Origin: an uncultured Methylophilaceae bacterium
GTDB lineage: Bacteria; Pseudomonadota; Gammaproteobacteria; Burkholderiales; Methylophilaceae
Assembly (NCBI GenBank): GCA_903899965.1
Contig: CAIULB010000030.1
Location: 153,489-217,488 of the forward strand
Direction: 5' to 3'
DNA length: 64,000 bases
The notes beneath the pieces are model-generated. The model made no database searches. It worked only from the letters and a program-made list of their open reading frames with translations, and was not told where the DNA came from. A program made the position numbers and the translations under genes. Of this stretch, positions 1-64,000 are shown one piece after another (position 1 is the stretch's first letter; the number at the start of each line of letters is the position of its first letter).

Positions 1-753
1 GATTTGCAGTTTGCGGTTCAATATAACCTTAAAAACGTTGAGGACACATTATTCAATAATCGAAGTGTAGATGAAGCTGTTCGTGGTATTGCTGAAACAG
101 CTATTCGTGAAGTTGTGGGTAAAAGTAAGTTGGATTTTGCGCTTTACGAAGGTCGTGATGAAGTTGCAGTGAATACCAAAAAATTAATGCAGGAAATCCT
201 AGATCGTTATAAAACAGGGGTTAACGTAGTGAGTGTCACTATGCAAAACGCTCAACCCCCTGAGCAAGTACAAGCTGCTTTTGAAGATGCGGTTAAAGCG
301 AAGCAAGATTTGGAGCGCCAAAAGAATGAAGGGCAGGCTTATGCTAATGATGTGATTCCCAAGGCTCGTGGTACTGCCTCTCGATTACTTCAAGAAGCGG
401 CGGGCTATAAATTGCGTGTTGAAAATGAAGCGCAAGGTAATGTAAGTCGCTTTAATCAAATTCTCGCGCAATATCAACATGCACCAGAGGTAACGCGTTC
501 ACGGATGTATTTGGATGCGCAAGAGCAGATTATGTCTAGCGTAAGTAAAGTAATCGTTGACCAAAAAAATGGTAGCAATTTGCTTTACTTGCCTTTGGAT
601 AAGCTGATGGTAACCACAGGTGCAAATGTCCCACCAGCACCAGCGGTTACGCCACCTGCACAGCCTAACCCAACCACAAAAGTTGCGCCAAATAGTTACA
701 CGGACAACAGGGCGCGTGACGACTCACGAAGCCGTGACCGTGATAGCCGATAA
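1..753 (+). CDS. hflK: FtsH protease activity modulator HflK (5' truncated by window)
   Basis: Reading frame open from base 1; SPFH/band-7 type C-terminal region with Ala/Glu-rich coiled coil; immediately followed by hflC. Confidence 0.93.
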   Translation, partial: DLQFAVQYNLKNVEDTLFNNRSVDEAVRGIAETAIREVVGKSKLDFALYEGRDEVAVNTKKLMQEILDRYKTGVNVVSVTMQNAQPPEQVQAAFEDAVKAKQDLERQKNEGQAYANDVIPKARGTASRLLQEAAGYKLRVENEAQGNVSRFNQILAQYQHAPEVTRSRMYLDAQEQIMSSVSKVIVDQKNGSNLLYLPLDKLMVTTGANVPPAPAVTPPAQPNPTTKVAPNSYTDNRARDDSRSRDRDSR

Positions 754-755
754 AA

Positions 756-1640
756 GTGAGAGATAAGATGAAAAATTTAGGTGTAGTGCTTATCGGTTTC
801 TTGTTAGCGATTATTTTAATAAGCGCGTCAATGTTTACAGTTGACCAACGGGAATATGCCTTGGTTAAACGCTTGGGTGAAGTTGTGGCGATTAAAAAAA
901 CCCCAGGCTTGTACTTAAAAGCGCCATTTGTCGATAATGTTGTGTATTTTGACAATCGTATTTTGACGCTGAATTGGGAAGAGCCTGACCGCTTTATTAC
1001 TAGCGAAAAGAAAAACGTGCTGGTGGATTCTTTTGTTAAATGGCGCATTATCGACCCGCAAAAGTATTACGTTTCAGTTCATGGCGATGAAGTGCAAGCT
1101 GAGCGTAGATTGTCTCAAACTGTGAATGACGGATTGCGTGCTGAGTTTGGTAAACGCACCATTCATGATGTGGTATCCGGTGAACGCAGTCAAATTATGG
1201 AAATCCTTCGTCAGCGCGCTGACCGCGACTCACGCCAAATAGGTATTCAAGTATTGGATGTCCGCATTAAACGCGTTGATTTGCCTGAGAATGTGAGCAA
1301 CTCAGTTTATGACCGTATGGAAGCTGAGCGTAAAGGCGTTGCCAATCAGTTACGCTCTGAAGGCTCTGCCGCAGCTGAAAAAATTCGTGCCGATGCCGAC
1401 AGGCAGCGTGAAGTCATTGTTGCTGAGGCTTTTAAAGAAGCGCAGCGCATTAAAGGTGAGGGTGACGCAACCGCAGCCGGCATTTACTCTGCGGCGTATG
1501 GCAAAAGTCCAGAGTTTTATGCGTTTTATCGTAGTCTAGAAGCTTACCGTAACAGCTTTAAGAGTAAGAGTGATGTCATGGTACTTGAGCCTAGTTCGGA
1601 CTTTTTGAAATATATGCGCAATTCTGGCGCTAAAAAATAA
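756..1640 (+). CDS. hflC: Protease modulator HflC
   Basis: SPFH protein with N-terminal TM and 'FTVDQREYALVKRLGEV'; adjacent to hflK. Start may be GTG 756 or ATG 768. Confidence 0.95.
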   Translation: MRDKMKNLGVVLIGFLLAIILISASMFTVDQREYALVKRLGEVVAIKKTPGLYLKAPFVDNVVYFDNRILTLNWEEPDRFITSEKKNVLVDSFVKWRIIDPQKYYVSVHGDEVQAERRLSQTVNDGLRAEFGKRTIHDVVSGERSQIMEILRQRADRDSRQIGIQVLDVRIKRVDLPENVSNSVYDRMEAERKGVANQLRSEGSAAAEKIRADADRQREVIVAEAFKEAQRIKGEGDATAAGIYSAAYGKSPEFYAFYRSLEAYRNSFKSKSDVMVLEPSSDFLKYMRNSGAKK

Positions 1641-1655
1641 TTGATTTGAGTGTTT

Positions 1656-2810
1656 ATGCGTAATTGGTTACTTCCTGAATATATCGAAGATGTATTGCCT
1701 GCTGAAGCGGCGCAAATTGAGTCTTTACGTAGGTCATTGTTGGACCTTTTGGATGTGCATGGCTATCAATTCGTTATGCCGCCAATGTTGGAGTATTTAG
1801 AGTCTCTCATTACAGGCGTGGGTCATGATTTAGACTTAGCGACTTTTAAAGTGGTGGATCAGCTAACAGGCCGTCTGATGGGTGTTCGGGCGGATATTAC
1901 GCCACAAGCAGCCCGCATCGATGCACATATGCTCAATAATCAAGGCGTGACGCGCCTTTGTTACGCAGGAAGCGTATTAAGAACCAACCCTGATGGATTG
2001 GCACAGACGCGTCAACCGATGCAGTTAGGGGCTGAACTGTTTGGACATGCTGGGATAGAAGCTGATATTGAGATTCAGCGTTTGATGGTTAAAACGCTCC
2101 AAGCTGCTGGTGTTAATGCTTTGCAAATTGATTTTAGTCATGTGGGTATCTTTGATAGCTTAATGAGTAAAGTCCAGGTAAGTGAAGTACTTAAACAGTC
2201 TGTTTACCAAGCACTACAAAGCAAAGATCAAACAGAAGTAAAAGCGCTTACTCAAGATTTTGATGCGGAAACGCGCGAAGCTTTGTGCCGTTTGACCGAG
2301 CTAAATGGCGATGCGAGCATTTTGACTGTTGCCGCTAAGGATTTACCAAAAACACCTGAAATTACGCGTGCTTTAAACGATTTAACGCAAGTCGCTAAAG
2401 ATTTAGCCGATTTAGCTGTTGGTTTAAGTTTCGATTTGGCCGAGCTCCGTGGCTATCACTATCATAGTGGAATGGTTTTCGCGGCTTATGCACAAGGTTG
2501 CTCAGGTCCATTGGCGTTTGGTGGTCGATATGATGAGGTAGGACAAGCCTTTGGTCGTGCTCGTGCAGCGACCGGCTTTAGCTTAGATTTGCGAGGATTG
2601 GTAAAAGCACTTCCAGCATTAAAAGTGAAAAAAGGTATTTTGGCGCCTTACGGTAATGAAGCGTCTTTAATAAGTAAAATTAATTCATTAAGAGCATCTG
2701 GTGAGAAGGTGGTTCAAGAGCTGCCAGGCCATGATGCTTATATTGCAGAACTGAACTGCGATAGAAAATTAGTTAACCAAGCAGGGCAATGGCAAGTGGT
2801 TTCTGCGTAA
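1656..2810 (+). CDS. hisZ: ATP phosphoribosyltransferase regulatory subunit HisZ
   Basis: HisRS-like class II fold (MRNWLLPEYIEDVLP..., 'TRQPMQLGAELFG'); ORF track starts at GTG 1650 but ATG 1656 is likely; between hflC and purA as in many betaproteobacteria. Confidence 0.9.
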   Translation: MRNWLLPEYIEDVLPAEAAQIESLRRSLLDLLDVHGYQFVMPPMLEYLESLITGVGHDLDLATFKVVDQLTGRLMGVRADITPQAARIDAHMLNNQGVTRLCYAGSVLRTNPDGLAQTRQPMQLGAELFGHAGIEADIEIQRLMVKTLQAAGVNALQIDFSHVGIFDSLMSKVQVSEVLKQSVYQALQSKDQTEVKALTQDFDAETREALCRLTELNGDASILTVAAKDLPKTPEITRALNDLTQVAKDLADLAVGLSFDLAELRGYHYHSGMVFAAYAQGCSGPLAFGGRYDEVGQAFGRARAATGFSLDLRGLVKALPALKVKKGILAPYGNEASLISKINSLRASGEKVVQELPGHDAYIAELNCDRKLVNQAGQWQVVSA

Positions 2811-2869
2811 GCATTAAATAGAAAATAGCAGTACAAAATTATAAAAAGCACTTAAATATTACTAGGTAG

Positions 2870-4194
<1,325 letters not shown>

Positions 4195-4195
<1 letters not shown>

Positions 4196-4743
4196 TGAAA
4201 CCTGTTGAAAAGCAGCGTATGGCTTGGGCTTTAACGGGTTCAGGCCATTATTTACGTGAATGTATCGCTATTTTTAATAAGCTAGAAGATGTCGATTTGT
4301 TTCTAAGTAAAGCAGCCGCTGAAATTCTCCAGCAATACGGCTATAAGCATAATGCAGGTAAAGTCTACCAAGATAAAACCGCAAGTTCAGTGCCTGTTGA
4401 GCTGTTTTATCATGGGGCTTACCACACAGTAATTATTGCGCCGACAACTTCAAACACTGTTGCTAAAATGGTTTGCGGAATTTCCGATAACCTAGTGACA
4501 AATATCTTTGCACAAGCAGGTAAATGCCGAGTTCCAAGCATTGTGTTTGCTTGTGATACAGAAGCTGAGCTTGAGTCTGAAGCACCTCGTGAGAATATGG
4601 TGAAGGTTTATCCGCGCCGTATTGATTTAGAAAACACAGCAAAACTCAAAATATTCGAAGAAACAACAGTGGTCGAAAATATGCAGCAACTCGACACTGC
4701 CATTCAGGCAAGATTAGCATGTCTGAAAGCATCCTCTTTTTAA
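4195..4743 (+). CDS. Flavoprotein (AfpA / DmrB-like, methanopterin-associated)
   Basis: FMN-binding flavoprotein-type sequence (WALTGSGHYLRE..., IIAPTTSNTVAKMV); start overlaps purA stop (TAATG); sits in methanopterin/methylofuran-type cluster. Confidence 0.75.
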
Positions 4744-6113
4744 CAGGAAAGTTGGCCGAAAAGAGCTTGCATCAAGTATTAGCAAGCATGCAGCCAGCAC
4801 CTTTCAAATATCGGATTACCCAAATTGGCGTATCCGTTGCCGCACTGATGACCCCTGAACTTATTGCTAGACGTGTACCTGAGGTTGGCGACGCGAGCAG
4901 GGTCATTGTGCCTGGATTGTGTTGTGGCGACTTAACGATGCTTGAAGATAAATACGGCGTGCCTGTAGCACGAGGCCCTGTGGACTTGAAAGATTTGCCG
5001 CAATACTTTGGTCGCGGCGGCAAAGCACCTGACTTATCCAAATATGATGTGAATATCTTTGCAGAAATCGTCGATGCTCCGCAATTAAGCGTTGAAGAAA
5101 TATTGGTGCGCGCGCAACACTTTCAATCGCAAGGTGCCAATGTCATTGATCTAGGTTGTTTGCCGAACACGCCGTTTCCACATTTAGCTGATGCAATTAA
5201 AACGCTCAAAGCGGCTGGCTTTAAGGTGAGTGTTGATTCTTTAAGCGCGGACGATCTATTGCTTGCAGGCAAATCAGGCGCGGATTACCTACTAAGCCTG
5301 ACTGAACATACTTTGTGGATTGCGGAGCAAGTAAATGCTGTCCCAGTGTTAATTCCAGAAAAATCAGGCAGCTTGCCGTCCTTATATCGCGCCATTGAAG
5401 GTATGCGTAAACTCGGCAAGCCATTCATTGCTGATGCCATTCTTGACCCCATTCCCTTTGGCTTCACAGAATCGATCGTTCGTTACCACAAGCTTCGTAA
5501 ACGCTACCCCGACATTCAAATCATGATGGGCGTGGGTAACATCACTGAGCTTACCGATGCCGATACCACGGGCATTAATGCCATATTGTTTGGCATCATT
5601 AGTGAGCTCAACATCAATGCAGTATTAGCGACATCTGTGAGTCCTCATGCAATTAATGCGGTTGCAGAGGCTGACGTCGCGAGACGTATGATGTTTGCTG
5701 CGCGTGAAGAAAATCGATTGCCTCGAGATTACACCGCAGGCTTATTGGGTATGCATGACCGTAGACCTTTTACATATACGCTAGATGAAATCGCAGAATT
5801 CGCAGCGCAAATTAAAGACCCTAGTTTTAGGATTCAAGTAAGCAAAGAGGGCATGCACATCTACAACCGTGATGGGTTATTTAGCGACATTGATCCATTC
5901 AAGCTGTATCCAAACTTGAAGGTTGAAGATGACGCTTCACATGCCTTCTATTTAGGGGTTGAGCTTGCAAGGGCGCAAATCGCATGGCAACTCAAGAAGC
6001 GCTATACCCAAGATGAAGAACTCGCATGGGGCGTTAATACCTATGAAAGCAGCCAAGAAGGAAAGACCGCTCATCGTGAAGCTTCGATGAAAGAGAAGAA
6101 GCAAAAGCCATGA
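4719..6113 (+). CDS. Dihydropteroate synthase-like protein (DUF6513 + pterin-binding domain)
   Basis: 'QGANVIDLGCLPNTPFPHLADAIKTLKAAGFKVSVDSL' pterin-binding TIM-barrel-like motif; overlaps upstream ORF by 25 nt. Confidence 0.75.
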   Translation: MSESILFLTGKLAEKSLHQVLASMQPAPFKYRITQIGVSVAALMTPELIARRVPEVGDASRVIVPGLCCGDLTMLEDKYGVPVARGPVDLKDLPQYFGRGGKAPDLSKYDVNIFAEIVDAPQLSVEEILVRAQHFQSQGANVIDLGCLPNTPFPHLADAIKTLKAAGFKVSVDSLSADDLLLAGKSGADYLLSLTEHTLWIAEQVNAVPVLIPEKSGSLPSLYRAIEGMRKLGKPFIADAILDPIPFGFTESIVRYHKLRKRYPDIQIMMGVGNITELTDADTTGINAILFGIISELNINAVLATSVSPHAINAVAEADVARRMMFAAREENRLPRDYTAGLLGMHDRRPFTYTLDEIAEFAAQIKDPSFRIQVSKEGMHIYNRDGLFSDIDPFKLYPNLKVEDDASHAFYLGVELARAQIAWQLKKRYTQDEELAWGVNTYESSQEGKTAHREASMKEKKQKP

Positions 6114-6706
6114 GCCCCGTTAATAAAACTCTAGAAAAAATCAACGAAATCATTCTCATCTCGGAGTGTGAAGATGGATCACCACATATTGCGCCATTTG
6201 GTACTCGTGAGCGTGACGGCTTGATTTTAATCGCACCATTCAGGCCATCTACTAGCTTAGATAATTTATTGAGTGGACGACGCGCAAGCATTAATACAAC
6301 CGATGATGTAAGGGTTTTTGCAGGGGCTTTAACTGGAAGACGCAGTTGGCTTGTGGAGAATAGAGCCGGTGCTTTAGTACTTCAATCTACGCTTACTTAC
6401 CAATCGCTGAAACTAGAAAAAGTTGAAGATGATATTCAGCGCCCTAAGCTTTACTTTAGTGTGCTTAAAGAAGAAATGCTCAAGCCCTTTCAAGGTTACA
6501 ACCGGGCACAAGCTGCAGTGGTTGAGTTGTGTGTACTTGTAAGCCGTTTGAATATGTTACCCATAGAAAAAATCACCTCCGAAATGGAGTATCTTCGTAT
6601 CGCCATAGAAAAAACAGCCGGGCATATAGAGCTAGAAGCGTGGGGTTGGCTGGTTGAGGCAATAGAAAACCATCAGGCTCAAGTGTTAGGAGATAATCTT
6701 GCTTAA
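6110..6706 (+). CDS. DUF447 family protein (flavin-binding split-barrel-like)
   Basis: N-terminus 'INEIILISECEDGSPHIAPFGTRERDGLILIAPFRPSTS LDNL' resembles DUF447; ATGA overlap with upstream ORF. Confidence 0.72.
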   Translation: MSPVNKTLEKINEIILISECEDGSPHIAPFGTRERDGLILIAPFRPSTSLDNLLSGRRASINTTDDVRVFAGALTGRRSWLVENRAGALVLQSTLTYQSLKLEKVEDDIQRPKLYFSVLKEEMLKPFQGYNRAQAAVVELCVLVSRLNMLPIEKITSEMEYLRIAIEKTAGHIELEAWGWLVEAIENHQAQVLGDNLA

Positions 6707-7388
6707 GGCTCAACCGCATATCAAGATGTTAGCGAGTGTTACAAGCGTCGATGAGGCGTTAATTGCACTTGATGCTGGTGTTGATATGATAGACCTCAAA
6801 AATCCAAGCACAGGTGCATTGGGGGCGCTTGACCCTGCTTTGGTAAAAGACATTGTGGATGCGGTTAATCACCGCACCACAGTTAGTGCAACGATAGGTG
6901 ACTTGCCTATGCAGCCTAGCCTGATTGTTGATGCAACAAAAATAATGGTAGAAACAGGCGTTGATATCTTAAAAATTGGGTTCTTCGGGCAGTTGAATCA
7001 TGCTATATGTCTAGACGCTTTAAAATTTCAAGCAAGCCAAACTAAACTGATTGCAGTGTTACTTGCTGATGAACAACCGGACTTTGGTTTGTTGAAAAAT
7101 ATCGCTGAAGCCGGCTTTTATGGTGTGATGCTAGATACTGCGAACAAAAGTAAGGGGCATTTATTAAGCCATTTACCGCTTAGTCGACTAATGGAGTTTG
7201 TCAGTAGTGCCTCATTACTTGGGCTCCAAACTGGCTTGGCTGGCTCTGTTAATGTTGGCCATATTAAAGATCTCTGCGATGTAAAGCCTTCCTACTTGGG
7301 TTTTCGCGGAGCTTTGTGTGAGAAAAATCAACGAGCTTTAGGCTTGGATGCCACTAAAGTTCGGAGTATTAAAAAAATGCTTCATTAA
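6699..7388 (+). CDS. (5-formylfuran-3-yl)methyl phosphate synthase-like (MfnB family, DUF556)
   Basis: 'MLASVTSVDEALIALDAGVDMIDLKNPSTGALGAL' characteristic of MfnB; overlaps upstream ORF by 8 nt. Confidence 0.82.
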   Translation: MLKAQPHIKMLASVTSVDEALIALDAGVDMIDLKNPSTGALGALDPALVKDIVDAVNHRTTVSATIGDLPMQPSLIVDATKIMVETGVDILKIGFFGQLNHAICLDALKFQASQTKLIAVLLADEQPDFGLLKNIAEAGFYGVMLDTANKSKGHLLSHLPLSRLMEFVSSASLLGLQTGLAGSVNVGHIKDLCDVKPSYLGFRGALCEKNQRALGLDATKVRSIKKMLH

Positions 7389-7470
7389 GACATTCTTTAA
7401 ATCGGCTAAAAAGCACTTTAATATGCTTTAATTCAAGTCGCTATAAGTGGCGGCTTATTATGTGAGAAAT

Positions 7471-8838
7471 ATGACTGAACCTAGCAAAAAAATCGTGGAC
7501 AAAATAAATGTAGACTTAATAATTGAAGCCAGATGGCTTGTACCAGTCATTCCACGCAATCAAGTTTTAGATTATCACGCTGTTGTTATTCATCAAGGTT
7601 GCATCGTTGATATTGCAGCAATCGATGCTGCAAGGGAACAATACACCGCGACAAAAACTGTTGCGCTCATTGAGCACGTGTTAATTCCAGGTTTGATCAA
7701 TTTGCATGCTCATGCTGGGATGACACTCATGCGTGGCTTGGCGGACGATATTCCATTGATGCCTTGGCTACAAAATCACATTTGGCCTGCTGAGCAGCAA
7801 ATCGTTTCTGAAAAGTTTGTGCGTGATAGCACCTTATTCGGCTGTGCTGAAATGCTTGCTGGCGGGGTGACTTGTTTTAATGATATGTATTTTTATCCTC
7901 AAGCAAGCGCAGAAGCTGTTTTGCAAGCCGGAATGCGAGCTCAGCTTGGTTTAGTGGTTTTAGAGTTCCCAACCAACTATGCCAATAACGCAGATGACTA
8001 TATTGAAAAAGGCCTGTTAACTCGCGATGCTTGGCGTGGAAATCCATTGCTTTCAGCAAGTTTGGCGCCTCATGCGCCTTATACTGTTTCGGACACCACT
8101 TTTCAAAAAGTCATTACTTATGCGGAGCAATTAGGGTTAGGTGTTCATACACACCTGCATGAAACAAAGGCAGAAATCGCCGAGAGCATTGAAAAGTTTG
8201 GTGTTCGTCCCATTAAGCGCATGGCGAATTTAGGGCTTTTAGGCCCTAATCTTACCGCCGCACATTGCGTGCAAATCAATGATGAGGACTTGGATTTATT
8301 AAGTGAACATGGTACTCATGTCGCCCATTGCCCAAGCTCTAACGCAAAGCTAGGAAGTGGCATTGCGCCAATTCCTAACTTGTTAAATACTGGCATTAAT
8401 GTCGGTTTGGGCACGGATGGTGCTGCAAGTAATAATCGACAAGATATGTTTACTGAAATGCGCTTAGCTGCTCTATTGGCTAAGGCGACGACCGAAGATG
8501 CAACCAGCATACCAGCGGCACAAGCTTTAGAAATGGCCACTATTAACGGTGCTAGGGCATTAGGTTTAGATCATCAAATTGGCTCAATTGAGGTTGGTAA
8601 GCTAGCTGATTTAAGTGCTTTACGAATTGCAGATGTTGAAACTTTGCCATGCTTCGACCCTCTATCTCATGTGATATATGCTTGTGGTTGTGAGCATGTC
8701 AGTCATGTTTGGGTTGCGGGCGATTTGCGTTTTGAGCGCTCAAGCCAACAATCAGGCTTATATGCCAATATTGAACCTAACGAATTAAAGGAAATTGCAT
8801 TGCTATGGCAATCGAAATTGAATCATCACAAAGCTTAA
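7471..8838 (+). CDS. mtaD: TRZ/ATZ family amidohydrolase; 5'-methylthioadenosine/S-adenosylhomocysteine deaminase-like
   Basis: '[28 protein letters not shown]', HxH and '[20 protein letters not shown]'; ORF track starts at GTG 7447, ATG 7471 preferred. Confidence 0.85.
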
Positions 8839-9527
8839 ACGTCGATCCAGCAGAGCTGGAAAAATTTGCAAGCCTCGCGCATCGCTGGTGGGATAAAAGC
8901 AGTGAATTTAAGCCATTGCATGCGATTAATCCGCTACGCTTAAACTTTATTGATGGCTTAGTTGATTTGCAAGGTAAGCGTGTATTGGATGTAGGCTGTG
9001 GTGGCGGCATTTTGTCTGAATCTATGGATGAAAAGGGCGCGAATGTCACAGGAATCGATTTAGGTGATAAAGCACTTAAAGTGGCTAAATTGCATCAATT
9101 GGAATCGGGCTCAAAGGTCGACTATCGTTTGGTGTCGGTTGAGGATTTAGCCAAAGAACAGCCATCCAGCTTTGATGTGGTGACATGTATGGAAATGCTA
9201 GAACATGTGCCAGACCCTGAAGCGATCATTCGCGCTTGCGCTCAATTGGTGAAGCCGGGTGGCTCCGTCTTTTTTTCAACCATCAATCGAAACCCTAAAG
9301 CTTACCTGTTTGGTGTGATTGGCGCTGAATATGTGCTTAACATGCTGCCAAAAGGCACGCATGAGTATCAAAAATTCATCAAGCCATCAGAGCTATCTTC
9401 TTGGGCTCGTTATGCAGGATTAGATATCGCACAACTCAAAGGTATGGGTTACAACCCATTAACCGACCATTACTCATTGGGTGATGATGTTTCGGTCAAT
9501 TACCTCATTCATACAATTAAGTCTTAA
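8805..9527 (+). CDS. ubiG: Ubiquinone biosynthesis O-methyltransferase UbiG
   Basis: '[28 protein letters not shown]'; overlaps mtaD by 34 nt. Confidence 0.95.
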
Positions 9528-9528
9528 T

Positions 9529-10170
9529 ATGATTTTATTTGATCTCGATGGTACGCTTGTTGATACCGCGCCAGACCTCGGTTATGCGCTCAATTTGCAA
9601 CGTGAGCGTCATGGTTTAGACCATTTGCCTATGGAAGCAATTCGCCCCTTCGCCTCGCATGGCTCAAAGGGACTGCTAAGCATTGGTTTTGATTTGACGC
9701 CCGAAGATAAAGCTTTTGAAACGATGCGGGTTGAGTATTTGGATTTGTATGACCAAGTATTTACGCGTTCGCCAGTGCTTTTTGATGGCGTGGGGGAGTT
9801 GCTTACAAATCTCCATCAGAGCGATATCAAATGGGGGGTTGTCACAAATAAGCCAAGACGTTTTGCTGCGCCATTAATTGAGTCTATGCAATTAAGCACC
9901 CCTATGGCTTGTCTGGTCTGTGGTGATGATGCTGCGCTACCTAAGCCAGCGCCAGACACTTTGTTTATGGCTTGTGAGCAATCTTTGGTAAAACCAGAGC
10001 ATTGTTTTTATGTGGGTGATGCAGAGCGCGATATTGAGGCGGGCAACGCTGCGGGAATGAAGACTGTGGTAGCTTTGTGGGGTTATATTGACGTTATGGA
10101 TAAGCCAAAAACATGGGGTGCTGATTTCGCTATTAACCGCCCATCGGAACTCATTGAATTGTTGGTTTAA
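9529..10170 (+). CDS. gph: HAD-family phosphoglycolate phosphatase
   Basis: 'MILFDLDGTLVDTAPDLGYALN'; start corrected from 9481 to ATG 9529. Confidence 0.9.
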   Translation: MILFDLDGTLVDTAPDLGYALNLQRERHGLDHLPMEAIRPFASHGSKGLLSIGFDLTPEDKAFETMRVEYLDLYDQVFTRSPVLFDGVGELLTNLHQSDIKWGVVTNKPRRFAAPLIESMQLSTPMACLVCGDDAALPKPAPDTLFMACEQSLVKPEHCFYVGDAERDIEAGNAAGMKTVVALWGYIDVMDKPKTWGADFAINRPSELIELLV

Positions 10171-10175
10171 AGCTT

Positions 10176-12761
10176 TTAATTAATGCTTTCTGAAATGCTT
10201 TTTACTAGGGCATCGATTGCACCATCGTTTAACTTAACGCCCTTTTTTCCTGAAATTAAAAACACATCCTCAGCCCGCTTTCCTAGTGTGTTGATTTTCG
10301 CAGTTTGAATTTGCACTTGATTTGTTAGAAACGCATTCGCAATTATTGAAAGCAGTCCTGGGCGGTCTCCTGCAATTATTTCTAGCTTATGATTGTTGCT
10401 TTCAGCCATGCTCTCTACAATCACATTCGATTTAATTGGCATGTGTTTAACTTGCCTGCTTACTCTGCCTTTGGCAGGTGCTGTTGGCGATATATTGCTA
10501 CGTAAACTATCGCTTAACTCATACTCGATGTAGTTTAACAAATCACGATAGCTTACCGACTTATCGCTCTGATCTAAAACTAAAAAACTATCCAGTGCGT
10601 AAGCGTTTTTAGAGGTATGGATCTTGGCTTCCAAGATGGTGTAGCCGATACGCTCAAAGAAGCCACAAATGCAGGCAAACAAATCATCGCGGTCTGGCGT
10701 GTAAATCATCACTTGAATACCATCACCTGCAGGGCTTAAGCGAGCTCTGACGATAGGTTCTTTTGTATCAATATGCCTCAATAGGAGGCGGCTATGCCAT
10801 GAAATTTCTTGGCTGGTATGCCTAAGAAAGTACTGCTCGCCTAAATTGTTCCATAATGGCAAATAAGAGCGTTCCAAAATGCTGTAATGTCTAAGCGTTG
10901 CTTGAGCCTCAGCCTTTCTGGTTGCAATTTCATCTAACAGTCCGCCCGCATCGCCAGTTAAGAGGCGTTGTGCGCTTAAAAACAAAGTTTCCAGAAGTTT
11001 CGCTTTCCAAGCATTCCAAACCTTTGGGCTTGTGCCGCGGATATCTGCAACGGTTAGCAAGTAAAGCGCTGTTAAATGGCGTTCATCTTTCATCAACAAT
11101 GAAAAGCCTTCAATCACTTGGGGGTCTGATAAGTCTGACTTTTGAGCAGTGCTTGACATAGTGAGGTGCAAGGCCACCATCCAAGCGACTAAATGACCAT
11201 CTTGCTTGCTGAGACCGTGTTGTTTACAAAAACGCTTGGCATCCGATGTGCCAAGTTGTGAGTGGTCTCCACCACGTCCCTTAGCAATGTCGTGAAACAA
11301 GGCGCCTAAGTAAAGCAAATAGGGCGCATCAAAAGATGCAAAAAGTTTGCTACATAGCGGAAATTCGTGGCTAAACGTTTTAATTGAGAAGCGCTCTAAA
11401 TTGCCCAGCACATGCAGGATATGTTCATCAACTGTGTAAACATGAAATAGATCATGTTGCATCTGACCAATAATGCGACCAAATGCAGGAATGTAATTAC
11501 CCAATATGCCATAACGATTCATGCGCTTGAGTGTTTCGGTCACGCCATTAGGCTGCTTAAGCATCTCGATAAATAATGCTTTGTTTTTAGGGTCTTGCCT
11601 AAAGTCACGGTTCACCAAATTTTTTACGCGTTGTAATGTGCGTAGCAGTGTTGCACTAATGCCTGTTAATTCCGGATGTTGCTGTAGCAGCAAGAACATC
11701 TCAAAAATACATGATGGATTGCGCTGAAGAAGGGTGTTAGATTTAGCGCTCAGCAGACCGTTGTATGATTCAAATCTAGCGTTAATCGGCTTGATTTGAA
11801 TTGCTTCTGGCAGCGCTAACTCTTTGAGTAGTTTGAGTAATATTTCATTAAACAAACCAACTGCTTTTGCGCTTTTGTAGTAGTCGCGCATCAACTGTTC
11901 GCTGGCGCGGTAACGCTTGGTATTACTAAACCCTAAGTCATCCGCCAGCGTGTTTTGCAAATCGAAAATGAGTCTATCTTCTCGACGCTTAGCCATGTAG
12001 TGCAGACGAATACGCAACATTTGCAAGTGTTGCTCATGCTTAGCAATTTGTCTGAGCTCGGACTGACTGATAAGACCGCGCTTAACCAGCGCTTTCCAAT
12101 CATCACCAAGATTCAGGCTACGTAAAATCCAAAGCACAACCTGTAAATCACGTAAGCCGCCCGGGCTCTCTTTGATATTGGGCTCAAGGTTGTAGGCGGT
12201 GTCATCAAAGCGGGCGTAGCGCTGCTCTTGTTCATAAAGTTTGGCTTTAAAAAACGCGCCAACATCCATCGCGCTCGACATTTGCGCTTGAAAGCTGGCA
12301 AATAAAGCTGGGTTGCCAATAATCAATCTAGATTCGAGCAGGTTGGTTTGAACCGTTACATCTTTTTTTGCTTCAGTAATGCACTCATCTAGATTTCGAA
12401 CGCTATGTCCAACAGCTAAACCAATGTCCCAAAACAAGCCAACTACACGCTCAATTCGTTCATTTAGGCTGGCGTCAGGGTTGTTGGGCAATAAAATAAG
12501 CAAATCAACATCAGAGTAGGGGAATAGTTCACCTCGACCGTAACCGCCAACCGCCACCAGGCTTACAAAGCTGCTTAATTCAAACTGAACCCAAATCTGC
12601 TGAAGCACATCATCAACAAGCTTGGATTGTTGTTTAAGGAGCTTGCGAGTATTTTTGTGCCGAAAAAAATCATCACGAAGCAGAGCCTGATTCTGCTTTA
12701 GGCTTTCACGCCATACTTTAGCGTGATTCTCCTCTGGGCTCTGTGTTTGGTTGAGTTGCAT
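10176..12761 (-). CDS. glnD: Bifunctional [protein-PII] uridylyltransferase/UMP-removing enzyme
   Basis: Nucleotidyltransferase 'VGGYGRGELFPYSDVDLLILL', HD domain 'LFHDIAKGRGGDHS', C-terminal ACT repeats. Confidence 0.97.
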   Translation of the reverse strand: MQLNQTQSPEENHAKVWRESLKQNQALLRDDFFRHKNTRKLLKQQSKLVDDVLQQIWVQFELSSFVSLVAVGGYGRGELFPYSDVDLLILLPNNPDASLNERIERVVGLFWDIGLAVGHSVRNLDECITEAKKDVTVQTNLLESRLIIGNPALFASFQAQMSSAMDVGAFFKAKLYEQEQRYARFDDTAYNLEPNIKESPGGLRDLQVVLWILRSLNLGDDWKALVKRGLISQSELRQIAKHEQHLQMLRIRLHYMAKRREDRLIFDLQNTLADDLGFSNTKRYRASEQLMRDYYKSAKAVGLFNEILLKLLKELALPEAIQIKPINARFESYNGLLSAKSNTLLQRNPSCIFEMFLLLQQHPELTGISATLLRTLQRVKNLVNRDFRQDPKNKALFIEMLKQPNGVTETLKRMNRYGILGNYIPAFGRIIGQMQHDLFHVYTVDEHILHVLGNLERFSIKTFSHEFPLCSKLFASFDAPYLLYLGALFHDIAKGRGGDHSQLGTSDAKRFCKQHGLSKQDGHLVAWMVALHLTMSSTAQKSDLSDPQVIEGFSLLMKDERHLTALYLLTVADIRGTSPKVWNAWKAKLLETLFLSAQRLLTGDAGGLLDEIATRKAEAQATLRHYSILERSYLPLWNNLGEQYFLRHTSQEISWHSRLLLRHIDTKEPIVRARLSPAGDGIQVMIYTPDRDDLFACICGFFERIGYTILEAKIHTSKNAYALDSFLVLDQSDKSVSYRDLLNYIEYELSDSLRSNISPTAPAKGRVSRQVKHMPIKSNVIVESMAESNNHKLEIIAGDRPGLLSIIANAFLTNQVQIQTAKINTLGKRAEDVFLISGKKGVKLNDGAIDALVKSISESIN

Positions 12762-12770
12762 CGAGCGATT

Positions 12771-13574
12771 TTAGTTGTTGATAAAACTAGGCGCTACTGG
12801 AGAACCTTCGGATACCGTCAGTACTTCGTAACCCGTTTCAGTGACTAAAATGGTGTGCTCAAACTGCGCTGAAAGACTGTGGTCTTTCGTGACGACGGTC
12901 CAACCATCGCCTAGTTGTTTAATAAAGCGCTTGCCAGCGTTAATCATCGGTTCAATAGTAAATATCATGCCAGCTTGCAACTTAAGCCCCGTACCTGCTT
13001 TGCCGTAGTGAAGCACTTGCGGATCTTCGTGGAATTTTTTGCCAATACCATGACCACAAAACTCTTGCACTACGCTAAAGCTATTCTTTTCTGCGTAGGT
13101 TTGAATTGCATAGCCAATATCACCAAGCGTTGCGCCCGGCTTTACTTTTGTAATACCTAGCCACATACAATCATATGTGACTTCACATAAACGTTTAGCC
13201 TGAATGGATGGCTCGCCCACATAAAACATACGGCTGGTATCGCCGTGATATCCGTCTTTAATAACTGTAATGTCCAGATTCACCACGTCGCCATTTTTTA
13301 GCACTTTTTCACCAGGCACGCCATGGCAAATCTGATGGTTCACTGAAGTGCAAATGGATTTAGGATAAGGCACATGACCAGGAGGAGCGTAGTTAAGTGG
13401 GGCAGGAATGGTCTTCTGCACGTTCACCATATAATCGTGGCATAACTTGTCTAGCTCACCTGTTGTTACACCTGGTTTTACATAAGGAGTGATAAAATCA
13501 AGTACTTCAGAAGCAAGCTTGCCTGCGATGCGCATTTTTTCAATGTCTTGTTCGTTTTTAATCGTAATTGCCAT
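12771..13574 (-). CDS. map: Methionine aminopeptidase type I
   Basis: 'GVTTGELDKLCHDYMV...INHQICHGVPG' and full-length MetAP. Confidence 0.97.
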   Translation of the reverse strand: MAITIKNEQDIEKMRIAGKLASEVLDFITPYVKPGVTTGELDKLCHDYMVNVQKTIPAPLNYAPPGHVPYPKSICTSVNHQICHGVPGEKVLKNGDVVNLDITVIKDGYHGDTSRMFYVGEPSIQAKRLCEVTYDCMWLGITKVKPGATLGDIGYAIQTYAEKNSFSVVQEFCGHGIGKKFHEDPQVLHYGKAGTGLKLQAGMIFTIEPMINAGKRFIKQLGDGWTVVTKDHSLSAQFEHTILVTETGYEVLTVSEGSPVAPSFINN

Positions 13575-13863
13575 AGTTCAAACTTAAAGCCATTCAGGCT
13601 AAGGTTTTCCTTGAGTTTCGAGATGTGCTTATGGTAGCATACTGCACCCGTTTAGCTGGTAAGCAATCAGCAATGCGGTGATGATTAAACTCTTGGTGAG
13701 TTTTAGGGTTTAATCAATTTCATTAATTACTTAGCTTGATTAATTAATTTTTGCAATTTTTGCATCAATAATTTTTTAAATACATCATGTTCCTCGTACA
13801 GGGTGTTCGCTTAGGCGAATGTTGTTGGGAGCATGTGAGCTATAACCCTTACTGGAGACTTTT

Positions 13864-14604
13864 ATGTCCGTTACTATGCGTGAAATGTTGGAAGCTGGAG
13901 TTCACTTCGGCCATCAAACCCGTTACTGGAACCCAAAAATGGCACCATTCATTTTTGGCGATCGCAACAAAATCCATATCGTTAACTTAGAAAAAACATT
14001 GCCTTTGTTTGAAGATGCATTGAAATATGTGCGTCAACTTTCAGCAAACAAGGGTCGCATTTTGTTCGTTGGTACAAAACGCCAAGCACGTGACATCATG
14101 CAAGAAGAAGCGATTCGTTCAAACTGTGCATACGTTAACCATCGCTGGTTAGGCGGCATGTTGACTAACTTCAAAACAGTTAAGCAATCTATCAAGCGTT
14201 TAACTGACTACGAAACAATGCTACAAGACGGTAGCTTGGAAAAGTTCGGTAAAAAAGAAGCTTTAGGCTACAAGCGCGAAGTTGAAAAACTTTCACGTTC
14301 TATTGGTGGTATTAAAGAAATGGGCGGTTTGCCTGATGCGATTTTCATCGTTGACGTTGGTCACGAAAGCGGCGCTGTGACAGAAGCAGCTAAGCTTGGT
14401 ATTCCAGTAATCGGTGTTGTTGATACAAACAACTCACCTGATGGCGTTACTTACGTTATCCCTGGTAACGATGACTCAAGCCGTGCTATTCGCTTGTACG
14501 CTCGTGGTATCGCTGATGCTGTGTTAGAAGGTCGCAACCAATTCATCGCTGAGATTGTTAAATCTGCAGACGAAGAGCCAGTTGTAGAAGCTGTGGCAGA
14601 GTAA
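13864..14604 (+). CDS. rpsB: 30S ribosomal protein S2
   Basis: '[28 protein letters not shown]'. Confidence 0.99.
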
Positions 14605-14613
14605 TACCCCATC

Positions 14614-14639
14614 AAAAAGGGGCTCAGGCCCCTTTTTTT
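14614..14639 (+). terminator. Rho-independent terminator between rpsB and tsf
   Basis: AAAAAGGGGC-TCAG-GCCCCTTTTTTT: 5-bp GC stem extended by A/T pairs, U-tract. Confidence 0.9.
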
Positions 14640-14715
14640 GTATCTAATACTTTTGAATGAATGGGCTTTTAAGTGAATTCACCCTTAAGCCAAGATTATA
14701 TTTGAGGAGTTTTAA

Positions 14716-15591
14716 ATGGCTGAAATTACCGCATCAATGGTAAAAGAATTACGTGAGCGTACTGATGCTCCGATGATGGATTGTAAAAAAGCGTTGTCAG
14801 AAGCTGACGGCGACATGGATCGTGCTGAAGAGATTCTACGTGTTCGTTTTGGTAACAAAGCAAGCAAAGCAGCTGGACGTGTTGCTGCCGAAGGTACAGT
14901 TGGCGTTAGCATCAGTGCTGATGGCAAAACTGGCGCAATGATTGAAGTTAACTCTGAAACAGACTTCTGTGCAAAGAATGATGATTTCTTGGCTTACGTG
15001 CGTGAGTTAGCTGTTGTTGTTGAGAAAAGCAATCCAGCAAACATCGAAGCTGTTGCAGCTTTGCCTATGAATGGCAGCACTGCAGAAGATGTTCGTACAC
15101 AATTGGTTGGTAAAATTGGTGAAAATATTACACCACGTCGTTTTGTTCGTTTAGCTGCGCAAGGCAAATTGGCTTCTTACGTTCACGGCAGCAAAATCGG
15201 CGTCATCGTTGATGTTGTTGGCGGTGATGACACACTTGGTAAAGATATCGCTATGCATATTGCAGCTGCAAAACCAAAATCATTGGATGCAAGCGGTGTT
15301 GACGCAGCATTGATTGAAGCTGAGCGTCGCGTTGCAATCGAAAAAGCAAAAGAAGCTGGTAAGCCAGATGCAATGCTTGAAAAAATCGCTGACGGTACTG
15401 TGCAAAAATTCTTGAAAGAAGTGACTTTGCTAAGCCAAAACTTCGTTAAAGATGACAAAGTAACTATTGAGCAGCTATTGAAATCTAAAGGCGCTTCAGT
15501 TGCTTCATTCACAATGTACACTGTGGGTGAGGGTATTGAAAAAGTGGTCACTGATTTCGCTGCTGAAGTAGCCGCTGCTGCTAAGTTGTAA
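14716..15591 (+). CDS. tsf: Translation elongation factor Ts
   Basis: '[25 protein letters not shown]'. Confidence 0.99.
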
Positions 15592-15598
15592 AAAATAA

Positions 15599-15625
15599 TT
15601 GCGCAGCGAATTTTTAGCTGCACAA
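15599..15625 (+). other. Hairpin 1 in tsf-pyrH intergenic region
   Basis: TTGCGCAGC-gaattttta-GCTGCACAA, 9-bp arm with one mismatch. Confidence 0.6.
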
Positions 15626-15638
15626 TGTTGTAAACTCG

Positions 15639-15680
15639 CAAAACGATGATATCCAAGGAGAGCTTGGCATCATCGTTTTG
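15639..15680 (+). other. Hairpin 2 in tsf-pyrH intergenic region (long perfect outer stem)
   Basis: CAAAACGATGAT-at-CCAAG-gagag-CTTGG-c-ATCATCGTTTTG: 12-bp outer plus 5-bp inner stem. Confidence 0.85.
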
Positions 15681-15705
15681 TACAATAGAACAGGAGTTTT
15701 ATACC

Positions 15706-16428
15706 GTGACTGCACAAACGCCAAAATACAAACGCATCTTATTAAAACTTTCTGGCGAGGCCCTCATGGGTGATGATGCTTACGGCATCAATCGCGCCAC
15801 CATCAATCGTATTGTTGGTGAAGTTAAAGAAGTCGTTGATTTAGGTGTGCAAGTCGCGGTTGTGATTGGCGGCGGTAATATTTTCCGTGGTGTTGCCCCA
15901 GCAGCCGAAGGTATGGATAGAGCAACTGCCGATTACATGGGTATGCTCGCTACCGTAATGAATGCCTTAGCGCTACAAGACGCGATGAAACACATTGGCT
16001 TAGTCAGCCGCGTTCAATCAGCACTCAATATTGAACAAGTCGCAGAGCCTTATATTCGTGGCAAAGCCATACGTTATTTAGAAGAAGGCCGTGTAGTGAT
16101 TTTTGGGGCGGGCACTGGCAATCCATTCTTCACAACAGATACAGCAGCGGCATTGCGCGGCCTTGAAATTAGTGCTGAGATTGTGATTAAAGCTACCAAA
16201 GTGGATGGCATCTACACGGATGATCCTAAAACCAATCCTGATGCAATGCGCTACACCACAGTTTCATTTGATGAAGCTATCGGTAAAAATCTAAAAGTCA
16301 TGGACGCAACAGCCTTAACACTGTGCCGCGACCAAAACCTCCCAATTTCAGTATTCAGTATATTCAAGCAAGGCGCATTGAAGCGCGTTGTGATGGGTGA
16401 AGATGAAGGTACTAAAGTTTTAGCTTAA
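15706..16428 (+). CDS. pyrH: UMP kinase
   Basis: '[21 protein letters not shown]'; GTG start at 15706 preceded by CAGGAG; the ORF-track start 15646 lies inside hairpin 2. Confidence 0.95.
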
Positions 16429-16481
16429 GTCTATAAGCAATCTTTAGTCGTCATCCAATAGTTATTAGCAAGGAGAAATAA

Positions 16482-17039
16482 ATGTTAGCTGAAATCAGAT
16501 CTAATGCAGAACAAAAGATGCAGAAGTCGCTAGAAGCACTTAAAAATGATTTAGGTAAAGTGCGCACAGGTCGTGCGCACACAGGTCTTTTAGACCACGT
16601 CATGGTTGAATATTACGGCTCTATGGTGGCAGTTAACCAAGTTGCTAACGTTACGCTAGGTGATGCGCGCACTATCAACGTACAGCCTTATGAAAAGCCA
16701 ATGATTGGCAAAGTTGAAAAAGCGATTCGTGATGCCGATTTGGGCTTAAATCCAGCCACAAATGGTGATTTGATTCGCGTGCCTATGCCAATGCTGACTG
16801 AAGAGCGTCGCAGGGACTTGATTAAAGTAGTGCGCACAGAAGGCGAAAATGCAAAAGTTGCTGTACGCAACATCCGCCGTGACGCGAATGACGCTTTGAA
16901 GAAGCTCATTAAAGATAAAGAAATCAGTGAGGATGATGAACGTCGCTCACAAGATGAAATTCAAAAAATCACTGATAAAAACGTGGCTGAAATCGACAAG
17001 ATGTTACAAGCCAAAGAAACAGATTTGATGGCTGTTTAA
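16482..17039 (+). CDS. frr: Ribosome recycling factor
   Basis: '[31 protein letters not shown]'. Confidence 0.98.
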
Positions 17040-17082
17040 GCATATTTTAATGCTTATTTCTTTATTCAATAAGGAGTTCTGA

Positions 17083-17835
17083 TTGGGCATATTTTCTAGC
17101 TCAACAAGCTCCATTCCAGAAGTGCTTGAAGTTCCGCGCCATATTGCGGTTATTATGGACGGCAATGGTCGTTGGGCTAAAAAGCGCTTTCTGCCTCGTG
17201 TTGCCGGTCACAAGGTTGGTGTTGAAACCGTGCGTAGCATGATTAAACACTGCGTTGATATTGGGGTTGAATACCTAACTTTATTTGCATTTAGTAGCGA
17301 GAATTGGCGCAGACCTCCTGAGGAAGTAAGCTTCTTGATGGGCTTATTTATGGAAGCCCTAAAAAAAGAAGTGGTTAAGTTGCACAAAAACAATGTGCGC
17401 TTTGTGATGATTGGTGACCGTACTCGCTTTAATGAGGCCTTGTGTGCTGAAATAACCGCTGCCGAGCATTTAACAGCGAGCAATACAGGTTTAACACTCA
17501 CCATTGCGGCCAATTATGGTGGTCGCTGGGATGTGCTACAAGCGGTTAATGCAATGCAAAAAGCAAATCCAAGCTTGCTTGGAACCTATTCTGAAGAGCA
17601 TTTAAGCCCTTATTTATCTATGCATTACGCGCCTGAGCCTGATTTGTTTATACGCACAGGCGGTGAAAAACGCATTAGTAATTTCTTGCTATGGCAATTA
17701 GCTTACTCAGAACTCTATTTCACAGATACGCTGTGGCCTGACTTTGATGACGATGCTTTCAAACTCGCCATTCAATCCTATCAACAACGGGAGCGTCGCT
17801 TTGGGCGCACCAGTGAACAATTGGCAAACCTATAA
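17083..17835 (+). CDS. uppS: Di-trans,poly-cis-decaprenylcistransferase (undecaprenyl diphosphate synthase)
   Basis: 'HIAVIMDGNGRWAKKRFLPRVAGHK'; TTG start. Confidence 0.97.
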   Translation: MGIFSSSTSSIPEVLEVPRHIAVIMDGNGRWAKKRFLPRVAGHKVGVETVRSMIKHCVDIGVEYLTLFAFSSENWRRPPEEVSFLMGLFMEALKKEVVKLHKNNVRFVMIGDRTRFNEALCAEITAAEHLTASNTGLTLTIAANYGGRWDVLQAVNAMQKANPSLLGTYSEEHLSPYLSMHYAPEPDLFIRTGGEKRISNFLLWQLAYSELYFTDTLWPDFDDDAFKLAIQSYQQRERRFGRTSEQLANL

Positions 17836-18669
17836 ATGCTTAAAACTCGCCTGATTACCTCATTAGTCCTCTTCTTAACGATTGGTGCGGCTTTTGTTTA
17901 CTTGCCGCCATTGTATTGGGGGCTATTGGTACTAGCGGTTGCTGCAATTAGTGCGTGGGAATGGGCTGGAATGTCTAAGTTTAATAAGGCTTTCAGCTTT
18001 ATTTACAGCAGCTTAGTTTTGCTTTTGGGGTTGCTTGTAATCCTTTACAAACCACAATCAATGCAATTAGTGATTGTATGGGGCGTACTGGTTGCAGCGA
18101 TATTCTGGTTGCTAATTGCTCCATTCCTGTTAGCTTTTACCCCGAGAATTAACAATCGTTTCTTAATGGCGATACTTGGCTTAATCACCATCATCCCTTT
18201 TGGCTTAACTCTAATTGCTTTGCGTGAGATCAATCCACTTTTATTAGTTGTTTTTGCATTGACGGTTTGGATTGCAGATAGCGCCGCTTACTTTGCAGGC
18301 AAGCGCTTTGGTAAGCACAAGTTAGCATCAACGATTAGCCCAGGTAAAACTTGGGAGGGTGTACTTGGTGCATTCGTTGCAGTCACAATCTACGCAGTTA
18401 TGCTTTCCTATTTAACGCATCAAAGCTATTGGTTTGTACTTGTATTCTGGGGCGTGATGATACTAAGCATCATGGGGGATTTGTTTGAGTCTCTAATTAA
18501 GCGCCAAGCTGGTGTCAAAGATAGCAGCAATCTACTGCCTGGGCACGGCGGTGTCTTAGATCGAATTGACGGCCTAACTTCAAGTCTGCCATTGGTAATG
18601 TTCTTGCTAACATTGCCCATCTATTACAATTTATATTTGTATATTAAAGCAGTTGTATTTCATGCCTAA
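17836..18669 (+). CDS. cdsA: Phosphatidate cytidylyltransferase
   Basis: C-terminal 'KDSSNLLPGHGGVLDRIDGLTSSLP' signature. Confidence 0.97.
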   Translation: MLKTRLITSLVLFLTIGAAFVYLPPLYWGLLVLAVAAISAWEWAGMSKFNKAFSFIYSSLVLLLGLLVILYKPQSMQLVIVWGVLVAAIFWLLIAPFLLAFTPRINNRFLMAILGLITIIPFGLTLIALREINPLLLVVFALTVWIADSAAYFAGKRFGKHKLASTISPGKTWEGVLGAFVAVTIYAVMLSYLTHQSYWFVLVFWGVMILSIMGDLFESLIKRQAGVKDSSNLLPGHGGVLDRIDGLTSSLPLVMFLLTLPIYYNLYLYIKAVVFHA

Positions 18670-19849
18670 ATTGCAACAAGTCACTATCCTCGGTGCGACA
18701 GGCACCATAGGCGTTAATACTTTAGACGTTATTTCACAGCATCCTCATAGCTTTGAAGTTTTTGCATTAACCGCTAATCAAAACGTTGATGTCTTATTTA
18801 ATCAATGTCAGAAATTCAATCCTCGCTATGCTGTTACGCTCGAAGAGCAAGCTGCTGATCAATTGTCTGCAAAACTAAAAAAGGCAGGAAGCGCAACGGA
18901 AGTGCTGAGTGGCATGGCAGCATTAGAGTTTGTTTCAGCTCACGAAAAAGTGGACGCTGTGATGGCCGCGATTGTTGGTTCTGCTGGCTTAAATCCATCA
19001 ATTGCAGCAGCTAAAGCCGGAAAACGCATTTTATTAGCGAATAAAGAAACCCTTGTGATGGCTGGCAGCATTTTTATGCATGCTGTTGAAGAGGGCGGTG
19101 CGACACTGTTGCCGATTGATAGCGAGCATAACGCGATATTCCAAGTGATGCCGCACGAGAAACGTGCAAGCCTTAATGATAGCGGGGTCAAAAAGATTCT
19201 GCTTACGGCATCTGGTGGACCATTCCGCAAATCAAGCGCTGAAGAACTTAAACGTGTCACTGTAAAACAGGCATTAAATCATCCTAACTGGGTGATGGGG
19301 CCAAAAATCACGATTGATTCTGCAACACTTATGAATAAGGGATTAGAGGTTATCGAAGCGCACTGGCTATTTAACGCATCAGCAGAGCAAATTGAAGTGG
19401 TAGTGCATCCACAAAGTGTTATTCACTCTATGGTTGAGTACGTTGATGGCTCTGTGCTTGCTCAGTTAAGCAACCCAGATATGCGCACACCAATTGCTTA
19501 TGCGTTGGGTTATCCAGAACGTCTTCAAAGTGGTGTTAGCTCGCTTGATTTATTCAAAATCGGGCGTTTAGATTTTGAAGCACCTGATACAGATAAATTC
19601 CCATGTTTGCGCTTAGCATTTGACGCATTAAAAGCAGGCGGCAATGCGGCGGCAATCATGAACGCCGCAAACGAAGTAGCGGTTGAAGCATTCATCAAAG
19701 AAAAAATCGGTTTTACGGATATCCCTGCGCTCATTGAATCAGTCATGGAAAGTAGTCAAATTAAAGCGGTAAGCGATTTAGAAATGCTCATTGTGGCTGA
19801 CAAAGAAGCGCGAATTGCCGCTAAAGCATGGGTGAAACGCGCCGCATGA
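18662..19849 (+). CDS. dxr: 1-deoxy-D-xylulose-5-phosphate reductoisomerase
   Basis: 'VTILGATGTIGVNTLDVI' and 'LLPIDSEHNAIFQ'; start refined to ATG 18662 (ORF track 18653). Confidence 0.97.
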   Translation: MPKLQQVTILGATGTIGVNTLDVISQHPHSFEVFALTANQNVDVLFNQCQKFNPRYAVTLEEQAADQLSAKLKKAGSATEVLSGMAALEFVSAHEKVDAVMAAIVGSAGLNPSIAAAKAGKRILLANKETLVMAGSIFMHAVEEGGATLLPIDSEHNAIFQVMPHEKRASLNDSGVKKILLTASGGPFRKSSAEELKRVTVKQALNHPNWVMGPKITIDSATLMNKGLEVIEAHWLFNASAEQIEVVVHPQSVIHSMVEYVDGSVLAQLSNPDMRTPIAYALGYPERLQSGVSSLDLFKIGRLDFEAPDTDKFPCLRLAFDALKAGGNAAAIMNAANEVAVEAFIKEKIGFTDIPALIESVMESSQIKAVSDLEMLIVADKEARIAAKAWVKRAA

Positions 19850-21219
19850 TTACCTTGCTCGCTTTTGTTTTTACTTTAGCCGTTTTAATTGCTATTCATG
19901 AATATGGTCACTTTCAAGTGGCCAAATGGTGTGGGGTTAAAGTGCTTAAGTTCTCATTAGGTTTTGGCAGACCGATTTACTCAAAAAAGTTTGGCACAGA
20001 CCAAACTGAATTTCTTATCTCCGCCTTACCATTTGGCGGCTTTGTAAAGATGCTGGATGAACGTGAACTTTCAGAAGATGAAAAAGCAAATATTAACCCA
20101 AGTGATTTAAGCCGCGCATTTAATCGTCAAAATGTGTTTAAGCGCATCATGATTGTTGCTGCAGGACCAATTGCCAACCTCCTGCTTGCTATTGCTTTAT
20201 ATTGGGTCTTAATGCTGCAAGGGACGACCGGCATTAAACCCGTTTTAGCTGATGTGAAAGATGGTTCACCAGCTGCAATAGCCCAATTACATCAAGGTGA
20301 TGTTGTCATAAAAGTTGCCGGTGAAAGTGTTAAATTATGGCAAGACTTACAATGGATACTTATTCGGCATGTTTTTAAACAGTCATCGGTAGAAGTTGAA
20401 ACGATAGATGCCAATCTACAAAAACACACCCATACTTTAGATTTAACCGGCATTACAGAAGCGGATTTAAATGCTGATTTTTTAGCCAAGCTAGGTCTTA
20501 AGCCTAATCATCCTCAAGTAGCCGCCGTGATTGGCTCAGTACTTAAAGATAGTGCTGCTGAGAAGGCCGGGCTGAAAGCTAGTGACAGGATTTTAGATGT
20601 TGATGGGCTTGCAATTGATGATTGGGAAACGCTTGTTAAGCTCGTGCAAGTAAGTCCTAACAAAATACTTACGTTTGGGATTGAGCGGAACAATCAAAAG
20701 CAATCAATTGATATTAGGCCCCACGTTGTTATTAAAGACGGTTTAGCATCAGGTCAAATCGGTGCAACAGTTCTGCTCAATGAGAGCCTAATAAAAGACT
20801 ATTTAGTCACGATTCATAGCTCGCCGTCAGAAGCGCTTGTTCGGGCATTACAAAAAACCTATCAAACCGCTACATTTAGCTTAAAAATGCTTGGTAATAC
20901 GCTGACTGGGCAGATTTCAATAAAATCAATTAGCGGGCCAGTCACTATTGCTACCTACGCAGGGCAAAGTGCCCATTTAGGCATAAATGCATTCATTGCC
21001 TTTTTGGCAGTTATTAGTATTAGCCTCGGCGTCTTAAATCTCCTGCCAATACCTGTGTTGGATGGGGGGCATTTGTTGTATTATATGGTTGAATTGATAA
21101 AGGGAAGTCCAGTTTCCGAACAGACCATGGAAATTGGCCAGCGCATTGGTTTGGCAATTTTGGGATTGCTGATGGTATGTGCTTTATATAATGATATTAA
21201 TAGACTGATAGTGGGCTAA
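19846..21219 (+). CDS. rseP: RIP metalloprotease RseP
   Basis: '[26 protein letters not shown]', PDZ, '[15 protein letters not shown]'; ATGA overlap with dxr. Confidence 0.96.
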
Positions 21220-21224
21220 GCCTA

Positions 21225-23582
21225 ATGATTTTTAAAGAAAAATTAAGTGCTAAATTGAAGCAATTGCCGCTAATAGTGATTGGACTTTACGCTTCTAGTG
21301 CATTTGCCATGGAGCCCTTCGTTGTAAAAGATATTCGCTTAGAGGGTATTCAGCGTACTGAAGCTGGCACGGTATTTAGCTACTTACCTGTTAAAGTCGG
21401 CGAAACAATGGACGACGAAAAGGCAACGCAAGCGATTAAATCACTTTATGGCACAGGCTTTTTCAAAGATGTACGTATTGAGGCAGATCAAGACGTTTTG
21501 GTTGTTACGATTCAAGAGCGTTCTGCAATCGCACAAATTACTTTCAACGGAAATAAATCATTCCCAACAGATAAAATGAAAGAAGGGCTTAAGCAAATTG
21601 GTCTTTCTGAAGGACTTATTTTTGATAAGTCTATGCTTGATCGGGCGGAACAAGAAATTAAGCGTCAGTACTTAGCACAGGGAAAGTATGGCGCCAGTGT
21701 TAAAGCGTCAGTGAGTCCGTTAGAACGTAATCGTGTTGGCCTTCGTTTCGAAATTGAAGAGGGCGCGGTTTCAAAAATTAGAAGCATTAACATCGTTGGC
21801 AATCAAGCGTTTACTGAGGATGAATTGCATGAGCAATTTAAGCTTACAACGCCAGATTGGATGACTTGGTGGAACAAGAACGATCAATATTCAAAACAAA
21901 AGCTCACTGCAGACTTGGAAGCTTTGCGTTCTTTTTATATGAACCAAGGTTATTTAGAATTTAATATTGATTCAACCCAAGTTTCTATTACGCCAGATAA
22001 GCGTGACATCTACATTACAGCTAACATAACTGAAGGTGAGAAATACACGGTTACTGGCATTAAAGTGGCTGGCGACACCATCATCCCAGAGGATGAGCTT
22101 CGTAAGTTAATTGGCTTAAATGTTGGAGACACCTTCAATCGTCAAAAAGTGACAACATCCACCAAAGCAATGAGTGACCGGTTAGGTAATGAAGGATATG
22201 CATTTTCCAATGTCAATGCAGTGCCTGAAGTGGATAAAGAAAATCATACTGTTGCATTTACCTTTATGGTTGATCCAGGTCGTCGCGTTTACGTGCGACG
22301 AATTAACGTAACTGGCAATACCAGAACGCGCGACGAAGTGATTCGACGTGAAATGCGTCAAATGGAATCGTCATGGTATGGCGCCGACAAAATTACACGG
22401 TCTAAACAACGACTAGATCGTTTGCAATACTTCTCTGATGTGAATATTGAGACGCCAGCAGTTCCTGGCACATCAGATCAAGTGGATGTAAATGTGAGTC
22501 TTACTGAAAAGTCAACTGGCAGTATTATGTTTGGTGCTGGTTTGTCTAGTGCTGAAGGGATTGTATTGGGCGTAACCGTCAACCAAAATAACTTTTTGGG
22601 AACAGGTAACCGTGTGTCAGCTCAAGTAAATACAGGTAAAGTAAACACTGTGTATTCATTGTCCTATACTGATCCTTACTTCACGCCAGATGGTATTAGC
22701 CGGACGTTCAATATTTATCGGCGTGATGTTGATACAACCAGTTTGGGAACCGGTACTTATAAGACATCATCTTATGGAGGCGGTGTCTCATTCGGAATGC
22801 CTCTTAACGAGCGCGATTCGGTCAGTGCGGGATTAACATTTGATTATACCGATGTGTCTCTTGACCCTACAAGTCCAAGTATGTATGTGAATTATTGTGC
22901 TGGAAATACGAGTGGTTGTAGCAATTACTCATGGATGCTAAATCTTGGATGGGCCCATGATACAAGAGATAATACGCTATTTCCTAAAGAGGGCGTATAC
23001 CAAAGAGTTTCAACAGAGATTGGTTTGCCTGGCCTAGATTTGGAATATTACAAACTAGAATACAAGCACTCTTGGTATCAGCCTATTAACAACTACATGA
23101 CCTTCATGTTGAATGGTGAACTAGGTTATGGGGACACATACGGTTCTAAAGAGTACCCTTTCTTCAAAAACTTTTACATTGGGGGAGTAAACTCTGTTAG
23201 AGGTTATGATACAAGCGCAATTGGCCCTTATGTCCCGCCTCAGCCATATACAGATGGTTCAGGCAATATTCACCCTGGATACTATACTGGGGGAACAAAA
23301 AGGGTTTTAGGTAATGCAGAAATTTATTTTCCTGTCCCTGGCATGAAAGATTCAAGCCAGTTACGTTTAAGTACCTTCTTCGATGCTGGCAGCATTTCTG
23401 GTAGCAATGTTGCAGGAACGACAGGTTCCAATAGCCTCGCTGACCTTAGATATTCTGTTGGTGCTGGTATAGCATGGTACTCACCTTTTGGACCAATTAA
23501 ATTAGTGTTTGCAAAGGCCCTGAATCCTCAATCTACAGACAGAACACAAATCATCCAATTCCAATTGGGTTCACAATTTTAA
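21225..23582 (+). CDS. bamA: Outer membrane protein assembly factor BamA
   Basis: POTRA repeats and C-terminal surface antigen barrel ('[11 protein letters not shown]', terminal F). Confidence 0.97.
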
Positions 23583-23611
23583 TTAGCAAGTTAGATACTA
23601 GGAGATTTTAA

Positions 23612-24115
23612 TTGAGTAAATTATTAAGTCGTTTATTAGTCGCAGGTTTGTTTGCTTTTAGCGTAAATGCAAACGCAGCTGAGCTTAAAATTGGTTATGT
23701 GCAAGTCGATAAAATCTTGCAAGAAGCGCCACAAACTGCTGAAAGTGGCAAGAAGTTAGAGAAGGAGTTTAGCCCGCGCACACAAGACTTAGAGCGTTTG
23801 CAAAAGCAAATTAAAGACATTGAAACCTCTTTAGATAAAGATGCTTTAACAATGTCGGAAGCAGACAGAAAGAATAAAGAGCGTGACGCAGCCAACCTTA
23901 AAATTGATTTTCAACGTAAACAACGTGAGTTACGTGAAGACGTAAACCTTCGTAAAAATGAAGAATTAGGTTCATTGCAAGACCGCATCAACAAGGCTGT
24001 GACTGCTGTTTCGGAAGCTGAAGGCTACGATTTGGTTGTGTACGGTGGTGTTGCTTATGCAAACAAAAAAATCGACATTACGGATAAAGTGCTTAAATCA
24101 TTAGGCAAGAAATAA
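23612..24115 (+). CDS. skp: OmpH/Skp family periplasmic chaperone
   Basis: Signal peptide, 'KIGYVQVDKILQEAPQ', coiled coil; between bamA and lpxD; TTG start. Confidence 0.92.
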   Translation: MSKLLSRLLVAGLFAFSVNANAAELKIGYVQVDKILQEAPQTAESGKKLEKEFSPRTQDLERLQKQIKDIETSLDKDALTMSEADRKNKERDAANLKIDFQRKQRELREDVNLRKNEELGSLQDRINKAVTAVSEAEGYDLVVYGGVAYANKKIDITDKVLKSLGKK

Positions 24116-24144
24116 TCGACCGCTGATAAGGCAGGTTGGATTGT

Positions 24145-25173
24145 ATGATCTTCACGCTAAAAGCATTGGTTGAAAAGCTAGGTGGCGAGTTAATTGGTGA
24201 TGATGTTGAGGTTAATCATGTAGCGTCTATTGCAAACGCAGAAGTAGGTAGCATCACGTTTATTACTGATACCAAGTATCGAAAAAGCCTTGCTGATACA
24301 AAAGCGAGTGCAGTTATCTTGGCCGAAGAGAATAAAGCTTTTAGCACGCTACCAAGAATAGTGACTGATAATCCTTATGCTTATTTTGCAAAAGTTTCAG
24401 CTTTGTTAAATCCTAAAGATGTTGCAACAAAAGGCATTCATCCTAGCGCATTTGTCGGAACGGATTCAAAGATATCAGCCTCATGTGGCATTAGCCCTAA
24501 TGTTGTGATTGGTCAAAATGTTAGCTTGGCAGATGGTGTTGTGGTCGGTGCTGGATGTTTTATTGGCGATAATGTCGTCGTTGGAAAAAATACCCAATTG
24601 CAATCGAATGTCACCATTTACGCGGATTGCGTTATAGGGGCTAATTGCAATATTGCTGCTGGAGCAGTGATTGGCGCTGATGGATTTGGATATGCAAATC
24701 AAGATGGTGCGTGGGTAAAAATACCGCAAGTCGGCCGTGTGTTGATTGCTGACAATGTAGACATTGGCGCAAATACAACCATCGATCGTGGCGCGCTGGA
24801 CGACACAGTGATTGAGCAGGGCGTTAAGCTCGACAATCTGATTCAGATTGGACATAACTGCGTTATTGGTGAGCATACGGTGATTGCTGGCTGTGTTGGA
24901 ATTGCAGGAAGTGCAAAAGTAGGTAAGCGTTGCCTTATTGGCGGCGCTGCGATGATATTAGGTCATTTGGAAATTGCCAATGACGTGACTATCTCACCAG
25001 GCAGCATGATTACAAGATCGCTGAAAAAAGCAGATACTTATACAGCACTGATGCCATTCCAAACGCATGATGAATGGTTAAAAACAGCAGCAAGCTTACG
25101 TCATTTAACAGAGTTAAATGAAAAATTAAAAAGGCTGGAAAATCAACTAGCTGAATTAAAGCAAACAGATTAA
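24145..25173 (+). CDS. lpxD: UDP-3-O-(3-hydroxymyristoyl)glucosamine N-acyltransferase
   Basis: Hexapeptide repeats, 'GADGFGYANQDGAWVKIPQVGRV'; start refined to ATG 24145. Confidence 0.97.
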   Translation: MIFTLKALVEKLGGELIGDDVEVNHVASIANAEVGSITFITDTKYRKSLADTKASAVILAEENKAFSTLPRIVTDNPYAYFAKVSALLNPKDVATKGIHPSAFVGTDSKISASCGISPNVVIGQNVSLADGVVVGAGCFIGDNVVVGKNTQLQSNVTIYADCVIGANCNIAAGAVIGADGFGYANQDGAWVKIPQVGRVLIADNVDIGANTTIDRGALDDTVIEQGVKLDNLIQIGHNCVIGEHTVIAGCVGIAGSAKVGKRCLIGGAAMILGHLEIANDVTISPGSMITRSLKKADTYTALMPFQTHDEWLKTAASLRHLTELNEKLKRLENQLAELKQTD

Positions 25174-25208
25174 AACATAAAATTAATATTGAAAGATAAG
25201 GCAGAAAC

Positions 25209-25670
25209 ATGAGTGATAACCTAGATACAAGTATGGACATCCACCAAATATTGGATCATTTGCCCCATCGATATCCATTTGTGTTGGTTGACCGTGTGTT
25301 GTCATTAGAAGTTGGTAAAGAAATCGTTGCTGTTAAAAACGTCAGCATCAATGAGCCTTTTTTTCCAGGTCATTTCCCATACCACCCTGTAATGCCAGGT
25401 GTGTTAATTGTAGAAGCAATGGCACAAGCAGCCGCTATACTTTCATTTAAGACTATGGGCGTAAAGCCTACAGATGATGCCGTTTATTACTTTGCTGGCA
25501 TTGATAATGCTCGCTTCAAAAAGCCAGTTTCACCTGGCGACCAAATCATTCTAAAAGTGAGCATTGACCGCATACTTCGTGGTATTTGGAAGTACAAAGG
25601 TGTTGCTTTGGTAGACGATGCAATCGTTGCTGAAGCGGAAATGATGTGCATTCTTAAAGAAATCGAATAA
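25209..25670 (+). CDS. fabZ: 3-hydroxyacyl-ACP dehydratase FabZ
   Basis: '[13 protein letters not shown]', '[23 protein letters not shown]'. Confidence 0.98.
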
Positions 25671-25681
25671 GCATTTCAAAC

Positions 25682-26464
25682 ATGACATGTACAAACATTC
25701 ATCCAACCGCAATTATCGACCCAAAAGCTGAGCTTGCGAATGACGTTACAGTTGGACCTTATTCGCTTATTGGGCCAGATGTAAAAATCGATAGCGGCAC
25801 CAGCATTGGCTCGCATGTAGTCATTACTGGTCATACAAGCATCGGCAAACACAATCAAATTTTCCAGTTCTCATCATTAGGTGAAGCCCCTCAAGATAAA
25901 AAATATCAAGGCGAGCCGACCAAGCTAGAAATTGGCGACCACAACACCATACGTGAGTTTTGCACCTTTAATCGCGGAACTAGCCAAGACAAAGGCGCCA
26001 CCAAAATTGGCAATCACAATTGGATTATGGCTTATGTACATATCGCTCACGATTGCCATGTTCACAATAATACAATCCTCGCAAACAACTCATCCTTGGC
26101 AGGTCATGTGGATATCTATGATTACGCGATTCTTGGCGGCTTTACCTTGGTTCACCAGTTCTGCAAAATCGGCCAGCATGTGATTACAGCTGTTGGTCCG
26201 GTTGTATTCAAAGATATTCCACCGTACGTCACAGCTTCAGGCTACGACGCCAATCCTCATGGCATCAATGCTGAAGGTCTCAAACGCAGGGGCTTCTCAG
26301 CTGAAAGCATCACTAATATCAAGCGTGCCTATAAAACGCTTTATCGCCAAAGCTTAACTTTGGATGAGGCAAAAGTTAAGCTTACAAACCAAGCCTTAAC
26401 AGCGCCAGAATTAAGTTTGCTTGTGGAGTTTCTGAATGAATCTACACGCGGCATCATTCGCTAA
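25682..26464 (+). CDS. lpxA: Acyl-ACP-UDP-N-acetylglucosamine O-acyltransferase
   Basis: 'IHPTAIIDPKAELANDVTVGPYS' hexapeptide repeats. Confidence 0.98.
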   Translation: MTCTNIHPTAIIDPKAELANDVTVGPYSLIGPDVKIDSGTSIGSHVVITGHTSIGKHNQIFQFSSLGEAPQDKKYQGEPTKLEIGDHNTIREFCTFNRGTSQDKGATKIGNHNWIMAYVHIAHDCHVHNNTILANNSSLAGHVDIYDYAILGGFTLVHQFCKIGQHVITAVGPVVFKDIPPYVTASGYDANPHGINAEGLKRRGFSAESITNIKRAYKTLYRQSLTLDEAKVKLTNQALTAPELSLLVEFLNESTRGIIR

Positions 26465-26477
26465 TTAGGTTTTTGGT

Positions 26478-27635
26478 ATGACGCTAACTGTTGGTATCGT
26501 TGCAGGTGAGGCTTCTGGTGATTTGCTTGGAAGTCGCTTAATTCGCGCATTAAAAAAACATAGGCCGGATATTGAGTTTGTTGGTATTGCAGGGCCCAAA
26601 ATGATCTCCGAAGGCGCAAAGTCTTTGTACCCTATGGACAAGCTATCTTTGCATGGTTATGGTTTTGATGTTTTAAAACAGATCCCCAGTTTACTCAGAA
26701 TGCGGCGGAAGCTTGGTAATCACTTCATCGCAAATCCACCACAAGTATTTATCGGCATTGATGCACCTGATTTTAATTTCTCATTGGAAAAAAGACTGAA
26801 AAAAAAGGGTATTAGTACTATCCATTACGTCAGCCCGTCAATCTGGGCTTGGCGAAAAGGGCGCATGGGACAGATCAAACGCGCTGTTAGCCACATGTTG
26901 ACCTTGTTTCCATTCGAGCCAGCACTTTATAAAGACAAGGGTGTTAAGGCAACCTTCGTTGGCCATCCGTTAGCGGATGAAATCCCGCTAAATCCTAATG
27001 TTCAAGAAGCTAGGGATTCACTAAGACTCACTAAAGCCCCAATGATTATTGCGATGTTGCCGGGAAGTCGAACAGGCGAAGTAAAACAGCTCGCAGAGTT
27101 ATTTGTAGAAACCGCAAAAAAAATCAGCATGGTTCAGCCTGAAGCATTGTTTCTAGTGCCTCTTATTACGCGAGAAACACGCCTTATTTTTGAAAAAGTG
27201 TTATATGCCAGCATTAATGCGGCAGATGAAAAGCACCACCCTAACTTTAAGATTCTTTTTGGTCATGCTCACATGGCAATGCAAGCTTCAGATCTTGTGG
27301 TAGTGGCCTCTGGGACAGCGACGCTAGAAGCCGCCTTATTAAAGCGACCTATGGTGATTACTTATCGCATGCCATGGTTTAGCTGGCAAATTCTCAAGCG
27401 CTTGAACTATCTGCCTTATGTTGGGCTACCCAATATTCTAGCTGAACGTTTTGTGGTTCCAGAGTTGCTTCAACATGATGCAAATCCAACTAAATTGGCC
27501 GAAACTATTCTTAATATAGTCAATGATAAAACTATATTGAATGACATTCGTACCGAATTTACTGGCATGCATGAGCAATTACGTCAAAACAACGAAGAAA
27601 AGGCTGCGCAGGCAGTATTGACATATCTTTCATGA
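26478..27635 (+). CDS. lpxB: Lipid-A-disaccharide synthase
   Basis: '[18 protein letters not shown]', '[14 protein letters not shown]'. Confidence 0.97.
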
Positions 27636-28219
27636 ATAAACATTTAATTTGCGGCGTAGATGAGGCTGGTAGAGGGCCTTTGGCAGGTGCTGTTTTTGCC
27701 GCCGCCGTTATTCTTGACCCAGCAAAGCCAATTGCAGGTTTAACTGATTCTAAAAAACTCTCAGAAAAAAAGCGTGATGCTTTAGCAGTTAAAATTAAAG
27801 AACATGCTTTAGCTTGGGCAATTGCTAGTAGCAGTGTGGAAGAGATTGATGAAATCAATATCCTGCAAGCCAGCTTATTGGCCATGAAACGGGCAATTGA
27901 AGCGCTAGGCGTGGTGCCAACTGAAGTGTTAGTGGATGGTTTACATTGCCCTAAATTGTCGCTGCCAATGCGAGCTATAGTTCAAGGGGATAGCAAAGAG
28001 GCCTCTATTTCAGCGGCTTCCATTTTAGCTAAGACCGCACGAGATGCTGATTTGTACCAGCTAGATAAGCTATATCCAGAATATGGCTTCGCTAAACATA
28101 AGGGCTATCCAACGCCACTACACATGCAAATGCTAGAACAGCATGGCGTATTATCGATTCATCGCAAAAGCTACGCGCCAGTTAAAAAAATATTAAACAG
28201 GGGAGAAGTAAATGAGTGA
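27632..28219 (+). CDS. rnhB: Ribonuclease HII
   Basis: '[23 protein letters not shown]'. Confidence 0.98.
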
Positions 28220-28427
28220 TACCAAAGACAGTAATGGAAATATTTTGAACGATGGTGATTCAGTACAGCTAATTAAAGATTTGAAGGTAAAGGGTACTTC
28301 AGTAACCTTGAAACGGGGCTCTGTTGCTAAAAACATCCGATTAACGGATGACCCTGAAGAAGTTGAATGCAGTGTTGAAAAAGTTAAAGGCTTGGTTTTA
28401 AAAACTTGCTTCTTAAAGAAGGTTTAA
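28212..28427 (+). CDS. PhnA C-terminal-domain-like small protein (YjdM-like, no zinc ribbon)
   Basis: '[48 protein letters not shown]'; lacks N-terminal Cys pairs. Confidence 0.75.
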
Positions 28428-29134
28428 GCCAGCAATAAAAATACAGTGGGCTGCTTGTGCAAATCGGGTAGCTCACTTTTTTTCCATTCAGCAATCGTTT
28501 TGCTGACCACAAACTCCGTTTCCAAACTGACGTTTCTCGCGATACATAACTTAGTATTTGCGCCACAACTCGCCAAAATATCCTCTAGCATGTGCTGATT
28601 TCGGTAGGGCGTTTCAATAAAAATTTGCGTTTCATTGAGGCGCTGCGACTGCTTTTCTATGTCTTTTAATTTGTTAATGCGTGCAGCTTTGTCACTCGGC
28701 AAGTAGCCTAAAAAGGTAAATTGTTGACCATTGAAGCCTGATGCCATCAGGCTAAGTAATATGGATGACGGGCCAACTAAAGGCGCTACTTTAATGCCTT
28801 TGCGATGCGCCAAAGCTGTTAGCGTTGCACCTGGGTCAGCAACCCCTGGGCAACCGGCCTCAGATAGCATTCCAACATCATGTCCAGCGAGCAATGGTGC
28901 AATGAGGGCGGGCAAGTCTTTTTCAGCGCTGTGTTCGTTGAGCAATTGGAAGTTAAGCTCACGTACAGGCTTGTTAGTTTTAACTGACCCTAAAAAACGA
29001 CGCGCGCTTTTTTCATTCTCAACAACAAAATACTCCAAGCTCTGTATCAGCTTAATTACATCAGCAGGGATAACATAACTTAGATTATCGTCACCTAAAG
29101 TGACTGGTACCATGTACAGAGTGCCTAGTGCCAT
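28424..29134 (-). CDS. SAM-dependent methyltransferase, RsmI-like (tetrapyrrole methylase family)
   Basis: 'GMLSEAGCPGVADPGATL', 'GPSSILLSLMASGFNGQQFTFLGYLP', 'IFIETPYRNQHML'. Confidence 0.85.
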   Translation of the reverse strand: MALGTLYMVPVTLGDDNLSYVIPADVIKLIQSLEYFVVENEKSARRFLGSVKTNKPVRELNFQLLNEHSAEKDLPALIAPLLAGHDVGMLSEAGCPGVADPGATLTALAHRKGIKVAPLVGPSSILLSLMASGFNGQQFTFLGYLPSDKAARINKLKDIEKQSQRLNETQIFIETPYRNQHMLEDILASCGANTKLCIARNVSLETEFVVSKTIAEWKKSELPDLHKQPTVFLLLA

Positions 29135-29157
29135 CTTAATTTGCCTTATGTATAAGC

Positions 29158-29739
29158 TTAAATGACATTCACTTGTTCATTTTGAAGCATTGTAATGAGC
29201 TTGATGAGTGGTAATCCTATTAAAGCGTTTGGGTCAGAACCTGTCATTGAAGCAATTAATGCAATCCCCAAACCTTCTGACTTGGCGCTTCCAGCGCAAT
29301 TGTAGGGCTCTTCTATGCGTAAATAGTTTTCGATTTGCGCGTCTGTGAGATTTCTAAATTCAACATCATAAAGCACGACATCAGCCTGTATGTGCTTAGT
29401 TGCCGAATTGTATAAACACAAAGCACTGTGAAAGGTCACGCGACGGCCACGTTGGTATTGCAATTGTTTGACTGCATTTTCGTGGGACATGGGTTTGCCG
29501 AGTTGAACGCCATCTGAGGTTGCTACTTGGTCACAGCCAATAATTAATGCGTTTGGATTACTCTCTGCAATCTTTTTTGCTTTTAGCTGTGCAAGCCTTA
29601 GTGCGGTTTCTTGTGGTTGCTCACCTGCTAATGGCGACTCATCAATCTCTGGGGATATAGATTCAAAAGGCAAGCCTAATCTTGCCAATAGCTCTTGGCG
29701 ATAGGGTGAAGATGAGGCTAGGATTAATGATCTTTGCAT
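29158..29739 (-). CDS. maf: Maf-like nucleotide pyrophosphatase (YceF subfamily)
   Basis: '[22 protein letters not shown]', 'DQVATSDG'. Confidence 0.93.
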
Positions 29740-29754
29740 ACGTGTAAAGCCTAT

Positions 29755-29788
29755 AAAAAAGCCGACAGTTGATGACTGTCGGCTTCTA
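29755..29788 (-). terminator. Rho-independent terminator downstream of pycB-like gene
   Basis: On - strand: GCCGACAGT-CATCA-ACTGTCGGC followed by TTTTTT. Confidence 0.9.
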
Positions 29789-29809
29789 ATTTAAGTCTGA
29801 GCAATAGTA

Positions 29810-31654
29810 TTACTCAGGTTGAATTTCTAGTAGCGACTCGTCTGGTGTCACGGTATCACCTTTTTTAACGTGAACAGCAACGACAACGCCACTTACTGAA
29901 GCTTGAATTTCGTTTTCCATTTTCATCGCTTCAATCACAAGGACTGCATCACCAGCATTTACCTTGTCTCCAGCTTTAACCTTAACGTCAACGATACTCC
30001 CTGGCATAGCTGTGGTTACGCAACCTTCGTGTGACGGCCGTGGACGGCCACTTGCACCAACTTTTGCTGAGGTTTTCTTTTTGCCGTTTGATTTTCCACC
30101 GCTCACTTCAATTTCAGTTAGTGTTTCAACAATTACTTCTTCTGCAATTCCATCAACAGATACATAGAAAGGTCGTTGCTCTTCACCTGAGTGACCGCTA
30201 CCAGTCAATTTAATGTGGAAGGTTTCACCATGCAATGTCACTTTAAACTCATTCGGTGCATATCTTGGGTCGTTTGTTGAAACAGACTCTTTAGATAGCA
30301 ATTGTTCTGGTTTTAAGCTACCAGCATTGCGCTCTTGTAAGAATGTTTTCGCTAGATCAGGGAACATGGCGTAAGTCAGCACATCTTCCTCTGTCATCGC
30401 CCAGGCTTCAGACTCTTGGCGTAACTTATCCATTTCATCTTCAAGCAAATCAGCAGGGCGACATTCAATAACTTCCGTATCATATCCAACAGCAATGTTT
30501 CTAATATCAACATTTACTGGTGCTGGCGCTTTGCCATAATGGCCTAAGAAGTAGTTTTTAACTTCATTTGTCACTGATTTATAACGTGCGCCAGTCATTA
30601 CATTGAGTACAGCTTGTGTGCCAACGATTTGAGATGTAGGGGTAACAAGTGGAGGAAAGCCTAAATCTTCACGCACACGTGGAATCTCAGCAAGCACTTC
30701 ATCCATTCGGTTTAATGCACCTTGCTCTTTTAATTGGTTAGACAGATTAGAAATCATGCCACCTGGAACTTGATTGACTAAAACCCGTGTATCAACGCCT
30801 GTGAATTCACTTTCAAACTGCCAGTACTTTCTGCGCACTTCGCGGAAATAAGCGGTGATTTCTTGTAGGGCGGCTAAATTTAAGCCTGTGTCATATTCAG
30901 TCCCCTGCAGTGCAGCAACCAAGCTTTCAGTTGTCGGGTGACTAGCACCTTCAGAGAAGGATGAGTTGCAAGTGTCGATAATGGTTGCGCCATTTTCAAC
31001 GCCTTTTAGCATACACATACTTGCCAAGCCTGATGTAGCGTGGCTATGCAAGTGAATAGGGAGCTTAACTGCAGCACGAATAGCTTTGACTAATTCAGTC
31101 GTGCTTTGAGGAGTAAGTAAACCCGCCATGTCTTTAATGGCAATCGTGTCTGAACCCATAGATTCCAGTTGCTTTGCCATTTCAACAAAGTAATTGATGT
31201 CGTGCACAGGGCTTGTTGTATATGAAATCGTACCTTCCGCATGTTTACCATGCTTCTTAACGGCTTCAATAGATACACGTAAATTGCGAATATCGTTCAT
31301 TGCGTCAAATACACGGAATACATCCACGCCAGAATCAGCAGATTGTTTAACGAAAGCTCGTACTACGTCGTCTGAGTAATGACGATAGCCAAGTAAGTTT
31401 TGGCCACGCAGTAACATTTGAATGCGGCTATTAGGTAGGGCGGCGCGAAGTTTCTTCAAACGCTCCCAAGGATCCTCTTTTAAGTAGCGAACACAGGTGT
31501 CAAATGTAGCGCCACCCCATGCTTCAAGAGACCAAAAACCAATGGCATCTAATTTTGAGCAAATTGGCAACATATCGTCAGTACGTAGACGTGTTGCGAT
31601 GAGAGATTGATGACCATCCCTTAAAACTAATTCAGAAACATGAACTTGTGCCAT
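29810..31654 (-). CDS. Pyruvate carboxylase subunit B / oxaloacetate decarboxylase alpha-type with biotinyl domain
   Basis: 'LRDGHQSLIATRLRTDDMLPI' and C-terminal 'VIEAMKMENEIQA' biotin site. Confidence 0.93.
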   Translation of the reverse strand: MAQVHVSELVLRDGHQSLIATRLRTDDMLPICSKLDAIGFWSLEAWGGATFDTCVRYLKEDPWERLKKLRAALPNSRIQMLLRGQNLLGYRHYSDDVVRAFVKQSADSGVDVFRVFDAMNDIRNLRVSIEAVKKHGKHAEGTISYTTSPVHDINYFVEMAKQLESMGSDTIAIKDMAGLLTPQSTTELVKAIRAAVKLPIHLHSHATSGLASMCMLKGVENGATIIDTCNSSFSEGASHPTTESLVAALQGTEYDTGLNLAALQEITAYFREVRRKYWQFESEFTGVDTRVLVNQVPGGMISNLSNQLKEQGALNRMDEVLAEIPRVREDLGFPPLVTPTSQIVGTQAVLNVMTGARYKSVTNEVKNYFLGHYGKAPAPVNVDIRNIAVGYDTEVIECRPADLLEDEMDKLRQESEAWAMTEEDVLTYAMFPDLAKTFLQERNAGSLKPEQLLSKESVSTNDPRYAPNEFKVTLHGETFHIKLTGSGHSGEEQRPFYVSVDGIAEEVIVETLTEIEVSGGKSNGKKKTSAKVGASGRPRPSHEGCVTTAMPGSIVDVKVKAGDKVNAGDAVLVIEAMKMENEIQASVSGVVVAVHVKKGDTVTPDESLLEIQPE

Positions 31655-31689
31655 ATATTTAACTTATTTTATTTATTGGTTGATATGAA

Positions 31690-33108
31690 TTAAATGCCTT
31701 CGTGAGCTGCAATTGCGGCAGAAATCGCTGCAGCAATCAACTCAGGAGGGAACGCAGTTGCGTAATTGTTTAGCTCAGGGTGTGATTCTACAAAGCTAGT
31801 ATCAAATTCGCCACTTCTAAAATCAGGATGCTTCAAAATTTCTTGATAGTATGGGATGGTTGTTTTCACGCCATACACCAACATATCATTAAGTGCTCTG
31901 CGGCCACGCTCAATCACGCTATCCCAATCTAAAGCCCAAACAGTAAGCTTGGCGCACATGGAGTCGTAATACGGAGGGATAATATAGCCACTATAAATCG
32001 CAGCATCCATACGAACACCAGGGCCACCCGGCGCATAGTAACGCGTGATTTTACCAAAGCTTGGAAGAAAATCGTTTTTAGGATCTTCGGCGTTTATGCG
32101 GAATTCCATCGCAAAACCACGATACTTAACTTCATCTTGTTTGTATTGAAGTTCTTGGCCATCAGCAATGCGAATCTGCTCTTGGACAATATCAATGCCA
32201 GTAATTGTCTCTGTCACCGTATGCTCAACTTGCAAGCGCGTATTCATTTCCATGAAGTAGAAAGTGTTGTCAGAGTCTAGTAAGAACTCAACTGTGCCTG
32301 CATTCTCGTAGCCGACCGCTTTAGCTGCCTTAACGGCCAAATTACCAATATACTCACGTTGTGCATCACTTAATTGAGGTGATGGGGCAATTTCAATTAG
32401 TTTTTGGTTGCGACGCTGAATAGAGCAGTCACGTTCAAACAGGTGAATAACGTTACCGTGACTGTCACCAATAATTTGTACTTCAATATGGCGTGGGTTA
32501 ACAACGCACTTTTCTAAGAAAACTTCAGGCTTGCCAAAAGCTTTGCTTGCTTCTGAAATCACTCGGTCATAATTGCCGAGCAATTCTTTCTCATCGTTAC
32601 AACGGCGAATGCCTCGACCACCACCACCGTTAGTGGCCTTCAACATAACAGGGTAGCCAATCTTGGCCGCCAAAATACGGGCTTCTTCAAGATCAGCTAG
32701 GTTACCATCACTGCCGGGTGTGCAAGGAATGCCAGCAGCCACCATCGCATTACGCGCTTGAATTTTATCGCCCATTTGGCGAATCACGCTTGCATCAGGG
32801 CCGATAAACTTAATGCCGCGACGAGCACAAATTTCCGCCAACTCTGGATTTTCAGATAAAAAACCATAACCTGGATGAAGTGCGTCACAACCTGACGCAA
32901 CAGCCAAATTAACAATATTATGTGCATTTAAATAGCCAACCACTGGATCTGAGCCAATGTTATAAGCTTCGTCTGCTTTTTTGACGTGCAATGCATGACG
33001 GTCTGCATCAGAGTAGATCGCAACGGACTTAATGCCCATTTCCGAACATGCTCTAACGATACGCACTGCAATTTCGCCGCGATTAGCGACTAGAATTTTT
33101 TTAATCAC
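31690..33108 (-). CDS. Biotin carboxylase subunit (acetyl-CoA/pyruvate carboxylase subunit A)
   Basis: 'KKILVANRGEIAVRIVRACSEMGI', ATP-grasp; pairs with downstream pycB-like gene. Confidence 0.94.
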   Translation of the reverse strand: MIKKILVANRGEIAVRIVRACSEMGIKSVAIYSDADRHALHVKKADEAYNIGSDPVVGYLNAHNIVNLAVASGCDALHPGYGFLSENPELAEICARRGIKFIGPDASVIRQMGDKIQARNAMVAAGIPCTPGSDGNLADLEEARILAAKIGYPVMLKATNGGGGRGIRRCNDEKELLGNYDRVISEASKAFGKPEVFLEKCVVNPRHIEVQIIGDSHGNVIHLFERDCSIQRRNQKLIEIAPSPQLSDAQREYIGNLAVKAAKAVGYENAGTVEFLLDSDNTFYFMEMNTRLQVEHTVTETITGIDIVQEQIRIADGQELQYKQDEVKYRGFAMEFRINAEDPKNDFLPSFGKITRYYAPGGPGVRMDAAIYSGYIIPPYYDSMCAKLTVWALDWDSVIERGRRALNDMLVYGVKTTIPYYQEILKHPDFRSGEFDTSFVESHPELNNYATAFPPELIAAAISAAIAAHEGI

Positions 33109-33171
33109 TACTGAACCTGAATGTTAAGAGTTTAAAGATGTTAAAAATAAACGGTTAAATCGGTTAGTTTT

Positions 33172-33200
33172 TTGACATAACCACAGCTTAATTATATCAT
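33172..33200 (+). promoter_or_regulatory. Sigma70-like promoter upstream of yceD-rpmF-plsX
   Basis: TTGACA-N17-TATCAT ending 9 nt before the ATG. Confidence 0.6.
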
Positions 33201-33209
33201 GCGCGCCTT

Positions 33210-33710
33210 ATGACTGCACAGCACATCATCAACAGCCTTGAATTTGCAAGAAAATCTCTAGAGATTCGTGATACAATCGCGCACTCGGATTTACAACGGG
33301 CCAAAGATTTGCTCACGCCAGAGACTGAAAGCCTTGACTGGCGCTTATCTGGTGAGATTTCTGCTGATAAAAAAGCTAGGCTACATTTAAGCCTAACAGG
33401 CAATGTAGCAGTGCCTTGTCAGCGATGTTTAGAGCCCATGATGATTGCTTTAAGTATTAGCTCTGAGTTTATCTTGGTAAAAGATGAATCCGAAATTCCT
33501 CCTGAAGAGGATGATGTTAAGGATCATGATTACTTGGTTGCTGAGGCAGAAATGGATGTGCTGCAATTGGTTGAAGATGAGATTTTGCTTGCTTTGCCTT
33601 ATGCACCAAAACACGAAATTAAAGATTGCGCAGTAAAAGCAGAAGTTAATGAGCGTAAGGCTCCCAACCCTTTTGCAGTATTGCGAGATTTTAAAGTTGT
33701 AAAAAGTTAG
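33210..33710 (+). CDS. yceD: YceD family protein (DUF177)
   Basis: 'NVAVPCQRCLEPM' and acidic C-terminal region; immediately upstream of rpmF. Confidence 0.92.
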   Translation: MTAQHIINSLEFARKSLEIRDTIAHSDLQRAKDLLTPETESLDWRLSGEISADKKARLHLSLTGNVAVPCQRCLEPMMIALSISSEFILVKDESEIPPEEDDVKDHDYLVAEAEMDVLQLVEDEILLALPYAPKHEIKDCAVKAEVNERKAPNPFAVLRDFKVVKS

Positions 33711-33730
33711 TTTATATTTAGGAGTAAGAA

Positions 33731-33910
33731 ATGGCTGTTCAACAAAACAAAAAATCACCATCTAAACGTGGTATGCATCGCTCACACGACTTTTTAACGA
33801 ACCCAGCTTTGGCAGTTGAGCCAACAACTGGTGAAGTGCATTTACGTCACCACGTAAGCCCAAGCGGCTACTACCGTGGCCGTAAAGTATTACCGGCTAA
33901 AGGCGAGTAA
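33731..33910 (+). CDS. rpmF: 50S ribosomal protein L32 (59 aa, absent from ORF track)
   Basis: Translated: [59 protein letters not shown]; between yceD and plsX. Confidence 0.98.
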
Positions 33911-33920
33911 TTAGTGATTG

Positions 33921-33964
33921 AAGCGAGCATGAAATCTTCTTTTATGAGATTTCATCGCTTGTTT
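33921..33964 (+). other. Hairpin between rpmF and plsX
   Basis: AAGCG-agc-ATGAAATCT...AGATTTCAT-CGCTT then GTTTT. Confidence 0.6.
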
Positions 33965-33983
33965 TAAGGTTTATTTTTAAAGC

Positions 33984-35021
33984 ATGGATATCACCGTTGC
34001 TATCGATGCCATGGGTGGCGATCACGGCCCTCGTGTCACCATCCCGGCCGCATTAGCGCTGTTAAAGCAAGATAGCAATATTAAAGTCATCTTAGTTGGC
34101 CGCAGTGATGCGATTGAAGCTGAACTTCGCACTAACAAGGCAAAACCTAATTCCAGAATGCGCATTCATCACGCAAGTGAACTTGTGATGATGGATGAAT
34201 CTCCTCAAAGCGCTCTCAAAAACAAAAAAGACTCATCAATGCGCGTCGCCATTAACATGGTTAAAGACGGCGAGGCTGATGCTTGCGTCAGCGCAGGCAA
34301 TACTGGTGCCTTGATGGCCACAGCACGATTTGTCTTAAAAACTCTCCCAGGTATTGATAGGCCAGCCATTGCAGGTGTTTTGCCTAGCAAAATTGGCATG
34401 ACCCACATGTTAGACCTTGGCGCTAATGCCGATTGCACCCCTGAACATTTGTTGCAGTTTGCGATTATGGGTTCAGTCTTAGTTTCTTGTGTTAGAAACA
34501 AGCCGAAACCAACAGTGGGGTTGCTGAACATAGGCTCTGAAGACATTAAAGGCAATGAAGTGGTCAAACAAACTGCTGAGTTGCTTAAAGCCAGTAATTT
34601 AAACTTCTACGGTAACGTGGAAGGTGATGACATCTATAAAGGCACAACAGACCTAGTCGTTTGTGATGGTTTTGTAGGCAATGTTGCACTCAAGACTTCC
34701 GAAGGTCTTGCAAACCTTATGGGTGGCTTTTTAAAAGAAGAGTTTAAAAGGAACCCAGTCACTAAGTTTATGGCCTTGATTTCCATGCCTGTGCTATCAG
34801 CATTCAGAAAACGCTTAGACCCTAGATGCTACAACGGCGCTAGCTTTTTAGGTTTGCGCGGCATTGTGGTAAAAAGCCACGGTGGCGCTGATGCTTTTGC
34901 CTTTAGACATGCCATTATTAAAGCGGTTGAAGAGGCTAGAAGTGGTGTTTTAGCCCACATCTCAGAACAGCTGGCGCTCGAACACGCGCAATCTGAAACA
35001 CCTAATACAGCGACAAATTAA
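33984..35021 (+). CDS. plsX: Phosphate acyltransferase PlsX
   Basis: '[22 protein letters not shown]'. Confidence 0.98.
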
Positions 35022-35087
35022 CTTGCCATTCGGCATGTTTAAAAATATGATTCGCTGTCAAAACCAAACTTATTTGAAAGTTCTTGC

Positions 35088-36041
35088 ATGAAGCATTCAC
35101 GTATCGCGGGCACTGGCAGTTACTTGCCCGAAAGAATACTTACTAACGCAGAACTTGAGCGGACAATCGATACAACTGACGAGTGGATTTTTACTCGCAC
35201 AGGCATCCGTGAGCGACACATCATCGCAGAAGGCCAATTCACAAGTGACATGGCTTTAGAAGCAGCGAAAAATGCGATTGAAGCTGCGAATATCGACATC
35301 CAATCTATCGACCTTATCGTTCTTGCAACAACGACGCCAGATCGAACATTCCCAAGCACCGCTTGTTTATTACAACAAAAATTAGGCATTATTAATTGCC
35401 CTGCGTTCGACTTGCAGGCTGTATGTAGCGGCTTCATTTACGCATTAGCGACAGCAGACAACTTTATTAAAGCTGGCGCAGCAAAATGTGCGCTTGTCGT
35501 TGGAGCTGACGCGATGTCACGTATTACCGACTGGACGGACAGAAGCAACTGCATCCTTTGGGGTGATGGTGCTGGCGCTGTGATTCTTCAAACGAGCGAT
35601 GATCAAGGAATTTTATCTACTCACCTACATGCAAATGGAAATTACGCTGACATGCTAATGGTGCCTCAAGGCGTATCAAATCAAGAAGGTAGCAAGACTA
35701 TCCTCATGGAAGGTAACGCCGTGTTCAAAATGGCAGTGAATACATTAGATGCTATTGTTGACGACACACTTGCTGCAAACGGTTTAGAAAAGTCAGACAT
35801 TGACTGGCTGGTGCCACATCAAGCGAATATTCGCATCTTGCAATCAACTGCCAAGAAGCTTGGCATGAGCATGGACAGAGTAGTAACAACCGTTGATAAA
35901 CACGGCAACACGTCGGCAGCATCCATCCCATTGGCGCTTGATGTTGCTGTCCGTGATGGACGTATTAAACGTGGCGAAACAATTTTGATGGAAGCCTTTG
36001 GTGGTGGTTTCACCTGGGGTTCTGTCTTGATGAAATATTAA
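35088..36041 (+). CDS. fabH: 3-oxoacyl-ACP synthase III
   Basis: '[20 protein letters not shown]', '[13 protein letters not shown]'. Confidence 0.98.
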
Positions 36042-36066
36042 GTTCATAAAGTATTAAGAGGCTTAC

Positions 36067-36996
36067 ATGAAATTTGCTTTTTTCTTTCCAGGTCAAGGTT
36101 CGCAATCCGTAGGCATGATGCAAGGTTTGGCTGACAGTCCCGATATTCGTCAAACATTCGACGAAGCATCGGATCTGCTTGGCCAAGACTTTTGGTCTAT
36201 GGTTACAGAACCAAACGAAGCACTCAATCAAACCACTAATACTCAACCATTGATGCTCACAGCGGGCGTTGCCACATGGCGCGCCTGGCAGGCGCAATCA
36301 TCCTTAGTCCCAACGCTAATGGCAGGGCACAGCTTAGGAGAATATACCGCGCTTGTCGCTGCCGGCGCTTTAACATTCAAAGACGCTTTGCCATTGGTGC
36401 GTTACCGCGCTGAAGTGATGCAAAATGCTGTTGCTGAAGGTGTTGGCGCAATGGCTGCTATTCTAGGCCTAGATGATGAAACAGTGCGTCAGGTATGTAC
36501 TGAGGGAGCTCAAGGCGAGGTGTTGGAAGCTGTTAACTTAAACTCACCAGGCCAAGTAGTGATTGCGGGCAATAAAGCCGCGGTTGAACGCGGCATGGAG
36601 CTTGCAAAAGAAAAAGGTGCCAAACGCGCATTGGCCCTACCTGTAAGCGTTCCATCACATTGTGCATTGATGAAGCCAGCAGCAGAAGCTTTGGCTGTGT
36701 ATCTGCAAAACGTTCAAATGACTGCAAGTAGCCTCCCAGTAATTCATAATGCTGACGTGCTTGCTTACAGCGATATTAATCAAATAAAAGACGCATTAGT
36801 GCGTCAATTGTATAGCCCAGTAAGATGGGTTGAGACTGTACAAAGTGCTTACAATCAAGGCATTACCAACTCAGCGGAGTGCGGTCCTGGTAAGGTGCTC
36901 GCTGGCCTTACAAAACGTATCGTTACTGAATTGCCTTGTTTGGCATTAACAAGTGCCGAAGCGCTGACTGAAGCTCAAACGCAATTCTCAGCATAA
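36067..36996 (+). CDS. fabD: Malonyl CoA-ACP transacylase
   Basis: 'FFPGQGSQSVGMM', 'MAGHSLGEYTALVAAG'. Confidence 0.98.
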   Translation: MKFAFFFPGQGSQSVGMMQGLADSPDIRQTFDEASDLLGQDFWSMVTEPNEALNQTTNTQPLMLTAGVATWRAWQAQSSLVPTLMAGHSLGEYTALVAAGALTFKDALPLVRYRAEVMQNAVAEGVGAMAAILGLDDETVRQVCTEGAQGEVLEAVNLNSPGQVVIAGNKAAVERGMELAKEKGAKRALALPVSVPSHCALMKPAAEALAVYLQNVQMTASSLPVIHNADVLAYSDINQIKDALVRQLYSPVRWVETVQSAYNQGITNSAECGPGKVLAGLTKRIVTELPCLALTSAEALTEAQTQFSA

Positions 36997-37013
36997 ATAA
37001 AAGGGAGAACATT

Positions 37014-37754
37014 ATGTTAGAAGGTCAAATTGCATTAGTCACTGGCGCTAGCCGTGGCATTGGTGCTGCAATTGCTCAAGAACTGGGCAAAAAAGGTGCT
37101 GTGGTTGTCGGTACAGCAACAACACAAAATGGTGCTGATGCAATTAGCGCAGCGTTAAAAGATGCTGGTATTAAAGGTTGCGGTCTAGCTCTTGATGTAA
37201 ACGATAACGAACAAATTCAAGCAACTTTAAAAATAATCGCTGAGCAATTTGGGGACGTAAGTATTCTTGTAAACAATGCGGGCATCACTAAAGACACATT
37301 GCTAATGCGTATGGAAGATAGTGATTGGGATGCTGTCATTTCAACAAACTTAAGCTCTGTATTCCGTATGTCTAAAGCCGTTTTGCGCCCAATGATGAAG
37401 GCGAGAACAGGTCGCATCATTAGCATTTCATCTGTCGTTGGCCACATGGGCAATGCCGGTCAAACAAACTATGCAGCCGCTAAAGCAGGTATGTCAGGCT
37501 TTACAAAATCATTAGCGAGCGAAGTAGGCAGCCGTAACATTACAGTGAACTGTGTTGCACCAGGCTTTATTGATACAGATATGACGCGCTCATTACCAGA
37601 TGAACACAAAGAAGCACTATTGAAGCACATACCGTTGGCAAAACTTGGTCAAGATAGCGATATTGCGGCGGCTGTAGCGTTTTTAGCATCGCCATCAGCA
37701 GGTTATATCACAGGCGAAACCTTGCATGTGAACGGCGGAATGTACATGGCATAA
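37014..37754 (+). CDS. fabG: 3-oxoacyl-ACP reductase
   Basis: 'ALVTGASRGIGAAIAQELG', YxxxK, 'NVNCVAPGFIDTDMT'. Confidence 0.98.
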   Translation: MLEGQIALVTGASRGIGAAIAQELGKKGAVVVGTATTQNGADAISAALKDAGIKGCGLALDVNDNEQIQATLKIIAEQFGDVSILVNNAGITKDTLLMRMEDSDWDAVISTNLSSVFRMSKAVLRPMMKARTGRIISISSVVGHMGNAGQTNYAAAKAGMSGFTKSLASEVGSRNITVNCVAPGFIDTDMTRSLPDEHKEALLKHIPLAKLGQDSDIAAAVAFLASPSAGYITGETLHVNGGMYMA

Positions 37755-37775
37755 TGCTATTAACAATTTAGTTTT

Positions 37776-37811
37776 TTGAATTCCTCACGCTTTTTGTTAG
37801 AATGTCGTGAG
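37776..37811 (+). promoter_or_regulatory. Putative acpP promoter with flanking inverted repeat
   Basis: TTGAAT-N16-TAGAAT; CTCACG (37784-37789) and CGTGAG (37806-37811) bracket the -10. Confidence 0.55.
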
Positions 37812-37850
37812 TTTAGTAGCAGTAAATTTAAATAATAAAAGGGGATTTAG

Positions 37851-38087
37851 ATGTCTGACATCGAACAACGCGTTAAAAAAATTGTAATCGAACAACTTGG
37901 TGCTAATGAAGCAGATGTAAAAAATGCATCTTCATTCGTTGATGATTTGGGCGCTGACTCTCTAGATACAGTTGAATTGGTGATGGCTCTTGAAGAAGAG
38001 TTTGACTGCGAAATTCCTGATGAAGAAGCTGAAAAAATCACGACAGTACAACAAGCTATTGACTACGTCACAGCTAACCTTAAGTAA
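37851..38087 (+). CDS. acpP: Acyl carrier protein
   Basis: '[23 protein letters not shown]'. Confidence 0.99.
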
Positions 38088-38117
38088 TTAAACTTATCAT
38101 TTTTTCTTGGAGTCGCT

Positions 38118-39368
38118 TTGTCCAAGCCAATTAACGCGTCTAAAAGACGCGTCGTCGTAACAGGTCTAGGGGTTGTATCACCAGTTGGTATCGGTGTGCA
38201 ACCTGCTTGGTCTAATCTTATTGCTGGGAAATCTGGCATTACTAGAATCACTAAATTTGATCCTAGCAATTTCTCATCTCAAGTCGCAGGTGAAGTAAAA
38301 GATTTCGATGTGTCGCAATACCTTCCTGCCAAGGAAGCACGCCGTATGGATACCTTTATCCAATACGGTCTTGCGGCTGCGATTGAAGCAGTAAAAGACT
38401 CAGGTATTGAAGCGACTGAAGAAAATGCTGAGCGTATCGGCGTATCTATCGGCTCAGGCATTGGTGGACTTGGTTTAATTGAACAAACCAATGACACTTA
38501 TGATGAAGGTGGTCCACGTAAAGTGTCTCCATTTTTCATTCCTGGCACGATTATCAATATGATTTCTGGCAACCTATCTATTATGTTCGGCTTTAAAGGC
38601 CCTAACGTATCGATAGTGACTGCTTGTACTACTGGGACGCACTCTATTGGCGATGCAGCCCGCATGATTGAATACGGCGATGCTGACGTCATGGTTGCTG
38701 GCGGAGCAGAAGCTGCTATCACTGAGCTTTCTGTTGCTGGTTTTGCTTCAGCGCGTGCTTTATCAAGCCGCAATGATGATCCAGCAACTGCAAGTCGCCC
38801 TTGGGATAAAGACCGTGATGGCTTTGTTATTGGCGAGGGCGCTGGCGTGATGGTACTTGAAGAGTATGAGTCAGCTAAAAAACGTGGTGCAAAAATCTAT
38901 GCTGAGCTAATCGGCTATGGTATGAGCGCTGATGCATATCACATGACGGCACCAAACATGGACGGCCCACGTCGATCTATGCGCAATGCAATGAACAACG
39001 CCGGCGTAAATCCGGACCAAGTTCAATTTGTGAATGCGCACGGCACATCAACACCATTAGGTGACGCAAATGAAACCAATGCCATTAAAGCGGCTTTTGG
39101 TGACCATGCTAAGAATATCGTTGTGAACTCAACCAAGTCCATGACAGGTCATTTGTTGGGTGGCGCAGGTGGTTTAGAATCAGTATTTACAGTGCTATCT
39201 ATTTACAACCAAGTCTCACCACCAACCATCAACATCTTCAATCAAGATCCAGAATGTGATTTGGATTTCTGTGCAAATACCGCACGTGATATGAAGATTG
39301 ATGTAGCACTCAAAAATAACTTTGGTTTTGGTGGCACAAACGGTTCACTCGTATTCCGAAAGATTTAA
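38118..39368 (+). CDS. fabF: 3-oxoacyl-ACP synthase II
   Basis: '[19 protein letters not shown]', '[14 protein letters not shown]'. Confidence 0.98.
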
Positions 39369-39388
39369 GCGCGACACGAATCTTTCGG
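39356..39388 (+). other. Hairpin overlapping the fabF stop codon
   Basis: CCGAAAGATT-taagcgcgacacg-AATCTTTCGG, 10-bp perfect stem, no T tract. Confidence 0.7.
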
Positions 39389-39457
39389 GATTTCAAAAAC
39401 ATGCTTTAGGCTGTTCTTAACATGAGAATGCACTAAAAGACGAACAATCTAAACAGC

Positions 39458-40285
39458 ATGAATCTAGAAGCTCAATACAATCAATATTTAATCAATGGAA
39501 AGCCTTCAGCAGGGCTTTCTGTTAACGATCGTGGCCTTGCCTATGGGGATGGTGTGTTTCGCACCTTCCTTGTCAATAATGGCGTTCCGCATCATTGGGA
39601 ATTACAGTATCAAAAACTCTCCCAAGATTGCCAAGCACTAGGGATCTCATGCCCCAATAATGACGTCTTAACATCAGATATAAAAACCCTGTTTAATGAC
39701 GGATCGGACGCTGTCGCTAAAATCATTGTGACACGCGGCGAAAGTAGTCGTGGATATGCAGTGCCTGATGACATTCAAACCAGCCGATTCGTCATCAAGT
39801 CAGCCTTGCCAATTTACCCTTTAAACAACCAAACGCAAGGCGTAAAGCTTCATCTTTGTGAACTAAAACTAGGCCTACAGCCAAAATTCGCTGGAGTTAA
39901 GCATCTTAATCGCTTAGAAAATGTATTGGCACGCATGGAGTGGAAAGATGCAAGCATTGCTGATGGCTTGCTATTGGACAGCAACGACAATGTCATTGAA
40001 TGCACAATGAGCAATATTTTCGCAAGATATGGCAACGAGCTTATTACACCATCACTAGAAGAATGCGGTGTTGCTGGAATTGCAAGAGCTCGTATTATTG
40101 AAAATACCAAGCGTTTTAATCTAGATATAAAGATTGAAGCGTTAAAACTCAACAAGCTCATGCAGGCAGATGAAATTATCATTTGCAACAGTTTGTTTGG
40201 GGCATGGCAAGTAGTGAGCTTTAACGGCAAGCATTGGGCTAAACAAGTTCTAGATGCACAATTGCGTAAAATGCTAATGAACTAA
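39458..40285 (+). CDS. pabC: Aminodeoxychorismate lyase (class IV PLP)
   Basis: 'SVNDRGLAYGDGVFRTFLV', 'LNRLENVLARMEW'; adjacent to mltG. Confidence 0.93.
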   Translation: MNLEAQYNQYLINGKPSAGLSVNDRGLAYGDGVFRTFLVNNGVPHHWELQYQKLSQDCQALGISCPNNDVLTSDIKTLFNDGSDAVAKIIVTRGESSRGYAVPDDIQTSRFVIKSALPIYPLNNQTQGVKLHLCELKLGLQPKFAGVKHLNRLENVLARMEWKDASIADGLLLDSNDNVIECTMSNIFARYGNELITPSLEECGVAGIARARIIENTKRFNLDIKIEALKLNKLMQADEIIICNSLFGAWQVVSFNGKHWAKQVLDAQLRKMLMN

Positions 40286-40286
40286 G

Positions 40287-41291
40287 ATGCGATTGATTAT
40301 AAAAATTATCAGAATAAGTTTGCTGTGCACTGGACTAGCGATCGCATGGCTGATTTATTTCGCCAACTCAGGTATTCAACTTAAAACGGAGACTGAAAGC
40401 TTTGATATCGAAGCCGGAAGTCGCTTTAGAGGCGTCACACATCAACTTTTTCAGCAAAGTATCATACAAGACCCTGTAAGCTTTGAAGTGCTTGCGAGAG
40501 GACTTGGAGTTGCTTCCGATGTCAAAGCTGGCATATATGAGCTTAAAAGCGGTATTACGCCACTAGAATTGTTGGGCATGATAACGTCGGGCTCAACATC
40601 GCAAGCAAGCATCACTTTTATTGAAGGCTGGACTTTTGCGCAAATGCGAGAAGAGTTGAACGCCTCAGAAAAAGTTAAGCATATGACCATGAGTGAAACT
40701 GACCAGCAAATCCTTAAGGAAATTGGTGCTACGGAAGCTATGCCTGAAGGACTATTCTTTCCAGACACCTATTTTTTCACCCCCAACACTAGCGACAGAG
40801 ATGTTCTTAAGCGCGCTTACTCAACAATGCAAAGTAAAGTAAAAAATGCTTGGGCAACAAAAGCGAATGGCTTGCCTTACCATACGCCTTATGAAGCGCT
40901 GATTATGGCTTCTATTGTAGAAAAAGAAACAGGCAGAGCTGCTGAGCGCCCACAAATCGCTGGTGTGTTTATCAATCGCTTAAAAATAGGCATGCGACTC
41001 CAAACTGATCCAACAGTGATTTATGGTATGGGCGAGCATTTTGATGGCAATATCCACAAAAAAGATTTGTTAAGCGATACTGCTTATAACACCTATACTC
41101 GAGATGGTTTACCGCCAACCCCCATCGCAATGCCGGGCCTAGGCGCAATCAACGCTGCATTGCATCCAGCGCAAACTAAAGCACTTTATTTTGTAGGGAA
41201 GGGCGATGGTACCCATCACTTTTCTGCAAGCCTGGCGGAGCACAACAATGCTGTTATTAAGTATCAATTAGGTGGAAATCGTGCGCGGTAA
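40287..41291 (+). CDS. mltG: Endolytic transglycosylase MltG
   Basis: 'ASIVEKETGRAAERPQIAGVFINRLKIGMRLQTDPTVIYG'. Confidence 0.97.
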   Translation: MRLIIKIIRISLLCTGLAIAWLIYFANSGIQLKTETESFDIEAGSRFRGVTHQLFQQSIIQDPVSFEVLARGLGVASDVKAGIYELKSGITPLELLGMITSGSTSQASITFIEGWTFAQMREELNASEKVKHMTMSETDQQILKEIGATEAMPEGLFFPDTYFFTPNTSDRDVLKRAYSTMQSKVKNAWATKANGLPYHTPYEALIMASIVEKETGRAAERPQIAGVFINRLKIGMRLQTDPTVIYGMGEHFDGNIHKKDLLSDTAYNTYTRDGLPPTPIAMPGLGAINAALHPAQTKALYFVGKGDGTHHFSASLAEHNNAVIKYQLGGNRAR

Positions 41292-41886
41292 ATTTATTAC
41301 ATTAGAAGGGATGGATGGCGCTGGAAAAAGCACCCACATTCCAGATATTATCAAGCTACTTGAAGGCAAAGGCGTTGAAGTCATTTCAACTCGCGAACCA
41401 GGTGGCACGGTGCTAGGGGAACAATTAAGAACATTGCTCTTGAATGAGCCTATGCACCCAGAAACCGAAACCTTATTGATGTTTGCGGCACGAAGAGAAC
41501 ATATCGCCCAAATCATTGAGCCTGCATTATCTCGAGGGGCATGGGTGCTTTCAGACCGATTCACTGATGCCACGTATGCTTATCAAAGTGGCGGCAGAGG
41601 CGTTTTAGCAAACAAAGTGATTAAATTAGAGGCTTGGGTACAAGGCGGCTTACAACCTGATTTGACACTGCTATTTGATGTGCCTGTGGAAGTCAGCGTA
41701 GCACGCTTAGCCAGCGCTAGAACACCTGATAAATTTGAGCGAGAATCCGCTGATTTTTTTACAAAAATCCGCAACGCCTATCTGGATAGAGCACGAAACA
41801 ACCCTAATCGCTTCTGCATTATCAATTCAAATCAAACCTTAGAAGATGTTAAAGTTGAAGTGAAGAATGTAATTTCAAGCTTATGA
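41281..41886 (+). CDS. tmk: Thymidylate kinase
   Basis: 'GKFITLEGMDGAGKSTHIP'; GTG start at 41281 likely (ORF track 41272). Confidence 0.96.
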   Translation: MRGKFITLEGMDGAGKSTHIPDIIKLLEGKGVEVISTREPGGTVLGEQLRTLLLNEPMHPETETLLMFAARREHIAQIIEPALSRGAWVLSDRFTDATYAYQSGGRGVLANKVIKLEAWVQGGLQPDLTLLFDVPVEVSVARLASARTPDKFERESADFFTKIRNAYLDRARNNPNRFCIINSNQTLEDVKVEVKNVISSL

Positions 41887-42887
41887 TAGTTAAGAAAAAT
41901 TATCCCTGGCAACTATCTATCTGGCAACGCTTAATGTCGGACAAAAAGCGCTTACCTCATGCATTATTACTTCGCGGCCAAAGTGGCATAGGCAAGCTAG
42001 ACTTTGCCATCTCGCTTTCACAAGCTTTGCTATGCGAGCAAGTAAATTCGACGCATCAAGCCTGCGGCGTATGCCCAAGTTGCGGGTGGTTTGAACAAGA
42101 CAACCATCCTGATTTTCGTCTCATTTCACCTGAGCAAGATGCTAGCAAAGATGACGAAAACAGCACTAAAAGCACTAAAAAAAGAACGCAAATTGTAATT
42201 GAGCAAATAAGAGGTTTAAGTGACTTCTTGAGCCTTTCAAGTCACAAGAGCGACGGTCTGCGTATTGTGGCAATCCACCCTGCAGAAGGTCTCAATGCTG
42301 CCGCGGCAAATGCATTATTGAAAATGCTTGAGGAGCCGCCTCCGAACGTGGTCTTTATATTGGTTGCCCATCAAGCGCACAAAATCCTGCCGACTATTAT
42401 GAGTCGCTGCCAAAAGATAGATATGCCTGTGCCATCCACTGAAGATGCTCTTGCTTGGATGAAGCAAGAGGGCATCCAATCTGCGGAAGTATTGTTGAAC
42501 TATGCTGGCGGCTCACCTTTAATGGCCACAGACGAAGCAGAAGAGGGCGCACTTGCCTCTATTGAAATCTGCAAACTATTATCGTCTGGTGCTAAATCAG
42601 ACGTATTTCAACTGGCCACAGCATGTTTAGCACTTGGAATGGAAAATGCTGTAAGCGCCTTACAAAAATGGTCATATGACCTTCTTCTTTGTCATTTCAC
42701 GCAAAAAGTGAGATATCATCAAAGCCATGAGGACGTGGTTAAAAAGCTGATTCAGCGACTCAATTTGTCAGCACTGTTAGATTTTCAAAAGATGCTTGGT
42801 GATGCCAAAAAAAGTGCAAATCATCCATTAAATAATGAGTTGCAATTAGAGCGCCTGTTTTTACATTACACACAGATATTCAAATGA
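41883..42887 (+). CDS. holB: DNA polymerase III subunit delta'
   Basis: 'LPHALLLRGQSGIGKLDFA', CxxC zinc module, 'ANALLKMLEEPPPN'. Confidence 0.95.
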   Translation: MIVKKNYPWQLSIWQRLMSDKKRLPHALLLRGQSGIGKLDFAISLSQALLCEQVNSTHQACGVCPSCGWFEQDNHPDFRLISPEQDASKDDENSTKSTKKRTQIVIEQIRGLSDFLSLSSHKSDGLRIVAIHPAEGLNAAAANALLKMLEEPPPNVVFILVAHQAHKILPTIMSRCQKIDMPVPSTEDALAWMKQEGIQSAEVLLNYAGGSPLMATDEAEEGALASIEICKLLSSGAKSDVFQLATACLALGMENAVSALQKWSYDLLLCHFTQKVRYHQSHEDVVKKLIQRLNLSALLDFQKMLGDAKKSANHPLNNELQLERLFLHYTQIFK

Positions 42888-42897
42888 ACATTGCCCC

Positions 42898-43674
42898 ATG
42901 TTAGTTGATTCGCATTGCCACTTAAACTTCCCTGAGCTCGCTGCCAATATTGATGCAGTTCGCAGCACCATGACTGAAAATGGAGTAGGGCACGCGCTTT
43001 GCATCTCCGTCACCTTAAAAGATTTTCCGCAGGTTTTAGCGCTTGCTGACAAATATCCAAACTTCTTTGCATCAGTGGGCGTCCATCCTGATTATGAAAG
43101 CGAACCACCTTTCACTAGCGAAACCTTAGTGGATCTCGCGCGACACCCGAAAGTGATTGCCATAGGCGAAACTGGCCTTGATTATTTTAGGCTGACTGGT
43201 GACTTGGAATGGCAAAGAGAGCGCTTTCGCAAGCATATCCACGCGGCTATCAAATCTAACTTGCCTTTAGTTATCCATACCCGCTCATCAGCAGAAGATA
43301 CTTTGCGCATCATGCAAGAGGAAAATGCTCGTGAAATAGGCGGGGTGATGCATTGCTTTACGGAAACACTAGATGTGGCGATGCGCGCTATTGAGATGGG
43401 CTTTTATATTTCATTCTCTGGCATTGTGACCTTCAAAAATGCAACAGCATTGAAAGAGGTTGCGCAGCACGTAGCATTAGATCGCATTTTGGTTGAAACA
43501 GACTCACCATATCTCGCGCCTATTCCATTTAGAGGCAAAACTAACCAGCCTGCCTATGTAAAACATGTAGCAGAGGAAGTGGCTAGACTAAGAAATATTC
43601 CGCTTGAAGAACTAACTGAAGCAAGCACAAGAAATTTCTTCACCTTATTCAAAAGAGCTGTTCCATGCAGCTAA
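42898..43674 (+). CDS. tatD: TatD family metal-dependent hydrolase
   Basis: 'MLVDSHCHLNFPEL', 'AIGETGLDYFR', 'ILVETDSPYLAP'. Confidence 0.93.
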   Translation: MLVDSHCHLNFPELAANIDAVRSTMTENGVGHALCISVTLKDFPQVLALADKYPNFFASVGVHPDYESEPPFTSETLVDLARHPKVIAIGETGLDYFRLTGDLEWQRERFRKHIHAAIKSNLPLVIHTRSSAEDTLRIMQEENAREIGGVMHCFTETLDVAMRAIEMGFYISFSGIVTFKNATALKEVAQHVALDRILVETDSPYLAPIPFRGKTNQPAYVKHVAEEVARLRNIPLEELTEASTRNFFTLFKRAVPCS

Positions 43675-44426
43675 CAATGCTGGGCGTAGGCTCTAGCGCG
43701 GGAACTCCAGTAGTAGGGTGTCAATGCGCAACCTGCCTGTCAGACAACCCTAAAAACAAACGCCTACGATGTTCTGCGGCGATTAACACAGATAATGGCG
43801 AAGTTATACTAGTAGATACAGGGCCTGATTTGCGTGCTCAAGCCCTCAGGGCAGGCTTAAATCGTGCTGATGCTGTTCTTTACACCCACACCCATGCCGA
43901 CCATTTGCACGGTATTGATGATTTGCGCGCTTTTTGCCAGGTTCAGAAAAAACAGATTCCCTTGTATGGTAAACCTGATGCAATGCAACATATTCAAGCT
44001 AAGTTTGGATATGCCATCCGTGAGGCAGGCGACTTTTGGGATTTACCTGTATTGAGCCTTAATCCTATTACTGACCCATTTGAAGTGCTTGGGATTAAGA
44101 TTACGCCTATCCCAGTGAGGCACGGCCATAGCGATATATTGGGTTACCGTATAGGCAATCTGGCGTATTTAACTGATGTATCTGATATTCCAGAGACTTC
44201 ACTAGCCTTGTTACATGGACTTGAAGTTCTCATGTTAGATTGTCTTCGATATCAACCGCATTACACGCATATTAACGTGGAACAAAGCATCGCTTATGCG
44301 GGTCTTATCAACGCACAAAATAGTTACTTCATCCATATGACACATGATTTAGAGTACGAGAAGCTTAGCGCAGAGCTTCCTGATGATATGTATGTGGCAT
44401 ACGATGGATTAAAATTAAATTTTTAA
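43665..44426 (+). CDS. MBL-fold metallo-hydrolase (PhnP-like)
   Basis: 'LGVGSSAGTPVVGCQCATC', 'THTHADHLHGIDDLR'. Confidence 0.9.
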   Translation: MQLTMLGVGSSAGTPVVGCQCATCLSDNPKNKRLRCSAAINTDNGEVILVDTGPDLRAQALRAGLNRADAVLYTHTHADHLHGIDDLRAFCQVQKKQIPLYGKPDAMQHIQAKFGYAIREAGDFWDLPVLSLNPITDPFEVLGIKITPIPVRHGHSDILGYRIGNLAYLTDVSDIPETSLALLHGLEVLMLDCLRYQPHYTHINVEQSIAYAGLINAQNSYFIHMTHDLEYEKLSAELPDDMYVAYDGLKLNF

Positions 44427-44483
44427 CCTTATCTGTAATAAAATAGCGCCTTAGCATTTGTTAGAACAACTATAGGAATCACC

Positions 44484-44843
44484 ATGACACTGACCAAAAA
44501 ATCATTTCTAGCATGCGTATTGTTCGCATTCGTGAGCATTAATGCATACGCAGCCAAAACAACTTACACAGAAGATGACTTCTTGCGTAGCTTTAGCGGG
44601 AAATCTAATAAGATTGTTTTAGAGAAACTAGGCAATCCAGATAAAAAAGAACAATCAGTAAAACCGACTGGCGCGAACACAATGTTGGCTGGGAAAGGTC
44701 AAGAATCATCAAAGCCAGTAAATGTTGAGATGTGGTATTACAATGGCCGCGTTAATTACGCACCAAACAAAACATACAAATTCACAGAGCTTACATTTGT
44801 GAACGGTCGTTGTATGAATATTGCGTTCTTCAACAACAAGTAA
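44484..44843 (+). CDS. Small exported hypothetical protein
   Basis: 119 aa with signal peptide 'MTLTKKSFLACVLFAFVSINAYA'; no family recognised with certainty. Confidence 0.75.
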   Translation: MTLTKKSFLACVLFAFVSINAYAAKTTYTEDDFLRSFSGKSNKIVLEKLGNPDKKEQSVKPTGANTMLAGKGQESSKPVNVEMWYYNGRVNYAPNKTYKFTELTFVNGRCMNIAFFNNK

Positions 44844-44881
44844 TCATAGAAGCAGCGCAGCAGAGCACCAATAGATAAAGG

Positions 44882-44907
44882 GGCTAGCGAGTATCGCTGG
44901 CCTTTTT
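44882..44907 (+). terminator. Rho-independent terminator after the 119-aa ORF
   Basis: GGCTAGCGA-GTA-TCGCTGGCC-TTTTT (one T-G wobble). Confidence 0.85.
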
Positions 44908-44998
44908 AATATTCCATTTACTTCGCATAATGTATATTATGTTAAATTATATATAAAGTCGTTATGCGGCCGTTCAATGAATTGCGATAATAGATGTA

Positions 44999-45619
44999 TC
45001 ACCCCATCCGAGTTGATAGGATCCGCCCTCTAAACTTGTACGCAATACGAAGCGCTATAAGCGAAAAAAACACAGCACCGTATAGCAGAGGCTCGGTCAT
45101 ATCTTTTTTTACCAGCCAGAGAAAATGTAAAACCGCCAACAGTCCTATCAGATAAACCAATTGGTGTAATCGTTTCCAACGGCCACCTAAACGCTTCATC
45201 ATGGCTTGCGTCGATGTCATCGCCAATGGCACGGTCATCATAAACGCCGTAAAACCGACCAACAAATAAGGATGCTTGATAATGTCCTTACCTATTTCCT
45301 CAAAATCGAACCAGTGATCTAAAACAAGATACGTCACAATATGCAAGCACGTATAAAAAAACATGGTAAGGCCAAGCATGCGCCTAAGCTGAGCGAATGC
45401 GTTAATGCCTGAGTGTTGCCGGATTGGTGTCATCGCAAGGGTTATCAACAATAAGATCAAAGCCCACAAACCTGTGGAACGCTCTATAAATTCAATAGGA
45501 TTCGCGCCTAAGTTATTATTTATGCCTAGATAAATTAAACGAAACGAAGGCATAAGGCTAATAAATAAAATCAGTTTTTTATTATTTATAATCAATGAAT
45601 TAATTGTAATTTTAAGCAT
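44999..45619 (-). CDS. msrQ: Methionine sulfoxide reductase heme-binding subunit MsrQ
   Basis: Multi-TM, 'STGLWALILLLITLAMTPIRQ'; downstream of msrP. Confidence 0.95.
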   Translation of the reverse strand: MLKITINSLIINNKKLILFISLMPSFRLIYLGINNNLGANPIEFIERSTGLWALILLLITLAMTPIRQHSGINAFAQLRRMLGLTMFFYTCLHIVTYLVLDHWFDFEEIGKDIIKHPYLLVGFTAFMMTVPLAMTSTQAMMKRLGGRWKRLHQLVYLIGLLAVLHFLWLVKKDMTEPLLYGAVFFSLIALRIAYKFRGRILSTRMG

Positions 45620-45625
45620 GGTACT

Positions 45626-46594
45626 TTAGAAGTTTTTATTTAAATCCATGCCCGTGTAAAGCTGCGCCACTTGCTCTGCATAACCATTAAAAATTTGCGT
45701 TTTAATGCGCGGCGTAAATAAGCCACCGCCAATTCTTCGCTCCGAAGACTGCGTCCAACGCGGGTGATCTACAGTAGGATTTACATTGGCATAAAAGCCA
45801 TATTCATTTGGCCCAGCCTTCATCCATGATGTTTTTGGCATAGTTTCAGTAAATCGTATCTTTACAATGGCTTTAGCGCCTTTAAATCCATATTTCCAAG
45901 GCACTACAAGCCGCATCGGCGCCCCATTCTGATTTGGCAACACTTCGCCATATAAGCCTACAGCAATCATTGTCAAGGGATTCATCGCTTCATCCATACG
46001 CAAACCCTCAACATAGGGCCAATCCAAGGCATGAATGCGCTGTCCTGGCATTATTAGGTCATCAGAAAGGGATATAAATTCAACATATTTTGCATTTGCG
46101 GTAGGCTCTGCCCATTGAATAAGTTTGGCTAGAGGAAATCCTATCCACGGAATTACCATAGACCACCCCTCTACACAGCGCATTCTGTAGATACGTTCCT
46201 CCAGAGGTGCTAGCTTAAAAATATCTTCTATACCAATTTGTTTATTCTTTTTAACCGCCCCTTCAATTGAGACAGCCCAAGGCGATGGCTTAAATAGACG
46301 CGACTCGATAGATGGATCAGTTTTACTGGTCCCAAACTCGTAATAATTGTTGTAATTAGTAATATCGTCATATGGGGTTAATTTCTCTTCCGCACCATAT
46401 TTAGATTTTGCGTAAGAATTGATTTTTTGTCTGCCTGATGCAGCATTGGCAGTACTGCTAACAAGCCCTGTGAAAATGCCGCTTGCAGTCAACAATGAAG
46501 CCCCCGCTGCTTTTATCAAGTTTCGGCGGTTTTCGAAATTCTCTTTTGAGGTGATTTCCGAAGGAATGACGTCTGATTTTTTATGTATCAACAT
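45626..46594 (-). CDS. msrP: Protein-methionine-sulfoxide reductase catalytic subunit MsrP
   Basis: Twin-arginine 'NRRNLIKAAG', 'RMRCVEGWSMVIPWIGFPLAKLI' molybdopterin domain. Confidence 0.96.
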   Translation of the reverse strand: MLIHKKSDVIPSEITSKENFENRRNLIKAAGASLLTASGIFTGLVSSTANAASGRQKINSYAKSKYGAEEKLTPYDDITNYNNYYEFGTSKTDPSIESRLFKPSPWAVSIEGAVKKNKQIGIEDIFKLAPLEERIYRMRCVEGWSMVIPWIGFPLAKLIQWAEPTANAKYVEFISLSDDLIMPGQRIHALDWPYVEGLRMDEAMNPLTMIAVGLYGEVLPNQNGAPMRLVVPWKYGFKGAKAIVKIRFTETMPKTSWMKAGPNEYGFYANVNPTVDHPRWTQSSERRIGGGLFTPRIKTQIFNGYAEQVAQLYTGMDLNKNF

Positions 46595-46675
46595 GGAGAG
46601 GCCCTTTTCAATGCTTAACGATTAGTCGTCACAACTCCACAAAAATTACACCGTCTTACATATTTATTTCAGTTA

Positions 46676-47605
46676 TTACTTATCGAGCTGTTTTAATGCG
46701 GCTGAAATCGTTTCGGAAAGCATTGCATCCCCTACTTCTTTATTAAGCTTCTGGGCTGATTCCAGTAGCTTTTTGGCGTCATTGCTTTGATGACTCGCCA
46801 TTTTAACTTTAGCTAAATACAAATCACTTTTCACTTCCCAATACGCGCCACCGTTATCAACAGCAAGCTTCAGTATCTTATTGATCGACTTTTCAGCCTG
46901 ATCAAGCTCACCAGCATCCATATAAATTCGGCCTAGCTCAAGTCCTGCATTGGCTTGCGCATCTAGATCACCGTAATGTGTGTAAGCAAGCGTCGCCTTA
47001 AGTTGATATTCAATTGCTTGATTTTGCTTTTGCTGTTGATTGTAGATGCTAGCAATGCGCTCAAAAGCATCAGCACGCTCATTGTCGTTTAGCGCTAGCT
47101 TCAAACCTGCTTGATAGCTGGTGATTGCCTCATCAAATTTCTTGTTAAGCGCCTGAACTTCACCTACCAAGTTACAAGTGATGCGCTCAAAGCTCTTATT
47201 CTTTTGGGCTTTTGCGATGTCCATAGACTGCTGATAGCTTGCAACTGCCTCATTGAATTGTTGGTTGCCTTTATAAGCATTACCAAGCATGGCAAGCGAC
47301 ATCATATGATCATTGGGTGAATTAGACAGTTGTTCCACAGTTGTTAGCGTCGGGACCGCGTCAGCAAATTGATTAAGTGCCATTTGAGCTCGGGCTTTGC
47401 ATAAAACCACTTCGCGATTTTTCTGGTTCTTCTTTAATAATTGTCCAGCAGAGTCTAAAGCTTTTTCTGGTGTTCCATTTTTTACCAATTGATTACAATC
47501 AGCTATTTTTTTATTAAGCTCAGCGTCATCCGCAAACGTTAGGGTGCTAAACAAGGCTGAAAATAAAAAACTAAGGCATAGAAAACTAATAGATAAAAAA
47601 CGCAT
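46676..47605 (-). CDS. Exported TPR-repeat protein
   Basis: Signal peptide and repeated TPR-like helices. Confidence 0.85.
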   Translation of the reverse strand: MRFLSISFLCLSFLFSALFSTLTFADDAELNKKIADCNQLVKNGTPEKALDSAGQLLKKNQKNREVVLCKARAQMALNQFADAVPTLTTVEQLSNSPNDHMMSLAMLGNAYKGNQQFNEAVASYQQSMDIAKAQKNKSFERITCNLVGEVQALNKKFDEAITSYQAGLKLALNDNERADAFERIASIYNQQQKQNQAIEYQLKATLAYTHYGDLDAQANAGLELGRIYMDAGELDQAEKSINKILKLAVDNGGAYWEVKSDLYLAKVKMASHQSNDAKKLLESAQKLNKEVGDAMLSETISAALKQLDK

Positions 47606-47616
47606 TCACTTTACCC

Positions 47617-49731
<2,115 letters not shown>

Positions 49732-50964
49732 CTACACAAATAAACGAAGTGCAACCGGACTGCCTGGCGGAATGCCTTTAACCGTCATCTGTACTTGTAT
49801 CAATCTTAACTGTTGCCTGATTTTTTCAATTTTAGCGTCGCTTAATTCACGCTGATGGTCGTCTACAAGCGTTGCAGACAATGAATGCGCCATGCTTTTC
49901 GCCATCAACACCATGCTATTAAAGGTTTCCGTGCAGCTTTCTGTCAACGCAATTTCCATTTGGAAGGTCACGCCTTTAAGTGCAACTGATTTCAGCATAT
50001 CAGAGCCGAATGGATTATTTTCCATATTAATTACTTTGAAGGCCGACTGGCCATTCTTAGATTTTGCATAAAAAGCACCATCGTCCTTTAATGCCAACCC
50101 ATTAGCCTCTGCAAGCCCTTTGAATTTTGTACCTGTAAATCGTCCAGCAGCCCCATTAAGGATATGGAAGCCAATCGTTTTATCAACTTCCAAGCAGAAT
50201 GTATCTAAGGCTTGAGCGAAATCTAAAGGCTCCTGCGTGCCTATCCATTCAACTTGCGCACTAAGTTCATAGGCGATTTCAGTCACCATTTCTTGAAATC
50301 GATTTAAAGTATCGGCAGAAACTGCACCCGCCCTATCAGCCAATTGAAGACTGTAAGACGCTTTAGTGAACTCGACTGCTTCCTGCTCAAGGGTTAGCGG
50401 ATGCCAAACTTGTGATGAATCTAATCCGTAAGCATAAATAGGTTTATCTAGATTAACTAATCCAATTAAAAACTGCCTCAAACGTTTGCCATTCGCTGGT
50501 GTCGGCAAAAAGAATAAAGCCGTTAAGTCCACATCCTTATTCACTGATTCTGGCAATCCATTGTTATGAACAGGAGTTTCAACCACAGGCTCAGCATGTA
50601 CTTCAATATCTGCATGAACTTCCTCAACAACAACATCAGGCGCTTCTTCAATCACTACTGATTCGTGTTCAAAATCACCCAAATCAATCTTAAATTCAAC
50701 CTCATCAGGCAGCCTCACATCATCAGTATCATATCGATCCACAACATCCTTGATCTTTGTGGACGGCTCGATTAACACGGCTGTTTCTTCAAATACATCA
50801 TCAGCAAAATCATTCATCAAAAGGTCACTTGGTGAAGCTGAAAACTGCTTTTCAGTCACTTTGCGCATTTTGCGTTCTTGCCACCAATTAAATAGGATGA
50901 CCAAAACGATAAGCCCTAAACCCATCGCCAAAAGTGAAATTGTTAAGTCATTTAGTTTATTCAA
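49732..50964 (-). CDS. zipA: Cell division protein ZipA-like
   Basis: Single N-terminal TM, C-terminal FtsZ-binding domain; conserved smc-zipA-ligA order. Confidence 0.88.
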   Translation of the reverse strand: MNKLNDLTISLLAMGLGLIVLVILFNWWQERKMRKVTEKQFSASPSDLLMNDFADDVFEETAVLIEPSTKIKDVVDRYDTDDVRLPDEVEFKIDLGDFEHESVVIEEAPDVVVEEVHADIEVHAEPVVETPVHNNGLPESVNKDVDLTALFFLPTPANGKRLRQFLIGLVNLDKPIYAYGLDSSQVWHPLTLEQEAVEFTKASYSLQLADRAGAVSADTLNRFQEMVTEIAYELSAQVEWIGTQEPLDFAQALDTFCLEVDKTIGFHILNGAAGRFTGTKFKGLAEANGLALKDDGAFYAKSKNGQSAFKVINMENNPFGSDMLKSVALKGVTFQMEIALTESCTETFNSMVLMAKSMAHSLSATLVDDHQRELSDAKIEKIRQQLRLIQVQMTVKGIPPGSPVALRLFV

Positions 50965-51010
50965 TTAATATTCCCATTCACTTCAACTGCAAAGCTCTTA
51001 TATAAATAAC

Positions 51011-54000
51011 TCAGGATGTAAACAACTCATGGTTCATCTGCATAGCGGCTTCCATGTCCACCTCTACCACACGCGAAACACCTGATTCTTGCATGGTAAC
51101 GCCTACCAATTGCTGTGCCATTTCCATGGTAATTTTATTATGACTCACGAACAAAAATTGTGTTCGCTCAGACATTTTTTTGACCATCGCACAGAATCGA
51201 TCTGTATTGCTATCATCTAGTGGCGCATCCACCTCGTCCATTAAGCAGAATGGGGCTGGATTGAGCTTAAATAATGCAAAAACCAAAGCCAATGCTGTTA
51301 GCGCCTTTTCACCACCTGAAAGTAAATGAATGGTACTGTTCTTTTTGCCAGGGGGCTGAGCAAAAACCTGCATGCCTGTATCTAAGATCTCGTACCCTAA
51401 AAGTTCGAGCCTCGCTTGTCCGCCTGCGAATAAGTCTCTAAACAGCTCACTAAAGTGGCGATTAGCCTCATCAAAAGTATGTTGCAATCGCGTACGTGTT
51501 TCTTTATCAATTCGGCGTATAGCATCCTCAAGCGTATTAATCGCTTCCTCAAGATCTGCTGCCTGACTATCTAGGTAGGTTTTACGCTCACGCTCGCTAT
51601 TAAGTTCCTGAATAGCAGCCAAGTTAACAGGGCCTAGACCCTCTACTTCACCGGCAAATCTTTGAACGCGCGCTTCAAAGTCTGAAATTTTTGCGCTAAA
51701 GCTTAACTCGTGCGCCAAAGCAGCCTCTTCAATCCCTACATTGAGCAACTCAGTTTGGCACTGCTCAAAATGAAGGCGAGCTTGCTGCTCTTGTAATCGT
51801 GCCTGCTCTAGTTTATCTCTTAGGGGATGCAAAACCTGTTCATTTTGCATTCTGTTACGTTCGTTAGCTTGCAATTCATTTTCTGCGCCAGCCATTGCAT
51901 CACGGGCTGCCGCAAGTGCTGCTTCACGGACTTGCTTCAAGTTAATGGCAGTTTCAAGATTAGCTTTCAAACCCTCCATCTTCGCAGCGTCCAAAAGGGC
52001 TTCTGCTTCTTTTTTCTTGTTAGCTAAAGCAAGCTTCTCATCAGCAAGGGAGTTTATTTTGCTATTTAATTCATTAATATTATTTGATATTAACTTGTTG
52101 TTAAATATCTTTTCCTGTACCAATTTCTCAGCGTTCTGCAAATCGTTTCGAGACTGATTCAATGCTAATTCTGCACGCTGTCTTGCGCTAAATGTTTGTT
52201 CACGTCTAGTTTGTAACTCAGCAAGTGATCCACTTGTGGATGTAAGCGTGCTTTGCTTTGTTTTTTGCTCATTCTTTAAACTAACCAAGCGCTGTTGGAG
52301 CTGACTTAAGTCAGCCTCAATCGCATTATGTCTATCAATGACGTGTTTGCGTTGCTGTGTGAGTCTCTGTAAATCAATATTCAGGGCATGCTGACTTTGA
52401 GTTAGCTTACTTAATGCTTGTTGTTGCTCCGTATTTTCAAACCTTGTTTGCTGTAAAGCCTGTTCATGTAAAGAGAGCGCATCCAAACCCGCTATGATTT
52501 TCGCTTGAAATTCTGGTTGCTGCTTGTTAAGTAAATCAAGTTCACGTTGGCGCTCTAAAACACCGTGCATCGCTGACTGCGCAGCATAAATAGACAAACT
52601 ATGGCGCGAATAGACATCACCTTTTGCATTGACTAAACATTCGTGAGATTTCAGTTTTTGACGTGCACCTTCTGGATTTTCGCCAGCCTCAAGCAAATAA
52701 ACGCCGTCTAACCAAGCGTCTAGGAGCCCTGCTACCCGATTATCTCTTACCTCAACAACACTTCGCATCGCCGCCCATGACTGCTTGCTTGATGGACTTG
52801 TGCTAGCCTCAACAGCTTCTGCTATGACCAAAGCAGATGGTGGACGTTCATCAGGTGTCAGCTTACCAACAGTTGCGTTAATTAACGCATTTAAGCGCGA
52901 ACCCAATACCGCCTCAATGGCTACTTCCCAGCCCTTTTTAATTTCAACTTGCTGCCAAATACGCGGAGAGCCATTTAAATGATTGTTACTTAACCAGGCA
53001 TCTAACTTGACCTCATGCCCTAATGATTGCTGAATCTTATTCAGCGAAGCAATTTGAGCATCAATTTGCGCCAATGACCGCTCTTGTGCCAACTGCTGTT
53101 CACGCAAGGATTTGAGGGCTTCTACTTGTGACAGCTCTATTGCTTTTAACTTAACTAAATCTAAATTGAGTTTTTCACTTTCAGCCTGGAATGCTGCCAA
53201 CTGATTTTGTTTATCCTTTAACTCTTCCTCATTGGGCAATGAAAGACTAGCTTGCTCTGCCATCAGCCTTTCGAGACGTTGCGATGTTTCAGCGACTGAA
53301 CGATTTAAATGCTCTATGTTGGTCGACTCTAAGCGAATATTTTGCTCAGCTTCACTTAATGTGCGTTGCGCTTCGGCGTGCGCTTTTTGTGATGCTACAT
53401 ATGCACGCTCTGCCTCAGGAAAAGCGGCCTGGAAAAGCGACAAGGCTTCGGTTGATTTCAACACTTGCGCTTCAGCGTCTTTAGCCTCGGCCATCAACTG
53501 CTCCAACTGAGCTTCAATGTCACTTTGGAGATTGTCTGATTTAAGTGTTTGCTCAACAGTTTGTTCAAGCTGAAGATTAAGCCTGTCACGGGCCTCTTGT
53601 GTATGTTTTACCTGCGTTTCTAAATTAGAAACATCAGCGTTGGTTTCATAATATTGTGTCTGAGCAAGCTGGACAGCCTCTGTACTTGCATAATGTTGTT
53701 GGCGCAGACTCTCCAGGAGGCTTTCAGTTTTACGAAGCGAAGCCATTTGACCTTCAAGATCGTTTACCAACTTTTCAACTGCACGCTGGGTCTTGTCCCA
53801 AGCAGTGCTAGCATCGCGCTTTCTTAATAGCCAAAGCTGACCTAGTGTGTGTTTAAGAGTTTTTTGTAATTGGTGATACTGCTCTGTAACGATAGCTTGT
53901 GACTCTAGGCGTGTAATTTGCTTATCCATCTCAATTCGAATGTCTTCAACGCGAGTGAGATTTTCTCGTGTATCTCGTAAGCGAAGCTCAGTTTCACGCC

Positions 54001-54529
54001 TTCGCTCTTTATACTTAGAGATGCCTGCAGCCTCCTCTAAAAATACGCGAAGCTCTTCAGGCTTTGCTTCAACAATTCGTGAAATCGTGTTTTGGCCAAT
54101 AATTGCATACGCCCTACCCCCTAGACCTGTACCTAAAAACAGGTCAGCGACATCTCGGCGTCGTACCGCAGTATTATTAATGAAGTAAGAGGATCCTTTA
54201 TCGCGCTCAATGACGCGTTTAACAGCGATTTCAGCATACTGCGACCATGCACCAGCGGCATGTCCAAGACTGTTATCAAAAACAAGCTCTACACTTGCTC
54301 TTGAGATGGGTTTGCGATTAGCTGAGCCATTAAAAATAACAGCATCCATTGAATCTCCACGTAACTCTTTGGCACTTGATTCTCCTAGTACCCAGCGGAC
54401 AGACTCCATTACGTTAGATTTACCACAACCATTAGGCCCAACAACGCCTACACGTTGACCGTGAAGATGCAAAGTCGTTGGGTCAACAAACGATTTGAAG
54501 CCGGCAAGTTTAAGATGGGTTAAACGCAA
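51011..54529 (-). CDS. smc: Chromosome segregation protein SMC
   Basis: Walker A 'GPNGCGKSNVMESVRWVLGE', hinge, 'LLSGGEKALTALALVFALF', 'FCLMDEVDAPLDD'. Confidence 0.98.
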   Translation of the reverse strand: MRLTHLKLAGFKSFVDPTTLHLHGQRVGVVGPNGCGKSNVMESVRWVLGESSAKELRGDSMDAVIFNGSANRKPISRASVELVFDNSLGHAAGAWSQYAEIAVKRVIERDKGSSYFINNTAVRRRDVADLFLGTGLGGRAYAIIGQNTISRIVEAKPEELRVFLEEAAGISKYKERRRETELRLRDTRENLTRVEDIRIEMDKQITRLESQAIVTEQYHQLQKTLKHTLGQLWLLRKRDASTAWDKTQRAVEKLVNDLEGQMASLRKTESLLESLRQQHYASTEAVQLAQTQYYETNADVSNLETQVKHTQEARDRLNLQLEQTVEQTLKSDNLQSDIEAQLEQLMAEAKDAEAQVLKSTEALSLFQAAFPEAERAYVASQKAHAEAQRTLSEAEQNIRLESTNIEHLNRSVAETSQRLERLMAEQASLSLPNEEELKDKQNQLAAFQAESEKLNLDLVKLKAIELSQVEALKSLREQQLAQERSLAQIDAQIASLNKIQQSLGHEVKLDAWLSNNHLNGSPRIWQQVEIKKGWEVAIEAVLGSRLNALINATVGKLTPDERPPSALVIAEAVEASTSPSSKQSWAAMRSVVEVRDNRVAGLLDAWLDGVYLLEAGENPEGARQKLKSHECLVNAKGDVYSRHSLSIYAAQSAMHGVLERQRELDLLNKQQPEFQAKIIAGLDALSLHEQALQQTRFENTEQQQALSKLTQSQHALNIDLQRLTQQRKHVIDRHNAIEADLSQLQQRLVSLKNEQKTKQSTLTSTSGSLAELQTRREQTFSARQRAELALNQSRNDLQNAEKLVQEKIFNNKLISNNINELNSKINSLADEKLALANKKKEAEALLDAAKMEGLKANLETAINLKQVREAALAAARDAMAGAENELQANERNRMQNEQVLHPLRDKLEQARLQEQQARLHFEQCQTELLNVGIEEAALAHELSFSAKISDFEARVQRFAGEVEGLGPVNLAAIQELNSERERKTYLDSQAADLEEAINTLEDAIRRIDKETRTRLQHTFDEANRHFSELFRDLFAGGQARLELLGYEILDTGMQVFAQPPGKKNSTIHLLSGGEKALTALALVFALFKLNPAPFCLMDEVDAPLDDSNTDRFCAMVKKMSERTQFLFVSHNKITMEMAQQLVGVTMQESGVSRVVEVDMEAAMQMNHELFTS

Positions 54530-54605
54530 AATTAGGATTATTTTTAAGTAAGCTTTGTTAATCAGTATAATAACGTTTTTTCACGCTAAAAGCCCGATTT
54601 CTAAC

Positions 54606-55055
54606 ATGATAAACACGCAATCATTAGGCGGAAAGCCAACTGCACAACCAACTAAAGATTTGGAAACGTTCGAAAATCCAAATCCTAAACGTGATTTCCA
54701 CATCCACATGGAAATTCCAGAGTTCACTTGCTTATGCCCAAAAACAGGTCAGCCTGATTTTGCAGTGCTCTATCTTGATTACATCCCAGATCAACTATGT
54801 GTTGAATTAAAGAGCCTTAAGCTTTACACATGGTCATTCCGCGACGAAGGCTGCTTCCACGAAGCGGTGACTAACCGCATTTTGGATGATTTAGTGGCAG
54901 CAACAAACCCTAAATTCATGCGCCTAACAGCTAAATTCTTCGTTCGTGGTGGCATCTTTACCAATGTAGTTGCAGAACATCGCAAAGCTGGATGGCAACC
55001 TCAACCGCGTGTGGATTTAACGCAATTTGAGACAAACTCAAACGTTCGAGGCTAA
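54606..55055 (+). CDS. queF: NADPH-dependent 7-cyano-7-deazaguanine reductase QueF
   Basis: '[14 protein letters not shown]', '[22 protein letters not shown]'; start refined to ATG 54606. Confidence 0.96.
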
Positions 55056-55090
55056 AAACCAAGAAAGTCAGCGGAAAAAGACGAAATACG

Positions 55091-55119
55091 TTGACAAGCA
55101 AGTCCGGCCTCATTAATAT
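55091..55119 (+). promoter_or_regulatory. Consensus sigma70 promoter for the tRNA pair
   Basis: TTGACA-N17-TAATAT, 39 nt upstream of tRNA-Ala. Confidence 0.85.
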
Positions 55120-55158
55120 GGCGCCTCTTTTCGCGGGTCTTGAAGTTTAAGGTTTGTC

Positions 55159-55234
<76 letters not shown>

Positions 55235-55324
55235 AAAAGACCTCGGCAGTAAAAAAAGAAACAGAATTTTTGCTAATTTAGACTTTAAGTTAGTAGTGTT
55301 TTTAAGTATAATTTTGACCTCTAT

Positions 55325-55400
55325 GTCCCCATCGTCTAGAGGCCTAGGACACCTCCCTTTCACGGAGGCGACCGGGGTTCGAATCCCCGTGGGGACGCCA
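55325..55400 (+). tRNA. tRNA-Glu (anticodon TTC)
   Basis: Acceptor GTCCCCA/TGGGGAC, anticodon stem CCTCC-CTTTCAC-GGAGG, T arm CGGGGTTCGAATCCCCG, encoded CCA. Confidence 0.96.
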
Positions 55401-55408
55401 CACAAGAA

Positions 55409-55440
55409 AAAGCCGCTATCGATTGATAGCGGCTTTTTTG
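55409..55440 (+). terminator. Rho-independent terminator after tRNA-Glu
   Basis: AAGCCGCTATC-GATT-GATAGCGGCTTTTTT. Confidence 0.92.
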
Positions 55441-55451
55441 TTACCCAAATA

Positions 55452-56195
55452 CTAAGTTAAAAGTAATTTTGATCCGGCAATCAAAAGCACTAAAGCCAAT
55501 GCCTTTTTAATCGCGCTCGCAGAGTAAAACTTAATCCCTAGCGTCGTACCAATCACCGCGCCAACCATGGTTGCGATAACAAACAATGGCAATTGCGGCG
55601 GAAGATTTTGCACTGAGGTGTAATTGCCAGCCAATCCAAAGATTGAGTTTAACAAGATAAATGTCGCAGCAATGCCAGACGTTTTTCTTGTGCTGCTCCA
55701 ACCTAAAAACAAAATGAGCGGTGAGAGAAATATGCCACCGCCAGTGCCTGTTAAGCCAGCCAAAAAGCCAATAGCTGCGCCAGATGCAACAGCCAATAGG
55801 AATTTAGGTTGATGGACGTTCGAGTCAATACGCTCACTTGTTTTTGTTAATAAGCTAATAGCTGAAACAATCAAAATGACGCCAACAATTGCCTTGTAAA
55901 CATGGTTAGGCGCGTTGATATATCCACCTAAAAAAGCAAAGGGAATGGCGCCAATTGCAATCGGCATTAGCACTTTTAAATCAAAAAAGCCTTTTTTGAT
56001 AAAGCGCCAACTCGTGAAACTAGCGATGCAAATATTGAGCACTAAAGCCGTTGGCTTAATAACTGGGCTTGATAGGCCAAACAAAGTGAGGATGGCGATG
56101 TATACGGATGCACCAGCATGTCCAACTGATGTGTACAAAATGGCACCAAGCATCAAGCAAAGGCTAATCACGAGATCCATGGTTTCGAAGTGCAT
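55452..56195 (-). CDS. Sulfite exporter TauE/SafE family permease
   Basis: Multi-TM with 'GHAGASVYIAILTLFG' and 'GFLAGLTGTGGGIFLSPLILFLGW'; start refined to M at 56195. Confidence 0.88.
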   Translation of the reverse strand: MHFETMDLVISLCLMLGAILYTSVGHAGASVYIAILTLFGLSSPVIKPTALVLNICIASFTSWRFIKKGFFDLKVLMPIAIGAIPFAFLGGYINAPNHVYKAIVGVILIVSAISLLTKTSERIDSNVHQPKFLLAVASGAAIGFLAGLTGTGGGIFLSPLILFLGWSSTRKTSGIAATFILLNSIFGLAGNYTSVQNLPPQLPLFVIATMVGAVIGTTLGIKFYSASAIKKALALVLLIAGSKLLLT

Positions 56196-56229
56196 ATAAA
56201 ACTCACATAAAAGATAATAAGACGCTAGT

Positions 56230-58053
56230 CTAGCGTTTAAGCTTATACACCAACAAGTGGTCGCCTTGCTTATACCCAAAAATCGAACTGCCACCTGCCG
56301 CTACAGCAACGTATTGTTCGCTATCGATTTGGTAGGTGATTGGCGGCGCATTAACACCAAAATCATTACTTCCTTGCCATAGCAGTTTGCCATTGCTTGA
56401 ATCGTAAGCGTTAAAGTGGCCATTGCCCTCTCCTGTAAACAATAAGCCACCAGCTGTTGCTAAAACGCCGCCAACAAGTGGCTGTTCAGTTTTATTTTGC
56501 CAAGTAATTTTGCCTGTTGTTAGGTTAATTGCAGACAACACACCCCAACGTGGCTCGTCCGCTGGCTCTGAAGCCGCATACCGAATAGGTGCTGCACCAT
56601 CTTTGCCTGGCGTTTCATGTAGGGTGTATTTAATTGGCGCATGAATTGCCGCTACAAAGGCATGCTGCGTTGATTCATCAATGGCAGCAGGCGACCAATT
56701 AGAACCGCCTAAAATGCCTGGATAAAGCGTGACACCTTCAAACGTCGCTTTCGAAAATAGATTTTTTTGTGGGACAAAGGCTTCAGACTTCATTAAAAGC
56801 TCGCCTGTTTTGCGGTCATTCACAAAGAACCAACCCAATTTACTTGCTTGACCAACAGCCTCTATCGTTTTGCCATCTTTTTTGTAATTGAACAAAATAG
56901 GCGCACTCGCGATGTCGTAACCCCATACATCATGAGGCACTTGTTGGTAATACCAGCGCAGCTTGCCAGAATCAGCATCTAACGCCACCAAAGAAACAGT
57001 GTAGAGGTTATCTCCAGGACGAGAGACATCGTTCATCTGTGGAGATGGATTGCCTGTGCCGAAGTACAAAAGCCCTAAGTTAGGATCAATCGCTGGCGTG
57101 CTCCAAGCAGAACCACCACCGAAACGAGCTGAATCAGGAAATTTAGGCAAAGCGGCTTTTTCAGCTACAGTATTGCGATTGAGTGAAACGCCATCGGCCG
57201 TTGTTTCTTTAAACGTGCCCTCCCAGCCCTTATCTGGAATGGTATCGAACTGCCAAATACGTTTACCTGTATTCACATCAAACGCCGCCAAAAAGCCTGG
57301 GCGGCCATAACGACCCGTAACACCAATCACAGCACCTAACGGAGCGTCTTCACGTGGGTTGTCGATATGCAACCCATACCCAACACCCGTGATGCCGATA
57401 ATGACTTTACCTTTATAAACCACCGGCGCCATGGCCATTCCAACGCCTGTACCACCTGTTGTTTTGGCGGTTTTGTTTGGGTCATTTTTATTAAGTGAAT
57501 CTTGCCCTTCGGTAACCACATCCGCATCAACTGCGTTGATGTCCCAAAGCTTCTTGCCTGTTTTTGCATCTAACGCAATCAGGCGAGCATCAACTGTGCC
57601 AATAAATACTTTGCCATAACCAACCGCTACGCCCCGATTAGCTGGGCCACAGCACATATTCCAATCAGCACGTCTATCGTGCTTGTAACGCCATAGCTCT
57701 TTACCTGTTTTCCCGTCTAAAGCAACTACATGGTTAAATGGCAGAGAAACATACATCACACCATCAACAACAATCGGCGTTGCTTGGAAAGCTGCTTTAA
57801 CTCCACTTTTATATTGCCAAGCTGTTGTTAAGTTCTGAACATTCTCACGATTAATTTGAGCGTTTTCTGAGAAGCGCTTATTGGCATAATCACGCCCAAA
57901 GCTAGGCCAATCTTGATTTATTCCCTGCTGGTGCGATGAATTAATGATATTGCTTGTGGTGGCATCATGCTTTTGAATGTTGCTACAAGACGCTAGCAGA
58001 CTAGCTCCAAGCACAACTACAAACACCCCAACACTTTTATTTAAATGACGCAT
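56230..58053 (-). CDS. PQQ-dependent dehydrogenase-type quinoprotein, predicted lipoprotein
   Basis: Lipobox 'LLASC', beta-propeller W-motifs, vicinal Cys 'MCCGPANRG', 'GTGNPSPQ'; active-site region reads HDVWGYD. Confidence 0.88.
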   Translation of the reverse strand: MRHLNKSVGVFVVVLGASLLASCSNIQKHDATTSNIINSSHQQGINQDWPSFGRDYANKRFSENAQINRENVQNLTTAWQYKSGVKAAFQATPIVVDGVMYVSLPFNHVVALDGKTGKELWRYKHDRRADWNMCCGPANRGVAVGYGKVFIGTVDARLIALDAKTGKKLWDINAVDADVVTEGQDSLNKNDPNKTAKTTGGTGVGMAMAPVVYKGKVIIGITGVGYGLHIDNPREDAPLGAVIGVTGRYGRPGFLAAFDVNTGKRIWQFDTIPDKGWEGTFKETTADGVSLNRNTVAEKAALPKFPDSARFGGGSAWSTPAIDPNLGLLYFGTGNPSPQMNDVSRPGDNLYTVSLVALDADSGKLRWYYQQVPHDVWGYDIASAPILFNYKKDGKTIEAVGQASKLGWFFVNDRKTGELLMKSEAFVPQKNLFSKATFEGVTLYPGILGGSNWSPAAIDESTQHAFVAAIHAPIKYTLHETPGKDGAAPIRYAASEPADEPRWGVLSAINLTTGKITWQNKTEQPLVGGVLATAGGLLFTGEGNGHFNAYDSSNGKLLWQGSNDFGVNAPPITYQIDSEQYVAVAAGGSSIFGYKQGDHLLVYKLKR

Positions 58054-58150
58054 GATGAAACACCATTAATGATGATTAAAACCATAGTATACAGATTGGT
58101 ATATTGCATGACTACCGTCAAAACCTAATGAAATCCATTAAAATGCTAGC

Positions 58151-60076
58151 ATGACCTACAAACACGCCCAACTTGAATGGCACGAAAATCAGCCCTACTC
58201 TAGCGAGTTTGGCGATATTTACTTCTCAAGTGATAGCGGTTTAGATGAAACGCAGTATGTTTTCTTAGCGCATAACCAACTGAAGACGCGATGGGAAAAT
58301 TTGAAAGAAGACCACTTTACGATTGCTGAAACAGGCTTTGGCACAGGCTTAAACTTTCTTTGCACTTGGAAATTGTGGCGAGAAACAGCACCCCCTTGTG
58401 CGAGACTGCACTTCATTAGCACTGAGAAGTGCCCACTTAACATTGATGACTTACAAAAAGCCCTTTCCCTTTGGACTAGTCTTAGCGAGTTTAGTGATGC
58501 GCTAATCAATCAATATCAATTAGTTTCCAAAGCATGGCATAGGTTGATGTTTGATGATGGCCGCGTAATGCTTACGCTGTTGATTGGTGACGCAAATGCA
58601 TCACTACCAAAATTCAAAGGCGCTGTAGATGCTTGGTTTTTAGATGGATTCTCCCCTGCTAAAAACCCTAGTATGTGGCAAAACAGCTTATTTGAGGAGG
58701 TGGCTAACCATTCTCGTTCGGAAACTACTTTCGCCACTTTCACCAGCGCTGGGGACATCAGACGTGGCTTACAGAATGCTGGTTTTCAAGTCTCAAAAGC
58801 CCCAGGGTTTGGTAAAAAACGAGAAATGCTTTTTGGGCAATACCAAAGTTCAGCGCAAAACAAGCAAAATCAAAATAACAACAAAACTGTGATTGTCATT
58901 GGCGGCGGTCTTGCGGGAGCAGCAAGTGCCGAAGCAATGGTGAGACGCGGTTACAAGGTTACGCTGATTGAAAGGCACAGTTCACTTGCACAAGAAGCCT
59001 CAGGCAATCCGCTTGGCGTGCTTTACCCAAGGCTCACGGGCGGCGAAACAGCGCTCAATACCCTCGCATTACAAGGTTTTTTGTATACATTAGGTTTGCT
59101 CAATCACATCAAAATAAATGATGAGAATTACCAACAATGCGGGGTTTTACAATTAGCATTTAATGAGCGTGAGCGCAAAAGAATCGCATCAGTAATTAAT
59201 GAATATCCTGAATTAGTTCATGAGGTTAATAAAATAACCGCATCTAAATTATCAGGCATTTCTATTGAACATGAATGCATGTTCATACCCCAAGCTGGTT
59301 GGCTAAACCCCGCTGCTTTTTGCGAAGCACTCACCAAGCACACTAACATTAAGAAACAAACCAACACTGAAGCGCTGAGCATAGATAAAATATCCCAAAG
59401 CTGGCAGGTACTCTCTCAAAGAGGGGTTGTTGCGGAGGCCTCAAACCTGATTATTGCCAATGCCACTGACGCACAAAATTTTATGCAAACCGGGCATTGC
59501 GAGATGCAATCAGTGCGCGGGCAAATCACTTTATTACCAGCAACCCTAACTAGCAAAACACTTAAAACCGTCATTTGTACCGATGGCTACCTAAGCCCAG
59601 CAAGGCAAGGCCAGCATTGCTTGGGTGCAACGTTCTTACCCAATGACAACAATACTGACATTAGAGAAGCTGAGCACATAAGCAATCTCAATATGCTGAA
59701 ATCACTTGCACCAGACTTGAGTAACACAGGATATGACGTGCAAGCGTTGCAAGGTCGAGCGTCAATTCGCGCCACGACAAGTGACTACCTGCCACTCGCA
59801 GGGACTGTTTTAGACATCACTCAACTTAAAGAAAGTCCGCCGCGATACAACGCGCCACCTGACAACCTTCCTTGGCTAGAGGGCTTATATATCAATGCTG
59901 GCCACGGTGCAAAAGGCTTGGTTAACGCACCACTATGTGCCGAAATCATCGCCAGCTTTATTTGCAAAGAACCAGCGCCTGTCGATTGCACGCTTTTATC
60001 GGCGTTAGATCCCAACCGCTTTGCTTTACGCGAATTAGGCTTAAAGCGCTTAGCGCAAACGATACAAAACAATTAG
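58151..60076 (+). CDS. mnmC: Bifunctional tRNA (mnm5s2U34) methyltransferase/FAD oxidoreductase MnmC
   Basis: N-terminal 'ETGFGTGLNFLCTW', 'WFLDGFSPAKNPSMW'; C-terminal FAD 'VIVIGGGLAGAASAEAM'. Confidence 0.96.
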   Translation: MTYKHAQLEWHENQPYSSEFGDIYFSSDSGLDETQYVFLAHNQLKTRWENLKEDHFTIAETGFGTGLNFLCTWKLWRETAPPCARLHFISTEKCPLNIDDLQKALSLWTSLSEFSDALINQYQLVSKAWHRLMFDDGRVMLTLLIGDANASLPKFKGAVDAWFLDGFSPAKNPSMWQNSLFEEVANHSRSETTFATFTSAGDIRRGLQNAGFQVSKAPGFGKKREMLFGQYQSSAQNKQNQNNNKTVIVIGGGLAGAASAEAMVRRGYKVTLIERHSSLAQEASGNPLGVLYPRLTGGETALNTLALQGFLYTLGLLNHIKINDENYQQCGVLQLAFNERERKRIASVINEYPELVHEVNKITASKLSGISIEHECMFIPQAGWLNPAAFCEALTKHTNIKKQTNTEALSIDKISQSWQVLSQRGVVAEASNLIIANATDAQNFMQTGHCEMQSVRGQITLLPATLTSKTLKTVICTDGYLSPARQGQHCLGATFLPNDNNTDIREAEHISNLNMLKSLAPDLSNTGYDVQALQGRASIRATTSDYLPLAGTVLDITQLKESPPRYNAPPDNLPWLEGLYINAGHGAKGLVNAPLCAEIIASFICKEPAPVDCTLLSALDPNRFALRELGLKRLAQTIQNN

Positions 60077-60091
60077 CGTAAAATCTCGCTC

Positions 60092-62200
60092 ATGGACATT
60101 CAATCAACCTATCGCACTGCATTACAACATCACCAGCAAGGGCAATTAGCGCAAGCAGAAGCCCTCTATCGCAAGGTGTTGGAAGCCTCACCGCAGCATG
60201 CGAATGCTTTACATTACTTAGGTGTGATTTATCACCAAAACAAACAACATGAATTGGCGATTAAAACCATTACAGAAGCGCTTTCTATCGAGCCAAACAA
60301 TTCTGACTTTTTAAGCAACCAAGCGCTAGCACTTAAAGCTGCTGGACGTTTGGAAGATGCAATTAAGACCTTACAACACGCATTAAGTCTTTCACCTAAT
60401 GATTTAGAAATCGTCTACAACCTTGGTAACGCTTATGCGAAACACCATCAATACGAAGGTGCAGCGACATGCTATCGACGCATTCTGCAAGACTACCCGC
60501 AAGATGAGGACTTGAAACAGGCGCTATGCCATGCTTTGCAAACCTTAGGCAATGAATACCAAAAGACTGGGCAGTACACAAAGGCTGAGTCTGCATATCA
60601 AGAAGCCATAGGTGTCATTAGCAACAACGCTGCCCTTTTTTACAACTTAGGTAATGCGCAACGAGAACTCGGCAAGCCTGCTGATGCAGCACAGGCTTAT
60701 CTCAAAGCCATTCAACTGAGCCCAAGCGATGCTGACACCTATAACAATTTAGGTAATGTTCAGCGTGAACTTGGGGATTTAGCCGCGGCTATCACCTCTT
60801 ACCAAAAGGCTTTAGACATCAACCCCAAGCTTTATCACGCCAAAGTACACTTAGCACATCAAAAGCAACATGTTTGTGATTGGAATGGCTTGGATAATGA
60901 AATTAGTGAAATACGCGATTGGGTTAAGATTGTGCCAGAAGCACAAATCTCCCCTTTTGCTTTTTTATCCATGCCGCAAACAACAGCGCAAGAACAAAAA
61001 CAATGCGCCAATAACTGGCTTAAAAACCGCTATTCATCAGCATTTAAGCAAGGAAAGGCATTAGCTTTCAAACATCAGACTAAGCAACAAAACCACCATA
61101 AAAAGCTACGTATCGGCTATTTATCGGCTGATTTTAGATTGCATCCGCTTGCATCGTTGATTTCTGAATTAATCGAACTACATGACAGAAGTGCTTTTGA
61201 AATTTACGCATACTCTTACGGGGTCAACGACCAAACCTTAGAGCGCAAGCGCCTTGAAGCAGCTTTTGATCATTTTGTAGATATTCGCGCCTTATCAACA
61301 GCAGATGCCGCACGCAAGATCAACCAAGACGAAATTGATATCTTGGTTGATTTAACAGGCTTTACTCAAACTAGTCGCAGTCAAATCGTTGCGCTACGAC
61401 CCGCGCCCATCAATGTGAGCTGGCTTGGCTTCCCTGGCACCATGGGCGATTTAGAGGGTGAGTCATTGTTTGATTACATTCTCAGCGATGGTTTTATCAC
61501 ACCACCAACTGAAGCAAGTGCCTATTCTGAAAAATTAGCATTGCTACCTCACACCTATCAGCCCAACGATACAAAGCGCCCAATAGGCAAGACAATGACC
61601 CGCACAGAATATGACTTGCCAGAAAATGGTTTTGTGTTCTGTTGCTTCAACCAAACATTCAAAATACTGCCTGAAGTGTTTGATTGCTGGATGCGCCTTT
61701 TAAAACAAGTGCCAAACAGCATTTTGTGGCTTTTAGAATGTAACCAATGGGCAAAAGCGAATTTAATTCGTGAAGCAGAAGCTAGGGGCATAAACAAAGA
61801 GCGTTTAATCTTTGCGCCACGTGTCCAGATGACCGAGCATATGGCAAGGCAAAGCTGTGCAGATTTATTCTTAGACACGCTTCCTTACAACGCCCACACC
61901 ACAACCAGCGATGCACTTTGGATGGGGTTGCCCGTGTTAACTTGTGCTGGCGACACTTTTGCCAGTCGAGTAGCGGGAAGCTTGCTTAAGGCAGACAATC
62001 TAGAAGAACTCATCACTGACTCATTGGAAGACTACGAAAACAAAGCATTGGTGCTTGCAAGTAAGCCTGATGAGCTAAAACGCATTAAAGCTAAACTAAC
62101 AAAACACAACTCGGAATTGCCATTATTTAACACATTGCAGTTTGCTAAGGATTTAGAGTCTAGATATCAGGAAATGTGGGAAAGTTACACTAAATCTTAA
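60092..62200 (+). CDS. TPR-containing SPINDLY-type (GT41-like) glycosyltransferase
   Basis: N-terminal TPR array; C-terminal 'LRIGYLSADFRLHPLASLI', 'ILVDLTGFTQTSRSQIVALRPAPINVSWLGFPGTMG'. Confidence 0.9.
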   Translation: MDIQSTYRTALQHHQQGQLAQAEALYRKVLEASPQHANALHYLGVIYHQNKQHELAIKTITEALSIEPNNSDFLSNQALALKAAGRLEDAIKTLQHALSLSPNDLEIVYNLGNAYAKHHQYEGAATCYRRILQDYPQDEDLKQALCHALQTLGNEYQKTGQYTKAESAYQEAIGVISNNAALFYNLGNAQRELGKPADAAQAYLKAIQLSPSDADTYNNLGNVQRELGDLAAAITSYQKALDINPKLYHAKVHLAHQKQHVCDWNGLDNEISEIRDWVKIVPEAQISPFAFLSMPQTTAQEQKQCANNWLKNRYSSAFKQGKALAFKHQTKQQNHHKKLRIGYLSADFRLHPLASLISELIELHDRSAFEIYAYSYGVNDQTLERKRLEAAFDHFVDIRALSTADAARKINQDEIDILVDLTGFTQTSRSQIVALRPAPINVSWLGFPGTMGDLEGESLFDYILSDGFITPPTEASAYSEKLALLPHTYQPNDTKRPIGKTMTRTEYDLPENGFVFCCFNQTFKILPEVFDCWMRLLKQVPNSILWLLECNQWAKANLIREAEARGINKERLIFAPRVQMTEHMARQSCADLFLDTLPYNAHTTTSDALWMGLPVLTCAGDTFASRVAGSLLKADNLEELITDSLEDYENKALVLASKPDELKRIKAKLTKHNSELPLFNTLQFAKDLESRYQEMWESYTKS

Positions 62201-63087
62201 TTCTGTTCATTGGTTGCCGCAAACAGTGCCGAAACAACAATCAAAGCGCCGCCAAAACACTCTCGCGCAGACAAAATTTCATCTGTTAAGAAGTAAGAAG
62301 CGACTGCAGCAACGACCAACTCAAACATAAACAATACTGATGCTTTTGTAACGGGAATATGGGTGATGCCATACTGAACAAGAAAAGTCGCGGCCATGAG
62401 TAAAAATGCGATAAACACCATCACCAGCACTTGCGATAAATGCATGCTCATCAGATTAGGAAATGGTGCGTCTTGAAACACAATAAATATCAGCGACATT
62501 AAAAGCACGCCTATCCATACCGCCATAGATTTAGCTGTAATGCTCAAGTTAGAAGAATGCCTTGTAATAACATTCGTCATCGCAAAACCAAGCCCTGAGG
62601 ACAACGCGAGCCACTCTGCCTTGTTATTTGGCAAAGGCAATGCACCATCCTGCCAAAACATAATAAATGCGCCTATGAGTGACAAAACAATCACAGCAAG
62701 CCCACGCTTATTGGTGCGTTCTTTTAGCCAAAAGTGCGCCATGATGAGCGTCCAAAGTGGTGATAAATAAAACAGCAACATCACACGCATGACTTCGCCA
62801 TCAATAATCGCCAATACATAGCTTAAATTAGTCCACCCAGCAATGATGGCAAGCCAGACAATGCTTTTGGGTTGATTAAGCGCGCCGCGCCATTGTTTAT
62901 GCAAAACAAGTGCAAAAATGCCAACTGCAATCACGTAGGTATAAAAGCTAGAAGCTGTGCCCGAAATGCCAGCCTCTTGCATGATGCGATAGGGATACCA
63001 AATCACACCCCAACAAACAGCACCAAACAACAGACCAAATATGGCAAATTGACTTTGATGTTTTTCTAACAATGAATGACTCAACAT
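62197..63087 (-). CDS. EamA/DMT family transporter
   Basis: Ten-TM duplicated EamA pattern. Confidence 0.9.
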   Translation of the reverse strand: MLSHSLLEKHQSQFAIFGLLFGAVCWGVIWYPYRIMQEAGISGTASSFYTYVIAVGIFALVLHKQWRGALNQPKSIVWLAIIAGWTNLSYVLAIIDGEVMRVMLLFYLSPLWTLIMAHFWLKERTNKRGLAVIVLSLIGAFIMFWQDGALPLPNNKAEWLALSSGLGFAMTNVITRHSSNLSITAKSMAVWIGVLLMSLIFIVFQDAPFPNLMSMHLSQVLVMVFIAFLLMAATFLVQYGITHIPVTKASVLFMFELVVAAVASYFLTDEILSARECFGGALIVVSALFAATNEQN

Positions 63088-63157
63088 AAACTTTCTAAAT
63101 CAATGGAATTATTGCTTGAGTGTTTAAGCGGGATGCCGCTTGATTTATAATGCCTGC

Positions 63158-64000
63158 ATGAACTCAAATCCTATGAATCCAAATCTGGCTAAGTTACAGC
63201 CTTACCCATTTCAACGCTTACGCGACTTATTTAGCGGTATTACACCTAACGGCGCTTACAAGACCGTCAACCTCTCGATAGGTGAGCCTAAGCATGATAC
63301 ACCAGCGCTCATTAAACAAGCGTTGATTGATAATCTAAGCGGCTTGGCCACTTACCCAACCACAGCTGGCGTGCCTGAGCTTAGACAAGCGATTGCAAAT
63401 TGGGCTACGCGACGTTATGGCATCCCGCTACTCAATGCCGATAAAGAGATTGTGTCAGTCAATGGCAGTCGCGAGGCTTTGTTTGCGTTTGCTCAAGCCG
63501 TGATTGATACCAACAAAGTGGCAAACCCAATCGTGATTTGCCCTAACCCGTTCTATCAAATTTATGAAGGCGCAGCTTTCTTAGCTGGCGCTGAGCCTTA
63601 CTTCCTTAACACACTGCCTGAAAACCAGCATGCAATGGATTTTGATAGCGTACCTGTTGAGATTTGGAATCGCACACAGTTAATTTACGTATGTTCGCCT
63701 GGCAACCCATCCGGCAAGGTAATGCGCTTAGACCAGTGGGAAAGGATTTTTGAGCTATCGGATTTATATGGCTTTGTAATTGCTGCAGATGAATGCTATT
63801 CCGAGATTTACTTTGATGAGGCTATCAAGCCTTTAGGCGCATTAGAAGCGGCACAAAAACTAGGCCGCGATTATTCACGCTTAGTTGTATTTAGCTCACT
63901 CTCTAAACGCTCTAACGTGCCCGGCATGCGTTCAGGCTTTGTCGCGGGCGACGCGAACATTCTTGAGCAATTTTTGCTTTACCGCACCTATCATGGCTGC
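63158..64000 (+). CDS. dapC: Succinyldiaminopimelate transaminase-like class I/II aminotransferase (3' truncated by window)
   Basis: Translated from ATG 63158: MNSNPMNPNLAKLQPYPFQRLRDLF..., 'VCSPGNPSGKV', 'ADECYSEIYFDE'; open to base 64000; absent from ORF track. Confidence 0.85.
   Translation, partial: MNSNPMNPNLAKLQPYPFQRLRDLFSGITPNGAYKTVNLSIGEPKHDTPALIKQALIDNLSGLATYPTTAGVPELRQAIANWATRRYGIPLLNADKEIVSVNGSREALFAFAQAVIDTNKVANPIVICPNPFYQIYEGAAFLAGAEPYFLNTLPENQHAMDFDSVPVEIWNRTQLIYVCSPGNPSGKVMRLDQWERIFELSDLYGFVIAADECYSEIYFDEAIKPLGALEAAQKLGRDYSRLVVFSSLSKRSNVPGMRSGFVAGDANILEQFLLYRTYHGC

Follow-up and report, generated by a model that had tools for sequence, protein, structure and literature searches.

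Enzymes that use pyrroloquinoline quinone (PQQ) are marked by a Ca or lanthanide ion held by Glu, Asn and Asp residues, together with a catalytic Asp, and the locus described here raises the question of what a member of this family does when part of that apparatus is missing. The window (the whole 64,000-nucleotide stretch of an uncultured Methylophilaceae genome that was analysed) contains a minus-strand ORF with an ATG start, coding for a 607-residue protein of the PQQ alcohol-dehydrogenase family that is predicted to be a lipoprotein (Table 1). We propose that this is a non-canonical quinoprotein that binds PQQ without a metal, probably as a periplasmic holder or carrier of the cofactor, a reading to which we assign a probability of roughly 0.4.

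Table 1. Positions in the window of the quinoprotein gene, its diagnostic residues and the neighboring gene.
Feature	Position	Strand	Support
Quinoprotein-family predicted lipoprotein, 607 aa	56230..58053	-	Pfam PF01011, E 1.3e-98
Lipobox L-A-S-C (LLAS-C), Cys24, Ser at +2; lipidation predicted	57982..57993	-	
Vicinal Cys134-Cys135	57649..57654	-	CC in 68/92 orthologues
Clade-specific insert 1, about residues 178-201, near-invariant Glu182	57451..57522	-	
Clade-specific insert 2 (GVGYGLH...), about residues 225-250	57304..57381	-	
Asn335 (GTGNPSP), retained Asn metal-ligand position	57049..57051	-	Invariant, 92/92
W377-G378-Y379-D380; Gly378 at catalytic-Asp position, Asp380 at lanthanide (+2) position	56914..56925	-	
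Lys405, invariant; aligned with Lys/Arg of canonical enzymes	56839..56841	-	
TauE/SafE (TSUP) family transporter gene	55452..56195	-	PF01925, E 4.1e-33

The protein has the propeller fold of the family. It scores 331.7 bits against PF01011 (cut-off 26.7), and its AlphaFold model (pLDDT 86.5, with lower block means of 60-78 in the insert loops) matches PQQ alcohol dehydrogenase structures, the best Foldseek match being 1kb0 (prob 1.00, E 9e-46). In common with the PQQ-dependent alcohol dehydrogenases (PF01011; 1kb0, 6zcv PedH, 1kv9 and 1flg) it has W-containing propeller repeats, the vicinal cysteines, the Asn of GTGNP and Lys405. It falls below the curated cut-offs of the narrower families: 419.1 bits for the methanol/ethanol-family dehydrogenases (TIGR03075, 480.05), 267.7 for membrane-bound glucose dehydrogenase (TIGR03074, 832.65) and 94.5 for BamB (TIGR03300, 285.2). 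The XoxF4 methanol dehydrogenase of Methylophilaceae belongs to the same superfamily and occurs in the same host organisms, but our protein is 29% identical to the XoxF of its genus, and XoxF has the motifs HDEWDYD and GAEFG. Our protein reads G-x-D where XoxF and MxaF have D-x-D or D-x-A, and it belongs to a separate clade in the tree.

There are several departures from the canonical active site. First, Gly378 occupies the catalytic-Asp position, as the original prediction proposed: phmmer and profile alignments place it opposite the catalytic Asp of 1kb0, 6zcv, 1kv9 and 1flg, and all 20 canonical and sister homologues collected from outside the clade have Asp there. The bases first assigned to V-W-G-Y-D (56914-56925) hold the codons for W377 to D380, that for V376 lying just outside, and the Asp at +2 remains as described. 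Second, the metal-ligand Glu is replaced, again as foreseen; its partner is either R248 or the invariant Gly225 of GVGYGLH, neither of them a carboxylate, and the choice is ambiguous because an insert of about 23 residues starts at that place. Third, a further Glu has become Gln90. Fourth, there are two inserts of this length, most visible against the sister family described below, and these contain the near-invariant Glu182 and His229 and the invariant Gly225, Tyr226 and Gly227. The vicinal cysteines, the GTGNPSP motif and the LLAS-C lipobox were also read correctly from the start. Of the features expected of PF01011 enzymes, the Asn metal ligand and the cysteines are present and the catalytic Asp and Glu ligand are absent.

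Outside these positions the family pattern is largely intact. With the 20 canonical and sister proteins as reference, 88 of the 111 columns conserved outside the clade are retained within it; those lost include E to Q90, the Thr at 207, E to R/G/N/Q248, D to G378 and positions 483 and 491. The three pocket carboxylates among them (90, 248 and 378) presumably face PQQ or the metal, by analogy to methanol dehydrogenase, whereas Arg140, Thr153, Trp317, Asn335 and Lys405, which we expect to line the PQQ site, are all kept. The loss of three carboxylates from an otherwise preserved pocket favors loss of the canonical metal-dependent mechanism. We considered whether R248 might be a positive replacement for the metal and rejected this, position 248 being too variable across orthologues (R, G, N, Q, K, L and a few E). 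Candidate stand-ins for the lost acidic positions are Glu182 and Asp380.

The nearest relatives outside the clade, at 42% identity, form a sister family of PQQ alcohol dehydrogenases with the motif HDVWDLD (Paraburkholderia, Ideonella, Alloyangia plasmids). These share the CCGPxNxG motif, but unlike the clade they have the Glu and Asp intact (D-x-D) and no inserts, and a c-type cytochrome gene adjoins in Ideonella and Alloyangia.

That the protein might represent a separate PQQ clade, as also suggested originally, is supported by the phylogenetic tree, in which 55 non-redundant representatives are monophyletic (SH-aLRT 99.3 with the motif residue masked). Gly is at the catalytic position in 53 of the 55, and the two exceptions, L074 (Asp) and L174 (Asn), are nested inside the clade; with the tree judged by eye, the simplest reading would be a single D-to-G change followed by later changes in these two. 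The L174 protein (genome G562) reads HDVWNYD. L074 lies in a metagenome-assembled genome (MAG) with a second clade copy, L073, which has Gly; L074 also has Asp at 248, and the two are a natural comparison pair. Counted by hand at E 1e-150, about 101 of the 119 good Methylophilaceae genomes have the gene, which is retained in complete streamlined genomes of 1.3 Mb and is scattered in other Proteobacteria. When 369 genomes sampled from the class were searched with a DNA pattern, eight had the motif, the source genome included, and a reversed control pattern had no match in the same sample. Two traits are less uniform. In the Methylobacterium branch (L085-L111, with relatives) most members have lost the vicinal cysteines, reading FGPPSNRG rather than CCGPANRG, with WGYD kept. 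The lipid anchor, considered as a clade trait, was rejected since most members outside Methylophilaceae have no detectable lipobox; to judge by these sequences, it is mainly a Methylophilaceae trait.

The distribution of the clade is closely associated with PQQ synthesis. All eight motif-bearing genomes have pqqC, which is found in 52 of the 369 overall (hypergeometric p of 9.5e-8; 6.8e-7 with the source genome excluded). PqqC was found in the source genome and, among 45 genomes searched for it, in 43, this set including two controls without the clade gene (G001 and G005); a search of the MAG carrying L073 and L074 did not find it. The source genome encodes pqqC (9e-99), pqqD (7e-12) and a PqqU-like receptor. 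The genomes examined carry further PQQ-domain proteins, and the co-occurrence is therefore an association with PQQ biology rather than direct evidence of binding; with ordinary PQQ enzymes in the same genomes, it is no proof that the clade protein uses PQQ.

Some gene neighborhoods point the same way. PqqU is known to import PQQ (PMC12124388), and its annotation in E. coli K-12 agrees with this. In L060 a PqqU-family TonB receptor gene (E 7e-188) lies directly upstream of the clade gene with a 4-bp overlap; in L061 and L065 (the latter truncated where its contig ends) the receptor gene abuts or overlaps the clade gene, and in L074 the gap is about 50 bp. L060, L061 and L065 represent one lineage, since L060 and L065 cluster in the tree and the receptors of L060 and L061 share 93% identity; the adjacency is thus limited to two lineages, one betaproteobacterial with tight coupling and the other L074, which may be catalytic because it has the Asp. 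In L065 the order is PqqU-like receptor, clade gene, canonical alcohol dehydrogenase, binding protein and PedF-type cytochrome, and in L070 and L091 the clade gene follows a canonical alcohol dehydrogenase and a MoxJ-like/cytochrome protein. As a general correlate of the clade the receptor fails, being absent from many carriers and present in some non-carriers. Among the neighborhoods examined no cytochrome partner is conserved, and no neighbor family, signaling or other, is conserved across the whole clade. The TauE/SafE gene, about 35 bp downstream on the same strand, is a neighbor in its own genus only; it was dropped as a candidate partner, and is probably not one. A XoxF search of the source genome gave no match, probably because of an assembly gap, since six of ten members of the genus score above the cut-off and the gene is often found at the edge of a contig; this absence was given no weight as evidence.

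In the reading we propose, a quinoprotein scaffold in the periplasm, attached by a lipid anchor in Methylophilaceae, would have given up canonical metal-dependent alcohol oxidation. It may bind PQQ without a Ca or lanthanide ion, because the acids that balance the cation have been neutralized together, and, less surely, would hold or carry PQQ in the periplasm and hand it to XoxF/ExaF-type dehydrogenases. We liken this role to that of PqqT, an unrelated protein that is not a propeller, the likeness extending only to a proposed holding of PQQ in the periplasm. In Methylobacterium extorquens PqqT binds PQQ in the periplasm (Ho & Cotruvo 2019, as given in PMC12124388). A holder or carrier would be the most economical function for a conserved clade that has lost acids and gained inserts but otherwise keeps the family pattern, with retention in streamlined genomes, with strict pqqC co-occurrence in the sample, with PqqU-receptor or PQQ-dehydrogenase neighbors in some lineages and with no conserved cytochrome partner. 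The loss of Cys-Cys in the Methylobacterium branch also favors it, as Chan et al. 2021 (cited in PMC8561711) link this pair to catalysis. Counting against it are the restriction of PqqU adjacency to two lineages, one of which (L074) has Asp again, and the near-invariant Glu182 and His229, which could rebuild an active site. The broader proposal, that these are widespread methylotroph pseudo-dehydrogenases serving as metal-free PQQ reservoirs or delivery proteins, coupled to PqqU import in some bacteria, is a doubtful one.

The main rival to the holder or carrier is an enzyme of altered chemistry: a PQQ dehydrogenase that is active through a rearranged site, where Glu182, His229 or Asp380 would act as the base or bind the metal and a new substrate pocket would be formed by the inserts. 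We consider this possible, if on the unlikely side. The very strict conservation of WGYD, GVGYGLH and Glu182/His229 beside the old metal site would be expected of an enzyme, as would the retention of Asn335 and Asp380, and at some loci the clade gene adjoins PQQ alcohol dehydrogenase genes. However, three pocket carboxylates have been lost jointly, the cysteines are missing from one branch, the cytochrome neighbor is not conserved and position 248 is too variable for a ligand.

A propeller empty of both PQQ and metal, with a structural function or some other ligand to bind, is improbable. There is a precedent in the 'acido-empty-quinoprotein' group A (TIGR04528), which, by its name, we take to have a quinoprotein fold thought to be without the usual cofactor, and for which we take the criterion to be a host without PQQ synthesis. 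The missing metal ligands, a partial match to this family (335.7 bits, cut-off 650) and a predicted lipoprotein anchor in Methylophilaceae, as in BamB, are consistent with such an empty propeller, but the source genome has PQQ biosynthesis genes, and the strong pqqC association, the PqqU-like neighbors and the retained pocket residues all argue against it. A sensor that detects PQQ, lanthanide or alcohol in the periplasm and signals to a partner seems very unlikely: a strictly conserved pocket without its usual catalytic residue, in the cell envelope, would suit one, but the clade lacks a conserved neighbor family. Finally, a decaying pseudogene or sequencing artefact, for which only the lost residues speak, is refuted by conservation, given open frames, 44-96% identity and a conserved motif in 62 aligned relatives, and decay or chance is excluded because 91 of the 92 orthologues collected retain the Gly of HDxWGYD.

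We found no description of the clade in the literature searched, most of it literature available without subscription, and a type number may already exist. Published surveys of pelagic Methylophilaceae report no enzyme of this type besides XoxF4-1 (PMC6028718, PMC6794327), and a second quinoprotein has apparently been passed over. One of these surveys collected homologues at more than 31% identity to XoxF and MxaF (PMC6028718), and the low identity between the present protein and the XoxF of its genus may be why that survey does not include it. In an ocean survey 26.5% of PQQ-dehydrogenase sequences had neither the lanthanide nor the Ca motif (PMC11996626), and such forms may be common and unstudied. 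Genomes receive the annotation 'PQQ-dependent dehydrogenase' on the strength of fold alone, and this clade lacks the hallmark residues. If the protein is a PQQ carrier, it bears on how PQQ is delivered to enzymes and retained against periplasmic leakage; if it is an enzyme, it would represent a new way of using PQQ.

Two other loci in the window are of interest. At 44999-46594, on the minus strand, a molybdopterin oxidoreductase-domain protein (PF00174) is followed by a membrane protein, resembling an MsrPQ pair (the second member by eye). At 4195-7388, on the plus strand, a series of ORFs look by eye like methylotroph proteins of the tetrahydromethanopterin/methanofuran pathway.
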